Assembly: GCA_943787425.1 (NCBI GenBank)
Contig: CALSMJ010000005.1
Location: 310,001-374,000 of the forward strand
Reading direction: 5' to 3'
DNA: 64,000 nt
DNA from: an uncultured Pseudomonadales bacterium
GTDB taxonomy: Bacteria > Pseudomonadota > Gammaproteobacteria > Pseudomonadales > Azotimanducaceae
Positions 1 to 64,000 of this stretch are shown piece by piece; the stretch's first letter is position 1; every line of letters begins with the position of its first letter. The notes below the pieces were generated by a model that saw only the letters and a program-made list of their open reading frames with translations, had not been told where the DNA came from and did no database searches. Made by a program: the position numbers and the translations under genes.

Positions 1-182
1 CCGCTGTGATGGCCGAAGGCATGCTGCCAAGCACCGTTGCTAAAACCGTGTTTGAAGGCATTCGAAATAATCAGCTTTATATCCAAACCCACGATCAATT
101 CAATGAACGGATTATGGCCCGAGCCCAAGACATCACACAGGGCACCAATCCAGACCCGAAAATTTTTCAGTGGCTCAATTAA
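1..182 (+). CDS. C-terminal end of a short-chain dehydrogenase (5' truncated by window)
   Basis: Reading from base 3 in frame gives about 59 residues ending NPDPKIFQWLN and a TAA stop at 180-182. The residues include an AEGMLPSTVAKTVFEGIRNN-like stretch followed by a LYIQTHDQF-like stretch. That arrangement (P-x-x-VA-x-x-V-x-x-GI-x-x-N followed by an aromatic-rich strand) is typical of the C-terminus of classical SDR-family oxidoreductases. The Rossmann fold and catalytic Ser/Tyr/Lys lie outside the window, so the substrate cannot be judged. The gene converges on the serine hydrolase at 259. The family call is an inference from a short tail. Confidence 0.55.
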   Translation, partial: AVMAEGMLPSTVAKTVFEGIRNNQLYIQTHDQFNERIMARAQDITQGTNPDPKIFQWLN

Positions 183-258
183 CCGTCAACGCACGGCAAA
201 CCGAGTGGGTTTCGAGTGATCGCAATGATCGGGTTCCCCTGTCAAAAAAACGTCCGGC

Positions 259-1758
259 TTAATTCGGCGGGATCGCTCGCAACACTTCACGGGTCAAATC
301 CCACTGATCGAAGCCGAAACGACCATAGTCCAGACCGCGACGGACAATCACCACATCGTGCGACGGGACAACGATGACGAACTGTCCGCGACTACCGGCA
401 GCCGCATAGGCATCCGACGGCACATCAGTTCTATCGCTCGGCACCAACCACCAATGGCCACCATATTGTCCTTTGGGATTATTGCCAGCCGGCGCTGGCG
501 TTCGAACAAAATCAATCCAGTCTTGGGATACCAATCGCTCGCCGCGCCAGACACCCGCGTTGAGATATAAAAGGCCGAAGCGCGCCAGATCTCGAGCGCT
601 GCTATAAACCTGAGAACTCAAAATAAAATCACCAAACCGGTCGACGCCCAAAAGCGTCTGATGCATGCCTAACTGAGTCAGTAACCGATCGCTTGGAAAC
701 TGGTGATATTTTTGATCGTCGGCGATTGCGCGACGCATTGCATGGACAGCCAGCAACGTATCGTAATTTTCGTATTCCCAAAAAGTGCCCGGCGTTCGCA
801 CAAGTCCCCGCCTTCGTGCGCCGATCGCTGCACTGTCACCGGCCCAATACGCAAGCCCACTACCCGATTGATATTCCAGTCCCTCGGCATCCACCGGCAT
901 TAATCCACTGGCCATCTGCAAAGCGTGGCGTAACGAAACCGTAGCCCGCACTTCATTTTTAGGCACCGCCAATTGCGGTCGCCAATCCACTGGCAAAGGC
1001 TCATCCAAACTTAATAAACCATCGTCGACCATCATTCCAAGAAGCGTCGCGGCGATACTCTTTGCCGCTGACCAGGTTCGAGTTCGCGTTGACGCATCAA
1101 ATCCAGGCGCATAGCGCTCTAGCAGCATCTGCTCGCCGCGGGTGACCAAAAGGCTCACCGTCACCTGTTCCGGCGTGGCGCGCTCGAAGGCCCAGTCAGA
1201 GGCGTCTTGCAGCAGAGAAGGGTCTACATCATCAGGCAGTTCAATTACGACACGTTCACCAAACGGCCAGTTTTTATTTGAAGCCGCCGCAACCGAGACC
1301 GATGTCGTGGCTGTCGGTAGGCCGCTTAAAATCTCAGGTGTCGGCTTTGTTTCAGGCGGTAGCACGATGCAACCAAACCCCTCGCGAAAAACGGCTGAAA
1401 TCGCAGTACCCTTGATATCTGTGCCAACAGTCACGGCACGGCCAGCCCAATCGACCTCGTAAGGGCCGCCCTCAGCAGTGCCACGAGGGCCCTCAAAACG
1501 CGGCGGCGCCAGAAATTTCAACTCTTGATCGAAAACCTGAACGAGCGATCGATGACTGGTGAACAGGCCGTTACACATCAAAACCGCTTGCAGGCCATGG
1601 CGAATGGCGCGGCTTTGCGCCTGCTGCCAATCGGCGAGGGTCGTCGCACTGAACGTCAAACTTGCGACCAACACCCAGGCCATCGTCCAAGGCTTATGCC
1701 AGCTTATAACTTCCGCGGGCAAGCATTCGCTGGGCGTCCTTTTGCAGGCAAACCGCAT
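259..1758 (-). CDS. Beta-lactamase-fold serine hydrolase (class C / 6-aminohexanoate-dimer hydrolase type), exported
   Basis: A 499-residue frame with a hydrophobic export signal at residues 26-42 (MAWVLVASLTFSATTLA). The Met at residue 26 (start at 1683) would give a normal signal peptide, while the upstream start at 1758 has a GGGG stretch about 8 nt before it; I cannot decide between them. S230-A-A-K233 is the nucleophile/base SxxK motif of the serine beta-lactamase/penicillin-binding fold, followed by Y329-E-N331 (YxN) and a GGHWW stretch in the KTG/HxG position. Family members hydrolyse amides or esters in the periplasm; the substrate is not evident. It starts 4 bp after the stop of the broken amidohydrolase, so the two were probably cotranscribed. 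Confidence 0.8.
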   Translation of the reverse strand: MRFACKRTPSECLPAEVISWHKPWTMAWVLVASLTFSATTLADWQQAQSRAIRHGLQAVLMCNGLFTSHRSLVQVFDQELKFLAPPRFEGPRGTAEGGPYEVDWAGRAVTVGTDIKGTAISAVFREGFGCIVLPPETKPTPEILSGLPTATTSVSVAAASNKNWPFGERVVIELPDDVDPSLLQDASDWAFERATPEQVTVSLLVTRGEQMLLERYAPGFDASTRTRTWSAAKSIAATLLGMMVDDGLLSLDEPLPVDWRPQLAVPKNEVRATVSLRHALQMASGLMPVDAEGLEYQSGSGLAYWAGDSAAIGARRRGLVRTPGTFWEYENYDTLLAVHAMRRAIADDQKYHQFPSDRLLTQLGMHQTLLGVDRFGDFILSSQVYSSARDLARFGLLYLNAGVWRGERLVSQDWIDFVRTPAPAGNNPKGQYGGHWWLVPSDRTDVPSDAYAAAGSRGQFVIVVPSHDVVIVRRGLDYGRFGFDQWDLTREVLRAIPPN

Positions 1759-1762
1759 TTGC

Positions 1763-3512
1763 TTAACCCCGAATTAACCGCCCCGGGCGGGCGCCCGTAT
1801 CTTGGTCACGTTCGCGGGTTTTAACCCCAGCCACGAAGGTATTAAGGTAGCCCGAGGCCGATTGCAGTATCCTGCCGCCACCGGCCGGCAGGTCATGGGT
1901 CACTTGCAGCGCGCCCAGGCTCAAATGCTCTAAATCAATCACATTTAAATCAGCCCGTTGGCCGGGACGGATCCGACCACGGTCACTCAGACCAAATAAA
2001 TCGGCATTGCGAGCGGTTTGTTTGGCGACGATCAGCTCAATCGGCAACCGAGGACCCCGGCTGCGATCGCGAACCCAGTGCATGAGCTGATAGGTTGGCC
2101 CGACAGCATCAAAAATGAGATTCACATGCGCGCCCGCATCAGACAACCCAATGGTCGTGTTTGGATGCTCAATCATCTCGCTAATAACATTGAAATTGCC
2201 CTCAACGAAATTAGCCCCGAGAGAGATCGCAAAATTATTACCGTTATTGCCCAAAAGGAAATCGTACACAAAGCTGTCGATGGCCTGGCCCGCTTTAGCC
2301 GCCAGCGCGCCTAGGTTACCGCTGGCTTCTGGCTCATAGTTCATGGGCACCTCGAGCGGGAACATGCTGGCCGCCGCCATCCCTAACAAACCATAGATGT
2401 TCTCCATCGAGCCGGACAGATCAGGCTTAATATCTTCATCAGAAAGTATCTTTGCTTTGACTTCCGGCTTTCTCATCGCCGCAAGCCGATCCTCAAAGGA
2501 AAGAGCTGCTAGCGCCAAGTAGGTGCGACGCCGCTGGAACATATGATAGGACTTTAAACTGGTTACAAACCCAATCGGGCGGGTCGCAATTTGCGGCACA
2601 ACGTTGAGTCCTTGACCAGACGCGGTTGCAACCAGATCAAGGCAAGCGCGCCACTGATCTGGCCGATTGAAATTCTGCGCCAAGGTGAACGTCACCGGGC
2701 AGCCGCTCGCCTTTGCAATGTCAACAAACAGTGCAACCTCCTGCTCGGTTGTTTGATGCTCTGGACCCGCCAAATCACCCACAACGCCAGCCGGTACGGC
2801 TTGAAAAACGCCCCTTCCCTGCGGCTTTCATGGCCTGGGCCAGCGCCATCAACTCGTCGCGTTCGGCGAAGGTGCCCGGAATCGTTTCTCCCAAAACACT
2901 GCGGTGACCGACGGTTCGAGAGGTTGAAAAACCAAGCGCACCGGCTTCGACAGCCTGCTGAACAATCAAGGCCATCGCCCGCAAATCATGCCGCGCTTGC
3001 ATTTTCATGCCGAAGGGCGCGATCCCCCATCACATAATTCCGCAGCGCACTGTGCGGCACCTGGGTGCCCATGTCCAAGGTATACTGCCGTGAGGCAAGG
3101 TAATCCAAATACTCTGGAAAGGTTTCCCAACGTCCCCACTCTATCCCTTCGTATAGCGCGGTTCCCGGGATATCTTCAACGCCTTCCATCAATTCAATGA
3201 GCCGTTGCTCGCCGCCCGGTGGGGCCGGCGCGAAGCCGACGCCGCAATTGCCCATCACCACACTCGTGACCCCGTGGCTAAACGAAGGGTCAAGCGTATC
3301 GTCCCAGCTCACCTGACCGTCGTAATGGGTATGCACATCCACCCAACCCGGGGTCGCCACCGCGCCGTCGGCTTGAATTTCTTCCCGGCCTCGCCCGTGC
3401 AACGCGAGCCAACGGCCTGAATCAAACCATCTTGGATCGCAATATCGCCTGAGAATGGCGCGCCCCCATCGCCGTCAACAATCTGCGCGCCTCGAATTAC
3501 CGTGTCAAACAT
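1763..3512 (-). pseudogene. N-acyl-D-amino-acid deacylase / D-aminoacylase-type amidohydrolase, broken by three single-base indels
   Basis: Four consecutive frame pieces together read as one roughly 580-residue amidohydrolase. The start MFDTVIRGAQIVDGDG is at 3512, the metal motif is PGWVDVHTHYDGQ near 3340, VVMGNCGVGFAP and ALGFSTSRTVGHRS follow, and a C-terminal GLSDAGAH metal Asp segment and GRIRPGQRADLNVID complete it. The frame slips at about 3383-3388 (one C missing), about 2993 (one extra base; removing it restores SADDLRAMAL) and about 2810 (one extra base; removing it restores KGVFQAVPAGVVGDLAG). No in-frame nonsense codon is needed to explain it, so the damage is recent or is sequencing error. 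The family is zinc-dependent and removes acyl groups from D-amino acids or related amides. It follows the broken acyl-CoA synthetase by 92 bp on the same strand. Confidence 0.8.
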
Positions 3513-3604
3513 GCGGTCTCTCCTTTTGAACTTCTGGGCGACTAAAAAGGGTGCACCAATCAGTGCTTCCAGAATGCCCTGTGTGAACCTCGCTTTTATT
3601 GGGT

Positions 3605-5175
3605 TTAAACAATTTTAGAGCGACCCTCGCCCCAATATCGGTCTCTCAGCAAGCGCTTATACAATTTGCCCGTTGGCAATCTCGGTAGCGCAGCTTCATA
3701 ATCAATTGAACGCGGGATCTTTTGGCGTGACTAGATGCTGAGCAAGGTAGCCTAAAAGCTCTTCAGTCAACGTCTCGTCTCCCATCAGGCCATCAATGGG
3801 TTGCACCACCGCCTTCACCGCCTCCCCTAAATCCTCATTCGGCACCCCAAAGACTGCGGCATCCTCTACTTTCGGATGACTGATCAACAGGTCTTCGCAC
3901 TCTTGGGGGTAGATGTTCACGCCCCCAGAGATAATCATGAAGGTTGCTCGATCTGTCAGGTATAAAAATCCCGAATCATCAACATAACCAACATCCCCCA
4001 CCGTCGTCATGCTGCCGTCTTTTGAGGTCGACTCTGCCGTTTTTTCGGCATCATTGTGGTACTGAAACTCCGTTGCCGTTTTAAACCACAGGGTGCCCGC
4101 CTCACCGGGCGGCAAGGGCGCGCCCTCGTCATCCAACACGTGCAAATCACCCAAAACAACCTTCCCGACCGTCCCGGGATGCGCTAACCACTCTTCGGTG
4201 TTACAGGCTGCAAACCCAAGGCCTTCCGTTGCACCGTAATATTCATGAATGATCGGACCCCACCAATCGATCATCTGACGCTTTACCATCTGAGGACAGG
4301 GCGCCGCCGCATGAATGGCAACTTCAAGGGTCGACAAATCAAATGCCCGGCGAGTTGCTTCGTCAAGCTTTAGCATCCGAGAGAACATCGTGGGCACCAG
4401 CTGCGAATGACTCACTTTGTATTGCGCGATATGCCCCAAGTACGCCGCTGGTTCAAACTTCTCCATCACCACAACCGTGCCACCCTGTCGCAAGGTCAGA
4501 TTCACTGCAGCTTGTGGGGCCGAGTGATACAAGGGCGCTGGCGACAGATACACCATGTCCTCCCGGTAAAGCCAAAGCTTGCGATAAAAAGCTGTAGAGC
4601 GGCAGCGGTTCATCCGGCGCCTGCTCCGGCAGGGGTCGAATAATGCCTTTAGGACGACCCGTTGTGCCCGAGGAATACAGCATCGAGGTCCCAAGAGACT
4701 CATCCGGGATCGGCGCGTCAGAATATTGTGAAATGACCGAGTCGTAATCGCTAAAGGCGGGCCCATCAACGGCCTCAACCGGAGGCCCCGCGCTGTCTAC
4801 CACCAGGATCTGCTCAAGCGCTGGACAGTCGCTCACCGCAGCCTGAACCAATGCCAGTTTCGACGCGGACGTAATGAGCACCTTCGACTCAGAGTTGGTG
4901 ACGATATAGGCCATCTCCTCAGCCGTAAGATAGGAATTAATACAGGTGTAAAACAAGCCTGCTCGTTCACCGGCCGCGCAGGTCTCAATATAGGCAGCAT
5001 TGTTTTCCATAAAGATCGCGTAGTGATCGAGCCGCTTTAATCCGAACGCCCTCAGCGCATGGGCCAGCTGGTTCGCGCGCGCCTCCAATTGCGCGTAGGT
5101 TTGAGTTTGGCCGGTTGCGGCCATGATAACGGCGGGTCGATTCGGGTGCTGCTGCGCAAAGGTTCCAGGATACAT
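3605..5175 (-). pseudogene. Acyl-CoA synthetase (AMP-forming), broken by two single-base indels
   Basis: The first piece (MYPGTFAQQHPNRPAVIM at 5175) carries the adenylation P-loop SMLYSSGTTGRPKG. The frame then shifts near 4581-4590, in an A5/T5 run, where dropping one base joins LYSFLS to KLWLYREDMVYLSPAPLYHS. The second piece carries YYGATEGLG, the YLTDRATFMIISGGVNIYP hinge motif and the C-terminal subdomain. It stops prematurely at about 3702 after TPKD; removing one A from the A4 run near 3720 gives IPRSIDYEAALPRLPTGKLY, with the expected catalytic Lys motif PTGKL, and a stop at 3605. The ancestral protein was about 520 residues and would activate a carboxylic acid as its CoA thioester. 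It sits between the PQQ dehydrogenase and the amidohydrolase on the same strand. Confidence 0.82.
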
Positions 5176-5278
5176 AAGCGTTCTTTTTTTGAATAAGACT
5201 CAGGTTTTATCACGGCACTACAGGCCTGACAAACCTATCGTGACGCGCTGACAGCGCGCGCATCAACTCGCCCTAGGC

Positions 5279-7489
5279 TTAGATCATTTTTTCTGCCAGC
5301 CAGCCAAACCGATCAAACCACCAGGTTCGAAATGCCCGCCAAGTGCGCGACTCATTGTCGAGCGCCTTCTGATCGTGCGCCACTTGAATCAGGTACTGCC
5401 GAATCATCTCTGATTCTGCTGGGTTCAGGACATCTTTGAATCCAACCATTCCAACCGGTGCTAAAACGCCCTCCAGGACAATGGCATCAAATATCTCATG
5501 GGTTGGTCGGGTCATAGCCCGCAAATCTGGCACCAAGCCTTGGCTTACTGCACCAACACCATGGCAACGCATACAATGCTGGTTGTACAAGCCAAGGCCC
5601 ATGCTGATTTCGGCATCGCTTCCCGAGCCGTCAGGTGGATCGATGACCAGCGGTTTGGGCGACGCATCGGGCAATTTGGCATCACCGCCTAACTTGAACA
5701 CGAGCACCCGCCCGGGCGTGCTGTGCTGGACCTCCGGTTGCGACAGCACAAGTCCGACGGCGCCACCCCACCCGGCCATAATCGCTATGTATTGCTCACC
5801 GGCGACTTCATAGGCAATCGGGGGCGCGATCAGTCCCGATCCCGTCGGGAAGGACCAAATTGGCTGACCCGTTTTGCTTTGATAGGCAACCAGGTCGCCT
5901 GAGCCTCGCCCCTGAAAGACAAGGCCAGTGCGGGTGGTGAGCACACCGCCATTCCACATGCTGGGCAGGTCGACCTGCCAGGCGGGCTGCTGTCGAATTG
6001 GATCCCAGGCAATCAACTGCCCTCGCATCAGATGCTTTAAAACCGGCGCGAGATAATTCGGATCCAGACTCGCCAGCGGATTATCCTGAACCGCTTGGTC
6101 ATTTTGTCCGGTATTCCAATGCGGCCCCGCCTGATGCTCATACGTCTCGGGATGATTGTAAACCGAGAGGTTTTGCATCGCCGGGATGTACACCAAACCG
6201 GCATCTGCGTTAAACGCCATGGGCTGCCAGTTATGTCCACCAAATGGCGCGGGCCGAACAATTTGTTCGGTTTTAAGGTAGCTTGCCTGCTCTGTTTCAA
6301 CGGGACGACCCGTCGTGGGATCGACATGACTCGCCCAATTGACCGGCACATAGGGCTCAGCCGAAATGAGTGCGCCCGTGACGCGATCCAAAACATAAAA
6401 GAACCCATTTTTTGGCGCCTGCATGATGACCCGGCGGTCTTCACCCTCAATCGTTAAATCAGCCAAAATCATGTGCTGCGTCGCGGTATAATCCCAATTG
6501 TCAGCCGGCGTTGTTTGATAGTGCCAACGATAAGTCCCAGTGGCGCCCTCGACCGCGACGATCGACGATAAAAATAAGTTGTCGCCACCGCCGGGGCTGC
6601 GAATCGCGCGATTCCATGGCGAGCCATTGCCAACGCCGATGAATAACAGGTCTAGATCGGGGTCATACACCATAGAATCCCAAACCGTACCGCCACCGCC
6701 ATACCGCCAATAATCATCGCCGCGCCAGGTTGCTTTAGCGACCTCCAACTCGGGCTGGGCCTGGGGCTGGCTCGGATCGCCCGGTACTGTGAAAAACCGC
6801 CAATTCAGCGCACCCGTTTGTGAATCGTACGCCGAGATGTAGCCACGCACGCCATATTCCGCCCCGCCATTACCAATAACCACTTGATCTCCAACCAATC
6901 TTGGCGCGCCAGTGATGGTGTAGGGTTTGGACTGATCGATGGTCAAGACAGACCAGATCACTTCCCCGGTTTGCCGATCCAGTGCGATCAAGCGGCCGTC
7001 GAGCGTGCCAACGAATAGCCGATCCCCCAAGACCGCAACCCCTCGGTTGACGACATCACAGCACGCATTGGCGCCCCAAGCCTTGGGAACTTCGGGATCA
7101 AAAAACCAGCGCTGCGCGCCGGTTACGGCATCCAGTGCATAGACCTTGCTCCAGGAGCCGGTCGTGTACAGTGTGCCGTCGATTACAATCGGTGAGGCTT
7201 CAAGCCCTCGACGCGTACCCGTGTCGAAAGACCAAGCAAGGCCGAGGTCTTGGATGTTATCCGGATTGATTTGGGTCAGCGGCGACTGCCGCTGCTCGAA
7301 CGTATCAGCACCATGTAAGGGCCAATCGGCGCCGACGAGCGGTGCCCCGACGAGCGTCAACCCAGCCGCAACGGCTTTTAGCGCTGCCCGTAACGGATGA
7401 ACCCAAAGGGCCAGCTTTGAGCCGTCTGGGTAACTCGCTTGGTTCGTTTTGCCTGCCGCGACTAATGCCATTGTTTGACTTCCTTTCAT
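5279..7489 (-). CDS. PQQ-dependent alcohol dehydrogenase with C-terminal cytochrome c domain (quinohemoprotein)
   Basis: 736 residues, intact. A hydrophobic export segment lies at about residues 36-54. The body shows the beta-propeller repeats of PQQ dehydrogenases (GxxYALDAxTGxxxW, IALDRQTGEVIW, AYDSQTGALNWRF) and the vicinal cysteine pair C143-C144 that stacks on PQQ. It also has an active-site VGNGSPWNR...GGGDNLF segment. Near the C-terminus C639-M-R-C642-H643 is a c-type heme site and Met681 is the likely axial ligand, which makes this a type II quinohemoprotein rather than a plain methanol dehydrogenase. It oxidises alcohols in the periplasm and passes electrons to a cytochrome or azurin. 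The flanking SDRs and the divergent IorAB-like enzyme suggest stepwise oxidation of an alcohol or lipid substrate. No PQQ biosynthesis genes are present here. Confidence 0.9.
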   Translation of the reverse strand: MKGSQTMALVAAGKTNQASYPDGSKLALWVHPLRAALKAVAAGLTLVGAPLVGADWPLHGADTFEQRQSPLTQINPDNIQDLGLAWSFDTGTRRGLEASPIVIDGTLYTTGSWSKVYALDAVTGAQRWFFDPEVPKAWGANACCDVVNRGVAVLGDRLFVGTLDGRLIALDRQTGEVIWSVLTIDQSKPYTITGAPRLVGDQVVIGNGGAEYGVRGYISAYDSQTGALNWRFFTVPGDPSQPQAQPELEVAKATWRGDDYWRYGGGGTVWDSMVYDPDLDLLFIGVGNGSPWNRAIRSPGGGDNLFLSSIVAVEGATGTYRWHYQTTPADNWDYTATQHMILADLTIEGEDRRVIMQAPKNGFFYVLDRVTGALISAEPYVPVNWASHVDPTTGRPVETEQASYLKTEQIVRPAPFGGHNWQPMAFNADAGLVYIPAMQNLSVYNHPETYEHQAGPHWNTGQNDQAVQDNPLASLDPNYLAPVLKHLMRGQLIAWDPIRQQPAWQVDLPSMWNGGVLTTRTGLVFQGRGSGDLVAYQSKTGQPIWSFPTGSGLIAPPIAYEVAGEQYIAIMAGWGGAVGLVLSQPEVQHSTPGRVLVFKLGGDAKLPDASPKPLVIDPPDGSGSDAEISMGLGLYNQHCMRCHGVGAVSQGLVPDLRAMTRPTHEIFDAIVLEGVLAPVGMVGFKDVLNPAESEMIRQYLIQVAHDQKALDNESRTWRAFRTWWFDRFGWLAEKMI

Positions 7490-7563
7490 TGCGCTGTGTC
7501 ATCTCTCTTCTTGAGCTACCTATGATCGGGCCCTGGCGCTATCAGCTCGCTGGATCGAATCCT

Positions 7564-8364
7564 TCATAGCGGCGTCAGGCCAAGGCCAAGCCCGCCATCA
7601 ACATCCAGTAACGCGCCCGTTGTCCATTTTGACTGCAACAGAAACACAATGGCCTCGGCCACTTCCATCGGCTGCCCTATTCGGCCGAGTGCATGCAGCG
7701 GCGCAAGCGCCGTCATCCTCGTCGCGCTGTCTTCAGTGGACCCTAAACCAGCCCGCTCGTTGATTTCCGTCTTCACCGCGCCCGGTATGACGCAGTTGAC
7801 TCGGATATTTTGATCTCCAAGTTCCGCCGCCATCACCTGGGTCAGCGTTTGTAAGGCCGCTTTGGTTGCCGCGTAAGGCGCGGCCCCGGGAAAAGCCCGC
7901 CGAGTATGAATCGAGCCCAAGAAAATAATTGCCCCTTGCCGAGCCGCCAAAGCGGGCACTGCAAGTTGCGACAGCATCATGCCCGAGATCACATTTTGAT
8001 TAAAGATGTCGAGCAGCCGGTCTTGGTTAAAGTCAGCGATTGGGGCGCGGTACATATTCCCGGCGTTATTCACCAAGCCGTTTAATCCGCCGCCATGCGC
8101 CATCGCTTGACGGAATACGTCTGCTCGGTCTTTGACGTGGGTGACATCTGCCGTCACCGCCAGACATCGATCGCCAAGCCGAGCCGCAACCGCATTAATT
8201 TTCTCTGCGCGCCGTCCGCAGATCGTGACCCGGGCGCCCAACGCAACTAACTGTTCAGCCGTTGCTTCACCAATTCCCGAGCCGCCGCCCGTAACAAGAT
8301 AGGACTGGCCCTTCACGATGTCATGCCCAAGAAATTTCTTATCCCCCCGCAACCGTGCGGCCAC
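7564..8364 (-). CDS. Short-chain dehydrogenase/reductase (SDR)
   Basis: 266 residues from a GTG start, so the true start may lie up to about 15 codons further in. The N-terminal Rossmann motif TGGGSGIG is near residue 26, NNAG follows, and the catalytic set includes a Ser in FLGSIHTRRAF and Y-x-x-x-K in PYAATKAAL. The C-terminal TTGALLDVDGG is typical of classical SDRs. It uses NAD(P)H to interconvert an alcohol and a ketone; the substrate is not readable. It lies 74 bp upstream of the PQQ dehydrogenase on the same strand and about 100 bp after another SDR, probably in one transcription unit. Confidence 0.88.
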   Translation of the reverse strand: MAARLRGDKKFLGHDIVKGQSYLVTGGGSGIGEATAEQLVALGARVTICGRRAEKINAVAARLGDRCLAVTADVTHVKDRADVFRQAMAHGGGLNGLVNNAGNMYRAPIADFNQDRLLDIFNQNVISGMMLSQLAVPALAARQGAIIFLGSIHTRRAFPGAAPYAATKAALQTLTQVMAAELGDQNIRVNCVIPGAVKTEINERAGLGSTEDSATRMTALAPLHALGRIGQPMEVAEAIVFLLQSKWTTGALLDVDGGLGLGLTPL

Positions 8365-8465
8365 TGTAATTGCGCGAGCTGAAACCTTGTTGCAATCAGT
8401 TTGATAACGATCATTATGCGCTGTCCCGTTGGTTTGCCTGCAAAGCGTTTTTGGACCGACACGCG

Positions 8466-9206
8466 TTAGGATCTCGGTAGATGCGCGAGCACGCTTTGAA
8501 TCACGCCACCGTCAACAACCAGCTCATGACCATGAATATAACTCGCCGCATTGGATGCCAAAAACAAAACCGCCTGTACCACGTCCTCCGCCGTGCCAAG
8601 ACGTTTGAGCGGCACACCACCGCTACGCTTTGCGCGCACTTTATCGTCTAAGAATATGGGCGCTGACATGCCCGCATCGATAAATCCAGGCGCCACGGCG
8701 TTAACCCGAATGCCCAAAGGACCCCATTCAAGCGCCTGGAGCTGCGTCAGACTGGTAATCGCGGCTTTGGTCGCCGCATAGATTCCTACGTTCGGCGCAG
8801 GATGGACCGCGTTGACCGAACTCATGTTGATAATGACGCCGCCATTTTGCGCCGCCATCAATTGGGCAGCAGATTGTGCGCAGTTGATCGTCCCGATCAA
8901 ATTAACCCCGATGACCGAGGCAATATCATCAGCCGACTGATCCAGCAGCGGACCAAAGCGCACGATCCCAGCATTATTCACAAGCAGATCAAGCTCGCCA
9001 AAGGACTCAATTGCACTGGCAACGGCCAAATGATCAGAAACATCTACCGGTAAGACCTCACTCGAACCCAGTTCCGTGGCTAAGCTTTCCGCGGCAGCCG
9101 TGTTGCGATCCAAAATCCCAACCCAGTAGCCCGCCGACACAAGCCCTCTGACGATCTCAGCACCTATGCCTTGGCCGCCGCCGGTTACGATTGCTCTTAG
9201 GGTCAT
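8466..9206 (-). CDS. Short-chain dehydrogenase/reductase (SDR, FabG-like)
   Basis: 246 residues starting MTLRAIVTGGGQGIGAEI. I chose the Met at 9206 over one 12 bp upstream because GGAG lies 6 nt before it and the upstream Met would be inside that ribosome site. TGGGQGIG (cofactor binding), NNAGIVRFG, the catalytic Ser in INMSSVNAVHPA and YAATKAA are all present. It ends IHGHELVVDGGVIQSVL, the usual SDR tail. It is the first gene of the minus-strand run that continues through the PQQ dehydrogenase and is divergent from the IorAB-like pair. The substrate is unknown. Confidence 0.88.
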   Translation of the reverse strand: MTLRAIVTGGGQGIGAEIVRGLVSAGYWVGILDRNTAAAESLATELGSSEVLPVDVSDHLAVASAIESFGELDLLVNNAGIVRFGPLLDQSADDIASVIGVNLIGTINCAQSAAQLMAAQNGGVIINMSSVNAVHPAPNVGIYAATKAAITSLTQLQALEWGPLGIRVNAVAPGFIDAGMSAPIFLDDKVRAKRSGGVPLKRLGTAEDVVQAVLFLASNAASYIHGHELVVDGGVIQSVLAHLPRS

Positions 9207-9532
9207 GTGGATCTCCAATCGGTTATCTTGTACTGAATCCGAAACAAAGTTACCGGATCATTTGCTCAGATGCTATGACTCGCAGGATGCCTTGCCCTGG
9301 TGAGATCCAAATCGACTCATCAACCGCGCCGCAACAAGGGCGTTCGTGTTCGGTTAGGGCAAAGCGGTTGCTTTGCCGCGTTAAGCTTACTGCTGCCTTC
9401 AATCTGCCTTTCAAATCCATTAAATCCGCCGCCAATAAGATCTGTAGGAAATCGAAGGATTGGCGCTTGCTCCAACCACAATACTGCTGATAGGGTTTTT
9501 GACACGATTCGAACTGACCAAAGAGGCCGACA

Positions 9533-10009
9533 ATGATTACGATAGTGGTTAATGATGAAGCCAGGACCGTGTCAGCGAGCCCTGATACGCCGCTACTCTG
9601 GGTTTTACGGGACCATCTTCATCTTACAGGCACAAAGTACGGCTGTGGTATTAGCTTGTGCGGCGCTTGTACGGTGCATCTCAATGGTGAAGCCGTCAGA
9701 TCCTGCACCCTGCCGGTGTCGGCTGTCGCAGATCAACGCGTCGAAACCATCGAACATCTCGCAGCGGGCGGCGACTACAATGCAGTTCAAAGCGCCTGGC
9801 TGGAAGAAGATGTGGCCCAGTGCGGTTATTGTCAGTCCGGCCAAATCATGGCGGCGACTGCGCTATTAAATAATAATCCATCCCCTAGCGATGCAGAGAT
9901 CGACGCTGCTATGGCGGGACATATTTGTCGCTGCGGCACCTACCAGAAAATTAGGGCCGCGATTCATCGAGCCGCAAAAGAAACCAAGCGCGGAGGACCT
10001 TCAGCATGA
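9533..10009 (+). CDS. iorA: Two [2Fe-2S] cluster subunit of a molybdenum hydroxylase (isoquinoline 1-oxidoreductase alpha-like)
   Basis: 158 residues, the normal size for the small subunit. The plant-type ferredoxin cluster is held by [15 protein letters not shown] plus a downstream Cys in RSCTLP. The second, C-terminal cluster is held by CGYCQSGQ and [15 protein letters not shown]. An AGAGG sequence lies about 7 nt before the ATG. The stop overlaps the start of the large subunit as ATGA, so the two are translationally coupled. The subunit relays electrons from the molybdenum centre to an external acceptor. The third partner of some homologous aldehyde dehydrogenases, a cytochrome c subunit, is not adjacent. 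Confidence 0.9.
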
Positions 10010-12213
10010 GCAACCTGCCTTCAGACCCTAGCCGCAGAACGTTTTTAAAATCCTCCAGCATGCTCGCAACCGGTAGCTTACTGGTCGGTTTTGAGCTCCC
10101 CTATAGTTTGGCTTCAACCCCCAAACCAAGCGGGGCCGCCTCGCTGATGACGGATGCCTTCATCCGTATTGATCGGGATAACACCATTACGGTCCTCATG
10201 AATCACGCCGAATTCGGCAACGGCGTCTATACCAGCCTTGCGATGATGGTGGCAGAAGAGCTGGATATCGATTGGCAGCGTCTGCAATGGGAAGCCGCGC
10301 CAACCGAGCCCCAGTACTACAGTCCAATTTTCGGCGAATATTTGACCGCCGGCAGCGTATCTACCGCTGGGGCTTTCGTGCCCATGCGCACGGCGGGCGC
10401 AAAAACCAAGGCGCTGCTAGTCCAGGCTGCAAGCCTCCTGTGGCAAAGCGATGCAACCCAATTAACCACCAACGCTGGTTGGATCACGCACATCGACGGT
10501 CGACGCGTGTCTTATGGGGGACTGATAAAAGTCATCCAGGACCACAACCTTGAGCCCCCAAAAACGGTCGATTTGAAACCCACATCCGCCTTCAGTGTGC
10601 TGGGGTTCCCCAAAAAGCGCATTGAAGCCCCGGAAAAAGTAACCGGCCAAGCTGTCTTTGGCATCGACATCAAGCGGCCAGGCATGATCTATGGCGCCGT
10701 CGCACGCCCCCCGGTCTACGGCAGCCGCGTGATTGCCTTTGATGACAAAGCAGCTCGCGCCATACCGGGGGTTTTGAAGGTTAAGGCCATCGATGCTGGC
10801 GTTGTGGTTCTGGCCAAAGACTACTGGACAGCAAGCAAAGGTGCCAAAGCACTCACAGTCCAATGGGATGATCTGGGGCTTGGTCAACTCTCGACCGCGG
10901 CCTTCACCAAAGACTATCGCGCATTGAGCAAAACAGAGGGTCTGTTGGCTGAAGATATTGGCGACGCCAAGGGGCTGCACGCAACGGCAAGCGCCGTTCA
11001 TGAAGCCGTCTATGAGATGCCCTATTTAGCCCACGCCACCATGGAGCCCATGAATTGTACAGCGCAGGTCTTTGACGACCGGTGCGAGATTTGGGTCGGC
11101 ACCCAAAATCAAGGTAATGACCGAACGGTTGTTGCCAAGATGCTCGGGCTACCGGAAACAAGCGTTGTAATCCATCGCACCTTGATGGGTGGCACCTTCG
11201 GTCGTCGAGCAAGCAAAACCGCAGACTTTATCACCGATGCGGTGCAAGCGGCCCAAGGGGAAACGGTCCCCGTGCAAATTATTTGGTCCCGCGAGGAAGA
11301 TATCCGCGGCGGGCACTATCGACCGTTGTTTGTGCATCGGCTTCGCGGCAGCCTTGATGCCGAGGGTTACCCCGCCTCTTGGCATCAAACCGCCGTGGGT
11401 CAATCCATCATGCAGGACACCAAACATGACCCAACGTATATGGTTCGAGACATCGATATTTATTCTGTCGATGGTTGCTTGCAAGAACCCTTCGGCGTCT
11501 TCCCCTATGGCACTGCCTACAAAATACCCCATCATCGTGTCGAAAGTCACAACCCGCCAAAGGTCGGCGTACATCCGCATGAATGGCGAGCTGTCGGACA
11601 CACCCACACAGGGATTGCTTATGAATGCTTTTTAGACGAATTAGCGCACCTGGGTGATAAAGACCCCTTGGCACTTCGACTGCATCTGACCCGAGATAAT
11701 AACCGAATGCACCAATTGCTTTTGCGACTCAAAGCAGTCTCGGACTGGGATCAACCCTTGGCGACAGGACGGGGACGCGGTGTGGCGGCGCGGGTCTATT
11801 CGGTGTCCCCCATTGCGCAAGCCGTCGAGGTAACCGTTGACCGCGATGGCAGCTTCACCGTTGATCGGGTTGTCTGCGTCGTCGATTGTGGATTTGCCGT
11901 GAACCCGTTGGGTATCGAGGCGCAAATTCAAGGCGGCGTGATGCTGGGACTCAATGCCGTGGCTTACGGCGCGATCGATTTGGTGGCTGGCCAGGTTCAG
12001 CAGAGCAACTTTCATGACTATCGGCCATTACGAATTAATCAAATGCCCGACGTTGAGGTTCATATTATGCAAAGTGATGCGCCGCCCACCGGCGTGGGCG
12101 AGCAAGCAACGACGCCGATCGCACCTGCCGTGGCCAATGCGCTATTTCACGCGACGGGCAAGCGAATTCGGCAGTTCCCGCTGGATCGATTCGGCTTTAC
12201 CCTGAAGGCTTAG
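10006..12213 (+). CDS. iorB: Molybdopterin-binding large subunit of a xanthine dehydrogenase-family enzyme (isoquinoline 1-oxidoreductase beta-like), Tat-exported
   Basis: 735 residues beginning with a twin-arginine signal SRRTFLK followed by a hydrophobic stretch (about residues 9-37), so the complex is exported folded to the periplasm. Family landmarks are HATMEPMNC (cofactor pocket), [24 protein letters not shown] and the catalytic Glu region [21 protein letters not shown] near the end. It oxidises N-heterocycles or aldehydes; many environmental homologues act as aldehyde dehydrogenases. The divergent PQQ alcohol dehydrogenase makes the aldehyde role the better guess, but this is inference. 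It overlaps the iron-sulfur subunit by 4 bp. Confidence 0.88.
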
Positions 12214-12433
12214 CTGGGCTCGGGACGCCTGACAGAAGCTGGCCTTGCATCGCGGCAATGACGCTCATCCAACACAATCGGTCGGGGAGACTGGCTGTCG
12301 ACAGCACCCAATGAAACCAAGGGGCTATTGCTTCACCCCTGAACGCCGATAAATACTATCGAGACTCCCGAACTCGATCAGCAACCTCTTTAAGAATTTA
12401 TGTGCAAGCAGCGCATTATTTTTCTGCCGCGAT

Positions 12434-12724
12434 CTATAAACTTGTCCGAACCACCGGCTCAGTCATATAAATAAGGCCCTTTGAGTGATCAAACAGATTA
12501 CAGGCTTGAAACAGCCGATCAAAGACCGCATCTTTGCGGGCTTCATCGGCAATAATCGTAATGATTGCCGCTTCGCCGTACTCGCCAAATTGTCGATCCG
12601 AAAACAGATCGTTCGAACGGCCCGTTTCAATCATCGCAACCGCCACGCCTTCGGTTTCTCGCATCGCGTCCAGCACGTCTGGCCCGCAATCTTTATGGAC
12701 TAATGCACCAATTTCTACTTGCAT
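12434..12724 (-). CDS. PII-like protein, second copy in the DUF1538 operon
   Basis: 96 residues (MQVEIGALVHKDCGPDVLDAMRE...). The beta-alpha-beta layout resembles the PII ferredoxin-like trimer fold, with GEAAIITIIADEARKDAVF matching the second half of the fold. I do not see the T-loop Tyr motif of GlnB, and similarity to canonical PII is low, so the call rests mostly on its position beside a clearer PII and on size. AAAGGGGG lies just before the ATG. It follows the first PII gene by 11 bp. It probably binds a small ligand or nucleotide and gates the DUF1538 protein; that is inference. Confidence 0.6.
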   Translation of the reverse strand: MQVEIGALVHKDCGPDVLDAMRETEGVAVAMIETGRSNDLFSDRQFGEYGEAAIITIIADEARKDAVFDRLFQACNLFDHSKGLIYMTEPVVRTSL

Positions 12725-12735
12725 ACGGCCCCCTT

Positions 12736-13092
12736 TTAATTTGCTGCGTTTAAAATCGCTTCGGGCACATAGGTTGCCACCCGGTCTAGCTTGACCATGT
12801 ACATGATGCCCATGCCCGGCGTGTCTAATTTCCCGGCTAAGTACATTGCCTCAAACACCAGATTCGCTTGTTCTTCAGAGACAATAATCCGGATGACTTC
12901 TTTCTGCTCGTCAATGGTTACCCCTAGTAGCCCCATCCGTTCTCGAATACCGGTTCCCCGGGCATAACTAATGGTTGCCCCTTGTGCTCCGATATTTTTA
13001 GCCGCCGCGAGTACCTCTTCGGCTAACTCTTTCTGCAAAACACAGGTAATCAAAAATGCATCAGATAAATAAGTAATGCTTCGCTCGTTCAT
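12736..13092 (-). CDS. PII family signalling protein linked to a DUF1538 membrane protein
   Basis: 118 residues. The segment GAQGATISYARGTGIRERMGLLG followed by KEVIRIIVSEEQANLVFEAM and GMGIMYMVKLDRVATYVPE fits the PII fold (the T-loop region, then the second beta-alpha unit and C-terminal strand). The conserved uridylylated Tyr context of GlnB/GlnK (LYRGAEY) is absent, so control by GlnD is unlikely. Its start overlaps the stop of the upstream DUF1538 gene by 4 bp, which is strong evidence for cotranslation and a physical partnership. PII proteins bound to transporters usually block or open them according to bound ADP/ATP or another nucleotide. Confidence 0.75.
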   Translation of the reverse strand: MNERSITYLSDAFLITCVLQKELAEEVLAAAKNIGAQGATISYARGTGIRERMGLLGVTIDEQKEVIRIIVSEEQANLVFEAMYLAGKLDTPGMGIMYMVKLDRVATYVPEAILNAAN

Positions 13093-14825
13093 AGCAACGC
13101 CTCCGTTACGGTATGCTTTTCAGACGACTTCTTTCGATGTAAGTATTGGATCACCAATCCCATGGAAAGTACTGCCAAGATCGGGCAAATACTGGCCAGG
13201 GACAAAATGCCGAAGCCTTCAACGGCCGAGACCGCCGAGCCCAGCCCTAAGCCCATCGCCAAGACCAATGGTACGGTGACTGGCCCCGTCGTGACCCCAG
13301 CACTATCCCAAGCCACATTCACGAATTCTTCGGTCGAAAATATGGTTAAGAAGACGCCCAGTAAATACAGCGGAATCAAGACTGTCATGAGATCAAAGCC
13401 AAGCACCAGTTTCGCAATCCCCAAGGCAATTCCGACAGCGACCCCCGTTGCCACGCTGTACATGAGCATTGATTTCTTGAAGGCGCCATTGGTTAAGTTT
13501 TGCACCGTTAAACCCAGCGCATTGAGGGCTGGCTCAGCTAGGGTCGCACCGAACCCCATCAGAAAGGCAAACGCAATCACAATGCAGATACCAACCAGCT
13601 CGGGATAAATCGGTGAGAACTGGCTAATGGGCAGCTCCATAAAGGCGGCCGGCAGAACACTACCTGCCTGAGAACCAATCGCACCCAGGCCATAGGTCAA
13701 GCCGACGTTGAAAATACACATGCCCACGATGCTGAGCGTAAGCCCGTAAAACGTCACCATTCGATTGGGCAATTTCGACCGTAACACAATGAACAAGACG
13801 AACATTAAGAACAACACCAGCGGTAAGATCGCCCGCACCCCCGTAACGATTTCGATCAAAGGTGTTTGATCCCAAGCCGTGGGTGCCACTGCGACCGCAT
13901 CCGACGCCAATTGCGCCGCCTGACGAATCTCATCAGGTGTGACCGTAAGGGACATGAATATCGCCAGGATCAGCACGGCTAAAATTGGAAATAAGGAGGC
14001 AAGGGTTACCACCCCAAATCCGGATAGAGAGGATTGGCCCTTGCCCGCTGCATTGGCGATCCCGATCCCTAACGACAAAACCAAAGGCACCGTCACCGGG
14101 CCGGTGGTCACCGCGCCACAATCCCAGGCAAGCCCAAGAACCGACCGCAGATTCGGATCAAGCCAGGCGTACCCGGTTAAAATCATAACCGGCACCAATG
14201 CGCAGTAGATCATGGGTTTAAGCGACCAGCCGCGAACAAACCGAATCGTTCCGAGGATCGCCGCCAGACCAACGCCTGCGCCCACCATCAGCACCAACGG
14301 CATGGTCCAGTTATTGAGCAGCTCATAAAGATAGGGCGCCGAATTGACATCAACCGAAGATCCAAAGGCCTGCAACGCCCCAATTGCTGGCTCTGCGAAG
14401 GTGACGCCCACCCCCAACATACCGATGATAATCAGGACAACGGTCATGGACGCTTTCTTCGGCAGGTTATCGCCAATTATATTGCCGAAGGGCATGAGGC
14501 CGGTGTTGAGACCTTCCATGAAAATCGCCAATCCCACGATCACCGCCACCAAACCGCCGCCCAACATCAGTGCTGAATCGATGGGATGTCTCAAAATCAA
14601 AATCTGAAATAAAATTAAGTAGGCTGCGAGCGGCACCACGGCCTTCACCTGATCCATAATACGGGTGTAACAATAAGGGCCGATCAAGGCCAAGGATTGC
14701 TGTAGAGAGATATCAAGCCGTTTATCAACTTTAGGCGCGCTCGGGTCTAACTTTGGCGCCAAAACATTGTAGCTGATGGTCTTATGGTGAAAAGACACGG
14801 CATTCAGATAGTCCGAATAGCGCAT
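13089..14825 (-). CDS. Duplicated DUF1538 integral membrane protein, putative transporter or channel
   Basis: 578 residues and highly hydrophobic, with roughly 12-14 membrane segments after a soluble N-terminus of about 60 residues. Two homologous halves are visible. GVTFAEPAIGAL in the first half matches GATLAEPALNAL in the second, and VTTGPVTVPLVLSLGIG matches VTTGPVTVPLVLAMGLG. Such pseudo-symmetry with conserved Glu/Pro and Thr/Gly motifs inside membrane helices is typical of inverted-repeat transporters. DUF1538 has no established substrate that I know of. It is the first gene of a three-gene operon with two PII-like proteins. An 8 bp inverted repeat lies in its leader (14839-14877). Confidence 0.8.
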   Translation of the reverse strand: MRYSDYLNAVSFHHKTISYNVLAPKLDPSAPKVDKRLDISLQQSLALIGPYCYTRIMDQVKAVVPLAAYLILFQILILRHPIDSALMLGGGLVAVIVGLAIFMEGLNTGLMPFGNIIGDNLPKKASMTVVLIIIGMLGVGVTFAEPAIGALQAFGSSVDVNSAPYLYELLNNWTMPLVLMVGAGVGLAAILGTIRFVRGWSLKPMIYCALVPVMILTGYAWLDPNLRSVLGLAWDCGAVTTGPVTVPLVLSLGIGIANAAGKGQSSLSGFGVVTLASLFPILAVLILAIFMSLTVTPDEIRQAAQLASDAVAVAPTAWDQTPLIEIVTGVRAILPLVLFLMFVLFIVLRSKLPNRMVTFYGLTLSIVGMCIFNVGLTYGLGAIGSQAGSVLPAAFMELPISQFSPIYPELVGICIVIAFAFLMGFGATLAEPALNALGLTVQNLTNGAFKKSMLMYSVATGVAVGIALGIAKLVLGFDLMTVLIPLYLLGVFLTIFSTEEFVNVAWDSAGVTTGPVTVPLVLAMGLGLGSAVSAVEGFGILSLASICPILAVLSMGLVIQYLHRKKSSEKHTVTEALL

Positions 14826-14838
14826 ATTTTGATTCCCC

Positions 14839-14877
14839 TAGTAGGTCAAAGACAACTGATCTAACCTGAACCTACTA
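14839..14877 (-). promoter_or_regulatory. Inverted repeat in the leader of the DUF1538-PII operon
   Basis: TAGTAGGT at 14839-14846 is repeated inverted as ACCTACTA at 14870-14877, 13 to 52 nt before the DUF1538 start codon. It could be an operator for a dimeric regulator or a stem in the mRNA leader. No regulator gene is adjacent, so function is open. Confidence 0.3.
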
Positions 14878-15186
14878 CATTTTGAACAAAATACTAGCCA
14901 AAATTGAATAATCTCAGTTAAGTCTTGATCCCTCAGAGCCTAATAAGACCGAATCAAGACGAATCATCCGACCGCTTGACCGATACTGGCAGCGATCAGC
15001 TTGGCCCGCTCACCAACAACTTCGCCTGACAAGGCTGAATCAATGCTCGTGGCTGTTTTCTCAACTCGAATCGCGTTGCACGTGGTAAGCTTTGTCACAC
15101 AAAGGCCGTCATACTCTGTCCATCAGACCAACACCCAGCGGGTTAAGAACCGACGGTTCACGGGCTTCAAAACTAAAGGAACGCGC

Positions 15187-17319
15187 GTGCAACCAATTTC
15201 ATTTTTATTACTACTGACCCTCTTTGGGCTGACGGCGTGTGAAGCCCCTAGCAAGGTTCAAGACCCCATTCTTGCGCCCCCCGTTGCCGAGCAAGTGCCG
15301 ACCTGGATCGGCGCCGGCGACCAACGACGTCTAGATGAATATTATTGGCTTCGAGATGATACTCGATCCGATCCAAAGGTCTTAGCGCTGCTCGCGGCTG
15401 AGAACGCCTATGGCCAACAGCTTATGGCTCACACCGAGGGACTCCAAACGACCCTCTTTCAAGAGATTACCAATCGATTACCCAAAAAGGATGCAACTGT
15501 GCCGATTGCGCTCGGGGGCTACCAATACTATCGCGCCTTTGAACCTGGTCTTGAACACCCCATCTATAAACGCTTCGACAATAATGACCCAGCAACTACG
15601 GAAATTGTGCTGGACGTCAACCAACTCGCACAGAACTTTGATTATTTTACCGTCGGCAACTGGGTCGTAAACCCGGCACAAGATCTAATCGCCTATGCCG
15701 AAGACACCCTTAGTCGGCGGATCTACACTTTGAGAATCAAAGCCATCGGATCCGACGCGGCGCATCCAGACGTCATCACCGGCGCAGCACCGTCGATGGC
15801 CTGGAGTCAGGATGGCCAAACCCTGTTCTACATTAAGAAACACCCGCAGACGCTGCTCGAAAACGAAGTCTATCGGCATCAACTTGGCACCGATCAAAGT
15901 GAGGATCAGTTGGTTTATCGGGAGACGGACCCAACCTTCTCCCTTTGGCTGGAAGAGAGTCGCAGCAAAACCTTCATCTTCATTAGGGCCAGCAGCACCG
16001 ATAGCACCGAGACGCTCATCATTCCCCGAGCGTCCCCAGCAGACGCGCCCTACCCACTGCTCGCACGCGCAGACCAACATGAATACCGAGCGCGGCATCT
16101 CAATAATCACTTCTACTTATTAACCAACGATCAGGCCCCAAACTACCGATTGATGCGCGTTGAAGTGGGGAATGCTCACGAACAATCGGCCTGGAAACCC
16201 TTGATCACGCCGGATCCCGCCATCTTTATCGAGGATTTTGAAGTTTTCGATACCTTTATCGTGACCAAGGAAATCGAAGCCGGCATTGCGCGGCTGCGAA
16301 TCTATGACAAAAGCGGTCAACCGACTCGGGATATACCGATCGAAGATGTTCCCGCAACGCTCAATTTGTCTGCTAACCCAGATGCGACCGCAAGCGTTGT
16401 TCGATATGAGCTGAGCAGTTTGAAAACGCCAGACAGCACGCTTTCTTTTAATACCGAGACGGGCGACACACAATTGCTCAAGCAAGCCAAAGTAGACGGC
16501 GCCTTCAATCCGGATCATTACACGACGGAATATCATACTTTTAGGGCTTCCGATGGCGCACAGGTGCCCATATCCCTCGTTTATAACCACACCTTAAAGC
16601 GCCAACCCCGACCCGCCTATCTTTACGCCTATGGATCTTACGGCTATTCCACCGAGCCTTATTTTCGATCTGCGAGCCTTTCGTTGTTAGACCGCGGGTT
16701 CGTTTTTGCCATCATCCATGTACGCGGCGGCCAAGAACTAGGCCGGCAGTGGTACGAACAGGGCCGCCTATTTCAAAAGAAAAATACCTTTACCGATTTT
16801 ATTGAGGGCTCTCGATATTTAGCTGCCACCGGGTTGGCGGATCCCAACAATCTGTTCGCTGCGGGCGGCTCTGCTGGCGGCCTGCTGATGGGCGTCATTG
16901 CCAATGAGGCACCCGACGTCTATCAAGGCATTATTGCCAAAGTGCCCTTCGTTGACGTTGTGACGACCATGCTCGACGACAGCATTCCGCTCACCACTTC
17001 TGAGTATCGCGAGTGGGGGGATCCTAGGATTGCCGCCGACTATGATTATATGTTGTCTTACTCGCCTTATGATCAAGTTAAGGCACAGAACTATCCGAAC
17101 ATGTTGGTCACGACCGGACTACACGACTCTCAGGTGCAATATTTTGAGCCCGCAAAATGGGTTGCTCGACTGCGTCGCCTGAAGACCGACGACAATCATT
17201 TGATATTGGATACTGATATGGCCTCGGGTCACAGTGGCCCCTCGGGCCGCTATGAGCGCTACCGAAGAACGGCACTGGAATATGCCTTCATTTTGGACCA
17301 TTTAGACACGGCGCAGTAA
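15187..17319 (+). CDS. ptrB: Prolyl oligopeptidase family serine peptidase (oligopeptidase B type), lipoprotein
   Basis: I place the start at the GTG at 15187 (710 residues) because AAAGGA precedes it by 6 nt. The protein then begins with a lipoprotein signal, PISFLLLLTLFGLTAC, with lipobox L-T-A-C; the longer open frame from 15001 adds a non-protein-like leader. A seven-bladed propeller region is followed by the alpha/beta hydrolase domain, with catalytic Ser562 in GGSAGG, Asp647 in TGLHDSQVQY and His682 in ASGHSGPSG. YAYGSYGYS and HVRGGQELGRQWYEQGR are S9A oligopeptidase B signatures. It cleaves short peptides after basic residues. A lipid anchor would put it in the cell envelope, unlike cytosolic PtrB of enterobacteria. 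Confidence 0.88.
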   Translation: MQPISFLLLLTLFGLTACEAPSKVQDPILAPPVAEQVPTWIGAGDQRRLDEYYWLRDDTRSDPKVLALLAAENAYGQQLMAHTEGLQTTLFQEITNRLPKKDATVPIALGGYQYYRAFEPGLEHPIYKRFDNNDPATTEIVLDVNQLAQNFDYFTVGNWVVNPAQDLIAYAEDTLSRRIYTLRIKAIGSDAAHPDVITGAAPSMAWSQDGQTLFYIKKHPQTLLENEVYRHQLGTDQSEDQLVYRETDPTFSLWLEESRSKTFIFIRASSTDSTETLIIPRASPADAPYPLLARADQHEYRARHLNNHFYLLTNDQAPNYRLMRVEVGNAHEQSAWKPLITPDPAIFIEDFEVFDTFIVTKEIEAGIARLRIYDKSGQPTRDIPIEDVPATLNLSANPDATASVVRYELSSLKTPDSTLSFNTETGDTQLLKQAKVDGAFNPDHYTTEYHTFRASDGAQVPISLVYNHTLKRQPRPAYLYAYGSYGYSTEPYFRSASLSLLDRGFVFAIIHVRGGQELGRQWYEQGRLFQKKNTFTDFIEGSRYLAATGLADPNNLFAAGGSAGGLLMGVIANEAPDVYQGIIAKVPFVDVVTTMLDDSIPLTTSEYREWGDPRIAADYDYMLSYSPYDQVKAQNYPNMLVTTGLHDSQVQYFEPAKWVARLRRLKTDDNHLILDTDMASGHSGPSGRYERYRRTALEYAFILDHLDTAQ

Positions 17320-17400
17320 GGCGTGCTCGATGCAATCAGCCCAACCAAACCGGCAGTTTGGGCGCCACCCAGTGGCGTTAAGAATTAGCCACAGGTCGGC

Positions 17401-18669
17401 TTAGCGCCGATGATGCAGTCGCACCGGTAATGATTTAATCCCCCGAATAAAATTATTTGGGTTTCGTTCCGCCGGGCCAACCACTTCGATCTGTTCATAT
17501 CGCTTATGAATTTCTTCCCAGAGCACCCGGAGTTGCATCTCCGCCAACCGGTTGCCCATACAACGATGAATTCCAAAGCCAAAGGCAACATGGGCGCGGG
17601 CATTGGGGCGATCGATCATGAGTCGGTCTGCCTCGGGAAAAACACTTTCGTCCCGGTTTCCTGACAGGTACCACATGACCACCTTCTCACCCGCCCGAAT
17701 CATTTCGTCTCCCAAACGCTGGTCGGCCAGGGCCCGACGCCGCATATGAATCACCGGCGTCTGCCAACGAATCATTTCCGAAACCATGTTCGGGATCAGT
17801 TCTGGGCGATCCATCAGCAAGCGATGCTGATCCGGAAACTCGTTCAACGCCAGGACCCCGCCAGAGATACTGTTGCGCGTGGTGTCATTGCCCCCGACAA
17901 TGAGTAGCAGAATATTGCCGAGAAACAGCATCGGGTTCTCAGTCATATTTTGCGTGTCTTTGCCGTGGGCCATCATCGAGATTAGATCAAACTTTGGCGG
18001 CCGGGAAACTCGGTCCTGCCAGAGCCCCATAAACGTTCCAGCGCAGTCCATAAGATCGGCTTTGCGCTGCTCGGGGTCCAAGACCTGGGCACCGGTTAAC
18101 TCGGGCGTATCGGTTGTGATATCAGACCAGTGAATGAGCTTGCGTCGATCTTCGTAGGGGAAATCGAATAAGGTTGCGAGCATTCGCGCGGTTAACTCAA
18201 CCGACACCGCATCGACCCAATCAAAGGTGTCATTGGCGGGCAGATGACTCAAAATATCAACCACCCGCTCACGAATCAGGGGCTCGAAATTCGCCAAATT
18301 ACTGGGCGCGACTGATGGCGCAACGGTTGCGCGCTGCCGATCATGATCGGGGGAGTCCATCGCGATGAAATTCTCGATGACGACGTCTGTACTCTGCAAG
18401 GACTCCTGGGGCGGCGTTTCCGCAATGGCGATACCATCGGCGGATGAGAAAACCTGATGATTGGTGTCGACCGCCTTAATCAGCTCATGGGAACTGACGG
18501 ACCAATAGGGTCCGGTTGGGCTATTGGGTTGAAAATGCACCGGTGCTTCCGCCCGCAGCTTGGCAAACGGGGCTTGCCAAGTGTCATTCAGATACAGCTG
18601 CGGATCGCTCACATCGAGGCTTTGCAGATCCAGATCCGATCCCATGGCTTCACTCATAGCAGATTCCAT
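17401..18669 (-). CDS. Cytochrome P450
   Basis: 422 residues, soluble, the usual bacterial size. The oxygen-binding I-helix motif is VGGNDTTRNS (about residue 260), ExxR is E-M-I-R in SEMIRWQTPV, and the heme loop is FGFGIHRCMG with the thiolate ligand Cys370. These together are diagnostic. The sequence style (EAPVHFQ near the start, IHMRR after the K-helix) is like bacterial P450s that hydroxylate terpenes, sterols or fatty acids; the substrate is not decidable here. No ferredoxin or ferredoxin reductase gene is adjacent. It converges with the oligopeptidase gene. Confidence 0.92.
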   Translation of the reverse strand: MESAMSEAMGSDLDLQSLDVSDPQLYLNDTWQAPFAKLRAEAPVHFQPNSPTGPYWSVSSHELIKAVDTNHQVFSSADGIAIAETPPQESLQSTDVVIENFIAMDSPDHDRQRATVAPSVAPSNLANFEPLIRERVVDILSHLPANDTFDWVDAVSVELTARMLATLFDFPYEDRRKLIHWSDITTDTPELTGAQVLDPEQRKADLMDCAGTFMGLWQDRVSRPPKFDLISMMAHGKDTQNMTENPMLFLGNILLLIVGGNDTTRNSISGGVLALNEFPDQHRLLMDRPELIPNMVSEMIRWQTPVIHMRRRALADQRLGDEMIRAGEKVVMWYLSGNRDESVFPEADRLMIDRPNARAHVAFGFGIHRCMGNRLAEMQLRVLWEEIHKRYEQIEVVGPAERNPNNFIRGIKSLPVRLHHRR

Positions 18670-18833
18670 CTAGGGCAAAAAGACCTTCAACATAAGTGAA
18701 TTGCAGCACTGTGGCAACCCGATGCCGGGGTGCTCCGTTTGAACAAGAACCGGTTTTGGCAACCTTTCCTCATTGCACCGGGTTGTGCATCCGAAACAAT
18801 CCCTGTCGCGATGGAACGCCTTATTGGGCCAGC

Positions 18834-20909
18834 CTAGTCAGTTACGGCTTGGTAGACTCGAACATAGTCGATCAACATACGCTGCGGTAAACGCGTCGAT
18901 TGATCGGGCGAACCGGGCCAGTCGCCGCCCACCGCGACATTGAAAATTAAGAAAAAGGCCTTTCGAAACGCAGCAAGGTTGGCATTATCGGTGATCTCGA
19001 ACTTTAAGTAACTGACGCCATCAACAAACCATTCCAACTGCGTTTCCTGCCAAACCAAACTGAACACATGGTATTGCGCGTGATAGTTTTCGCCACCGCT
19101 CAGCTTCTTACCACCAGCACCGGTATTTGGATATTGGGCCTTGTTACCCTCGTTCTGCCAATGTACGGTGCCGTAAACCCGATCATCTTCTTGTCCTAAT
19201 AACTCCATAATGTCGATCTCACCGCTTTGGGGCCAACCCACTTCTGGAAAATTCGCCCCGAGCATCCAAAGCGCAGGCCAAATACCCTGACCCGTTGGCA
19301 AGGCGGCGCGAATATCGACTCGACCGTAGGTAAATTCAAACTTATCCTGAGTCGTTACTCGAGCCGAGGTGTAATCACGACCGGCAAACGCTTCTTCTCG
19401 CGCCTCAATAACGAGCAAGCCTTCGCGCAGATAGGCATTTTCGGCGCGGTAGAATTGCAGCTCATTATTACCCCCACCGTTACCATTAACCTCGTAATTC
19501 CAATATTGCGTGTCGAGCGTCGCAGCCTCGAACTCATCGGACCACGCAAGCGCATACCCGGCATAGGCGGCAGGTGCTTCAAAGCCTGCAATGGGGTTTG
19601 GGTTCACCCAGTTGGCGCCTGGCGGATCGAGCTGATTGACCGCATCCCCCGGGCCATCAATGTTTGCCCGCCATCGGACATTGTCCAACTGAAAAACGGT
19701 ACTGGTGAATTCGGCCGCCCAAATTACGATCCCAGTATCGATTGCGCGCAATTCGAGCCCCCGTGAGACCAGGTCATCAATTTCAACCGCGTAACTCACC
19801 CAAACACCCATCGAGGCATCGGCTAGGACGATATCATTCGACGTACAGGGGTAAACGCAATCGACCTTCATGACCATGCTGGGGTCCCCTGAGATGATTT
19901 TGACATCAAATTCCAGGGTGCCGCGACCATAGGCGCTGAGATCAACCGGGCCCGCAGGGCCGGTCTTTAAATACAAACCTGCGAGTTTCCCTGCCCCTGA
20001 GTGACTGACCTGCAGCACCCATCCGCGATCAAGATCCCGCGCAAGCTGCCAACTCATGTTTGGACAATCTGCACCACCGTCGTTTTCACAAGAGTTGTAA
20101 TCAATCCCTGCGTCGAACGCACCGATCACCTCGAAGGGCGCAGCCAACAGATCCAGCGGACTCGTCGCCTCGGGTGAGGCGGCAAGCACGGTGATCGAGG
20201 CGCGCTCGGCGGCCACGATTACCGTTCGAGTCCTGAACGCCAAATTACCGGCACTATCAGTCACTTCATAACGCACGATGTACTGGCCTGGCGCAGCCCC
20301 TTTTATGGCGTCTAACCCGGTCACTGTCATCTGGTTGGTTAAAGCGCCGTCTTCTTGATCAAGGACGGTTGCTCCGGCATCGAAGTAGTCTTCACCTTCA
20401 ACGACGGTAATCAAGGCATCACCAATCAATGCGATCACCGGTGGCTGATCCTCGTCGCTATCGAGAATCCCATCGCCGTCGGTGTCCATCAGGGTTTGTA
20501 ACTGCCCAACCACCGTCAAACTGGTGCGACGCTCGGCCAAGGCGCCCACAGCACCATCGATCAGGGCATTGCCCGCAAAACCAAATAAATGCCTCAAAAT
20601 CAGCAAGCCGTCGGTCAGCGGCCGAACCTCGCCATCACCATCAATATCCATCGCGGATCGATTGTGCGCAAGGTACGCATCGATCGCACTTGCCTCAACG
20701 CGCTTTGAATTTTCACCCAGCGCGCCGTCGGTTAATGCATTGCCCGAAAACCCAAATAAATGTCGAAGAATGAGCAAGCCATCTGTGAGCGGCGCAACCT
20801 CACCATTGTCATCAACATCAAGCGTGAACACGCCTGCCGCATCATTCGCCGCCACTGGATTCATCCAGACCAGGGCACCACAAAGGACCAGCTTCAAAAT
20901 GTGTTTCAT
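18834..20909 (-). CDS. Secreted GH16 beta-glucanase (laminarinase-like) with two calcium-loop repeats
   Basis: 691 residues from the Met at 20909, which begins a signal peptide MKHILKLVLCGALVWMNPVA; an in-frame Met 13 codons earlier lacks that property. Domains in order: two dockerin-like EF-hand repeats (DxDxxGEVxPLTDGLLILRHLFGF) at about residues 26-110, a short DTDGDGILDSDED calcium loop, a DUF5011/HYR-type immunoglobulin-like domain (about 155-235), a galactose-binding-like beta-sandwich (about 250-415), and a GH16 domain (about 440-690) with the nucleophile/acid motif E564-I-D-I-M-E569. GH16 enzymes with this motif cut beta-1,3 or 1,3-1,4 glucans such as algal laminarin. The PLTDGLLILRHLFGF repeats probably bind calcium and may anchor or assemble the enzyme outside the cell. 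Confidence 0.88.
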   Translation of the reverse strand: MKHILKLVLCGALVWMNPVAANDAAGVFTLDVDDNGEVAPLTDGLLILRHLFGFSGNALTDGALGENSKRVEASAIDAYLAHNRSAMDIDGDGEVRPLTDGLLILRHLFGFAGNALIDGAVGALAERRTSLTVVGQLQTLMDTDGDGILDSDEDQPPVIALIGDALITVVEGEDYFDAGATVLDQEDGALTNQMTVTGLDAIKGAAPGQYIVRYEVTDSAGNLAFRTRTVIVAAERASITVLAASPEATSPLDLLAAPFEVIGAFDAGIDYNSCENDGGADCPNMSWQLARDLDRGWVLQVSHSGAGKLAGLYLKTGPAGPVDLSAYGRGTLEFDVKIISGDPSMVMKVDCVYPCTSNDIVLADASMGVWVSYAVEIDDLVSRGLELRAIDTGIVIWAAEFTSTVFQLDNVRWRANIDGPGDAVNQLDPPGANWVNPNPIAGFEAPAAYAGYALAWSDEFEAATLDTQYWNYEVNGNGGGNNELQFYRAENAYLREGLLVIEAREEAFAGRDYTSARVTTQDKFEFTYGRVDIRAALPTGQGIWPALWMLGANFPEVGWPQSGEIDIMELLGQEDDRVYGTVHWQNEGNKAQYPNTGAGGKKLSGGENYHAQYHVFSLVWQETQLEWFVDGVSYLKFEITDNANLAAFRKAFFLIFNVAVGGDWPGSPDQSTRLPQRMLIDYVRVYQAVTD

Positions 20910-20944
20910 CGAAACCCCGTTCAACACCAAAAATACCGCTTCAA

Positions 20945-20958
20945 GCACAGCGCTGTGC
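20945..20958. promoter_or_regulatory. 14 bp perfect palindrome upstream of the GH16 gene
   Basis: GCACAGCGCTGTGC reads the same on both strands and lies 36 bp upstream of the proposed GH16 start codon, where an operator or the core of a promoter could be. No regulator gene is adjacent. A chance palindrome is possible. Confidence 0.3.
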
Positions 20959-20990
20959 AGGCCTGAATAGACCGAGCGCTGCGTTATTGA

Positions 20991-21022
20991 GTTAGTTTGT
21001 TATCTCGTTAGTTCGTTACTTG
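20991..21022. repeat. Two imperfect copies of a 16 bp unit, upstream of the GH16 gene
   Basis: GTTAGTTTGTTATCTC at 20991-21006 is followed directly by GTTAGTTCGTTACTTG. The rest of the gap 20910-21239 between the GH16 and alpha/beta hydrolase genes shows only the palindrome at 20945 and no coding frame I would support. Confidence 0.6.
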
Positions 21023-21239
21023 CTCTGCTGCAACGCGTTCAACAGCGACAGCCTCGCTCAGACCCGAGTCTCGCAGACGGGCCGCACCTCAGAAAGCCTC
21101 ATACGACAAGAGGGGGCTTGCATGCGTTGAGTCTCAAACGCAATGCCGTTTTGCATTGCCTTAGGCAACCACGATTGAAAAACAACGGTGCGTTTGGACC
21201 GCGCTTAGGCCATAACTGCGGCGACCCCTAATGCTTCCT

Positions 21240-22247
21240 TCATTGGATAAGCGCGTCTTGTTGCGCATTGGTTTTAAGAGTTTTGAGGAACTGGCGAACA
21301 TCTTGGGCAGTTCTATCCGGCACTTCTTCCATCGGCGCATGACCCACGTTGTCGTAGATAACCAATTTGCTATGTGGGATGTTCGCTTGAAATTGATTCG
21401 CTGTCGCAACGGGAATTACGCTGTCCTCTCGACCCCACAGAATCAAGGTTGGCTGCGTCAAGACCGAGAGATCTTCTGCCGGATTCGCCGAGCCCCGCCA
21501 TGAGTTAACGCGTCCTAAAATGGCATCACGCGTGCCCGCTCGCAGCGCCAATTCGTAATAGCGCATGATCAGGGCATCCGTGACCACGGGCGAGTCATTG
21601 TAGGCCGATTTGGCGCCTTGAACCGCAAGATAATAAGGATCAATCCGGGACGCGATTGCTCGAAACCAGGACTGCCTGAGCAACTTAAAAACCAGCGGTG
21701 ATGCCTGTTCGGGCGTTGCATCGCGTCGCGCTTGAGACCAGGCGGCAGGACCTGTCGCATTGACCAATATCAATGCTAAGACCGACTCGGGATGCTCAAG
21801 TGCGTAGCGCCACGACACGCCGCCGCCCATTGAATTACCGCCCAACACGAACGCGTTGAGGTTAAGGTGTGAGGTAATGGCCTGCACAACCTGCAACTGA
21901 GCCGCACTGCTGTAATCCCCGCTGGGCACAGCACCGGTTAAGCCATGCGCCGGTAAATCAAGCGTTACAATTCGATACGTCTCGCCTAAGCGTTCTACCC
22001 AAGGCGCCCAAGTATGCAGCGAGGCCATGCTGCCATGAACCAGAACAATCGGCAGACCTGTAGGATGACCCTCATCTCTGAAATGGATCCGCGCGCCATC
22101 GGCTAGGGTTAAAAATTGAGAAGAGGGACTGGTGTATTTTGCATCCACCACCGCCGCCGGAAGGTCGCCCTGATATAGCAAAATACCAAGCGACAATAAC
22201 ATCAACAGAACCAGCGTAACGCCTAGGCCAACCCTTCGTTTTATCAT
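21240..22247 (-). CDS. Alpha/beta hydrolase, membrane-anchored or exported
   Basis: 335 residues. An N-terminal membrane segment (VGLGVTLVLLMLLSLGILLY, residues 6-25) is followed by the hydrolase core. Landmarks are the oxyanion HGSMASLHTW, the nucleophile elbow G-N-S-M-G-G, an acid in LWGREDSVIP and a catalytic His in NVGHAPMEE. The type is common among esterases and C-C hydrolases, and the substrate cannot be assigned. No signal cleavage site is obvious, so a periplasm-facing anchor is the simplest reading. The flanking gap 22248-22615 holds nothing I can recognise. Confidence 0.85.
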   Translation of the reverse strand: MIKRRVGLGVTLVLLMLLSLGILLYQGDLPAAVVDAKYTSPSSQFLTLADGARIHFRDEGHPTGLPIVLVHGSMASLHTWAPWVERLGETYRIVTLDLPAHGLTGAVPSGDYSSAAQLQVVQAITSHLNLNAFVLGGNSMGGGVSWRYALEHPESVLALILVNATGPAAWSQARRDATPEQASPLVFKLLRQSWFRAIASRIDPYYLAVQGAKSAYNDSPVVTDALIMRYYELALRAGTRDAILGRVNSWRGSANPAEDLSVLTQPTLILWGREDSVIPVATANQFQANIPHSKLVIYDNVGHAPMEEVPDRTAQDVRQFLKTLKTNAQQDALIQ

Positions 22248-22615
22248 CGGAGCACGTCCTCTTTATTTTTTCGCTCATCAGATGATGGCAATGCAAGCCT
22301 AAGCCCATTCTCGCACACCAAAGTCGCCTGCCGTCCTAAGGTTTTGGAATTCGGCCATCAGGGCGTTTGACGCATGACTCGACAACGGCACCAGAACCTG
22401 ACGACCGATACGAAATCTTTGACGCACCCGATCTTAAAATGCGCCGAGTTAAACCAGCCTCGGTCATGCGCAAGAGGCCCCCATCAGGTCGATGCGTGAT
22501 CTTGGCTGGATTTTGACAGGTCCTGACGAAACGAAGCGCCAGCGCCGAGGGTTAAAGCCGCAGGCCGCGCCGCGACCGATCTTGACGCCGACTTCGGCAC
22601 GCTGCTCTGCAACGC

Positions 22616-23818
22616 CTAGGCCGAAAAGCGTTTAATGATCTGCTTACCCAAAGCCATCATATGCACCTGATCCGGACCATCGGCCTGACGACACCAGCGA
22701 GCGTAATTAAAGGCTTCGGCCATCGGATAATCGGCCGTTAAACCGCCGGCGCCGTGAATCTGCATACAACGGTCGATGACGGTTTGCGCCATTAGGGGCA
22801 CCGTGATTTTCGCCGCAGCAATATAATCCCGAGCATCCTTGGCGCCCAGTTCATCCACCCGCCGTGCTGTTTTCAAGGTCAGCAGTCTTGCTTGCTCGAT
22901 TTCACTAAACGACTTCGCTAAATCCTCCAAAACCGATTGATGATCCGCGAGCATTCGGCCAAAAGTCTCCCGCCGCGTGACGCGCTGGCAAGCCAATTCC
23001 AATGCCCGCTGCGCGCATCCAATCAGACGCATGCAGTGATGAATGCGGCCCGGCCCAAGTCGGCCTTGGGAGATTTCAAACCCTCGGCCCTCACCGAGCA
23101 GGATGTTTTCTTTGGGCACTCGAACATTCTCAAATAACAGTTCGGCATGACCCAAGGGCGCATCATCATAACCGAGTGTTGTTAGTGGTCTAATCACAGT
23201 CAGCCCAGGCGTGTCTTTGGGCACAAGTATTTGGCTTTGTTGAAGATGCCGGTTGGCGTTATCTGGGTCAGACTTGCCCATGACGATTAAGATCTTGGTA
23301 CGCTCATAAGGCGCATTGGTGATAAACCACTTGCGTCCGTTAATGACGTAGTCTTCGCCATCGCGTTCGATTCGCGTTCGAACATTCGTGGCATCACTTG
23401 ACGCGACATCAGGCTCGGTCATGGCATAAGACGATCGAATCTCACCATCCAAGAGCGGCTTCAGCCACTGCTCTTTTTGGGCTTCAGTGCCATACTTCAA
23501 GAACACTTCCATATTGCCGGTATCCGGCGCGTTGCAATTAAATACCTCAGGTGACCAAAGCACGCGGCCCATAATTTCGGCGAGCGGACTATACTGCTCG
23601 TTCGTCAAGCCGCCATGATCCGCCGGCATCCAAAGGTTCCATAACCCCGCGGCTTTGGCGAGCGCCTTAAGCTCTTCCATTAAGGGCACGGTTGAGAAAC
23701 GATCTGCGAGCCCATTGAGTTGATCATGATAGCGCTGCTCGTTCGGATAAATATGCTGATCCATAAAAGTTAGTAAACGGGCTTGAATATCGGCAAGGTC
23801 TTGTTCGGTGACGGTCAT
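22616..23818 (-). CDS. Acyl-CoA dehydrogenase
   Basis: 400 residues from MTVTEQDLADIQ; an in-frame Met four codons earlier is less likely. FAD/substrate motifs are YAMTEPDVASSDATN and VINGRKWFITNA in the middle domain. The C-terminal helical domain carries RLIGCAQRALELACQRV, ETFGRMLADHQSV and QIHGAGGLTADYPMAEAFNYAR. The layout is closest to the longer-chain or branched acyl-CoA dehydrogenases of environmental bacteria. It performs the first beta-oxidation step on a CoA thioester, passing electrons to ETF. The nearest acyl-CoA synthetase in the window (3.6-5.2 kb) is broken. Confidence 0.92.
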   Translation of the reverse strand: MTVTEQDLADIQARLLTFMDQHIYPNEQRYHDQLNGLADRFSTVPLMEELKALAKAAGLWNLWMPADHGGLTNEQYSPLAEIMGRVLWSPEVFNCNAPDTGNMEVFLKYGTEAQKEQWLKPLLDGEIRSSYAMTEPDVASSDATNVRTRIERDGEDYVINGRKWFITNAPYERTKILIVMGKSDPDNANRHLQQSQILVPKDTPGLTVIRPLTTLGYDDAPLGHAELLFENVRVPKENILLGEGRGFEISQGRLGPGRIHHCMRLIGCAQRALELACQRVTRRETFGRMLADHQSVLEDLAKSFSEIEQARLLTLKTARRVDELGAKDARDYIAAAKITVPLMAQTVIDRCMQIHGAGGLTADYPMAEAFNYARWCRQADGPDQVHMMALGKQIIKRFSA

Positions 23819-24569
23819 ACAGCTTCCCAAAAAAAATTCCCGCCCAGTGTAGGACTAATTAGCGTCAGACACTATAGCCGCCGCGAGGAACCTTGCGTGT
23901 CACGCATGATCACGATCTGCCGAATCCGTACCCGCTGGGATTTTTGCTTCTAACTTGAGACAACCCTCTAAAACGCAACGCTCAGATCCCCATAAAACCG
24001 GATCATCGCCAAAATTTTCTGGCGGTAACGGCGCCTCTTACACAGCCTAAAATAGGCGGACCTTAGGCCCCGATCGTTTTCCAATTTGAACCACGACTCG
24101 ATATGACGGTTATCATGGCCTGGATAAAACAACGCTGATCAACATCGCTGACAGATCGGGATTATCCCGTTCGTTGGTCTGCCACTTTATGGTTTAAACA
24201 CAAAGCATCACGAACGCGGAAATTGGGTAAGGGGGCTGATTTTACACCCCGAAAATCCGCCGCGACCTCGTCACAACCTGAAAGGGCAATATTGTACAAG
24301 CCGGCGAGTTATCACGCGCCGGGGATCGAGTCCGACCACAAAACCCTTTTAAAAGGAAACATTACTTGGGCAGCAAGATTTGAACCATCATCTTTACGAC
24401 CCGCGTCGCGAGGCAACATCAATATTGAGCTCATTTACCCCACCAAAAAGTACCCCCTGAACTGTTTGGTGCATTCATACCTTCGCGCGAGCGCAGGCGG
24501 TGCGGTCTCTTCCAGACCCGCTTTCAACTAAAGCCCATTAGCCCGATTTCTTTGCCGTTACTTCAGGTT
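23819..24569. other. 750 bp gap with no supported gene
   Basis: A 102-codon plus-strand open frame (24223-24531) has no recognisable domain, signal or good ribosome site, and I do not call it. AACGCGGAAATTGG at 24213-24226 is repeated exactly at the 3' end of tRNA-Pro (27844-27857), and GATTTGAACC at 24377-24386 matches a tRNA T-arm on the minus strand, but no cloverleaf can be drawn. Confidence 0.4.
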
Positions 24570-25010
24570 TTAGAGCGCGACGCCATTGCGATCAACTTCT
24601 GCATCACGCTTATCGCGACGTCGGCTCGAAACATACCGGTGATAGGTGCGCCACCCATTCTCTGTTTTAACCAGTTTGTCGTAGTAGCTGCCAGTTGACG
24701 TTAATCCCTTGCCAATTAATGCAACGATGCGAAAACGCAGCTCGACGCCATGTTCATCCGAATCGGCGTAAATATTCGTCATCATATGCGTGCGGGGGTG
24801 CGCAGCCTCTGATTCCATAAAGGCCTTAATGTCGTCGAGCCCACTGCAAATCCGAGAGCCCACACCAGTTAGATCAAACACGGCGTCCTGAGTGAATACA
24901 GCGTCGAGTCTCGTCCAATCGCGATCATCGATCGCATCCCCATATCGACCAGGAAGCTCGTGAATCTCAACCCGATCAGCAATTGTCAGCGGGTACGGTA
25001 CAACCATCAT
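24570..25010 (-). CDS. NTF2-like / SnoaL-like domain protein
   Basis: 146 residues. The segment LPGRYGDAIDDRDWTRLDAVFTQDAVFDLTG is the usual N-terminal helix pair of the SnoaL_4/ring-hydroxylating-dioxygenase-small-subunit-like fold, followed by HMMTNIYADSDEHGVELRFR and a C-terminal strand ENGWRTYHRYVSSRRR. Members include lactone isomerases, dehydratases and proteins of unknown role. Such genes often accompany TonB receptors, P450s and SDRs in lipid or steroid degradation regions of marine bacteria. Here it lies just downstream of the broken TonB receptor, separated from it by a terminator. Confidence 0.75.
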   Translation of the reverse strand: MMVVPYPLTIADRVEIHELPGRYGDAIDDRDWTRLDAVFTQDAVFDLTGVGSRICSGLDDIKAFMESEAAHPRTHMMTNIYADSDEHGVELRFRIVALIGKGLTSTGSYYDKLVKTENGWRTYHRYVSSRRRDKRDAEVDRNGVAL

Positions 25011-25126
25011 ATTAAGCTCACTCAGCAGGGTTAAAATATGAGAATTCAGAGTGTGTATTTATCAACCGGTACCGTCAACCGCCCTCGGCATGACGCCGGA
25101 CCTGAGTGCGCAATTAAGATCAAAAA

Positions 25127-25150
25127 AAAGGGCGCTTTTTAGCGCCCTTT
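25127..25150 (-). terminator. Rho-independent terminator after the TonB receptor gene
   Basis: AAAGGGCGCT at 25127-25136, a TTTT loop and AGCGCCCTTT at 25141-25150 form a perfect 10 bp stem. On the minus strand the stem is followed by a run of eight T (A run at 25122-25129 on the plus strand). It lies 25 bp past the receptor's stop. Confidence 0.9.
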
Positions 25151-25174
25151 CCCGGTGGTCTCGACCGAAAGTGT

Positions 25175-27511
25175 TTAAAAGGAGGCTGAGACGGTGACAC
25201 CGTATGTTGCAGGCTCGTTCCACCAACCGCGGGAGGTCAAACCACCGATGGTCGCCCATCGCTCCTCTCGTTGATCGGTAATATTACGGCCCCAGAGTGA
25301 CACCCCGTAGTTATTGATGTTGTAAGAGATCGTTGCGTTGACATTTGAGATGCTATCAAGTGATCCCAAAGGGTTATTTGAAGAGTTCGTCTCCATATCC
25401 GAACGGTGCCGATATGAAATCCTAGCTTTCAAATCACCGTTACCAACCTGAGCAGTATAGGACGTGGTCAGGCCGAAGGTGTTCTTGGGCGTGTTGCGGG
25501 GCACAAGAGCAGAATTATCGGTAATGATATTATCGCCAGTTGAGGTCGGCAAAGTAGTCTGCGTACTCTGAGTCTAAGTAACCATAGGTGGCCATGACGT
25601 TCCAAGCTTGTGTCACCTGATACATCACCTCAAGTTCCAAGCCCGTCATTTCAAGCGAAGAGGCATTCCGCACAACCGTTGCAACGTTTGACAGATCGAC
25701 TGGAATCAAAATCGATTCCTGCTTATCGTCATAGTCTGATCTAAAGATCGCACCATTGAAGATCATGCGCCCGTCTTGCAAGGTGGTTTTCCAACCAAAT
25801 TCATAATTCTTAACGTATTCTGGCTCGTAAGACGGATCAATCAGATAGTTGGCTTGACGAGCAAAGAAGCCGCCACTCTTAAAGCCTTCGCTGTAAGAAG
25901 CATAGAACATCGCATCGTCTGAGGGCTGATATCTTAAACCCAGCTTTGGCGTTGTTTCGGTCCATTTTGCCTTGGCTTCGAAAGGGTTATAAGATTCCGG
26001 GCCAGGGCTCGCCTCGCAGCGGGTAATATCCCGGAGCCGATGCGCCGCCGACGAAATCTTTTTCCTCTTCGGTCCAACGGAAACCAGCCGTCAGGGTCCA
26101 GTTATCGGCGAAGCGCCAGTCTGCTGAGAAAAAGACTGCAGTCGATGTTGTCAGCTGATTCTGTCCGTTGTTACCAGCGACATCACTCTCCCAAGGGAAC
26201 ACGTCAGCATACCCTTCAACACCCTGCCTACCAGGAGCCCAAGACTGGATTACCTATGCGCGATAATTGGTAAAAGAGGTCATAGACGTCCCAACGCTGC
26301 TCAAAGTCAGCTTCCCAATCATAAAAGCCTGCGATGAATTGAACCGTGTCTGAGAATTGCGAGGTGACTCGAAATTCGTGGCTGGTTTGCTCCCAATCGT
26401 TGAAAAAATTCATGCTAAGCAGGTGAGCCGGTGCACCGTCGAAATCTTGCATATTCTGCTCATCCATATCTCGATTTGAGTAGATATAGGTGTAAAGGAA
26501 AGCTTCAGTGTTGAAATTGGCAGTCACAATGGTCGTTTCGTAATCGTTATTACTGAAGTTGGTGCCGTCGGATTCAGTCGTGTCAGGGACCATCATTGGC
26601 GGTCGCTTCACAGCCATTAGCTGAGTCTAATACGCCGCCTGCTCCGTCGGGAATAAAATTCAGTAAACAAGCGAGTTCAGAAGCTTGTTTCGATTCGTGT
26701 AAACACCTTGTTCACTGGTGTCCTCCATAATCTCGTGATGGACCTTCAAGTCAAAAGCATCGTTTGGTTCCCAAAGGACGGTAAAACCATAATTGGTTTT
26801 ATCATCGCCGCCGACGTCGCGGTTAGCGTTGTGCTACGAACATGTCCGTCGTGCTGGATACTCGCACCAAATAGTTTGAGACCAAGCCTGTCCTCAATGA
26901 GAGGGATTTGAGCGACGGCTTTTAAGTCTTGTCGGCCAAAGCTTCCACCGGTGATGCTTAGATCAGCGCCCATCTCGTTGAGCGATACCGGGCTTCGAAT
27001 GACGTTCAGAATACCGCCCGTGGTGTTCTTGCCGAAAAGCGTACCCTGTGGGCCACGTAGAACCTCAATACGCTCGATGTCGAAATTGTCAAGCAGCACG
27101 CCACTTGATGTGCCAAGGAACATACCGTCCATGACAACCCCAATTGATGGCTCAAAGCTCTTATCGCTTTCGAGCGACGCGACACCTCGAATGGTAATTG
27201 CAGCGCCGCTGGCAATACCCTGGTGTCCTGTTGATGAAAAGGTTGGGCGCAAACGCTTGGATATCCTCAAGACGGCGCACGCTGCCTTCACGCAGCTGAC
27301 CGGTGATGGCGGTCACAGCCAGGGGCGTGTCCTGAATGGACTCCTCTATCTTTCGCGCGGTTACGATAACTTCTTCTAACACTAACGCGCCTTCACTGGC
27401 ATACAGAGGCGCGCCACTCAAAAACGCCGCACTGCTCGATAGCACACCGATCAATCCTGCGCGGCCTAAAGCCCCCGCATTCAATCCCCTTACCTTTTTT
27501 AGAAAACCCAT
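25175..27511 (-). pseudogene. TonB-dependent outer-membrane receptor, broken by about seven single-base indels
   Basis: The N-terminal piece has a signal peptide and the TonB box region LEEVIVTARK. The plug pieces include ITIRGVAS and IERIEVLRGPQGTLFGKNTTGGILN. The barrel pieces end ATYGVTVSASF with the terminal Phe of outer-membrane barrels. Frame changes lie near 27218, 26828, 26668, 26590, 26230, 26010 and 25537. At each a one-base change restores a continuous protein of about 775 residues; for example, dropping one T near 27218 joins FINRTPG to IASGAAITIRG. No large deletion is seen. The plug style is that of receptors common in marine gammaproteobacteria for lipids, sterols or carbohydrates. 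It is either a recently inactivated gene or a badly sequenced one. Confidence 0.88.
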
Positions 27512-27551
27512 AGTTATCCCCTGTTTTTGATCCCTGTAACTTGCCTTTTTA

Positions 27552-27582
27552 AGTTAAAACAGTCAAGCCTGTTTTTTTAACT
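27552..27582 (-). promoter_or_regulatory. Inverted repeat upstream of the TonB receptor
   Basis: AGTTAAAACAG and CTGTTTTTTTAACT face each other across TCAAGC, with a one-base bulge, 41-71 bp upstream of the receptor start. It could be an operator or a leader hairpin. Nothing else is recognisable in the 27512-27854 gap. Confidence 0.3.
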
Positions 27583-27854
27583 AATTGAAGCATACTTTCG
27601 ACATTTATCGTCCAATAAGACGGTCCTTACCGCTACGCTGCGCTGTCATCGCTGGTCGCAATGTCTAAACGCTGCAACCCCCAAAATCGCTAATCAGCCC
27701 AACGATACCCTGTTTAAAAACAGTCGCATCCGATCAAAATTATTAACCCAGGCGCCTGAGATCACGACAATTTTGCAGGCAGGATTCGATCAAGGCAGCG
27801 ATCGTTGACTTATCAAGCATCAGCTACCACCACCTTAAACATTAACGCGGAAAT

Positions 27855-27931
27855 TGGTCGGGACGGCAGGATTTGAACCTACGACCACCACACCCCCAGT
27901 GTGGTGCGCTACCAGACTGCGCTACGCCCCG
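27855..27931 (-). tRNA. tRNA-Pro (anticodon GGG)
   Basis: 77 nt with encoded CCA. The acceptor stem is CGGGGCG with CGTCCCG (one G-U pair), the anticodon stem CCACA/TGTGG encloses loop CTGGGGG with anticodon GGG, and the T-arm contains GGTTCAAATCC. It follows the merR-like gene on the same strand, the usual position of this tRNA after ihfA-merR in gammaproteobacteria. Confidence 0.95.
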
Positions 27932-28017
27932 TTTCGAAAGCGGCATTCTAACAGCATCGATTGCACGTTTCTAACGACAATTGCTGAATCGAGAACATTA
28001 CTTATAAATAACTTGGG

Positions 28018-28374
28018 TTATTGCTTGATGACCTTTAAAAGGTCTTCTAACTCGGCAATCATCTGCTTGACCAATTGCTTTGATTGGCTCTTGTCTTCTT
28101 TTTGCTCCGCGCCCGATAAACGCTGGCGAGCACCCGTTATTGTAAACCCTTGGTCGTACAGCAGCGCTCTAATCTGACGAATCATCAACACATCTTGACG
28201 CTGATAATAACGGCGATTGCCCCGACGCTTAACCGGTGACAGTTGCGGGAACTCTTGCTCCCAATACCTTAAAACATGCGGCTTTACCGCGCACAAAAGG
28301 CTGACTTCACCAATCGTGAAGTAGCGTTTTCCTGGTATGACCGGAAGATCAGAAGTCGCTGTCTGGTCCTGCAT
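28018..28374 (-). CDS. MerR family transcriptional regulator next to ihfA
   Basis: 118 residues. A MerR winged helix-turn-helix spans about residues 17-85 ([30 protein letters not shown] then [15 protein letters not shown]), followed by a helical tail. No effector cysteines are present, so it is not a metal sensor. This small MerR-like gene sits downstream of ihfA in many gammaproteobacteria and its targets are not established. Its start overlaps the end of ihfA by 26 bp, so it is translated from the same message. Confidence 0.9.
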
Positions 28375-28657
28375 AGGTTTCTACTCGAGCCTTTAGCTTC
28401 TGGCCAGGTTTAAAGGTAACGACGCGGCGCGCCGAAATCGGAATATCTTGCCCGGTTTTAGGGTTACGGCCCGGCCGGGAACTCTTATCGCGCAAGTCAA
28501 AGTTGCCAAACCCGGAAATTTTGACTTGTTCATTGGCTTCAAGCGACAACCGAATTTCTTCAAAAAATGCTTCAACAATTTCTTTGGCTTCGCGCTTGTT
28601 AAGCCCCAACTCTTCAAACAGTTGTTCAGCCATTTCTGCTTTGGTTAACGCACTCAT
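28349..28657 (-). CDS. ihfA: Integration host factor alpha subunit
   Basis: 102 residues, the usual length. [35 protein letters not shown] is the HU/IHF N-terminal helical pair, and the DNA-bending arm is [35 protein letters not shown] with the intercalating Pro in the RNPKTG turn. It pairs with IhfB (41885-42184) to bend DNA sharply in recombination, replication and transcription. It lies downstream of pheT, as in the classic pheST-himA order. Confidence 0.95.
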
Positions 28658-28674
28658 ACTCTTTTTTCCTTCAT

Positions 28675-28710
28675 CGCGCCTTGCACCGCGCCTTGCATCG
28701 CGCCTTGATG
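28675..28710. repeat. Three tandem 12 bp units between pheT and ihfA
   Basis: CGCGCCTTGCAC, CGCGCCTTGCAT and CGCGCCTTGATG lie end to end at 28675, 28687 and 28699. They fall in the 82 bp spacer just upstream of the ihfA start. Confidence 0.8.
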
Positions 28711-28739
28711 ACGTTACTGCGCCCGACCTTAACCGAAAC

Positions 28740-32568
<3,829 letters not shown>

Positions 32569-32620
32569 TTTTTAATCCTCAGGATCTAATGAATCGGGAC
32601 GTTTCAAGGCGAAAGGCCTC

Positions 32621-32812
32621 TTAGTGTCCAAGCATTCTGCGAATGAGCGGCACATCACTGGGTGCGACGGCTTTCATACTGCGCAGATGGCGCTTCCGTT
32701 TGGTCGGCTTCTTCGTCAGGATATGATTCCTGAAGGATTGTCGGTGCTTATAGCCTTTGGCAGTTTTTTTAAACCGCTTGGCAGCACCACTACTGGTTTT
32801 CAGTTTTGGCAT
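32621..32812 (-). CDS. rpmI: 50S ribosomal protein L35
   Basis: 63 residues from [17 protein letters not shown]. An in-frame start five codons upstream is rejected because all L35 proteins begin MPK. The AKRFK...GKYKHR-like basic body and the C-terminal VRRMLGH-like end are typical. It lies between infC and rplT as usual, and the 148 bp infC-rpmI spacer could hold the L20 binding site. Confidence 0.95.
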
Positions 32813-32960
32813 TTCAGAACTCCGCATTGTTCAGGTTAAAGGCAAGCCTTCATCGTTTTTATCTGAGTGTTTTCACACACAGCTTCGCTGACGATGATCT
32901 CTTACCTAGGCTGCGCCGGGGGCGGTATTGCCCATCTCGGCATTCGCTTTCGCGAACAGG

Positions 32961-33512
32961 TCAGGCGACTGCCTCACTGCTGCCTTTCTTCTTCGTATTC
33001 GGCGCCAACACCATGGTCAATTGTCGACCTTCCATTTTCGGGAACATCTCAACAGTACCGATCTCAGCAAGATCTGCTTCAATTCGTTTGAGCAAATCAA
33101 TACCGAGTTCTTGGTGTGCCATTTCTCGCCCCCTAAATCGCAGGGTTACCTTGGCTTTGTCACCATCACTCAGGAAACGGGTCAGGTTGCGTAGTTTTAC
33201 CTGGTAGTCTCCTTCATCCGTTCCGGGTCGGAACTTCATTTCTTTTACTTGCATGCGGCGTTGCTTCTTACGTGCCGCAGACTTTTCTTTTTTCGCCTCG
33301 AAGATTCGCTTACCGTAATCTAGGATTTTACAAACCACTGGATCGGCGTCAGGCGCGATTTCCACTAAATCAAGCTTCGCTTCCTGTGCCGCTTTGATTG
33401 CTTCAGCAATTGAAACAACCCCGATCTGCTCTCCGTCCGCGCCGATTAGGCGAACCATTGCCGCCTCTATATCGTCGTTAATTCGAGTCTTTTTTGAACC
33501 TTCTTTTTTAAT
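32961..33512 (-). CDS. infC: Translation initiation factor IF-3, AUU start
   Basis: The frame extends upstream of the first ATG (33458) through [19 protein letters not shown] to an ATT codon at 33512-33510, preceded by AAGGAGG with 7 nt spacing. That gives 183 residues, the normal IF-3 length. Starting at the ATG would delete the conserved N-terminal segment. An AUU start is the known basis of IF-3 autoregulation, because free IF-3 rejects non-standard start codons. The N-domain [17 protein letters not shown] and C-domain [19 protein letters not shown] are clear. Confidence 0.97.
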
Positions 33513-33526
33513 TCGGTAGCCTCCTT
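33510..33526 (-). promoter_or_regulatory. infC ribosome binding site and AUU start codon
   Basis: AAGGAGG (33526-33520), a 7 nt spacer and ATT (33512-33510). The strong Shine-Dalgarno sequence beside a weak start codon is the autoregulatory arrangement known for IF-3. Confidence 0.93.
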
Positions 33527-33556
33527 CAGGCGCTAAGGCCGGGCATTATAGCAAAA

Positions 33557-35473
33557 TCAAAGCATTCGTCCCTTTTTTTCTTCATCTTTTCGCAGGACCG
33601 CTAAAAACGCCGCAACCGACATCGTGCCAAGGTCTTCACCGCTTCGAGCTCTCACCGCAACTTGCCCGGCTTCACGCTCGCGATCGCCCACCACCAAAAG
33701 ATACGGGATCTTTTGCATCGTGTGCTCACGGATTTTAAACCCCACCTTCTCGTTACGCAGATCGGACGCCACTCGAACGCCCGCGGTCTTTAGCGAGGCC
33801 GTGACCTCATCGACATAATCTGCTTGCGAATCGGTAATATTCAAAACCATTGCTTGGACCGGCGCGAGCCAAACCGGAAATTCGCCGGCATAGTGCTCAA
33901 TCAGGATACCGATAAAGCGCTCGAACGAGCCGAGCATGGCTCTGTGCAACATCACCGGAATCTGTCGGCTGCCATCTTCGGCGACGTACTGCGCATCCAA
34001 TCGGCCCGGCATTGAAAAATCAACTTGCATGGTGCCGCACTGCCAAACTCGCCCAAGGCAATCTTTCAGTGAAAACTCGATTTTCGGCCCATAGAAGGCA
34101 CCCTCTCCCGGCAAGGTTTGCCAGTCCAGGGCTTTATAATCCAAAGCCTCAGCCAAGGCGGCCTCGGCTCGATCCCAAACCTCATCGGACCCTACCCGCT
34201 GTTCTGGCCGAGTTGAAAGCCTGATGATTATTTCATCGAAGCCAAAGTCTCGATAGACCGCAGATAAGACATCAATAAAATCCGTGACTTCTTTTTGGAC
34301 CTGATCTTCTCGACAGAAAATATGGGCATCGTCTTGGACAAAGCCCCGCACCCGCATAATGCCCTGCAGGGTCCCTGACGGCTCGTTACGATGACAAGAA
34401 CCAAACTCTGCCAGACGAATCGGCAGGTCTCGGTAGCTCTTTAAGCCCTGATTAAACACCTGGACGTGACAAGGGCAGTTCATCGGCTTGATGGCATAGG
34501 TCCGACTATCTGATTCAACGGCGAACATCCCATCACCAAACTTGTCGGCGTGACCCGATTTTTCCCAAAGGCTCATATCCACCAGCTGAGGCGTTCTGAT
34601 CTCTTGATAACCATGTTGGTTTTGAACGTCTCGGATGTAGCGCTCGAGGGTTTGCCAAATCTCCCAACCTCTGGGATGCCAAAACACCATACCGGGCGCT
34701 TCCTCTTGGGTGTGAAACAAGTCAAGGCGCTTGCCGAGTTTGCGATGATCTCGCTTTTCGGCTTCTTCCAGACGAAACAAATAATCCTTCAGCGCTTTCT
34801 TATCGCCCCAAGCGGTCCCGTAGATCCGCTGCAGCATTTCATTGTTCGAATCGCCCCGCCAATAGGCACCCGCGACCTTTGTTAACTTAAACGCTTTAAT
34901 GCGCCCAGTATCCGGCACATGGGGGCCGCGACATAGGTCCACAAAGTCGCCTTGCTGGTAAAACGACAGGTCTTCAGCATCCGGAATGCGCTTTAAAATC
35001 TCAACCTTGTAGTGCTCGCCTTTCTCTTCAAACAGACTCACCGCCGCCTGTCGAGACATCACTGACCGAGAGACCGTTTGGCTTTGAGCAGCCAGGGCCG
35101 ACATCTCTTTTTCAATCCGCTCTAGATCTTCTGGCGTGAAGGGTCGGTCATAGGCAAAGTCATAATAGAAGCCATCTTCAATCGTTGGCCCGATCGTCAC
35201 TTGCGCTGTGGGAAATAATCGCTGAACGGCTTGCGCCATAAGGTGCGCGCAAGAATGCCGTAGCACCTCTAATCCATCGTCATCTTTTCCTGTCACGATC
35301 GCAACCGTGGCATCAAACTCAATCACGTGGGACGTATCAACCAACTCACCGTTGACGCGGCCAGCCAGAGCAGCACCGGCCAACCCGGCGCCAATCGATG
35401 CCGCAACCTCGTGGACCGTGACAGCTGATTCAAATTGTTTCTGGGCCCCATCCGGCAGCGTGACAGTAAGCAT
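33557..35473 (-). CDS. thrS: Threonyl-tRNA synthetase
   Basis: 638 residues from [14 protein letters not shown], with GGAAGGAG 7 nt before the ATG; a frame start 11 codons upstream is not needed. A TGS domain (about 1-60) is followed by the editing domain with [12 protein letters not shown]. The class II core has [13 protein letters not shown] (zinc Cys) and [26 protein letters not shown] (motif 2), and an anticodon-binding domain closes the protein. It charges tRNA-Thr and edits Ser-tRNA-Thr. It is upstream of infC in the usual thrS-infC-rpmI-rplT order. Confidence 0.97.
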
Positions 35474-35556
35474 TAAGCGTCTCCTTCCAGTGGTGACCCC
35501 TACCAAAGGCCACTTGCGGTTCGTTCAATAAAAGTTGGCGCAGATTTGCGCAGATT

Positions 35557-35633
35557 TGGTAGGAACGGTCGGATTCGAACCGACGACCCTCGCCTTGTCG
35601 AGGCGATGCTCTAACCAACTGAGCTACGTTCCT
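35557..35633 (-). tRNA. tRNA-Val (anticodon GAC), unusual C33
   Basis: 77 nt with encoded CCA. The acceptor stem AGGAACG/CGTTCCT is perfect, and the D-arm (GCTCAGTTGGTTAGAGC) and T-arm (GGTTCGAATCC) are standard. The anticodon stem TCGCC/GGCGA closes the loop TCGACAA, which puts GAC at 34-36. Position 33, almost always U, reads C. It lies just upstream of thrS. Confidence 0.92.
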
Positions 35634-35656
35634 AAAGTTTTAACTTTCAAAAAGAC

Positions 35657-36263
35657 TCATTCTCTTAAAAGCCTTGCCTTCATCGCATCTGGCTTCGCGG
35701 GTCGCCCAGTCTTCTTGCTCGTTGACCGACCATCTGGGATCTGAGAACGATTGCACTGCCTTCCTGCAACCAACTCCTTCCCCGCTTTTCCGGCCGCAAT
35801 CTTACCGTCTTTAAGAGTCCGATTCAAAGCTTGTTTGCCTGTCCATCCCGCTAAAGCGGCCGTTTAATTTTCACCGAGCCTAAGTGCTTAAATGCGCGCC
35901 TACCCATTAAGCAAGACCCATCCGTCTGCGAGGACAGGTTGCCGCGCCAGGCGTTGAGTGGACCCGCTTGTGTGCACGCTTTGTTGGGTTTTCTGATGCC
36001 GCATCTCTTACCAGTCGCCCATAAGACCCCACGCCTTGGGACCTTTTAGTTGTATGCGCGCCTCTCACCGAGCCTTGATTTCAGGTCGACATCGCGATCC
36101 GTTCGATCTTGGGGTTTAAGGCGGCGACAATTTTGCGACCCTGATTCGACAAACCGTAAAAAGCAGTCCAGCTAATATTGAACCTGACCTCACCCTTAGC
36201 TGCGTTTTCGACTTTTTTCGCTAAACCCTGCCGAACAGCATCAATGCCGAATGCCAGCCATGT
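35657..36263 (-). other. Gap between uvrB and tRNA-Val with two short coding-like minus-strand stretches
   Basis: From about 36263 to a TGA at 36081 a frame reads DAVRQGLAKKVENAAKGEV and then RFNISWTAFYGLSNQGRKIV. An ATG at 36261 is one base out of frame with it (MAGIRH). From about 35850 to a TGA at 35657 another frame reads GWTGKQALNRTLKDGKIAAG and later KKTGRPAKPDAMKARLLRE. Both look protein-like but lack a convincing start and resemble nothing I recognise. They may be remnants of one or two small genes with the same single-base damage seen elsewhere, or chance. The 650 bp gap holds nothing else. Confidence 0.3.
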
Positions 36264-36286
36264 TCACAACCTTCGCAGACGTGCCC

Positions 36287-38314
36287 TTAATTTCGGACAA
36301 ATTGCTCACGAAGTTGCTCGATCCGATCTCGAATCTGCGCGGCAGCTTCAAACTCCAGATCTTTGGCCAAGGAGAACATTTCTTTCTCTAAAGCAACAAT
36401 GTTCTTTTCAACTTGATCTGGCGCGACCAGCACCTCATCAGCAGCTTGTAGGCGCTTTGAGCGGCCGCTTCGATCGCCCTTGCCTTTACCGCCCTTTTTA
36501 CCAACCACTCGGGCGCCTTCCATGACATCAGAAATATCAGAAGAAATGCTCACCGGCCGAATCCCGTTGAGCGTGTTAAAAGCTTCTTGCTTTTCACGGC
36601 GGCGATCGGTCTCATCGATTGCGCGCTGCATGGAATTGGTGATTTTATCGCCGTAGAGAATCGCTTTGCCTTGCAGATTTCGGGCCGCTCGACCGATGGT
36701 TTGAATGAGCGACCGCTCTGATCTTAAGAAACCTTCTTTATCGGCGTCGAGGATCGCAACCAACGACACCTCAGGCATATCAAGCCCTTCCCGAAGCAGG
36801 TTAATACCAACCAAAACGTCGAACTCACCGAGTCTTAAGTCGCGAATAATCTCAACCCGTTCTACGGTATCAATATCCGAGTGCAGGTAGCGTACTCGTA
36901 CGCCGTTTTCATCTAAGTAGTCCGTCAGATCTTCGGCCATGCGCTTGGTTAGGGTCGTGATCAGAATTCGCTCATTCACCGCAACCCGCAACCGAATTTC
37001 ACCCAAGACATCATCCACCTGCGTCTTTGCTGGCCGCACTTCAATTTCTGGATCGACAAGACCCGTTGGTCGAACCACCTGCTCGACCACTTGACCCGCT
37101 TTTTCAGTTTCGTAAGGCCCCGGCGTTGCGGAGACAAAAATGGCTTGGGGTGCCCCCGCCTCCCACTCTTCAAATCGCATCGGCCGGTTATCTAAGGCGG
37201 AGGGCAGCCTGAACCCGTACTCAACGAGGGTCGTTTTTCGCGCCCGATCACCTTTAAACATCGCGCCAATCTGAGGAATCGATACGTGGGACTCATCGAC
37301 CACCAACAGCGCATCATCTGGAAGATAATCATACAAGGTGGGCGGCGCCTCCCCTGGCGCGCGTCCGGACAGATAGCGCGAATAGTTCTCAATGCCGTTG
37401 CAATAACCCAATTCCTTAATCATTTCTAAGTCGTATCGCGTTCTTTGTTCGAGGCGTTGCGCTTCAACCAACTTATTGTTCTCTTGTAGATGTTTGAGAC
37501 GAACCTGTAGTTCAGCTTTGATTAAATCTAAGGAACGTTCAATGGTTTCTCTTGGCGTCACGTAATGACTCTTTGGAAAGATCGTAATTCTGGGCACCTT
37601 GCGAACGACGGCGCCAGTTAACGGATCGAACAACGTAATCTGCTCGATCTCATCATCAAACAGTTCGATTCGAATCGCTTGCTTATCCGATTCCGCTGGG
37701 AAGACGTCAATGACATCGCCTTTGACTCGGTAGGTTGCCCGCCGCAGCTCAAGGTCGTTACGGGTGTACTGCAATTCCGCAAGCCGGCGTAAGATGAACC
37801 GCTGATCCACTCGATCGCCGCGATCTAAATGGAGCACCATCTTTAAGTAAGCGCCAGGATCCCCCAGGCCATAGATACTTGACACCGACGCCACCACCAA
37901 CGCATCGCGTCGTTCCAGCAGCGCCTTGGTCGCAGACAGCCGCATTTGCTCGATATGTTCATTGATTGCCGAATCTTTCTCGATATAGGTATCCGATGAC
38001 GGTACGTACGCCTCGGGCTGATAATAATCGTAATACGAAACAAAGTACTCGACCGCATTGTTCGGAAAAAAAGCTTTGAACTCACCATACAATTGCGCAG
38101 CAAGGGTCTTATTCGGCGCCATGACCAAGGTCGGTCTTTGAATCTGCGCCACCACATTGGCGATGGTAAAGGTCTTACCTGAGCCGGTGACACCCAGCAG
38201 CATCTGGGAGGCCAATCCAGACTCAATGCCATCGACAAGCGACGCTATTGCAGCCGGTTGATCTCCCGCGGGCGAAAACTTAGATACCACTTCAAAGGGG
38301 ACGCTTTTCATCAA
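36287..38314 (-). CDS. uvrB: Excinuclease ABC subunit B
   Basis: 675 residues, full length. Walker A is [14 protein letters not shown], the beta-hairpin that grips damaged DNA is around [17 protein letters not shown], helicase motifs include DESHVSIPQ and ATPGPYE, and the C-terminal UVR domain that binds UvrC is [21 protein letters not shown]. It verifies lesions in nucleotide excision repair. I looked for a LexA-type CTGT-N8-ACAG box in 38315-38423 and did not find one. Confidence 0.97.
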
Positions 38315-38423
38315 CAGCTGATTTTTTTGAGACGCCCTGCATTATGCCTGAGATTACACGCTGATGTGCGTTTGAGCGATTGACGATGCCGCGACATCCC
38401 CGTAGAATCGCGACTTCCAATGA

Positions 38424-38499
38424 TCCCCGATAGCTCAGTTGGTAGAGCAAATGACTGTTAATCATTGGGTCCCTGGTTCGAGCCCAGGTCGGGGAGCCA
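38424..38499 (+). tRNA. tRNA-Asn (anticodon GTT)
   Basis: 76 nt with encoded CCA. The acceptor stem TCCCCGA/TCGGGGA is perfect, the anticodon stem AATGA/TCATT encloses CTGTTAA with GTT, and the T-arm is GGTTCGAGCCC. It is divergent from uvrB and followed at once by a terminator. Confidence 0.96.
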
Positions 38500-38509
38500 T
38501 CTCAAAGCG

Positions 38510-38539
38510 AAAAAGGCCTGCCGCAATGCAGGCCTTTTT
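38510..38539 (+). terminator. Rho-independent terminator after tRNA-Asn
   Basis: AAAAAGGCCTGC (38510-38521), loop CGCAAT, and GCAGGCCTTTTT (38528-38539) form a perfect GC-rich stem ending in a T tract. The following 38540-38835 gap holds nothing I can recognise. Confidence 0.92.
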
Positions 38540-38835
38540 CGTTCTCAGCTTTGATTCTAACTCGGCCTAATTGACCCAAAACGGGATCCGCAATTCAGGG
38601 CGGTAGATCATAAACGCTCACCTGGAACCAAGCGCCACCCAACGCATCAATCCCTTCAACCCCAATAAACTCAGAGCGCAACGGTCATCGATCTCTGCGA
38701 TCCTAATCCGTAGTAAAGCAAGATCTTAGCCGATTCGGGAACCGCCAAAGAACCGCTCAACCTCGAACAATATCGAACTCATCTTGATCAAGCCGGCTGC
38801 AGGGACAATCCTAAAAAACTCAGGAAACCGCTCTA

Positions 38836-39680
38836 ATGATGAAGACCTCTTATGCTGCATTTTTTCTCGCTCTGAACCTGCTCTTCGCCGGCAGTCTCGT
38901 GCACTCAGCTCAGGTTTGGGATCGATACAACGTTAAGGTGGCGCCTGGCGAAGCGCACGCAGTGCTACAGGCTTTTAATGACCTTCAAATGTCTGAGGCC
39001 GGCAGCAACCGGATGGCATCCGTACATCTTCAACAGAGTATTTTTGGCGGCAGTTCCGGCACGACCCATTTCATCGTTGCCCTCTACCCGAGCCGAGCTG
39101 AGTTTGAACGGGCAAGAAAAGCGCTCGCTGGCACCAAAGCCTGGAAAAATTTCAGACCGCGATGAGCACCAACAGTGAATCCGTTAACAATTCAGCAATG
39201 GCAACCTTAATGGGTTGGGGTACTGTTTCGAACAACGACAGAGTCTGGGAAGCCATTCGCGTCAATGTTACCAACCCAGGCGGGGTCTTTGCTGCCTTTA
39301 ACGCAATAATGGACAGCAAGTCTGCCGAAGCCTTCCCTGGCGAGGTTTGGTTATCCGCGATCCGTTGTGGCAATGCTGCAGATGGCGATGTTTTGACCCA
39401 TGTCATAACGGTTGGCTACGAATCAATGGCCGAAATGCAAGCATGGAATCATCAAATTCGAAAGACTCAGGCTTGGGCAGATTTTGGCTCAGCACTACAA
39501 GGCAATATGCGAACAGTGAACCGAGAATTGGTTCAGTTTCTTTCTGTTTTTGATCATCAAATGAGCCTTGAAAACTCAGCAATAACCTTTCAATCAATAA
39601 CCCTTTCAGTCAATAGCCCTTTCAATCAATACCTTTTAGAGAAGCCGAATAGGCATCTCGATTTATCGCCCGGACATTAG
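38836..39680 (+). pseudogene. Exported protein of two tandem ~95-residue domains, split in two by a -1 frame change (pseudogene, coupled pair or programmed frameshift)
   Basis: The first frame (38836-39165, 109 residues) has a signal peptide ending LVHSA and one domain (VWDRYNVKV...THFIVALYPSRAEFERARK...AWKNF). The second frame (39162-39680, 172 residues) has a second copy (VWEAIRVNV...THVITVGYESMAEMQAW...AWADF). Continuing the first frame with one base gained, or a -1 slip, at 39147-39153 gives AWKNFQTAMSTNSESVNNSAM, which aligns with AWADFGSALQGNMRTVNRELV of copy 2, so one gene is ancestral. The junction contains A-AAT-TTC, a -1 slippery heptamer form, and the two frames also overlap as ATGA. 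The domain is ferredoxin-like in size and I do not recognise its function. The last 20 codons run through a 15-16 bp tandem repeat. Confidence 0.6.
39581..39639. repeat. 15-16 bp tandem repeat (3.7 units) at the end of the tandem-domain gene
   Basis: AATAACCTTTCAATC, AATAACCCTTTCAGTC, AATAGCCCTTTCAATC and AATACCTTTTAG follow one another from 39581. The units are inside the reading frame but differ in length, so each added unit shifts the frame of the C-terminus. Confidence 0.85.
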
Positions 39681-39820
39681 GGCTGCAGCCCTAAACCCGA
39701 TCGCCCGATGGCAAGCGCTCATAAAAACGCTTGCCGTCGATCCGGCCATTCGCGGTCCCTCCGCGCCAACCTAATATTGCGCGAAAAAGTTCCAATACGC
39801 GGCAGAACCCATCTGCCGCG
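39677..39820. terminator. Cluster of three inverted repeats between convergent genes
   Basis: TTAGGGCTGCAGCCCTAA (39677-39694) is a perfect 18 bp palindrome that contains the upstream gene's TAG stop. GGCAAGCG/CGCTTGCC (39710-39735) and CGCGGCAGA/TCTGCCGCG (39798-39820) are perfect stems. None has a long T tract on either side, so termination is plausible from position only. Confidence 0.4.
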
Positions 39821-39840
39821 CACCTTGGCCGTTTGAAAAA

Positions 39841-40161
39841 CTAAAAGTGCTCATCGACCCGAATCCGAGCTAGGTTTCGATTAATGGTATTGGTCCCGAT
39901 ACCCCGAACGGCTGACAACTCTTCCGCCGAGTAAAAACGGCCAAATTGTGTTCGGTAATCGACTATGGCTTGGGCCCGAGTGAGACCGATGCCGTCGAGA
40001 GCCGCTGCTAACATCTCGGCGCTGGCCTCGTTAATGTTCACGGTTACAGGCTTCTGCACCGCGTCCTGAACGTCTTCAGACGGCGCAGCATTGGCCAGCC
40101 CAGCAACCAACAACAAAACCCCGAGGCATTGCGCCCACATTCGCTTTCTGATCATCAGCAT
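39841..40161 (-). CDS. Exported helix-hairpin-helix protein (ComEA-like)
   Basis: 106 residues. A signal peptide (to about residue 25, ending GLANAA) is followed by VNINEASAEMLAAALDGIGLTRAQAIVDYRTQFG and ELSAVRGIGTNTINRN, the paired HhH of the ComEA/YbaV family. The domain binds DNA without sequence preference. Family members take part in DNA uptake in competent bacteria, though many genomes keep one without known competence. It converges on the tandem-domain gene. Confidence 0.9.
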   Translation of the reverse strand: MLMIRKRMWAQCLGVLLLVAGLANAAPSEDVQDAVQKPVTVNINEASAEMLAAALDGIGLTRAQAIVDYRTQFGRFYSAEELSAVRGIGTNTINRNLARIRVDEHF

Positions 40162-40327
40162 TGAAACTCCTTGTTTAATGAATTGTCTTTGGCGCGAAGA
40201 TCAGAGCCGCTTGAAACCCGGCGCGACTAGACCTTTCGACCAGGCAATAACAATATAGAAGCACCTCAGCGAAAGCTGCGGCCAGTGACGTACGGGGGAA
40301 TGGGATAATGCCCTGAAGGCCTGTTGG

Positions 40328-41476
40328 TTACTCGCCTTCTAAACCGAAGATGGGTCTTATGGATGCCCAGCCGCGGCAACTGGGACAATGCCAGCGCATA
40401 CGCTTGCCTTCAAATCCGCAATTGCCACAGCGATAGTTGGGCTTATCTGCGATCATCGTTTCCGCAAAATTCTTTAGCAGGTTGAGGTTCTGCCGCATCG
40501 CGCCTTCAGCCTCACCGAGATTAATATCAATGAGCTCAATGAAGCCCCGGAGCGTCGGGTTCTGAGCCATCTGGTTGGCGATAAAACGTGCCAGAGCATC
40601 GTTACCCTCTTGATCTCGGATCACCCTTCCAAGCGCCAGCACCACAGAAATAGACGGGAAAAGTGTTAAACAGTGCTCAAGGTAGCGACGATACGCATCC
40701 TCACTGCCCATTGCCTCGTGTGCCGCTTCCAGCAAAACCATGGACTCGGCAACATAGACCGGTTCCTGCTCAATAATCCTTTCTAAATATCGAATCGCAG
40801 CACTGGGATCACCGGACTCAAGGGCAATCCGGCCTTGAAGTAAACTGACGCGTGGGTTTTGAGCAAAATGTCCGATCGCATCAACGAGATAGTCTTTAGC
40901 GGCCTCTGGTTCTTTTCGGATCAAGCTCAACTCAGCAAGCTCGCATAAGTAATGTGAAATTGCCCGCTCGATCTGGGCTTCCTCTGCGCCGCCGGTGACC
41001 TGCTTTGCAATGTCAATGGCGCGATGCCAGTCTCGCTCTTGCTCGTAAACCTGTAGCGCAATTTTCAGGCTTTCACTGCGATATTGGGGATTTTCAGCCG
41101 CCAGCGTCATCGACATGGATTCGGCCCGATCTAGCAATCCGGCCTGCAAATAGTCCCTGGCCAATTCCATCTGAACGTTATGGCGTGTCGCCTGATCCAG
41201 GCGCGCCCACTTTAGAATATTTTCATGAACAAAGACTGCTTTTTCGAGTTCGCCTCGACGTCGCAGCAGACCGCCAAGGGCAAGGTGTGTATCGACATTG
41301 TCGTTGTCAACGTTGAGTTCGGTGACAAGGGTCGCTACCGCCTGATCAGGCTCGTCATTCAATAGATGCCTAAGGCCCAGCTCATAATAGCGACTACTTT
41401 TGCGCTCTCGGCGCCCAAGATACCACCCGCTCCCAATGGCCAACACAATTAGCAGGAGCAGCATCCAATCACTCAC
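40328..41476 (-). CDS. lapB: Lipopolysaccharide assembly protein B
   Basis: 382 residues. An N-terminal membrane anchor (MLLLLIVLAIGSGWYLGRR) is followed by about eight TPR helices pairs (residues 40-340) and a C-terminal rubredoxin-like zinc site C-G-N-C-G...C-P-S-C-R-G-W. LapB regulates LpxC proteolysis by FtsH and coordinates LPS synthesis. It is directly after lapA, as in E. coli and Pseudomonas, and downstream of ihfB. Confidence 0.95.
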   Translation of the reverse strand: MSDWMLLLLIVLAIGSGWYLGRRERKSSRYYELGLRHLLNDEPDQAVATLVTELNVDNDNVDTHLALGGLLRRRGELEKAVFVHENILKWARLDQATRHNVQMELARDYLQAGLLDRAESMSMTLAAENPQYRSESLKIALQVYEQERDWHRAIDIAKQVTGGAEEAQIERAISHYLCELAELSLIRKEPEAAKDYLVDAIGHFAQNPRVSLLQGRIALESGDPSAAIRYLERIIEQEPVYVAESMVLLEAAHEAMGSEDAYRRYLEHCLTLFPSISVVLALGRVIRDQEGNDALARFIANQMAQNPTLRGFIELIDINLGEAEGAMRQNLNLLKNFAETMIADKPNYRCGNCGFEGKRMRWHCPSCRGWASIRPIFGLEGE

Positions 41477-41560
41477 TGAGCATCCGCCGCAGTATTGGTT
41501 TTAGAGACAGTATGGGCGGCGCCTCGCGAGACTCAGGGTTTAAATTGATTGTACATCGCC

Positions 41561-41788
41561 TCACAAACGGCCTCTGCCATACCATCGTCCAATCCAGGCC
41601 CAAAGGCGACCCAAAACAACCCCTAAAACAAGCGTGCCTGCCAGCCACCATGATAATGGCAATTCGGGCGATCGCAGGGACAAGAACTGCAGCGCAACAT
41701 CACGATTATTTTCGGTAGCAAGCAAAAACAGTGCTATGAACAGCACGAGTAATATCAGTCGAAACAATACGCCTTTGATCCAGTTCAT
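41561..41788 (-). CDS. lapA: Lipopolysaccharide assembly protein A (DUF1049)
   Basis: 75 residues with two membrane helices (VLFRLILLVLFIALFLLATEN and LSWWLAGTLVLGVVLGRLW). The ENNRDVALQFL linker is the DUF1049 signature. It is shorter than the ~100 residues of E. coli LapA because the cytosolic tail is reduced. It lies between ihfB and lapB, its conserved place. Confidence 0.88.
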   Translation of the reverse strand: MNWIKGVLFRLILLVLFIALFLLATENNRDVALQFLSLRSPELPLSWWLAGTLVLGVVLGRLWAWIGRWYGRGRL

Positions 41789-41884
41789 GGACGCTTTTTA
41801 TTCAACGTTAGGTACCTCACAGCCACTCTCCAGATGCCGTCACAGCTCACCAGCCAGGAAGGCCTCGACCTAACCAATCGGTGT

Positions 41885-42184
41885 TCACGCGTCAATATGA
41901 GCGGACTCCGGATTGACTCGCTCGCGGAGTTCTTTACCCGGTTTAAAATGCGGCACGTACTTACCCGGCAACGAGACCGGCTCGCCGGTTTTTGGGTTGC
42001 GGCCGACTCGTGGGGCTCGATAATGCAGCGAAAAGCTGCCGAACCCCCGAATTTCAATCCGTTCACCCCGAGCAAGCGCGTCAGACATATGATCCAAAAT
42101 CATCTTAACCGCCAACTCCATGTCCTTGGCGGTGAGCTGGCCCTGGGCAGCAGCCAGCTTTTCAATGAGTTCCGACTTCGTCAT
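41885..42184 (-). CDS. ihfB: Integration host factor beta subunit
   Basis: 99 residues. [20 protein letters not shown] and then the arm [23 protein letters not shown] with the intercalating Pro in RNPKTG are typical. The ending KELRERVN fits IhfB. It partners IhfA (28349-28657), only 13 kb away. It follows rpsA by 7 bp. Confidence 0.95.
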
Positions 42185-42191
42185 GTCCTAA

Positions 42192-43883
42192 CTATTCCGT
42201 GTCTGATGCAGCTCGGTCCTGCTCTTGCTTGATGAGATCACCAAGCGTTGCAGGCGTCACTGCCGCCACTTCGCGTTCACGATGCTCCTTCACAGCAGTC
42301 TGCTCATCTGCCATGTCCTTGGCTTTAATCGAAACTGTTAAGCCTCGGTTCTTGCGGTCAACATTGATGATCTTCACTTCGATCTCATCACCAACGCTTA
42401 ACACGGTTCTCGCATCTGCTACGTGATCCATGGACAAATCGCCCGCCTTCAAAGTAGCTTCAACGTCCTCCGCCATTTGCAGAATTGCTTGCTTGGCATC
42501 GACTTCCTTAACAACCCCTTTAACGATCGAGTTCTTATCATTGATCGCTGTGTAATCGGAGAAAGGATCCTGCTCCATCTGCTTCAGACCCAATGAAATT
42601 CTTTCGCGCTCTGGATCGATCGCAAGAATCAAGGTTTCAATTTCATCGCCCTTTGTGAAACGACGAACTGCTTGCTCACCTGGCTCATTCCAAGAGATAT
42701 CAGAAAGATGAACCAAACCATCGATTTCGCCTTCAAGACCAATAAAGATCCCGAAGTCAGTGATCGACTTGATGTAACCTTTAATTTTATCGCCTTTGCT
42801 GTGCTGACCCGAGAATTCTTCCCAAGGATTGCCTTTACACTGCTTAATCCCAAGAGAGATACGCCGCCGTTCTTCGTCAATATCGAGCACCATCACTTCG
42901 ACTTCATCACCAACCTGAACGACCTTCGAAGGGTGGATGTTTCGATTAGTCCAATCCATTTCAGAGACATGGACCAACCCTTCAACCCCTTCTTCCAACT
43001 CAGCAAAGCAACCGTAGTCGGTCAGGTTTGTAACCTTAGCAACCGTTCGTGCGCCTTCTGGATAACGCCGCGTAATCGCAACCCAAGGATCTTCGCCCAG
43101 CTGCTTGAGACCCAAGGAAACGCGGTTACGCTCGCGATCAAACTTGAGTACCTTCACATCAATTTCATCGCCAACGGCCACGATTTCGCTCGGATGCTTG
43201 ATGCGCTTCCAGGACATGTCGGTGATGTGCAATAAACCATCGATACCACCAAGATCGACGAATGCGCCGTAATCTGTGAGGTTCTTGACGATACCCTTAA
43301 GTTCATGACCCTCTTGCAAGTTCTTGAGCAGCTCGTCTCGTTCAACGCTATTTTCTGCTTCGAGCACCGCCCGACGTGATACAACAACGTTGTTACGCTT
43401 TTGATCAAGCTTGATCACTTTAAACTCAAGCGTCTGACCTTCGAGTGTTTCATTATCACGCAGCGGACGCACATCGACCAAAGAACCCGGTAGGAAGGCC
43501 CGAATGTCTCGAATTTCGACGGTGAAGCCGCCTTTCACACGACCACTGATATACCCTTCAATCACCTCTTGATCTTCGTAGACCTTTTCTAAGACTTCCC
43601 AAGATTCATTTCGCTTAGCTTTTTCTCGAGATAGCTTGGTTTCACCAAAGCCATCATCCACTGACTCCATCGCCACTCGGACGGCTGCGCCAATTTCAAT
43701 TTCTAACTCGCCTTTTTCATTCAAAAACTCGGATCTTTGGATGATCCCTTCGGATTTTAAACCCGCGTGAACGGTGACCCACTCTGAGTCAATATCGACC
43801 ACAACTCCGGTGATGATCGACCCAGACTTTAATTCAACGGTCTTTAAACTTTCTTCAAATAGTTCTGCAAAACTCTCGCTCAT
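42192..43883 (-). CDS. rpsA: 30S ribosomal protein S1
   Basis: 563 residues from [19 protein letters not shown]; the longer frame from 43937 adds an unrelated 18-residue leader. Six S1/OB-fold repeats are visible (for example [80 protein letters not shown]). S1 delivers mRNA to the 30S subunit. In E. coli it represses its own translation. It lies between cmk and ihfB in the standard order. Confidence 0.97.
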
Positions 43884-44006
43884 GTATTTTTCCTTGGGGT
43901 TGAGCCCCCTCGCGCCTTCCAACTTAGGCCCGTCCATTGATTAATCATCTTATCAGCGTTGTTTGTTGGCACTGATTGGACACTTTATTACACTTTGTTT
44001 ACAACA

Positions 44007-44690
44007 TTAAGTTACAACCTTACTCACAACCGTCCAGATCGCCTCGTGGACCGCCTCTAAAGGCATTCCTGAGCTGTCGATCACTACGGCGTCTCCGGCG
44101 GGTTTCAAAGGCGCCACCGCGCGATTTGAATCTCGCTCATCTCGCGCCTGAATACTCTCCAGAAGGGCGGCAAGGCTAACATCCATATCCTTATTTTTCA
44201 ACTGCTTATAGCGACGCTCAGCCCGAACCTCAGCGCTGGCGGTCAAGAAAATTTTCACCAAGGCGTCTTTAAAAACCACCGTCCCCATATCGCGCCCATC
44301 GGCTATCAAGCCCGGGGCTTGTCGAAAGGCTTGCTGCCGGTCTCCAAGGGCTTCGCGCACCATCGGCAGCGCTGCGACGGTCGAGGCATCAACACCAGCT
44401 TGATCCGTTCGAATCGAGTCGGTTACAGCCACACCCCGCAGCATTACCTCAAAGGGCTCATTGTCCGACTGCATTGGGATAAACTGCACATCCAGCGCAC
44501 GCGCAACGGCGGCAACCGCTGGCCCATCGGACAATTCAAGACCATCTAGTCTCGCCGCAAACCCAGTCAATCGATACAGCGCGCCACTATCGAGCACATG
44601 AAACCCCGTCCGCTGTGCTAAGTGCTGGGTAACGGCCCCCTTTCCGGCGCCACTCGGCCCATCAATTGCGATAACGACCGGTTCTGTCAT
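44007..44690 (-). CDS. cmk: Cytidylate kinase
   Basis: 227 residues. The P-loop is GPSGAGKGAV, the substrate-binding segment FHVLDSGALYRLTG and the lid region RDMGTVVFKDALVKIFLTASAEVRAERRYKQ are all present. It phosphorylates CMP and dCMP. It is upstream of rpsA as in most gammaproteobacteria; the gene usually before it, aroA, is absent. Confidence 0.96.
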   Translation of the reverse strand: MTEPVVIAIDGPSGAGKGAVTQHLAQRTGFHVLDSGALYRLTGFAARLDGLELSDGPAVAAVARALDVQFIPMQSDNEPFEVMLRGVAVTDSIRTDQAGVDASTVAALPMVREALGDRQQAFRQAPGLIADGRDMGTVVFKDALVKIFLTASAEVRAERRYKQLKNKDMDVSLAALLESIQARDERDSNRAVAPLKPAGDAVVIDSSGMPLEAVHEAIWTVVSKVVT

Positions 44691-45234
44691 TCTTAACCCT
44701 TATTTTTTGGCGCCAAGCCCGTGCTCTTTAATCCAACTAGGATTCCAGCTCTGCCTGATGACAGCCAGCAGCACCTTCCAATATCTCAAACCCAATCACG
44801 GAAGGACGGCGGTCAAAAAGCGTGTTTTAAACAACTCAAAAACCTTCGTCGACGACCTACCCCGCCGAGCGGTCCATTTCCACCTATCGATTACGCGATT
44901 ATGACCTTCGCGCTTATGACCTTCGCGCTTAAGGATCAAGAAGCATCCGCTCCTTTACCGTTGCTTGCTAAATCAAGACCGTTTACATCAATAGCTTCTA
45001 AACCGACCCTTTTTACTATTTTCACGTTTTTCTTTCTAATTTTTACTTTCGACCTTCTACTTTTTTTTGTATTCCACCTTCAATCCTCTACCTTCTACCT
45101 TCTACCTTCTACCTTCTACTTTCTACTTTCTATCTTCTACTTTTTTGTCACCTCACCCGGCTCCATCCAAGACCGACTCAATGCCTCGCCATTATTCTAC
45201 CGGTGACGTTTTGAGCCCAAAAAAATCGGCCCAT
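44691..45234. other. 544 bp gap between tyrA and cmk, occupied by tandem repeats where aroA is expected
   Basis: No coding frame I would support. A 15 bp unit ATGACCTTCGCGCTT is repeated twice (44901-44930) and a 7 bp unit is repeated seven times (45091-45139) inside a long pyrimidine-rich tract (about 45000-45150). Confidence 0.8.
45091..45139. repeat. Heptanucleotide microsatellite, seven units
   Basis: CCTTCTA repeated four times (45091-45118), then CTTTCTA twice and TCTTCTA once (45119-45139), with a degraded unit just before. It is embedded in a C/T-rich strand. Confidence 0.92.
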
Positions 45235-46110
45235 TTAAGAGCCTTTTTTAGCGGATTGGATCTGCAAGTCCGCAAAGTAGTCGCGCGCACTTTTCGCTCT
45301 GGATAACCGCTCGAGCAATGCCTCTGAGGCTTCTTCTTCAATAAGCGTTGCGGTGACCTCAAGGGCCTCTATCACCGTTCGAAGCCGATCTAATAACGGC
45401 CCTTTATTGGTTAAAAAAATATCATGCCACATCACCGGATCACTGGCGGCAATTCTAGAGAAATCTCGAAAGCCGCCTGCTGCGTATTCGAACACTTCAC
45501 GTTCGTTCCCAAATCCTGACAGCACATCAACCAAGGTATAGGCCAGCAAATGCGGCAGATGACTGGTTTGAGCCAAAATGTCATCGTGATGCGCAACACT
45601 CATCACGACAATTTCTGCGCCCAAGGACCGCCACAGGTTGCTGACGAGTTCTAGGGCGTGTGCCTGAACATCGTCTCCAGGGGTCAAGATCACTTTATGG
45701 GCTTCGAACAAATCATTTCGAGCAGCCCGAACTGAATGTTGCTCCGAACCGGCTATGGGGTGTGCTGGAACCCAATTGGCTGGCACCTGACCCCATAACG
45801 CTTCAGCAAGCCGAACAATGGGACCTTTAACACTGCCAACATCGGTGACCACGCCAGAATAAGCGCCCAGCGCAGGCATTAACGTCGATAATTGCTTTAT
45901 CGGGACGCACAGACAAATCACGTCCGACCTCTGCATCAAGTCGTTAACCGTTGGCGCGATGTCATCGATTAGGCCTTCGCTAAGGCCATATCTCAAGGCA
46001 TCATCAGAGATGTCTAAGGCCACAATGCGCGTTTCGGGCGAAGCGCGTTTGAGGCCGGCCGCGATTGACCCACCAATCATCCCTAGCCCAATGAGCCCAA
46101 GGCATCGCAT
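45235..46110 (-). CDS. tyrA: Prephenate dehydrogenase
   Basis: 291 residues. The Rossmann motif GLIGLGMIGGSIA is at the N-terminus, then VTDVGSVKGPIV, AHPIAGSEQHSV and GGFRDFSRIAASDPVMWHDIF, which are signature segments of the TyrA catalytic fold. It oxidises prephenate to 4-hydroxyphenylpyruvate for tyrosine. It is a stand-alone form; in Pseudomonas the same position holds a TyrA-AroA fusion. Its start shares a base with the hisC stop (TAATG). Confidence 0.94.
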   Translation of the reverse strand: MRCLGLIGLGMIGGSIAAGLKRASPETRIVALDISDDALRYGLSEGLIDDIAPTVNDLMQRSDVICLCVPIKQLSTLMPALGAYSGVVTDVGSVKGPIVRLAEALWGQVPANWVPAHPIAGSEQHSVRAARNDLFEAHKVILTPGDDVQAHALELVSNLWRSLGAEIVVMSVAHHDDILAQTSHLPHLLAYTLVDVLSGFGNEREVFEYAAGGFRDFSRIAASDPVMWHDIFLTNKGPLLDRLRTVIEALEVTATLIEEEASEALLERLSRAKSARDYFADLQIQSAKKGS

Positions 46111-47207
46111 TACGGGCTCAAAACCCGACCTAAGGCCTTAAGAAAAACGCGATTCTCCTGTGGCGTCCCAACAGAGACGCGCAAATGCCGCGGCAAGCCG
46201 TACACCCCAATCGGCCTAACAATGACGCCTTGCATCAACAACGCCTGATAAATTGGCAACGCGTCCTGACCTACATCAAAACACACGAAATTACCCGCCG
46301 ACGGAATAGCCGATAGAGACAAGTCTGCAAGCCCCGCATTAAGATCCAGCAAGCCCTGCTGGTTGACCGCAACACCCTGCGCCACATGCTCCGGATCATC
46401 TAATGCGATCAAACCGGCGGCGAGCGCTATGCTGTTCACATTGAAGGGCTGCCGAATTCGATTCATGAGATCAGCCACATCCGGATGACTGACGGCATAC
46501 CCAAGTCTTAGCGCTGCGAGCCCATAGGCCTTCGAAAAGGTCCGCGTAACGACCAAATTCGGATGTTGATCAAGCAACGTCAAACCATTGGGATACTCCG
46601 GGTCATCAACGTATTCCACATAAGCCTCATCCAACACCACGAGGGTTGTTGCCGGCACGGCCTTTAAGAAGCCCTCTAGCGCATCTCGACGAACCCAGGT
46701 CCCGGTCGGGTTATTCGGGTTCGCAATAAAAACCATGCGCGTGCGATCATCAATCATTGCAAGCGTTGCCGTTAAATCCTGCTGATAATCCACACAAGGC
46801 ACTTCTTTCAAGGTTGCCCCTAAGCTTTGCGTGACCAACCCATAAACAACAAAAGCGTGTTGGGAGACCACGGCATTGTATCCAGGCTTCAAAAACAATC
46901 GGGCCAACAACTCCAGCACATCGTTTGAGCCGTTGCCGACAGTCAGACAGTCGATTGCAACGCCTAATTGCTCAGACAACTTCTGCTTCAGTTGAAAAGC
47001 ACTGCCGTCAGGGTAGCGTGCACAATCCTTTAGCATCTCGCCTAGATGGTGTTGCAGCTGTGGCGTGGGGCCGAGCGGATTTTCATTACTGGCAAGTTTT
47101 ACAATCTGGCTCAAACCCAACTCTCGCTCCAGCTCTTCAACTGGCTTGCCGGGTTGATACGGCGCCAAGCTTAAAACCCCAGTGTTGACTGATTTAAAAA
47201 AATCCAT
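46110..47207 (-). CDS. hisC: Histidinol-phosphate / aromatic aminotransferase
   Basis: 365 residues, fold-type I PLP enzyme. SNENPLGPTPQ at the start, NPNNPTGTWV and the Schiff-base Lys in TRTFSKAYGLAALRLGY are diagnostic. In this pheA-hisC-tyrA context it probably transaminates the aromatic keto acids as well as imidazole-acetol phosphate (the HisC2-type role). It lies 2 bp after pheA and overlaps tyrA by 1 bp. Confidence 0.92.
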   Translation of the reverse strand: MDFFKSVNTGVLSLAPYQPGKPVEELERELGLSQIVKLASNENPLGPTPQLQHHLGEMLKDCARYPDGSAFQLKQKLSEQLGVAIDCLTVGNGSNDVLELLARLFLKPGYNAVVSQHAFVVYGLVTQSLGATLKEVPCVDYQQDLTATLAMIDDRTRMVFIANPNNPTGTWVRRDALEGFLKAVPATTLVVLDEAYVEYVDDPEYPNGLTLLDQHPNLVVTRTFSKAYGLAALRLGYAVSHPDVADLMNRIRQPFNVNSIALAAGLIALDDPEHVAQGVAVNQQGLLDLNAGLADLSLSAIPSAGNFVCFDVGQDALPIYQALLMQGVIVRPIGVYGLPRHLRVSVGTPQENRVFLKALGRVLSP

Positions 47208-47209
47208 TG

Positions 47210-48313
47210 CTATAGCCTTAGCGCACGGGGATAGCTCCCCAATATTTTTACTTCCAACGCATCCTTGGATACTTCATCCAGCACCGCCTGGATATCAGGC
47301 TCCGTGATGTGCCCATCAAAGTCGATAAAAAACACGTAAGACCACATTCCTTGCTTCGACGGCCGGGTCTCGATCGCGGTGAGTGAAATACCGTGGCGGT
47401 GGAACGGCTCAAGCAGTGAAAACAAGGCCCCTGGGCGGTTTTGCGTCGACACCATTATCGAGGTTTTATCGGCCCCACTCGGTCCCACGGGCTCCCGTCC
47501 AACGACCAAAAACCGAGTGGTGTTGTCTGATAAATCTTCAATCTTTCGGGACAATATGGTCAGGCCGTACAGATCAGCCGCCACTTCTGATGCGATCGCA
47601 CCTGCACCCGGGTCACGCGAGACAAGCTTTGCGGCCTGGGCATTACTCGACGCGTCAATCCGAACCGCATCGGGATAGTGCACATCGAGCCAGCGCCGAC
47701 ATTGCCCGAAGGTTTGCTGATGTGCGTAAATTCTTTCAATTGGGGCATCCGTCGTTAAGGCCATGAAGTGATGATGGACTTTCAGCTCACACTCGCCGCA
47801 AATGCGAAGCGACGACGTTAAAAAATTATCAAGGGTATGGTTGACCACACCTTCGGTTGAGTTTTCAACCGGCACGACGCCGTAATGACAGTTTTCCGCC
47901 GCAACTTCTCGAAACACCTCGTCAACCGTAACGAACGGTCGACCAATCACCGCATCGCCAAAATGTTTCAAGGTTGCTTGCTGGGTAAAGGTGCCTTCGG
48001 GCCCGAGAAAGGCAACCTGCATTGGCTCTTCTAGCGCAAGGCACGCTGACATAACCTGACGAAAAATCAACGCGACCTTCTCGTGACTCAGCGGTCCCAA
48101 ATTCTTTTCAACCAGGCCGCGTAGCACCTGCGCCTCACGTTCCGGCCGGTAGAAGATCGCCGGTTCATTGTCGGCAGACTGCTCTTTCACAGCGGCTACC
48201 TCAAGCGCGCATTTGGCACGACGATTCAACAGCGTCAGCAACGCTTGATCCAATTCGTCAATTTCAAGTCGCAGCGCTTGCAGCGCTTGCGCTTGATCGA
48301 TTGCATCAGTCAC
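47210..48313 (-). CDS. pheA: Chorismate mutase / prephenate dehydratase (P-protein)
   Basis: 367 residues from a GTG at 48313, which gives the expected [20 protein letters not shown] start. The longer frame to 48370 would run inside gyrA. The AroQ mutase (about 10-95), the dehydratase ([32 protein letters not shown]) and the ACT domain ([19 protein letters not shown]) follow in order. The start overlaps the gyrA stop as GTGACTGA, so it is translationally coupled. serC, often between gyrA and pheA, is absent. Confidence 0.95.
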
Positions 48314-50978
48314 TGTCAGGATCCTCGAGCCCATCGGGCGCGGACTGCGCCTTGCTGTTAGACGCCGCACCTAACGTCGCTGCGTCGGAGACCAGCACCG
48401 AATTCTCTTCAGCGCCTTCTTCACCCTCACCATTTGTTTCATCTATCTCAGGCTCCTCAAAAGAGGCTAAACCCACCAGTGATTCACCCTCACTCAAGTT
48501 GATCAAACGAACGCCTTGCGTATTGCGCCCAAGCGTTGAGACCTCATCAACCCGGGTACGAACCATCGTACCCTGATCGCTGATCAGCAGCACCTCGAAG
48601 CCCGAGTCAACTTCCGCGACGCCAACCAAGCTACCATTACGCTCTGACAGCTTCATCGCAATCACACCCTGGCCGCCACGGCCGATGACCGAAAATTCTG
48701 CTACTGGCGTCCGCTTGCCGTAGCCTTTTTCACTGGCGAGCAGCAACGTGCCCTCCGCACTTGGGATAATGAGCGAGATCACAGCCTCGCTCGCCCGAAG
48801 CTTGATACCCCGAACCCCTCGCGCACTTCGGCCCATTGCGCGCACGTCTTGTTCCTTAAAACGAATCGCTCGACCACCAGAACTAAACAACATTACATCT
48901 GATGCGCCATCGGTTACCGAGGCGCCGATCAAGGTATTGTCGTCTTCAAGTTCGATCGCGATTAAACCGGAACTTCTGGGTCGTGCAAAGTCCATGAGCG
49001 GCGTTTTTTTAACCGTTCCATTAGCCGTTGCCATGAAGATGAACTGGTCCTCGCCATAGCCTTCAATGGGTAACATCGCAGTGATGCGCTCACCCTCGCC
49101 AAGCGGCAGGATATTAACGATTGGTCGACCCCTGGCTGCCCGACTGGCAATTGGGATTTGGAAGGTTCGGAGCCAATACACCTTCCCACGGTCACTGAAA
49201 CACAGCAGCGTGTCATGACTGTTCGTCACCAGAAGCTTTTCGATAAAGTCCTCTTCTTTCACTGCACTGGCCGAACGACCGCGGCCACCGCGTCGCTGCG
49301 CTTGATAGTCAGATAAGGGTTGGGTCTTAGCATAACCGCCGTTAGACAAGGTCACGACCATCTCTTGTGGCGTAATCAAATCTTCCATCGTGAGATCTTC
49401 TTGTGACGCCACAATCTCCGACCGACGCTCGTCGCCATATTCATCTCTAATTTGAATCAGCTCATCCTTGATCAACCCCATCAAGCGCTCGGGCAGCATC
49501 AAGATCTCCATCAAATCGGCGATGTTGTCGATAATTTCCCGATACTCCTCGAGCAATTTCTCTTGCTCGAGACCCGTCAATCGATTCAGCCGCATCTCCA
49601 AAATAGCTTGAGCCTGCTCGGGCGACAAAAAGTACAGCCCATCTTCTTTCAAGCCATATTGCGGATCTAAATTGTCGGGCTTGGCCGCATCCGGCCCTGC
49701 TCGCTCAAGCATCTGGGTTACTGATTCGGAACCCCAAGACCTGGCCAGCAATTTCTCCCGCGCTTCTTGCGCATCAATACTGGTCTTAATCAGTTCGATC
49801 ATCGGATCGATGTTGGACAGCGCCACGGCAAGACCCTCTAGCACATGCCCCCGGGCTCGGGCGCGACGCAGTAAATACACGGTCCGTCGTGTGACGACTT
49901 CCCGGCGATGGACGATGAAATACTCTAAAACCTGCTTGAGATTCAACACTTTGGGCTGGTTATCCACCAAGGCGACCAGATTGATGCCAAACACGCTCTG
50001 CAGTTGTGTCTGAGCGTAGAGATTATTCAGAACAACCTCCGGCACAACATCCCGTCTGAGCTCAATTACCAAGCGGGTTTCTTTTGCAGACTCATCCCGG
50101 AGATCCGTGATGCCTTCAATTTTTTTCTCTTTGTGCAGCTCCGCGATTTTTTCAATTAATTTCGAACGGTTCACCTGATACGGGATTTCGTGAACGATGA
50201 TCGTCGATTTGCCGGTCTTTTCATCTAGGATAATTTCACAACGAGCGCGCATTTGAACCCGACCGTGACCGGTTCGGTAGGCCTGAACAATACCGGCTCG
50301 GCCATTAATGATCGCAGCGGTTGGGAAATCCGGACCCAAGATATGCTCCATCAACCCATCAACTTCCAAGGTCGAATCATCAATTAAGGCAATTGTGCCA
50401 TTAATGACTTCAACCAAATTATGGGGCGGGATGTTTGTCGCAAAACCAACTGCGATACCGCTTGAGCCATTCACCAATAGATTTGGGAATCGTGCGGGCA
50501 GCACTTCTGGCATTTGCAAGGTGCCGTCGTAATTTTCGACAAAATTAACGGTCTCTTTATCCAAATCGGCCATTAATTCGTGAGCAATTTTAGCCATCCG
50601 CACTTCTGTGTAGCGCATTGCCGCGGCCATATCACCATCAAGTGACCCAAAATTGCCCTGTCCGTCAACCAGCGGGTAGCGCAACTGCCAGTTTTGAGCC
50701 ATGCGCACAATCGTGTAATACGACGCCGTATCGCCGTGCGGATGGTACTTACCAATGACGTCCCCAACGATCCGGGCCGATTTCATATAGGGGCGGTTAT
50801 AAGCATTATTCTGCTCGCTCATCGCAAACAGGACGCGGCGATGGACCGGTTTTAAGCCATCGCGAACATCTGGCAAGGCACGCCCGACGATGACACTCAT
50901 CGCATAATCCACATAGGATTGCCGCATTTCATCTTCGATGTTGATGGTTCGGATGTCGTCGTGTTCGATATCGGTCAT
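48306..50978 (-). CDS. gyrA: DNA gyrase subunit A, with Tyr at the quinolone-region position 87
   Basis: 890 residues from [18 protein letters not shown]; the frame extends 31 codons further but that leader is not GyrA-like. The active-site Tyr is in MRYTEVRM and the GyrA-box is QRRGGRG, with six C-terminal pinwheel blades and an acidic tail. In the quinolone-resistance region the protein reads [13 protein letters not shown], against HPHGDSAVYDTIV in E. coli, so positions 83, 85 and 87 are Thr, Ser and Tyr (codon TAC). It introduces negative supercoils with GyrB. Confidence 0.97.
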
Positions 50979-51817
50979 GGTTACACTATCTTCTTTTGCA
51001 AAATTGTTCCGAAAGCCTGCCTTAGAGACGGCACTCGACCTATTTACCAGCGCACCTAACTCTCGGCACACCTTTTATTTTTGGTGCGTTGCGCACGCGT
51101 CACACCGATTAGAAATTGTTTTCTTAAATTTTTAGGCGTTTTATTCGCTGCTTTGTATCTTTGTATCTTTGTATCTTTTGGTCGTTGTGTTTTGGCTGTT
51201 GGATTGGTGTTGTTTGTTGCGTCGCGCTTGTTACCGCTGTTTCGCTTTTGCCCACTATTTCGCTTTTGCCCATTCATGGCACTGTTTGCTTAGACCGCTT
51301 ACATCGACCTCGCTTCTATCAACTACCAACCCGGCAACACCAACCCGGCAATACCAACCCGGCATTTTAGCGCCTGCTCTTTAAAACCGACCTCGGTAAC
51401 CGAGCTTTCTAAACCAAGCTTTCCAAACAGAGCTTTCTAAACAGAGTCTGTTTTAGTCCACCTTCTGCAGCTGGCAATTAAGACTTTAGTTTTCAAACGC
51501 AGAATTTTCGACTCGGATTTGGCTTGGCCTTTATAACTTTGTGCGGTCTCTGAACAGCGCTCGAGGACCCATTTACTCGCACCCGTTTGACACTAAAAAT
51601 TCAGTCCGAATTAAAACCAGGCTACGCCATCTCGCAATCAAAACTGGCCATTTCTTCACGCCCGGCGCTGCCGCAAATACTAGCACAACCAGTCCTAAAA
51701 ACCTATCAAGATCAGACCCGATATAGCGATGCAAGTCATTGTATTTAATAGTTTTTAATTAGTGCCGTTGACGGTAAACTGAAACTCCTCACAGAGCGCT
51801 GAAAAGGACTCGACAGC
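50979..51817. other. 839 bp divergent gap upstream of gyrA, rich in short tandem repeats
   Basis: Holds the promoters of gyrA and mtaD by position, but I cannot place -35/-10 boxes with confidence. Four different tandem repeats are visible: CTTTGTAT x3 (51151-51174); TTCGCTTTTGCCCA x2 at 18 bp spacing (51241, 51259); a 14 bp unit ACCAACCCGGCA-NN x3 (51325-51366); and a 14 bp unit AGCTTTCTAAACNN x3 (51403-51444). Small open frames here are judged spurious. Confidence 0.8.
51151..51444. repeat. Array of four unrelated short tandem repeats
   Basis: Unit sizes 8, 18, 14 and 14 bp, two or three copies each, as positioned in the entry for the gap. They have no shared unit and no spacers, so they are slippage-type repeats, not CRISPR. 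Confidence 0.85.
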
Positions 51818-53134
51818 ATGGCCAATCTAGAGCGCCTACAACCGCAGTGGCTGCTGCCGATCCGACCGAGCGCGACCCTTCTGACCGATCATGACCTGGT
51901 TCATGACGGCGGTCAGATCGTCGCCATTCTACCTCGTAAAACGGCCGATCAAGACTACCCTCAAGCCACCTGCCTGCCTTTGCCAGGCAAGGTGCTCATG
52001 CCGGGACTCATTAACTGCCATGGTCACGCCGCTATGACGCTATTACGCGGCTATGCCGATGACTTCAAACTCATGACCTGGCTAAATGACTACATCTGGC
52101 CCGCCGAAGCCAAGTGGGTGAATCGCGAATTCGTCGAAGCCGGGGCGTGGCTGGCGGCAACCGAGATGGTACAGTCGGGTACAACCTGCGCCGCTGACAG
52201 TTATTTTTACCCCGAATCAACGGTGGCAGGGTTTGCAAAGGTCGGTGTGCGCAGTCAAGTCACAACGCCCATCTTGAGTTTTCCCAGTGCCTGGGCAGAT
52301 TCTGAACAACAGTATCTCGATAAAAGTCTCAATTTCTTTGAATGGGCCGTGGGGAGACCAAACTTAACCACCGGTTTCGCACCCCACGCCCCGTATACGG
52401 TCTCAGATACTGGCTTCGAACAGATCCTTCGATACAGCGAGGACCTAGATCTAACGATTCATCTCCACTTGCACGAATCGCAAGAGGAAATCACCCTGCA
52501 TCAAGCCGAAAACGGCAACCGTCCAATCGCAAGACTACAGGCGTTAGGCCTGATCAATTCACGCCTTCAAGCTGTGCACATGACCGACCTTACTGAGATC
52601 GAGATCGATCAACTGGCCGCGGCAAAGGTTCGCATCGCTCACTGCCCGGAGTCTAATCTCAAACTCGCCAGCGGCATTTGTCCAACGCCACGTCTCCTGA
52701 GCAGCGGCATCATCGTCGGACTCGGCACCGATGGCGCGGCCAGTAATAACGACCTAGATATGTTCCAAGAGCTCCGCACCGCGGCAATGCTCGCCAAACT
52801 CACCACGGGCGACCCAACCGCGCTAGACGCTTTCAGCGCGCTCGAAATGGCAACCATCGGTGGCGCCAAATTTTTAGGCTTATCTGACCTGATTGGCAGC
52901 CTGGAGCCCGGGAAAGCCGCTGACATGATTGCCGTCGATCTGAGCGACATTCGACATCAGCCGGTGTATCATCCGATGTCGCAATTGGCCTACACCGCAA
53001 CCGGTCAAGATGTCACGCATACTTGGGTTGCAGGCTGTTTATTATATGCAGAAAGGCAACATCATTCGTCGGATGTCGCCGCGCTCACCGCTGAGGTTGC
53101 GCAGTGGCAGACCAAAATTCAAGGGATTTCATGA
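51818..53134 (+). CDS. mtaD: 5-methylthioadenosine / S-adenosylhomocysteine deaminase (TRZ/ATZ family amidohydrolase)
   Basis: 438 residues. The metal site H-x-H is in MPGLINCHGHAAMTLLRG, further ligands are in HLHLHESQEEI and RIAHCPESNLKLASG, and the Asp is in LGTDGAASNNDLDMFQE. The family also contains chlorohydrolases, but the position immediately before ubiG and the FAPHAPYTVSD segment match MtaD of Pseudomonas. It deaminates methylthioadenosine to methylthioinosine in purine and methionine salvage. Its stop overlaps the ubiG start as ATGA. Confidence 0.88.
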   Translation: MANLERLQPQWLLPIRPSATLLTDHDLVHDGGQIVAILPRKTADQDYPQATCLPLPGKVLMPGLINCHGHAAMTLLRGYADDFKLMTWLNDYIWPAEAKWVNREFVEAGAWLAATEMVQSGTTCAADSYFYPESTVAGFAKVGVRSQVTTPILSFPSAWADSEQQYLDKSLNFFEWAVGRPNLTTGFAPHAPYTVSDTGFEQILRYSEDLDLTIHLHLHESQEEITLHQAENGNRPIARLQALGLINSRLQAVHMTDLTEIEIDQLAAAKVRIAHCPESNLKLASGICPTPRLLSSGIIVGLGTDGAASNNDLDMFQELRTAAMLAKLTTGDPTALDAFSALEMATIGGAKFLGLSDLIGSLEPGKAADMIAVDLSDIRHQPVYHPMSQLAYTATGQDVTHTWVAGCLLYAERQHHSSDVAALTAEVAQWQTKIQGIS

Positions 53135-53841
53135 CCACCTCAGACAACGTTGATCCGATCGAAATTCAAAAGTTCGAGGACATGGCGCGCCGGTGGTGGG
53201 ATCCTGATAGCGAATTCAAGCCTTTGCATGCGATTAATCCGCTTCGGATGAACTACATTGCTGAACGCGCCAAGCTCGCTGGCAAGCGTGTCCTCGATAT
53301 TGGCTGCGGCGGCGGCTTATTAACCGAGGCCTTGGCAACGGCTGAGGCCTCGGTCACGGGCATCGACATGGGCACCTTACCCTTGCAAGTCGCCAAGCTC
53401 CACCAACACGAGTCCAATCTTGATATCGAGTATCTTCAGTCCACCGCAGAAGATTATGCTGAACAGCATGCTGGCACCTTTGACGTTGTGACCTGTCTTG
53501 AGATGTTGGAGCATGTCCCCGACCCTGATTCCATCATCAACGCCTGCTCGAAACTCTTAAAGCCGGGGGGTGATCTATTTCTTTCTACGATTAATCGCAA
53601 CCCGAAGTCTTATCTTTTTGCGATCATCGGCGCCGAATACTTTTTACGACTGCTACCCAGGGGCACCCACGACTACCAAAAGTTCATCCGGCCCTCGGAG
53701 CTGGCCGCCAGCCTGCGGACCCACCAGTTTGATTTGCGGGACCTTAAGGGCATGACCTATAACCCGATCACACAGCATTATGCGTTGAGCGAGGACACGC
53801 AAGTTAACTACCTGATGCACGCGCGTTATGAACCCAGTTAA
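53131..53841 (+). CDS. ubiG: Ubiquinone biosynthesis O-methyltransferase
   Basis: 236 residues from the ATG at 53131, which overlaps the mtaD stop; the longer frame from 53104 is inside mtaD. DPIEIQKFEDMARRWWDPDSE is the UbiG start signature, SAM motif I is VLDIGCGGGLLTEAL, and FLSTINRNPKSYLFAIIGAEY is the membrane-contact segment. It performs both O-methylations in ubiquinone synthesis. It overlaps the following SDR by 14 bp. Confidence 0.97.
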   Translation: MTTSDNVDPIEIQKFEDMARRWWDPDSEFKPLHAINPLRMNYIAERAKLAGKRVLDIGCGGGLLTEALATAEASVTGIDMGTLPLQVAKLHQHESNLDIEYLQSTAEDYAEQHAGTFDVVTCLEMLEHVPDPDSIINACSKLLKPGGDLFLSTINRNPKSYLFAIIGAEYFLRLLPRGTHDYQKFIRPSELAASLRTHQFDLRDLKGMTYNPITQHYALSEDTQVNYLMHARYEPS

Positions 53842-54610
53842 ATTTAATGCCGAACCCAATAGCTTTGCTGGCCGCGTCATTCTGATTACCGGCGCCACGT
53901 CTGGCATTGGACGAAGCTTGGCACTCGGTCTTGCACAACTCGGCGCGACGGTTTTATTGTTAGGTCGCGACGTTGCGGCGCTTGAAGCACTTTTTGATAA
54001 AATCAAAGACAGCCACCATCCCGAGCCTGGGATTGTGCCGTTTGATCTGAGTCAGGACGACCCTGAACGGCTTAGCACCCTTAAACAGGTTATTACCGAA
54101 CGCTATGGCGTCTTAGACGGGCTCATTCATAATGCTGCGATACTTGGCGATCGCGTCCCGTTTGAACACTACAACATGACCACTTGGGCGCAAGTATTTC
54201 GCACCAACTTCGAGTCCCCGGTTGCCTTGACCCAGGCGCTACTACCGCTACTGCAGCAATCGAGCGGTGGCGCGCTGATTTTTACAAGCTCGAGTGTTGG
54301 CTACTCGCCCAAAGCCTACTGGGGCGCCTATGCTGCCTCAAAATACGCCTTAGAAGGCGTTGCATCCTTGCTCAGCGAAGAACTCGAGAACACGTCCGAC
54401 ATTCGTGTAAGTGTCGTAAACCCTGGGGCCACTCGAACAAAGATGCGCCAAGCGGCTTATCCTTCTGAGGATCCGGCATCCGTCAAACCGCCGGAAGATC
54501 TGTTAGCACTTTTTACTTACCTACTCAGCGCAACCTCAGGCGCACCGCGCGGCCATCGCTTTCAAAGTAACGGCAATCATCAACCGCTTGTGCGCAGGAC
54601 TAACGATTAG
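53828..54610 (+). CDS. yciK: YciK-family short-chain dehydrogenase
   Basis: 260 residues. TGATSGIGRSLAL (cofactor), HNAAILGDR, a catalytic Ser in FTSSSVGYSPK and Y-A-A-S-K are present. The sequence and its place after ubiG match YciK, an SDR of uncertain substrate. In Pseudomonas a phosphatase gene (mupP) separates ubiG from yciK; here they overlap. It converges with rluB and overlaps its end by 11 bp. Confidence 0.88.
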   Translation: MNPVKFNAEPNSFAGRVILITGATSGIGRSLALGLAQLGATVLLLGRDVAALEALFDKIKDSHHPEPGIVPFDLSQDDPERLSTLKQVITERYGVLDGLIHNAAILGDRVPFEHYNMTTWAQVFRTNFESPVALTQALLPLLQQSSGGALIFTSSSVGYSPKAYWGAYAASKYALEGVASLLSEELENTSDIRVSVVNPGATRTKMRQAAYPSEDPASVKPPEDLLALFTYLLSATSGAPRGHRFQSNGNHQPLVRRTND

Positions 54611-55373
54611 ATCGACCTTTGCGCGGTTGAGTCATGGGTGGCGGCGTTAGGCCAGCCAGCAGGTAAAGATCCTGCTCGTCCTTCCCTAGAATCTCAGTAT
54701 AGCGACCCGATTTCACCGCGGCAGGAATAAAGAAACTGCCAAAACGGACCCGTTTGAGCCGACTTACCGTCAGTCCTTGGGATTCGAACAACCGCCGAAC
54801 TTCCCGGTTGCGCCCCTCGGTCAACGCTACGTAATACCATTGATTTGCCCCAGACTCATCCCGACCCTTTCGGACGTCCGAAAATTTCGCCACACCGTCT
54901 TCCAACAGAACGCCATCGGTTAAGGCCCGCAACTGCTCATCGCTGACATCACCCAAGACTCGGACCGCATACTCACGATCAATATTACTGCGGGGGTGCA
55001 TCAGGCGATTGGCTAACGCGCCGTCCGTGGTCAACAGCAAAAGCCCACTGGTATTAAAATCGAGCCGGCCGACAGAAATCCAACGCTGATTATTCAGCTT
55101 AGGCAGCCGATTGAAAACGGTTGGACGCCCTTCCGGATCGTCCCGCGTGCAGATTTGGCCCGTCGGCTTGTTGTAAAGCAAATGCCGATGTTTCTGAGCG
55201 ACCTGCATAATCGTCTTGCCATCAACGACGATCTTATCTTCGATTCCAACGCGATCACCGATCGTTGCGACCTGACCGTTCACCATTACCCGGCCCGCCT
55301 CGATCCAACCCTCCATCGTTCGGCGACTGCCAAAACCCACGGTTGCCAATACTTTTTGCAGCTTTTCAGTCAT
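54600..55373 (-). CDS. rluB: 23S rRNA pseudouridine synthase B
   Basis: 257 residues. An S4 RNA-binding domain (about 1-60: LQKVLATVGFGSRRTMEGWI) is followed by the RsuA-family catalytic domain with GRLDFNTSGLLLLTTDG (catalytic Asp in RLD) and EGRNREVRRLFESQGL. It modifies U2605 of 23S rRNA in E. coli. It follows scpB, the usual neighbour. It lacks the long basic tail of E. coli and Pseudomonas RluB. Confidence 0.93.
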   Translation of the reverse strand: MTEKLQKVLATVGFGSRRTMEGWIEAGRVMVNGQVATIGDRVGIEDKIVVDGKTIMQVAQKHRHLLYNKPTGQICTRDDPEGRPTVFNRLPKLNNQRWISVGRLDFNTSGLLLLTTDGALANRLMHPRSNIDREYAVRVLGDVSDEQLRALTDGVLLEDGVAKFSDVRKGRDESGANQWYYVALTEGRNREVRRLFESQGLTVSRLKRVRFGSFFIPAAVKSGRYTEILGKDEQDLYLLAGLTPPPMTQPRKGRSNR

Positions 55374-55397
55374 CTCGACAGCGCCTGTATCATGGGC

Positions 55398-56390
55398 TTA
55401 GTGGGGCGTCTTGTTATCATCAGCATCCTCCGAAAAGGCTGCTTTCAGGATATCCGCGTTTGTATCTCCTTCTCCTGCCCGTGCGATCTCCAAGCGCTCA
55501 ACTGACGCCTGCTGCCCAGTTTCTGTCGCATCCGAAGACCCGGTATTGGCCAAGGTGTCGCCGCCATCGTCATCCCGTTGGTGTTCAGAGGAATGCGCGT
55601 CGATCACCGAGCCATCCGTTGCAACCTTCGCTTCATCTTCGCTAACCAATTTATCATCAGCGTCCTCTAAATCGTCGTCATTGTCGTGCACAGCTGGCGA
55701 GGCCATGACGCGGCGAATATTCTCTCGAATGGTGTCTACGGTCGTTGCAACCTCATCAAGATCTGTGTCTTGTAGGATCTCAGCCTCGGCATCCTCATCG
55801 CTCAGGACAATGGTTTTCATTTCGATCAGGGGCTCATCCAAGTCCAAACGACTCGTCATCTCATCTAGATCTCGAATTTCTGATAAGGTCGGCAACTCAT
55901 CCAAATTCGACAAATTAAAGTAATCCAAAAAACTTTTGGTTGTTGCATACATTGCAGGCCGGCCAGGCACATCGCGATGACCCACAATTCGAATCCATTC
56001 CCGCTCAAGCAAGCTTCGGATAATATTCGTTGAGACCGCAACACCTCGAACCTCTTCAATATCACCGCGGGTAATTGGCTGCTTGTAAGCAATCAAGGCA
56101 AGCGTTTCAAGCAAAGCACGGGTATACCGCTGAGGACGCTCTTCCCAAAGGCGGCTCACCCATTCGCCATATTCGCCCCGAACTTGAAATCGATAACCAC
56201 TGGCAAGCTTCTTCAGTTCAAAACCTCGCCCATCGCAATCCGCTTCAATTTCTTCTAAAGCCCGGCGAACCTCGTCTCGGGTCGGCGGGTCCATTTCGAA
56301 CAACGACATTAAATTATCGAGCGACAAAGGGCTTTCCGAGGCCATGATCGCGCCTTCAATAATTTGCTTTAATTTTTCTTGCACGCTCAT
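55398..56390 (-). CDS. scpB: Segregation and condensation protein B, with a long acidic tail
   Basis: 330 residues. The winged-helix pair spans about 1-180 (LIAYKQPITRGDIEEVRGVAVSTNIIRSLLEREWIRIVGHRDVPGRPAMYATTKSFLDYF). The remaining 150 residues are low-complexity and acidic (VHDNDDDLEDADDKLVSEDE), longer than the usual short ScpB tail. It works with ScpA and SMC-like proteins in chromosome compaction. Its start overlaps the scpA stop by 4 bp. Confidence 0.93.
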   Translation of the reverse strand: MSVQEKLKQIIEGAIMASESPLSLDNLMSLFEMDPPTRDEVRRALEEIEADCDGRGFELKKLASGYRFQVRGEYGEWVSRLWEERPQRYTRALLETLALIAYKQPITRGDIEEVRGVAVSTNIIRSLLEREWIRIVGHRDVPGRPAMYATTKSFLDYFNLSNLDELPTLSEIRDLDEMTSRLDLDEPLIEMKTIVLSDEDAEAEILQDTDLDEVATTVDTIRENIRRVMASPAVHDNDDDLEDADDKLVSEDEAKVATDGSVIDAHSSEHQRDDDGGDTLANTGSSDATETGQQASVERLEIARAGEGDTNADILKAAFSEDADDNKTPH

Positions 56391-57268
56391 AAATTTTGCT
56401 CCGCGTTGTCAGAAGCGATCGTTGCCATCCGAAGCCGAATGTGGATTGGCGCAAAGGGTTCGGTCTGAACCAATTCGATCAAGGATTCTTTAATCAACTC
56501 CAGCATGGCGATAAAGGTCACGACAACCCCTGCTCGACCTTCTTCGACACTGAACAACTCTATGAACGGTTCGTACTGATCCCCACGCGCTTGAATGCGA
56601 GCCAGAATATGCGACATCCGCGCTCGCGTTGATAACGGCTCAAGACTGATCTGATGACTGGCATTTTGATCGGTCCGGCGCAATACACCACCTAGTGCGA
56701 TCAATAATTCCTGGAGCTGAACATCCGGTAACGGCTTCGGCCGCGTCGAAACTGGTGCGTCCGCGTTCGCGACCCAAAAATCCCGATTCGACCTGGGTAA
56801 TTCATCAAGATTGAGTGCCGCCGTTTTAAATTGCTCATACTCTTGCAACCGTCGAATCAATTCGGCCCTTGGGTCATCCTCTTCTGCTTCACCGGCGGCT
56901 TGTCGAGGTAACAGCATCCGCGATTTTATCTCAGCAAGCATTGCAGCCATCACCAGATATTCTGCGGCCAGCTCGAACTGTAGCTCCGTCATCAAATCAA
57001 TGTATTGCATGTATTGCTGCGTGATGTCGGCGACGCGAATGTCCAAGATATCCAAGTTTTGTCGCTTAATGAGATACAGCAAAAGATCAAGTGGACCTTC
57101 GAAGGCCTCGAGAAAGACTTCCAGGGCATCAGGCGGAATGTACAGATCATCCGGTAAAGTTGTATACGGCACGCCGGCGACCAGCGCCAATTCACTTTGT
57201 TTGCGTAGGGCCGGTGGTAACCTGGACACCTTGGAATCGTTGTCTACCAGGTCCGAAGAGTCCATCAC
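56387..57268 (-). CDS. scpA: Segregation and condensation protein A (kleisin)
   Basis: 293 residues. FLEAFEGPLDLLLYLIKRQNLDILDI is the ScpA N-terminal SMC-binding signature, then DITQQYMQYIDLM and EYLVMAAMLAEIKSRMLLP, and a C-terminal winged helix (VVTFIAMLELIKESLIELVQTEPF). It bridges the SMC complex. The gene is coupled by 4 bp overlaps on both sides, to trpS (57265-57268) and scpB. Confidence 0.95.
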   Translation of the reverse strand: MMDSSDLVDNDSKVSRLPPALRKQSELALVAGVPYTTLPDDLYIPPDALEVFLEAFEGPLDLLLYLIKRQNLDILDIRVADITQQYMQYIDLMTELQFELAAEYLVMAAMLAEIKSRMLLPRQAAGEAEEDDPRAELIRRLQEYEQFKTAALNLDELPRSNRDFWVANADAPVSTRPKPLPDVQLQELLIALGGVLRRTDQNASHQISLEPLSTRARMSHILARIQARGDQYEPFIELFSVEEGRAGVVVTFIAMLELIKESLIELVQTEPFAPIHIRLRMATIASDNAEQNL

Positions 57269-58485
57269 AGTGACCTGTAATCTAAGCCCATCGCAGCCCG
57301 AACTTCTTCGAGGGTCTCGCGCGCCTGGGTTCGAGCCTTCTCACACCCTTCGGCAATAATACTTCGTACCAAATCAGGGCTTTCTTCAAATTGCAGCGCG
57401 CGCTCTCGCATGGGTTGCTGCTCTTGCAAAATCGCTTCGATTAAAGGCCCCTTGCAGTCCAAGCAGCCAATACCAGCTGTCTTACAACCTTCGGTGATCC
57501 AGGCCTGAGTGGCCGGATTTGAATAGATCTTATGCAAATCGAATACCGGACACTTCTTGGGATCCCCAGGATCAGTTCGCTTAACCCGCGCGGGATCCGT
57601 GGTCATGGTTTTGACTTTTTTGGTGACGGCGTCGGGGTCTTCGCGCAGAGAGATCGTATTGTTATAACTTTTGGACATCTTTTGTCCATCAAGACCCGGC
57701 ATCACTGGGTTCTCTGTCAGCAGCGCTTTCGGCTCTGGCAAGATAATCTTCCCAGAACCCTCAGCGTACCCTAGCAATCGGTCGCGGTCACCCAAGGACA
57801 AATTGCCCTGACTGGCAACCAAGGATTGCGCCCGGCTGAGCGATTCCTCGCTGCCTTGTTCAACATAACTGCGACGAAGCTCTCGATACAATTTGCCATG
57901 CTTTCGCCCTAATTTTTTTACAGCTTCTTCAGCAGCCTTCGCAAAGCCCTCATCTCGGCCGAACAGGTGATTGAATCGTCGAGCCAGCTCCCGGGTCATC
58001 TCAACATGCGGCACTTGGTCCGCCCCGACGGGCACTTGCCCGGCGCGATAGATCAAGATGTCCGCACTTTGCAACACCGGGTATCCTAAAAACCCATAGG
58101 TCGACAGATCGCGATCACGCTGTTTGCTAACCTGATCTTTAAAGGTTGGGACCCGCTCAACCCAACTGAGCGGTGTGATCATCGACAAGAGCAAATGCAA
58201 CTCTGCATGCTCAGGTACTTTGGATTGAATAAACAACGTTGTTGAGCTGGGATTAACGCCCGCCGCAAGCCAATCGATCACCATTTGCCAGGTGTTTTCT
58301 TCGATCAGACGGGTTTCTTCATAGTGACTGGTCAGGGCATGCCAATCCGCCACAAAAAAGAAACTCTCGTATTCGAGTTGTAGCTTAACCCAGTTCTTCA
58401 AGACGCCATGGTAGTGGCCAAGATGCAAGCGGCCCGTTGGGCGCATACCAGACAATACTCTGGATTGAGATTCGTTAAGACTCAA
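57265..58485 (-). CDS. trpS: Tryptophanyl-tRNA synthetase
   Basis: 406 residues, class I. The HIGH-like motif is GRLHLGHYHG, the KMSKS motif is GQKMSKSYNN, and GYPVLQSADILIYRAGQVPVGADQVPHVE is the TrpS body. It is longer than the ~330 residues of E. coli TrpS owing to an insertion and tail of the kind seen in Pseudomonas. It carries CDCKGP-like cysteines near the C-terminus (GIGCLDCKGPL). It heads the trpS-scpA-scpB operon. Confidence 0.95.
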   Translation of the reverse strand: MSLNESQSRVLSGMRPTGRLHLGHYHGVLKNWVKLQLEYESFFFVADWHALTSHYEETRLIEENTWQMVIDWLAAGVNPSSTTLFIQSKVPEHAELHLLLSMITPLSWVERVPTFKDQVSKQRDRDLSTYGFLGYPVLQSADILIYRAGQVPVGADQVPHVEMTRELARRFNHLFGRDEGFAKAAEEAVKKLGRKHGKLYRELRRSYVEQGSEESLSRAQSLVASQGNLSLGDRDRLLGYAEGSGKIILPEPKALLTENPVMPGLDGQKMSKSYNNTISLREDPDAVTKKVKTMTTDPARVKRTDPGDPKKCPVFDLHKIYSNPATQAWITEGCKTAGIGCLDCKGPLIEAILQEQQPMRERALQFEESPDLVRSIIAEGCEKARTQARETLEEVRAAMGLDYRSL

Positions 58486-58613
58486 GCAGTTACCTATTTA
58501 ACCCATTGATCGCGTTTGCTGATGCCAGGACCGACAGGCTGGCATCAAACGATACCAACGCGCCTCCGAGGCCATCAGCAGATTATAACCGGCAAGCCTT
58601 GCAAAGTCTCAGC

Positions 58614-59237
58614 TTAGACGCCAAATAGTGCTGGATCCCCGCAACCACGACGCAAAATCTCAGGCGTTGCGCCAGTAAAATCCACGACTGTTGTCGGATC
58701 TAGACCGCCATATCCACCATCAACAATGATCTCGACTTCTTGCTCCAAAACCGTCTTGATATCAAAGGGATCATTTAGGGGATATTCATCGCCCGGCATG
58801 GATAAGGTCGTACTCACGAGGGGGCCTCCGAAAGCCTCTAACAGCGCGCGAATAATTTGATGATCCGGCACACGTAACCCAATCGTTTTTCGCTTCGGCT
58901 GCACCAATCGTTTTGGAACCAGCTTGCTGGCCTCCAAGATGAACGTGTAGGGACCCGGGGTCGCTTGCTTTAAGGCTCGATAAACGGGATTGGGAACCCG
59001 AGCGTACAAGCCCAAGTCCGATAAATCGCGACAGAGCAACGTAAACTCGTGATCTTCCTTTAACTGACGGATGCGTCGAATTCGATCCATCCCACGTTTA
59101 TTGTCCAGACTACAGCCAATGGCATAACAGGCATCCGTCGGATAAACCACCACGCCGCCCTGTTTGAGGCAATCTGCGACCTGCACAACCAATCGATTCT
59201 GCGGATTTTCTGTATGAATATTGAAGAACTGGCCCAT
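58614..59237 (-). CDS. yciO: YciO family Sua5/YrdC-type protein
   Basis: 207 residues from MGQFFNIHTENPQNRL; an in-frame Met 11 codons earlier is less like the family. GGVVVYPTDACYAIGCSLDNKRGMDRIRRIRQLK and TPGPYTFILEAS...KRKTIGLRVPDH are the Sua5/YciO/YrdC fold, with the KRKTIGLR basic patch. YrdC makes threonylcarbamoyl-AMP for tRNA t6A; YciO is a paralogue whose role is less certain. It is divergent from yciB. Confidence 0.9.
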   Translation of the reverse strand: MGQFFNIHTENPQNRLVVQVADCLKQGGVVVYPTDACYAIGCSLDNKRGMDRIRRIRQLKEDHEFTLLCRDLSDLGLYARVPNPVYRALKQATPGPYTFILEASKLVPKRLVQPKRKTIGLRVPDHQIIRALLEAFGGPLVSTTLSMPGDEYPLNDPFDIKTVLEQEVEIIVDGGYGGLDPTTVVDFTGATPEILRRGCGDPALFGV

Positions 59238-59365
59238 GCGCTCAATCTGACATAAAGCGTTTCCGACCACAACTATTAAGCTGCTTGGCGCGGTCAGAAA
59301 TCACAATTTTCGGCAACCCGCCAGAAATGCGGTATCATCCGGACAAATCAAACGTCAGCGAACCC

Positions 59366-59923
59366 ATGACAAAAATCTTAGAATTTGCAACGCCGATCGT
59401 ATTTTTCGTCTGCTGGGTTATAACCGATGATATTTTCTTCAGCACCAAGGCACTGATCGGCATGGTCTGTCTTCAAGCAGGCCTTGAGTACTATTTAACC
59501 AAGACCTTAAAAACGATGACGAAGGTCCTACTCGCAAGCGTTGTGGTCATGGGCGGTCTCACCATCGCCTTTAGGGATGAGACGTTTATTCTTTGGAAAC
59601 CGACCATTTTCAATTGGGTGCTGGCAGCGATCTTAGCAGGCAGTCAGATCGCGTTTGGCAAATCCCTTTTGCGCAGTTTCCTGGGCCAACAACTTCAACT
59701 CCCACAAGCGGCCTGGTTCCGACTGGGATATGGTTGGGCCCTCGGCTTTTTCTTTGCTGGCAGCTTAAACCTTGTGATCGCCTACCAATTTAGTCTAGAT
59801 TTCTGGATGAAATATAAACTATTCGGCGGACCGGTTTTAATTTTTGCCTACACCATTGCAACGGTTGTCTACCTGAACCAAATCGGGGCGCTAACCGATC
59901 CTAAAAAAGACGCCGCGGAGTAA
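59366..59923 (+). CDS. yciB: Inner membrane septation-type protein YciB
   Basis: 185 residues from [17 protein letters not shown]; the frame start at 59285 adds a non-hydrophobic leader. Five membrane helices and the conserved segments [29 protein letters not shown] and [11 protein letters not shown] fit IspA/YciB. It affects cell-envelope integrity and division. It heads a plus-strand run of at least eight close or overlapping genes. Confidence 0.93.
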
Positions 59924-59928
59924 AACCC

Positions 59929-60228
59929 ATGCTCTACATTATTATCGGTAAAGATCGGCCGAACAGCCTTGCAGACCGTTTATCGGTGCGGCCGGCCCAT
60001 CTTGATCGCGTTCAGGCACTGCTGGACGAGGGCCGACTCGTCATCGGCGGCCCCATGCCAGCGATCGACAGTGAAAACCCGGGCGAGGCAGGGTTTCTCG
60101 GCTCTGTCATTATTGCGGAATTTGCCTCATTGGAGGCCGCTACAGCCTGGGCTGAGGCTGATCCTTATACTGTGAACGGCATCTTCAAGACGCTTGAGGT
60201 GCACCCTTATAAGCAGGTTTTGCCATGA
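59929..60228 (+). CDS. yciI: YciI family protein
   Basis: 99 residues. [25 protein letters not shown] and [25 protein letters not shown] are the YCII/dimeric alpha-beta barrel signature with the conserved His and Asp. Its biochemical role is not established. It starts 5 bp after yciB and overlaps the next gene by 4 bp. Confidence 0.93.
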
Positions 60229-60902
60229 AACAACTGGTGGGCCTGATCTGTCTTGTATTCAGTACCGCAGGCCTTGCAGAAACCCTCTACATTCGAGACA
60301 CCCTGTACCTGCCGCTTCGCGCTGAGCCGCTGGATGCATCAGAACTCATCCGAAAAGGCTTAAAAAGCGGCACCCCGCTCGAGCGCCTTGGCGAGTTGAC
60401 TGACAATGGCTATCGCCGGGTTCGTTTTGAAGAAGATAATGGCAACGTCGTGGAGGGCTACATCCACGATCAATATCTTGTGGATCAACCCATCGCTCGC
60501 ACCCAACTGGAAACACTCAGAGCGAGTCTCGACGCCGCAACCCAAGCGGCGAATGTAGCGCGTGCCGCGTTGGGCGAGGCCACCGAAATTCGCAACGCGG
60601 CGTTAGCAGAGGCCGCAGCGAGTCAGGAACAATTGCGCTTAGCCAACGACGAAATCAACCGAATCACCGCCCTATCTGTCGACGCCATCGACCTAGCCGC
60701 AGCCCTTGAAACAGAACAGCAGCGCACGCGCGAGCAAACCGCTGCAATTCAGGCCTTAAAAGCTCAGCAGAGGGCACTCAGCCAGGACGTTGAACAGCGC
60801 TGGTTTCTTATCGGTGGCGCTGTGGTCTTCAGCGGGGCGCTCATTGGATTCTGGGCTAGCCGGCGCATTTATCATCGCGGCTTTTCTGGAGGCTGGGGCT
60901 AA
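60225..60902 (+). CDS. SH3-domain envelope protein with coiled coil and C-terminal anchor (TIGR04211/YgiM-like)
   Basis: 225 residues. A signal peptide (to about residue 18) is followed by a bacterial SH3 domain at 20-85 ([14 protein letters not shown]...[10 protein letters not shown]), then a long coiled coil at about 90-190 (Ala/Glu/Gln-rich) and a membrane segment ([18 protein letters not shown]) near the C-terminus with a short basic tail. It is probably anchored in the inner membrane with the SH3 in the periplasm. The partner is unknown. Its stop overlaps the pdxJ start as TAATG. Confidence 0.85.
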
Positions 60903-61669
60903 TGGCCCTGCTGAGCGTTAACCTGAATAAAGTTGCGCTGTTGCGAAATTCACGCGACACCGCAATTCCAAGCGTGATTGACGCCGCCAAAACCTGCATC
61001 GATTGCGGTGCACGCGGCATCACCGTTCACCCAAGGCCCGATCAGCGGCACATCCGTGTCTCGGATGTCTATGATCTCAAGACCTTCTTAGTAGATTACC
61101 CAGGTGTTGAGTTCAACATTGAGGGCAATCCCTTGGAAGGCCCTCAGTCCAATGGTTATCCAGGGTTTATGCAACTCATCGAAGCCATCAAACCGGATCA
61201 GTGCACCCTTGTCCCGGATAATCCGGCGCAACTCACCAGTGATCATGGCTGGAACATCAATCAAAATCACAATATTTTGTCGCCAATTCTTGAACGACTG
61301 CATACTTGGTCCATTCGATCGAGCGTTTTCTTGGACGCCGACCCGTCTCAAATACCGCTTGCTCAGCAACTCGACATTCAACGTGTCGAACTGTACACCG
61401 GCCCTTACGCCAAGCACTTTGACCCGGAGCAACCCCTCAAGAGCCTTACCGACTACCAGGAAACTGCGCGCGCAGCAGAAAAAGCAGGGATCGGCGTCAA
61501 TGCCGGGCACGACTTGAATCTCGCTAATCTGCCCGCTTTTGTTGCCGGGATTCCCGAGCTAAAAGAAGTCTCGATCGGGCACGCCTTGATCACCGATGCC
61601 CTTTGGCTCGGATTGCCTGAAACCGTCAAACGATATCTTAAAGCAGTTAATCGAGTAGACGGCCTTTAA
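60902..61669 (+). CDS. pdxJ: Pyridoxine 5'-phosphate synthase
   Basis: 255 residues, a TIM barrel. LSVNLNKVALLRNSR (substrate N-terminal loop), ITVHPRPDQRHI (catalytic His), FNIEGNP (catalytic Glu) and NAGHDLNLANL near the end are diagnostic. It joins 1-deoxyxylulose 5-phosphate and 3-amino-1-hydroxyacetone phosphate to form vitamin B6. Finding it inside a yci-type run rather than next to recO/acpS is noteworthy, as PdxJ commonly sits after recO. Confidence 0.95.
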   Translation: MALLSVNLNKVALLRNSRDTAIPSVIDAAKTCIDCGARGITVHPRPDQRHIRVSDVYDLKTFLVDYPGVEFNIEGNPLEGPQSNGYPGFMQLIEAIKPDQCTLVPDNPAQLTSDHGWNINQNHNILSPILERLHTWSIRSSVFLDADPSQIPLAQQLDIQRVELYTGPYAKHFDPEQPLKSLTDYQETARAAEKAGIGVNAGHDLNLANLPAFVAGIPELKEVSIGHALITDALWLGLPETVKRYLKAVNRVDGL

Positions 61670-61726
61670 CGTGCCGCTCGGAACCAGTATGATCTACGCC
61701 CTCAATTCATGTCTAAAAAGGTCACC

Positions 61727-62176
61727 ATGTTTACCAAATTACTGATCTCCCTGGTTATGGCCGCGCTCACCGCTTTGGCGCTTGGCTATCTTGCACATCA
61801 ATCCTTTAGCTTGCCCACGGACCCCGCAGCATGGGGACAGTTTGCCATCCTATTTTTAGGCATCCTGACAGCTGTTTTGTTGGTCGCGCAAACCCAGTCC
61901 AGCGCCAGTCAGGGTTCTGAAGCTGATGATGAAGACGATGATGACGCGTACGACGACTTCTCTGAGGAAGACTTCGAGGAAGGCGCCGTTAAGTGGTTTA
62001 ACACTAAAAAAGGTTATGGCTTTATTACCCGCGACCAAGGTGACGACATTTTTGTTCATTTTCGCAATATCAAAGGCCAGGGTCGCCGCAGTCTCACCGA
62101 TGGTGAACGCGTCACGTTTGTTGTGACCGAGGGTGATAAAGGTTTACAAGCTGATCACGTCAGCCCTGTTGCTTAA
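61727..62176 (+). CDS. Membrane-anchored cold-shock domain protein
   Basis: 149 residues from the Met at 61727, which has AAAAAGG before it; an ATG 18 bp upstream has no ribosome site. Two membrane helices (LLISLVMAALTALALGYLA and FAILFLGILTAVLLVAQ) are followed by a strongly acidic linker (about residues 63-85) and a complete cold-shock domain at the C-terminus (GAVKWFNTKKGYGFITRD...DIFVHFRNI). RNP1 (KGYGFI) and RNP2 (DIFVHF) are intact, so nucleic-acid binding is expected. A cold-shock domain tethered to the membrane by N-terminal helices is unlike ordinary soluble Csp proteins. Confidence 0.9.
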   Translation: MFTKLLISLVMAALTALALGYLAHQSFSLPTDPAAWGQFAILFLGILTAVLLVAQTQSSASQGSEADDEDDDDAYDDFSEEDFEEGAVKWFNTKKGYGFITRDQGDDIFVHFRNIKGQGRRSLTDGERVTFVVTEGDKGLQADHVSPVA

Positions 62177-62186
62177 CTCTTAAACC

Positions 62187-62612
62187 ATGCCCGATGTATT
62201 CCTGCTTGGCTTACCCGAGGCGGTCGAAGCGTTAGCACCAGATGATCCGCCAGATGAGGTCGCCTTGTGCTTGAGCGCGGGCCCGCTGCATCGTGAGGCA
62301 AGACTGCCGCTGTATGCTCTGATGCACGGCCTGCTCCTAGACGAGGCTGCGAGTTTCGAATTCTTGGTGCGCGCGTTGGCAGAGGAAGGCCCTTTCTTGT
62401 TGGGTGTCGATCCCCGCTTTTCAGAAAAACTTGCAACGCTTGAAGATGACGCCATTGAAACCCTAATGGCCCAATGGCGATCCTGCGCAGCCATAGAGGA
62501 ACTTGAACTCGACCCTGAGGACCTGCTGAAGTTTCTTTTCGAACTGGTTAATCTCTGCAAAATTCGAGATCAGGATCAGACTTTAGAACTTTTCATCTAC
62601 CATGAAGGTTGA
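62187..62612 (+). CDS. Acidic protein of unknown function
   Basis: 141 residues that I do not recognise. It is acidic and Leu/Ala/Glu-rich, mostly helical in appearance, with no signal peptide, membrane helix or catalytic motif. Segments such as LYALMHGLLLDEAASFEFLVRAL and LLKFLFELVNLCKIRDQ suggest a helical bundle that binds another protein. It overlaps yciH by a few bases and follows the cold-shock gene by 10 bp. Confidence 0.6.
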   Translation: MPDVFLLGLPEAVEALAPDDPPDEVALCLSAGPLHREARLPLYALMHGLLLDEAASFEFLVRALAEEGPFLLGVDPRFSEKLATLEDDAIETLMAQWRSCAAIEELELDPEDLLKFLFELVNLCKIRDQDQTLELFIYHEG

Positions 62613-62614
62613 GC

Positions 62615-62953
62615 GTGGCGGTTTACTCTACTGATCTGGGCCGGCTTTGTCCTGACTGTCATATGCCCAAAGCGGACTGTCTTTGCCGGACGCAACCCAA
62701 ACACATCCCGGGCGAAGGCGTGGTTCGAGTGCACCGAGAGATCAAGGGCCGTAGCGGTAAACCGGTCTCGATTATCCGCGGTTTGAACTTGAGCCCACCG
62801 GCGCTGAAAAAGCTTTGTCAGCAATTAAAAAAATCTTGCGGCGTTGGCGGCAGCGTGAATGGCTCAGAAATTCTCATTCAAGGAGATCAACGCGAAAAAA
62901 TTTTAACAATCCTTGCCACCGAGGGCATTCAGGCTCTGAAAGGCGGCGGCTAA
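62615..62953 (+). CDS. yciH: YciH, SUI1/eIF1-type translation factor
   Basis: 112 residues from GTG at 62615 (AAGG 6 nt before it), rather than a TTG two codons upstream. An N-terminal Cys-rich segment (CPDCHMPKADCLC) leads into the SUI1 domain at about 40-112 (RVHREIKGRSGKPVSIIRGL, KSCGVGGSVNGSEILIQGDQR). Bacterial YciH can discriminate initiation complexes and is linked to stress. The stop and next start share a base (TAATG). Confidence 0.92.
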   Translation: MAVYSTDLGRLCPDCHMPKADCLCRTQPKHIPGEGVVRVHREIKGRSGKPVSIIRGLNLSPPALKKLCQQLKKSCGVGGSVNGSEILIQGDQREKILTILATEGIQALKGGG

Positions 62954-63792
62954 TGACCCACTTAATCAGCTGCCAAGACCTCAACCAAAACCTCGATACG
63001 ATCAAGGATCTGGTTGTAATCGATTGTCGCTTTGACCTTACCGCACCAACGCTCGGCCTAACACAGTACCTTGCAGATCATATTCCTGGCGCGCATTACC
63101 TGCACCTAAATGACGATCTCAGCGGCCCCATCATTCCCAATCAGACCGGGCGGCATCCGCTACCAACTCGAAATCTGCTAAGCCATAAACTCGGCAAAAT
63201 CGGCATTCAAAAGGCGACACAGGTGGTCGCGTACGATCAGAACCATGGTGCTTTCGCCGCGCGACTTTGGTGGTTGCTGCGGTGGTTGGGACACGAAACC
63301 GTTCAGGTGCTCGATGGCGGTTATGACCGCTGGCGCGCGCAAGATCACCCCATCACCAACGACTTACCCGCGCCGCAACCGGTGCCCTTTGCGTCGCAAC
63401 CCCCGCTGACCCGAATCATGCAACAACCAGACTGGAACAAGCCTACGAACCAGTTGATCGACGTTCGCGACCCAGCCCGATTTCGAGGCGAGCATGAGCC
63501 CATTGATCCGATTGCGGGCCATATCCCTGGGGCGATGAACCTGCCCTTCATGGACAATCTAGAAAACGGTCAATTTAAAGCGGCCGCAGCACTGGCCAAA
63601 CAATTTGCCGAAGCGGGTCTAGCAGACGCCCAATCCTTGGTTTGCTATTGTGGCTCCGGTGTCACTGCAACCCAAATGATTCTTGCATTACTTGAAGCGG
63701 GCTACCCAGAACCGGCTTTATACCCAGGCTCTTGGAGCGAGTGGATCCTGGATCCAGCACATTTAGCAGCGCTGAGTGATGCAACTCGATAG
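62953..63792 (+). CDS. sseA: 3-mercaptopyruvate / thiosulfate sulfurtransferase (two rhodanese domains)
   Basis: 279 residues from the ATG at 62953. Two rhodanese folds are present; the second carries the active-site loop C-G-S-G-V-T-A in VCYCGSGVTATQM, the form typical of mercaptopyruvate sulfurtransferase rather than thiosulfate rhodanese (CRKGVTA). The first domain is non-catalytic (VVIDCRFDLTAPTLG). It transfers sulfur to cyanide or thiol acceptors. It is followed with a 14 bp overlap by mnmC. Confidence 0.9.
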   Translation: MTHLISCQDLNQNLDTIKDLVVIDCRFDLTAPTLGLTQYLADHIPGAHYLHLNDDLSGPIIPNQTGRHPLPTRNLLSHKLGKIGIQKATQVVAYDQNHGAFAARLWWLLRWLGHETVQVLDGGYDRWRAQDHPITNDLPAPQPVPFASQPPLTRIMQQPDWNKPTNQLIDVRDPARFRGEHEPIDPIAGHIPGAMNLPFMDNLENGQFKAAAALAKQFAEAGLADAQSLVCYCGSGVTATQMILALLEAGYPEPALYPGSWSEWILDPAHLAALSDATR

Positions 63793-64000
63793 TCCTTATT
63801 GCACGAAAGCAAGCGATATTTTCTGGCAGCAAGACACGCCCTCGTCAGTCGAGTTTGACGACAGTTATTGGTCGCAAGGGGACCCCTCTGAGGAAAAACA
63901 ATGGGTCTTTCCGGGCCAGCATCAATTGCCAGCCCGCGCCCAACAAGCCGATCTGATCGTTGTATTAGAGCTAGGCTTTGGCTTCGGCCATAACTTTTTA
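63779..64000 (+). CDS. mnmC: tRNA 5-methylaminomethyl-2-thiouridine synthase, N-terminal part (cut by window end)
   Basis: ATG at 63779 opens a frame to the window edge (74 residues): SVEFDDSYWSQGDPSEEKQWVF then QLPARA and LIVVLELGFGFGHNFL. FDD-x-Y and the SAM motif ELGFGFGHNFL fit the methyltransferase domain of MnmC (canonical GFGTGLNFL), with Phe-Gly-His in place of Thr-Gly-Leu. It overlaps the sseA stop by 14 bp. Confidence 0.8.
   Translation, partial: MQLDSPYCTKASDIFWQQDTPSSVEFDDSYWSQGDPSEEKQWVFPGQHQLPARAQQADLIVVLELGFGFGHNFL

Follow-up and report, generated by a model that had tools for sequence, protein, structure and literature searches.

The window, the whole stretch of 64,000 nucleotides analysed here, contains a gene for a DUF1538 membrane protein (D) followed directly by genes for two small, unlike proteins of PII type (P1 and P2), which raises the question of what such a membrane protein carries and what two different PII proteins would do beside it. 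A pair of DUF1538 proteins has a published function: UmpAB of Halomonas zhaodongensis, described as a hetero-dimer, is a Na+(Li+,K+)/H+ antiporter that works best at pH 9 (PMC5484666). The terms "PII" and "P-II" do not occur in the main text of that paper, and a literature search without most subscription journals found no report of a link between DUF1538 and PII.

The initial annotation had proposed a three-gene operon on the minus strand, running from 14825 down to 12434, and the open reading frames confirm it. D and P1 overlap by 4 bp (13089-13092), P1 and P2 are separated by a gap of 11 bp (12725-12735), and a purine-rich stretch lies just 5' of each of the three start codons (Table 1). 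Promoter-like sites numbered 2, compared with 2.8 in the shuffled background, and terminator-like sites 7, little above their background of 3.6 (SD 2.5); no Rfam RNA family was detected in 12000-15300. In the genome, which is 93.7% complete, the one further PII revealed by a Pfam P-II search is a canonical GlnK encoded on a different contig (G000:C3), and a DUF1538 search revealed no second DUF1538 gene. The window neighbors, assigned by eye, resemble a two-gene molybdenum hydroxylase (9533-12213, plus strand), a prolyl oligopeptidase (15001-17319, plus strand) and a cytochrome P450 (17401-18669, minus strand).

Table 1. Genes of the operon and conserved segments within them (window positions)
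Feature	Coordinates	Strand	Description
D	13089..14825	minus	578 aa; fused UmpA-like + UmpB-like membrane protein with two DUF1538 halves
P1	12736..13092	minus	118 aa; PII-like, passes Pfam P-II
P2	12434..12724	minus	96 aa; divergent PII-fold protein without Pfam match
FAEP, D residues 143-146	14388..14399	minus	conserved acidic motif at helix break, N half
DCGAVTTGPV, D residues 235-244	14094..14123	minus	conserved motif ending at helix break, N half
LAEP, D residues 429-432	13530..13541	minus	C-half counterpart of FAEP
DSAGVTTGPV, D residues 507-516	13278..13307	minus	C-half counterpart of DCGAVTTGPV
P1 T-loop region, residues 42-63	12904..12969	minus	not clearly better conserved than the rest of P1
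P2 T-loop region, residues 34-52	12569..12625	minus	among the best-conserved parts of P2

Named genomes were scanned with an alignment of D (A1; 25 proteins, the window's and 24 of 38 references), and the best 80 of 522 confirmed relatives were kept as loci, a selection that favors close relatives. In 77 of these 80 loci the order D-P1-P2 is preserved, and the remaining three (L136, L164, L172) end at a contig edge 1, 344 and 299 bp after D, with the first PII still visible in the latter two; L153, counted among the 77, breaks off within P2 at a contig end. Judged by record titles, most of the loci come from Alphaproteobacteria, SAR116 among them; the others include some Gammaproteobacteria, three Nitrospinaceae and one Opitutales genome (L172). 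A Pseudomonadales MAG (L093) carries an operon 97% identical to that of the window. This arrangement is far beyond chance. The linkage also holds in loci chosen without reference to the small proteins: a PII lies within 1.4 kb downstream in 29 of 30 loci selected by DUF1538 score alone and in all 29 loci of a relatives search, and loci selected via P1 were excluded from this evidence because P1 itself had chosen them. The PII-DUF1538 linkage spans phyla and is a conserved PII-transporter gene linkage of the kind seen in the PII-gated transporters GlnK-AmtB and SbtB-SbtA; because the pairing recurs in distant bacteria, it suggests that cells control the exchanger by PII-type sensing. A scan of the wider surroundings for ORFs of at least 120 aa (80 loci, many of them cut by contig ends and 45 longer than 13 kb) revealed no family, beyond D, P1 and P2, in more than 5 of 15 clusters.

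Both small proteins belong to the PII superfamily, by different routes. P1 scores 36.9 bits against Pfam P-II (cut-off 25), and P2 matches no Pfam family at E <= 10, P-II included. An AF2 model of P2 (built from 54 rows including the window's, mean pLDDT 83.8) gave 154 Foldseek matches at E <= 0.001; of the 50 listed, 49 are of the PII family and the remaining one is DUF3240, and the title of one PDB entry among the matches describes a nitrate carrier gated by PII. VIA aligned P2 with GlnZ at Z 11.4 over 90 residues (3.7 A), and comparison of the P2 and P1 profiles by hhalign returned 98.9% with an E-value of 2.6e-17. As a single sequence P2 has no match among the sequences of solved structures, and its profile yields weak matches only, the top two being PII chains of 9p1x (E 0.016 and 0.35), an entry that we suspect to be the NifI1/NifI2 complex. 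Fold and sequence link to other PIIs thus place P2 in the superfamily. The initial annotation had spoken of two different PII-like proteins and had let its case depend on a PII fold in both and on a conserved neighborhood in relatives; the proteins qualify, P1 by Pfam and P2 by predicted fold, and the neighborhood is that described above.

The membrane protein was said to be a duplicated, multi-pass DUF1538 protein, and Pfam DUF1538 indeed covers D in two stretches (E 4.6e-103, 343.5 bits, cut-off 22.6). The best match of NF041627 (UmpA) lies in the N half and that of NF041628 (UmpB) in the C half, at 206.4 of the 490 and 177.2 of the 500 bits that these equivalog models demand, and D is 33-42% identical to split-pair relatives. 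Scores short of these cut-offs are general among the DUF1538 proteins scored: 91-111 bits for a Methylocystis split pair, 164-175 for a clostridial fused protein, 173-225 for a fused protein linked to a three-domain PII chain, 334-363 on the best subunit model for two split pairs accompanied by PII and a CBS-domain protein, and 409-455 over two stretches for another fused protein with PII and CBS. None of nine such proteins reaches either cut-off and D lies under both, so no PII-linked DUF1538 protein examined is a certified UmpA or UmpB. The earlier view that the transported substance is unknown is nonetheless too pessimistic, in that DUF1538 pairs are the published antiporter UmpAB (PMC5484666), though D falls far under the NCBI cut-offs; the ion that D would carry is assigned from its family.

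In the 25-protein alignment each half of D has two conspicuous motifs, AEP and WDxxxVTTGPVTVPL. In an AF2 model of D (pLDDT 75.9, pTM 0.76), helix breaks at residues 144-145, 240-244, 430-431 and 512-516 coincide with these motifs, and E145, D235, E431 and D507 lie at or just before the breaks. When the window is compared with 15 split pairs, at least 90% of this set share the four residues and parts of the motifs. Broken helices bearing carboxylates are a usual feature of secondary exchangers. D has no sequence relative in the PDB and no Foldseek match at E <= 0.001; its best VIA match (Z 5.9 over about 100 residues) is cytochrome ba3 oxidase, and rows for the Na+/Ca2+ exchanger NCX_Mj reach Z 3.7-4.3, values that may mean nothing for a helical protein. 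We claim no fold family for D.

The nucleotide site of the two PII proteins is altered to different degrees. We take T29, G35, G37, G87, G89, R101 and R103 to be positions of the PII nucleotide pocket. At T29, G35, G37, K58, G87 and G89 the residue is retained by 47 or 48 of the 48 P1 rows. TGxxGDGK, Q39, R101 and R103 are missing from nearly all P1 and P2 rows, which sets both apart from canonical GlnB/GlnK; of this latter set, P1 retains only G87 and G89 (Q39 in 2 of 48 rows) and P2 only G89. Judged by alignment, P1 retains part of the nucleotide pocket and P2 hardly any. The roles of Q39, K58, Y51 and TGxxGDGK in canonical PII are described in PMC6516651. That neither protein has the uridylylation Tyr of GlnB, as had been asserted, holds for both families: in the Tyr-51 column, 42 of 48 P1 rows have Gly, and the commonest four residues of P2, found in 50 of 54 rows, are Gln, Glu, Gly and Asp. 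The T-loop of the window's P2 does contain a Tyr, Y49, at a position where most of the relatives listed have another residue and a few have Tyr. The P2 T-loop is conserved above the remainder of the protein: over 42 rows it reaches 3.21 bits, compared with 2.17 for the other positions (rank 3 of 78 alignment windows), and over all 54 rows 2.60 compared with 1.96 (rank 4). The P1 T-loop (3.25 compared with 3.06 bits, rank 38 of 97) is not clearly above the rest of P1.

Split DUF1538 pairs, in which the two halves are separate genes, offer a comparison for the fused protein. The set of 40 was drawn, with longer flanks, from the survey by DUF1538 score (27 of 28) and the relatives search (13 of 14). 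One PII follows directly downstream in 39 of these loci, and a second PII in none of the 40; a CBS-domain ORF, recognized with a profile built on three ORFs to which Pfam assigns CBS, comes after the PII in 29 and is missing in 11. One split locus (L210) has neither PII nor CBS. Further split loci carry PII and CBS (L183, L184) or PII only (L182), and fused DUF1538 genes of another type also occur with PII and CBS (L177, L178, L180, L181). The CBS protein is about 130 aa long, as at L183 4077-4478, L184 5361-5759 and L177 6276-6662. L179 combines a fused gene with PII and a split pair that lacks a downstream PII; we leave it unclassed because the PII-like ORF of that pair sits upstream.

In other relatives the PII domains themselves are joined. 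Searches in the window's order and family found eight genomes (L173-L176, L257-L260) in which the gene after a fused DUF1538 gene encodes one chain of 379-420 aa containing three PII-like domains. The chain adjoins fused DUF1538 in all eight cases found; in L173 a contig edge truncates the DUF1538 gene. In L257-L260 the P1 profile recognizes three domains (the third of L260 is partial), and the successive thirds, compared with P1 by profile across all eight, score 97.3, 99.8 and 98.0%; Pfam marks one or two of the three. We regard these chains as candidate natural single-chain PII trimers. DUF1538 also occurs in nine plasmid records, of which we opened seven (H5 and H8 were left out because H4 and H7 represent their species), and a PII follows it in all seven. 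The five clostridial plasmid loci opened (L264, L265, L266, L269, L270) all have fused DUF1538 and then a chain of two PII domains. In three of these five the two-domain chain is annotated simply as P-II family nitrogen regulator, and in the other two it is unannotated. A FastTree analysis of 89 domains taken as subsamples (16 P1, 26 P2, 16 single PIIs, 24 from three-domain chains, 6 from two-domain chains and 1 GlnK) clusters the P2 rows, with one single PII among them, at a support of 0.83, and places the middle domain of the three-domain chains with P1 and not with P2; because the domains are short and support is moderate, we use this tree only as a guide.

Cyclic-nucleotide-binding domains (CNBD) form another recurrent neighbor. 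Among 78 loci with at least 600 bp visible on one side (from the best 80 of 522), a CNBD ORF stands directly beside the operon in 31, which corresponds to 5 of 15 clusters at 80% identity and 2 of 4 at 70%. It lies upstream on the same strand in L122-L126, L128, L132-L135, L137-L144, L159 and L160, and downstream, on either strand, in L095-L097, L099, L102, L104, L116 and L163. At L163 the downstream protein is a Na+/H+ exchanger fused to a CNBD (by Pfam), and a Na+/H+ exchanger with CNBD, recognized by similarity, lies divergently upstream in L168, L170 and L171. Thirteen genomes, ten with and three without a CNBD neighbor, contain 3-21 CNBD matches each, or about 0.16-0.7% of genes if one gene per kb is assumed, so that roughly 0.05-0.2 of the 15 clusters would be expected to have one on either side by chance, compared with the five observed; these five are an upper bound on independent cases because the clusters are mutually related. 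The window itself has neither a CBS nor a CNBD neighbor beside the operon.

Known systems resemble this one in part. Like UmpAB, D consists of two DUF1538 units, UmpA-like and then UmpB-like, with acidic residues common to D and the split pairs; it differs in being fused in one chain, in falling under the NCBI cut-offs and in having two PIIs alongside. GlnK-AmtB shares the adjoining genes for a membrane transporter and a PII-fold protein, but involves another transporter family, one PII, a nitrogen signal and the uridylylation Tyr that is missing here. SbtB-SbtA likewise places a small PII-like protein, with nucleotide-site side chains unlike those of canonical PII, beside an ion-coupled transporter, but it has one PII and transports bicarbonate; SbtB binds ATP, ADP, AMP, cAMP and c-di-AMP (PMC10117731). 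In both of these systems a trimeric transporter is held by a PII trimer via T-loops, whereas UmpAB is reported as a hetero-dimer. NifI1 and NifI2 of methanogens are, like P1 and P2, encoded by two unlike adjacent PII genes, and both are required for their effect (PMC9765008); their target is nitrogenase and not a membrane protein, whereas the conserved neighbor of P1 and P2 is DUF1538. PstA/DarA, CutA and other PII-like proteins share a PII-like fold with loops changed from GlnB, but have other ligands or roles, and the accessible text of PMC6516651 does not mention a DUF1538 link for them.

Based on these comparisons, we lean modestly toward the view that the operon encodes a DUF1538 cation/proton antiporter gated by a mixed PII trimer, which would sense an adenine-type nucleotide through a changed site. 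D, as one fused chain of the UmpAB family, would exchange cations for protons; P1 and P2 would in the likeliest case form a mixed PII trimer, which would dock its T-loops on the cytoplasmic face of D and slow or stop exchange depending on the adenine-type nucleotide bound. P1 would supply the partial nucleotide pocket and P2 the highly conserved T-loop. We infer the gating, ligand, ion, stoichiometry, docking, mixed trimer and antiport by fused D from several lines of analogy. Antiport by D is proposed after UmpAB (PMC5484666) and the four acidic residues that D has in common with the split pairs. Binding of P1 and P2 to the cytoplasmic face, locking the carrier, is proposed after GlnK-AmtB and SbtB-SbtA (PMC10710835, PMC10117731); a trimer of unlike subunits, one of the two options of the initial annotation, gains indirect support from the three-domain PII chains that exist beside D homologues, and that unlike adjacent PIIs can be jointly required is exemplified by NifI1/NifI2 (PMC9765008). 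An adenine-type signal may be supposed because related systems have CBS or CNBD partners and part of the P1 pocket remains. Plasmids with umpA and umpB alone are active in E. coli (PMC5484666), so antiport seems able to proceed without a dedicated PII, although E. coli has PII proteins of its own, and the PII looks like a regulator and not a part of the exchanger. Several observations weigh against the gated-antiporter reading: D is only 33-42% identical to the split pairs and falls under the UmpA/UmpB cut-offs, and nearly all P1 and P2 rows lack TGxxGDGK, Q39, R101 and R103, which makes the adenine-type ligand conjectural; in addition, UmpAB is reported as a hetero-dimer, the P1 T-loop is not clearly over-conserved, CBS is missing in 11 of 40 split loci and PII in L210, the window lacks a CBS or CNBD neighbor, and D lacks a convincing fold relative.

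Several other readings would accommodate part of these data. D could be a PII-gated transporter for cargo other than Na+, K+ or Li+, such as bicarbonate, ammonium or an organic ion, and its low identity to the split pairs, its scores under the NCBI cut-offs and the ammonium, urea and bicarbonate carriers (PMC10710835) and nitrate carrier (PDB title) served by known PII gates all fit this; the membrane-core carboxylates that D shares with the split pairs and the CNBD-bearing Na+/H+ exchangers adjoining the operon in four related loci (L163, L168, L170, L171) do not, and we think this reading somewhat unlikely. The arrangement of P1 and P2 admits a further alternative, put forward in the initial annotation as one gate per half of D, in which they would form two separate homotrimers. 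D does have two unlike halves to match two unlike PIIs, and P1 and P2 fall in separate tree groups; on the other hand, split pairs have two such halves and yet manage with one PII (39 of 40 loci) and never two, and the three- and two-domain chains fit poorly. We therefore do not favor this arrangement and consider it improbable.

The remaining readings deny the small proteins a special role. P1 passes the Pfam P-II cut-off, as would be expected if P1 and P2 were ordinary nitrogen-status GlnB/GlnK merely encoded with D, but a canonical GlnK is present elsewhere in the genome, Y51, Q39, TGxxGDGK, R101 and R103 are missing in nearly all rows of both proteins, and the linkage to DUF1538 persists across phyla; this explanation is very improbable. 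P2, being short and without a Pfam match, might instead be a functionless, decayed remnant of P1. A second PII ORF occurs, however, in all 77 loci with room for it (from the best 80 of 522; L153 is contig-cut), and the P2 T-loop exceeds the remainder of P2 in conservation, so that decay is to our minds practically ruled out. Returning to the antiporter gated by a mixed trimer, we offer a broader and more tentative generalization, in which our confidence is short of even: DUF1538 proteins may as a rule be nucleotide-gated ion exchangers whose PII gate was repeatedly elaborated into unlike subunits, whether PII plus CBS, two PII genes, a two-domain chain or a three-domain chain, which would be a natural trimer within one polypeptide. 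With two PII genes, P1 alone would sense and P2 only dock, so that the signal would be read asymmetrically, and CNBD neighbors might provide a second-messenger input in some lineages.

Gating by PII or PII-like proteins is known for few transporters, namely those for ammonium, urea and bicarbonate (PMC10710835) and, by a PDB title, nitrate. If the proposal is true, PII control of a cation/proton antiporter would make a cell's pH and salt homeostasis respond to its energy or second-messenger state, a coupling that would concern SAR116 and related bacteria, among others. The three-domain PII chains would make the role of unlike subunits in a PII trimer directly testable.
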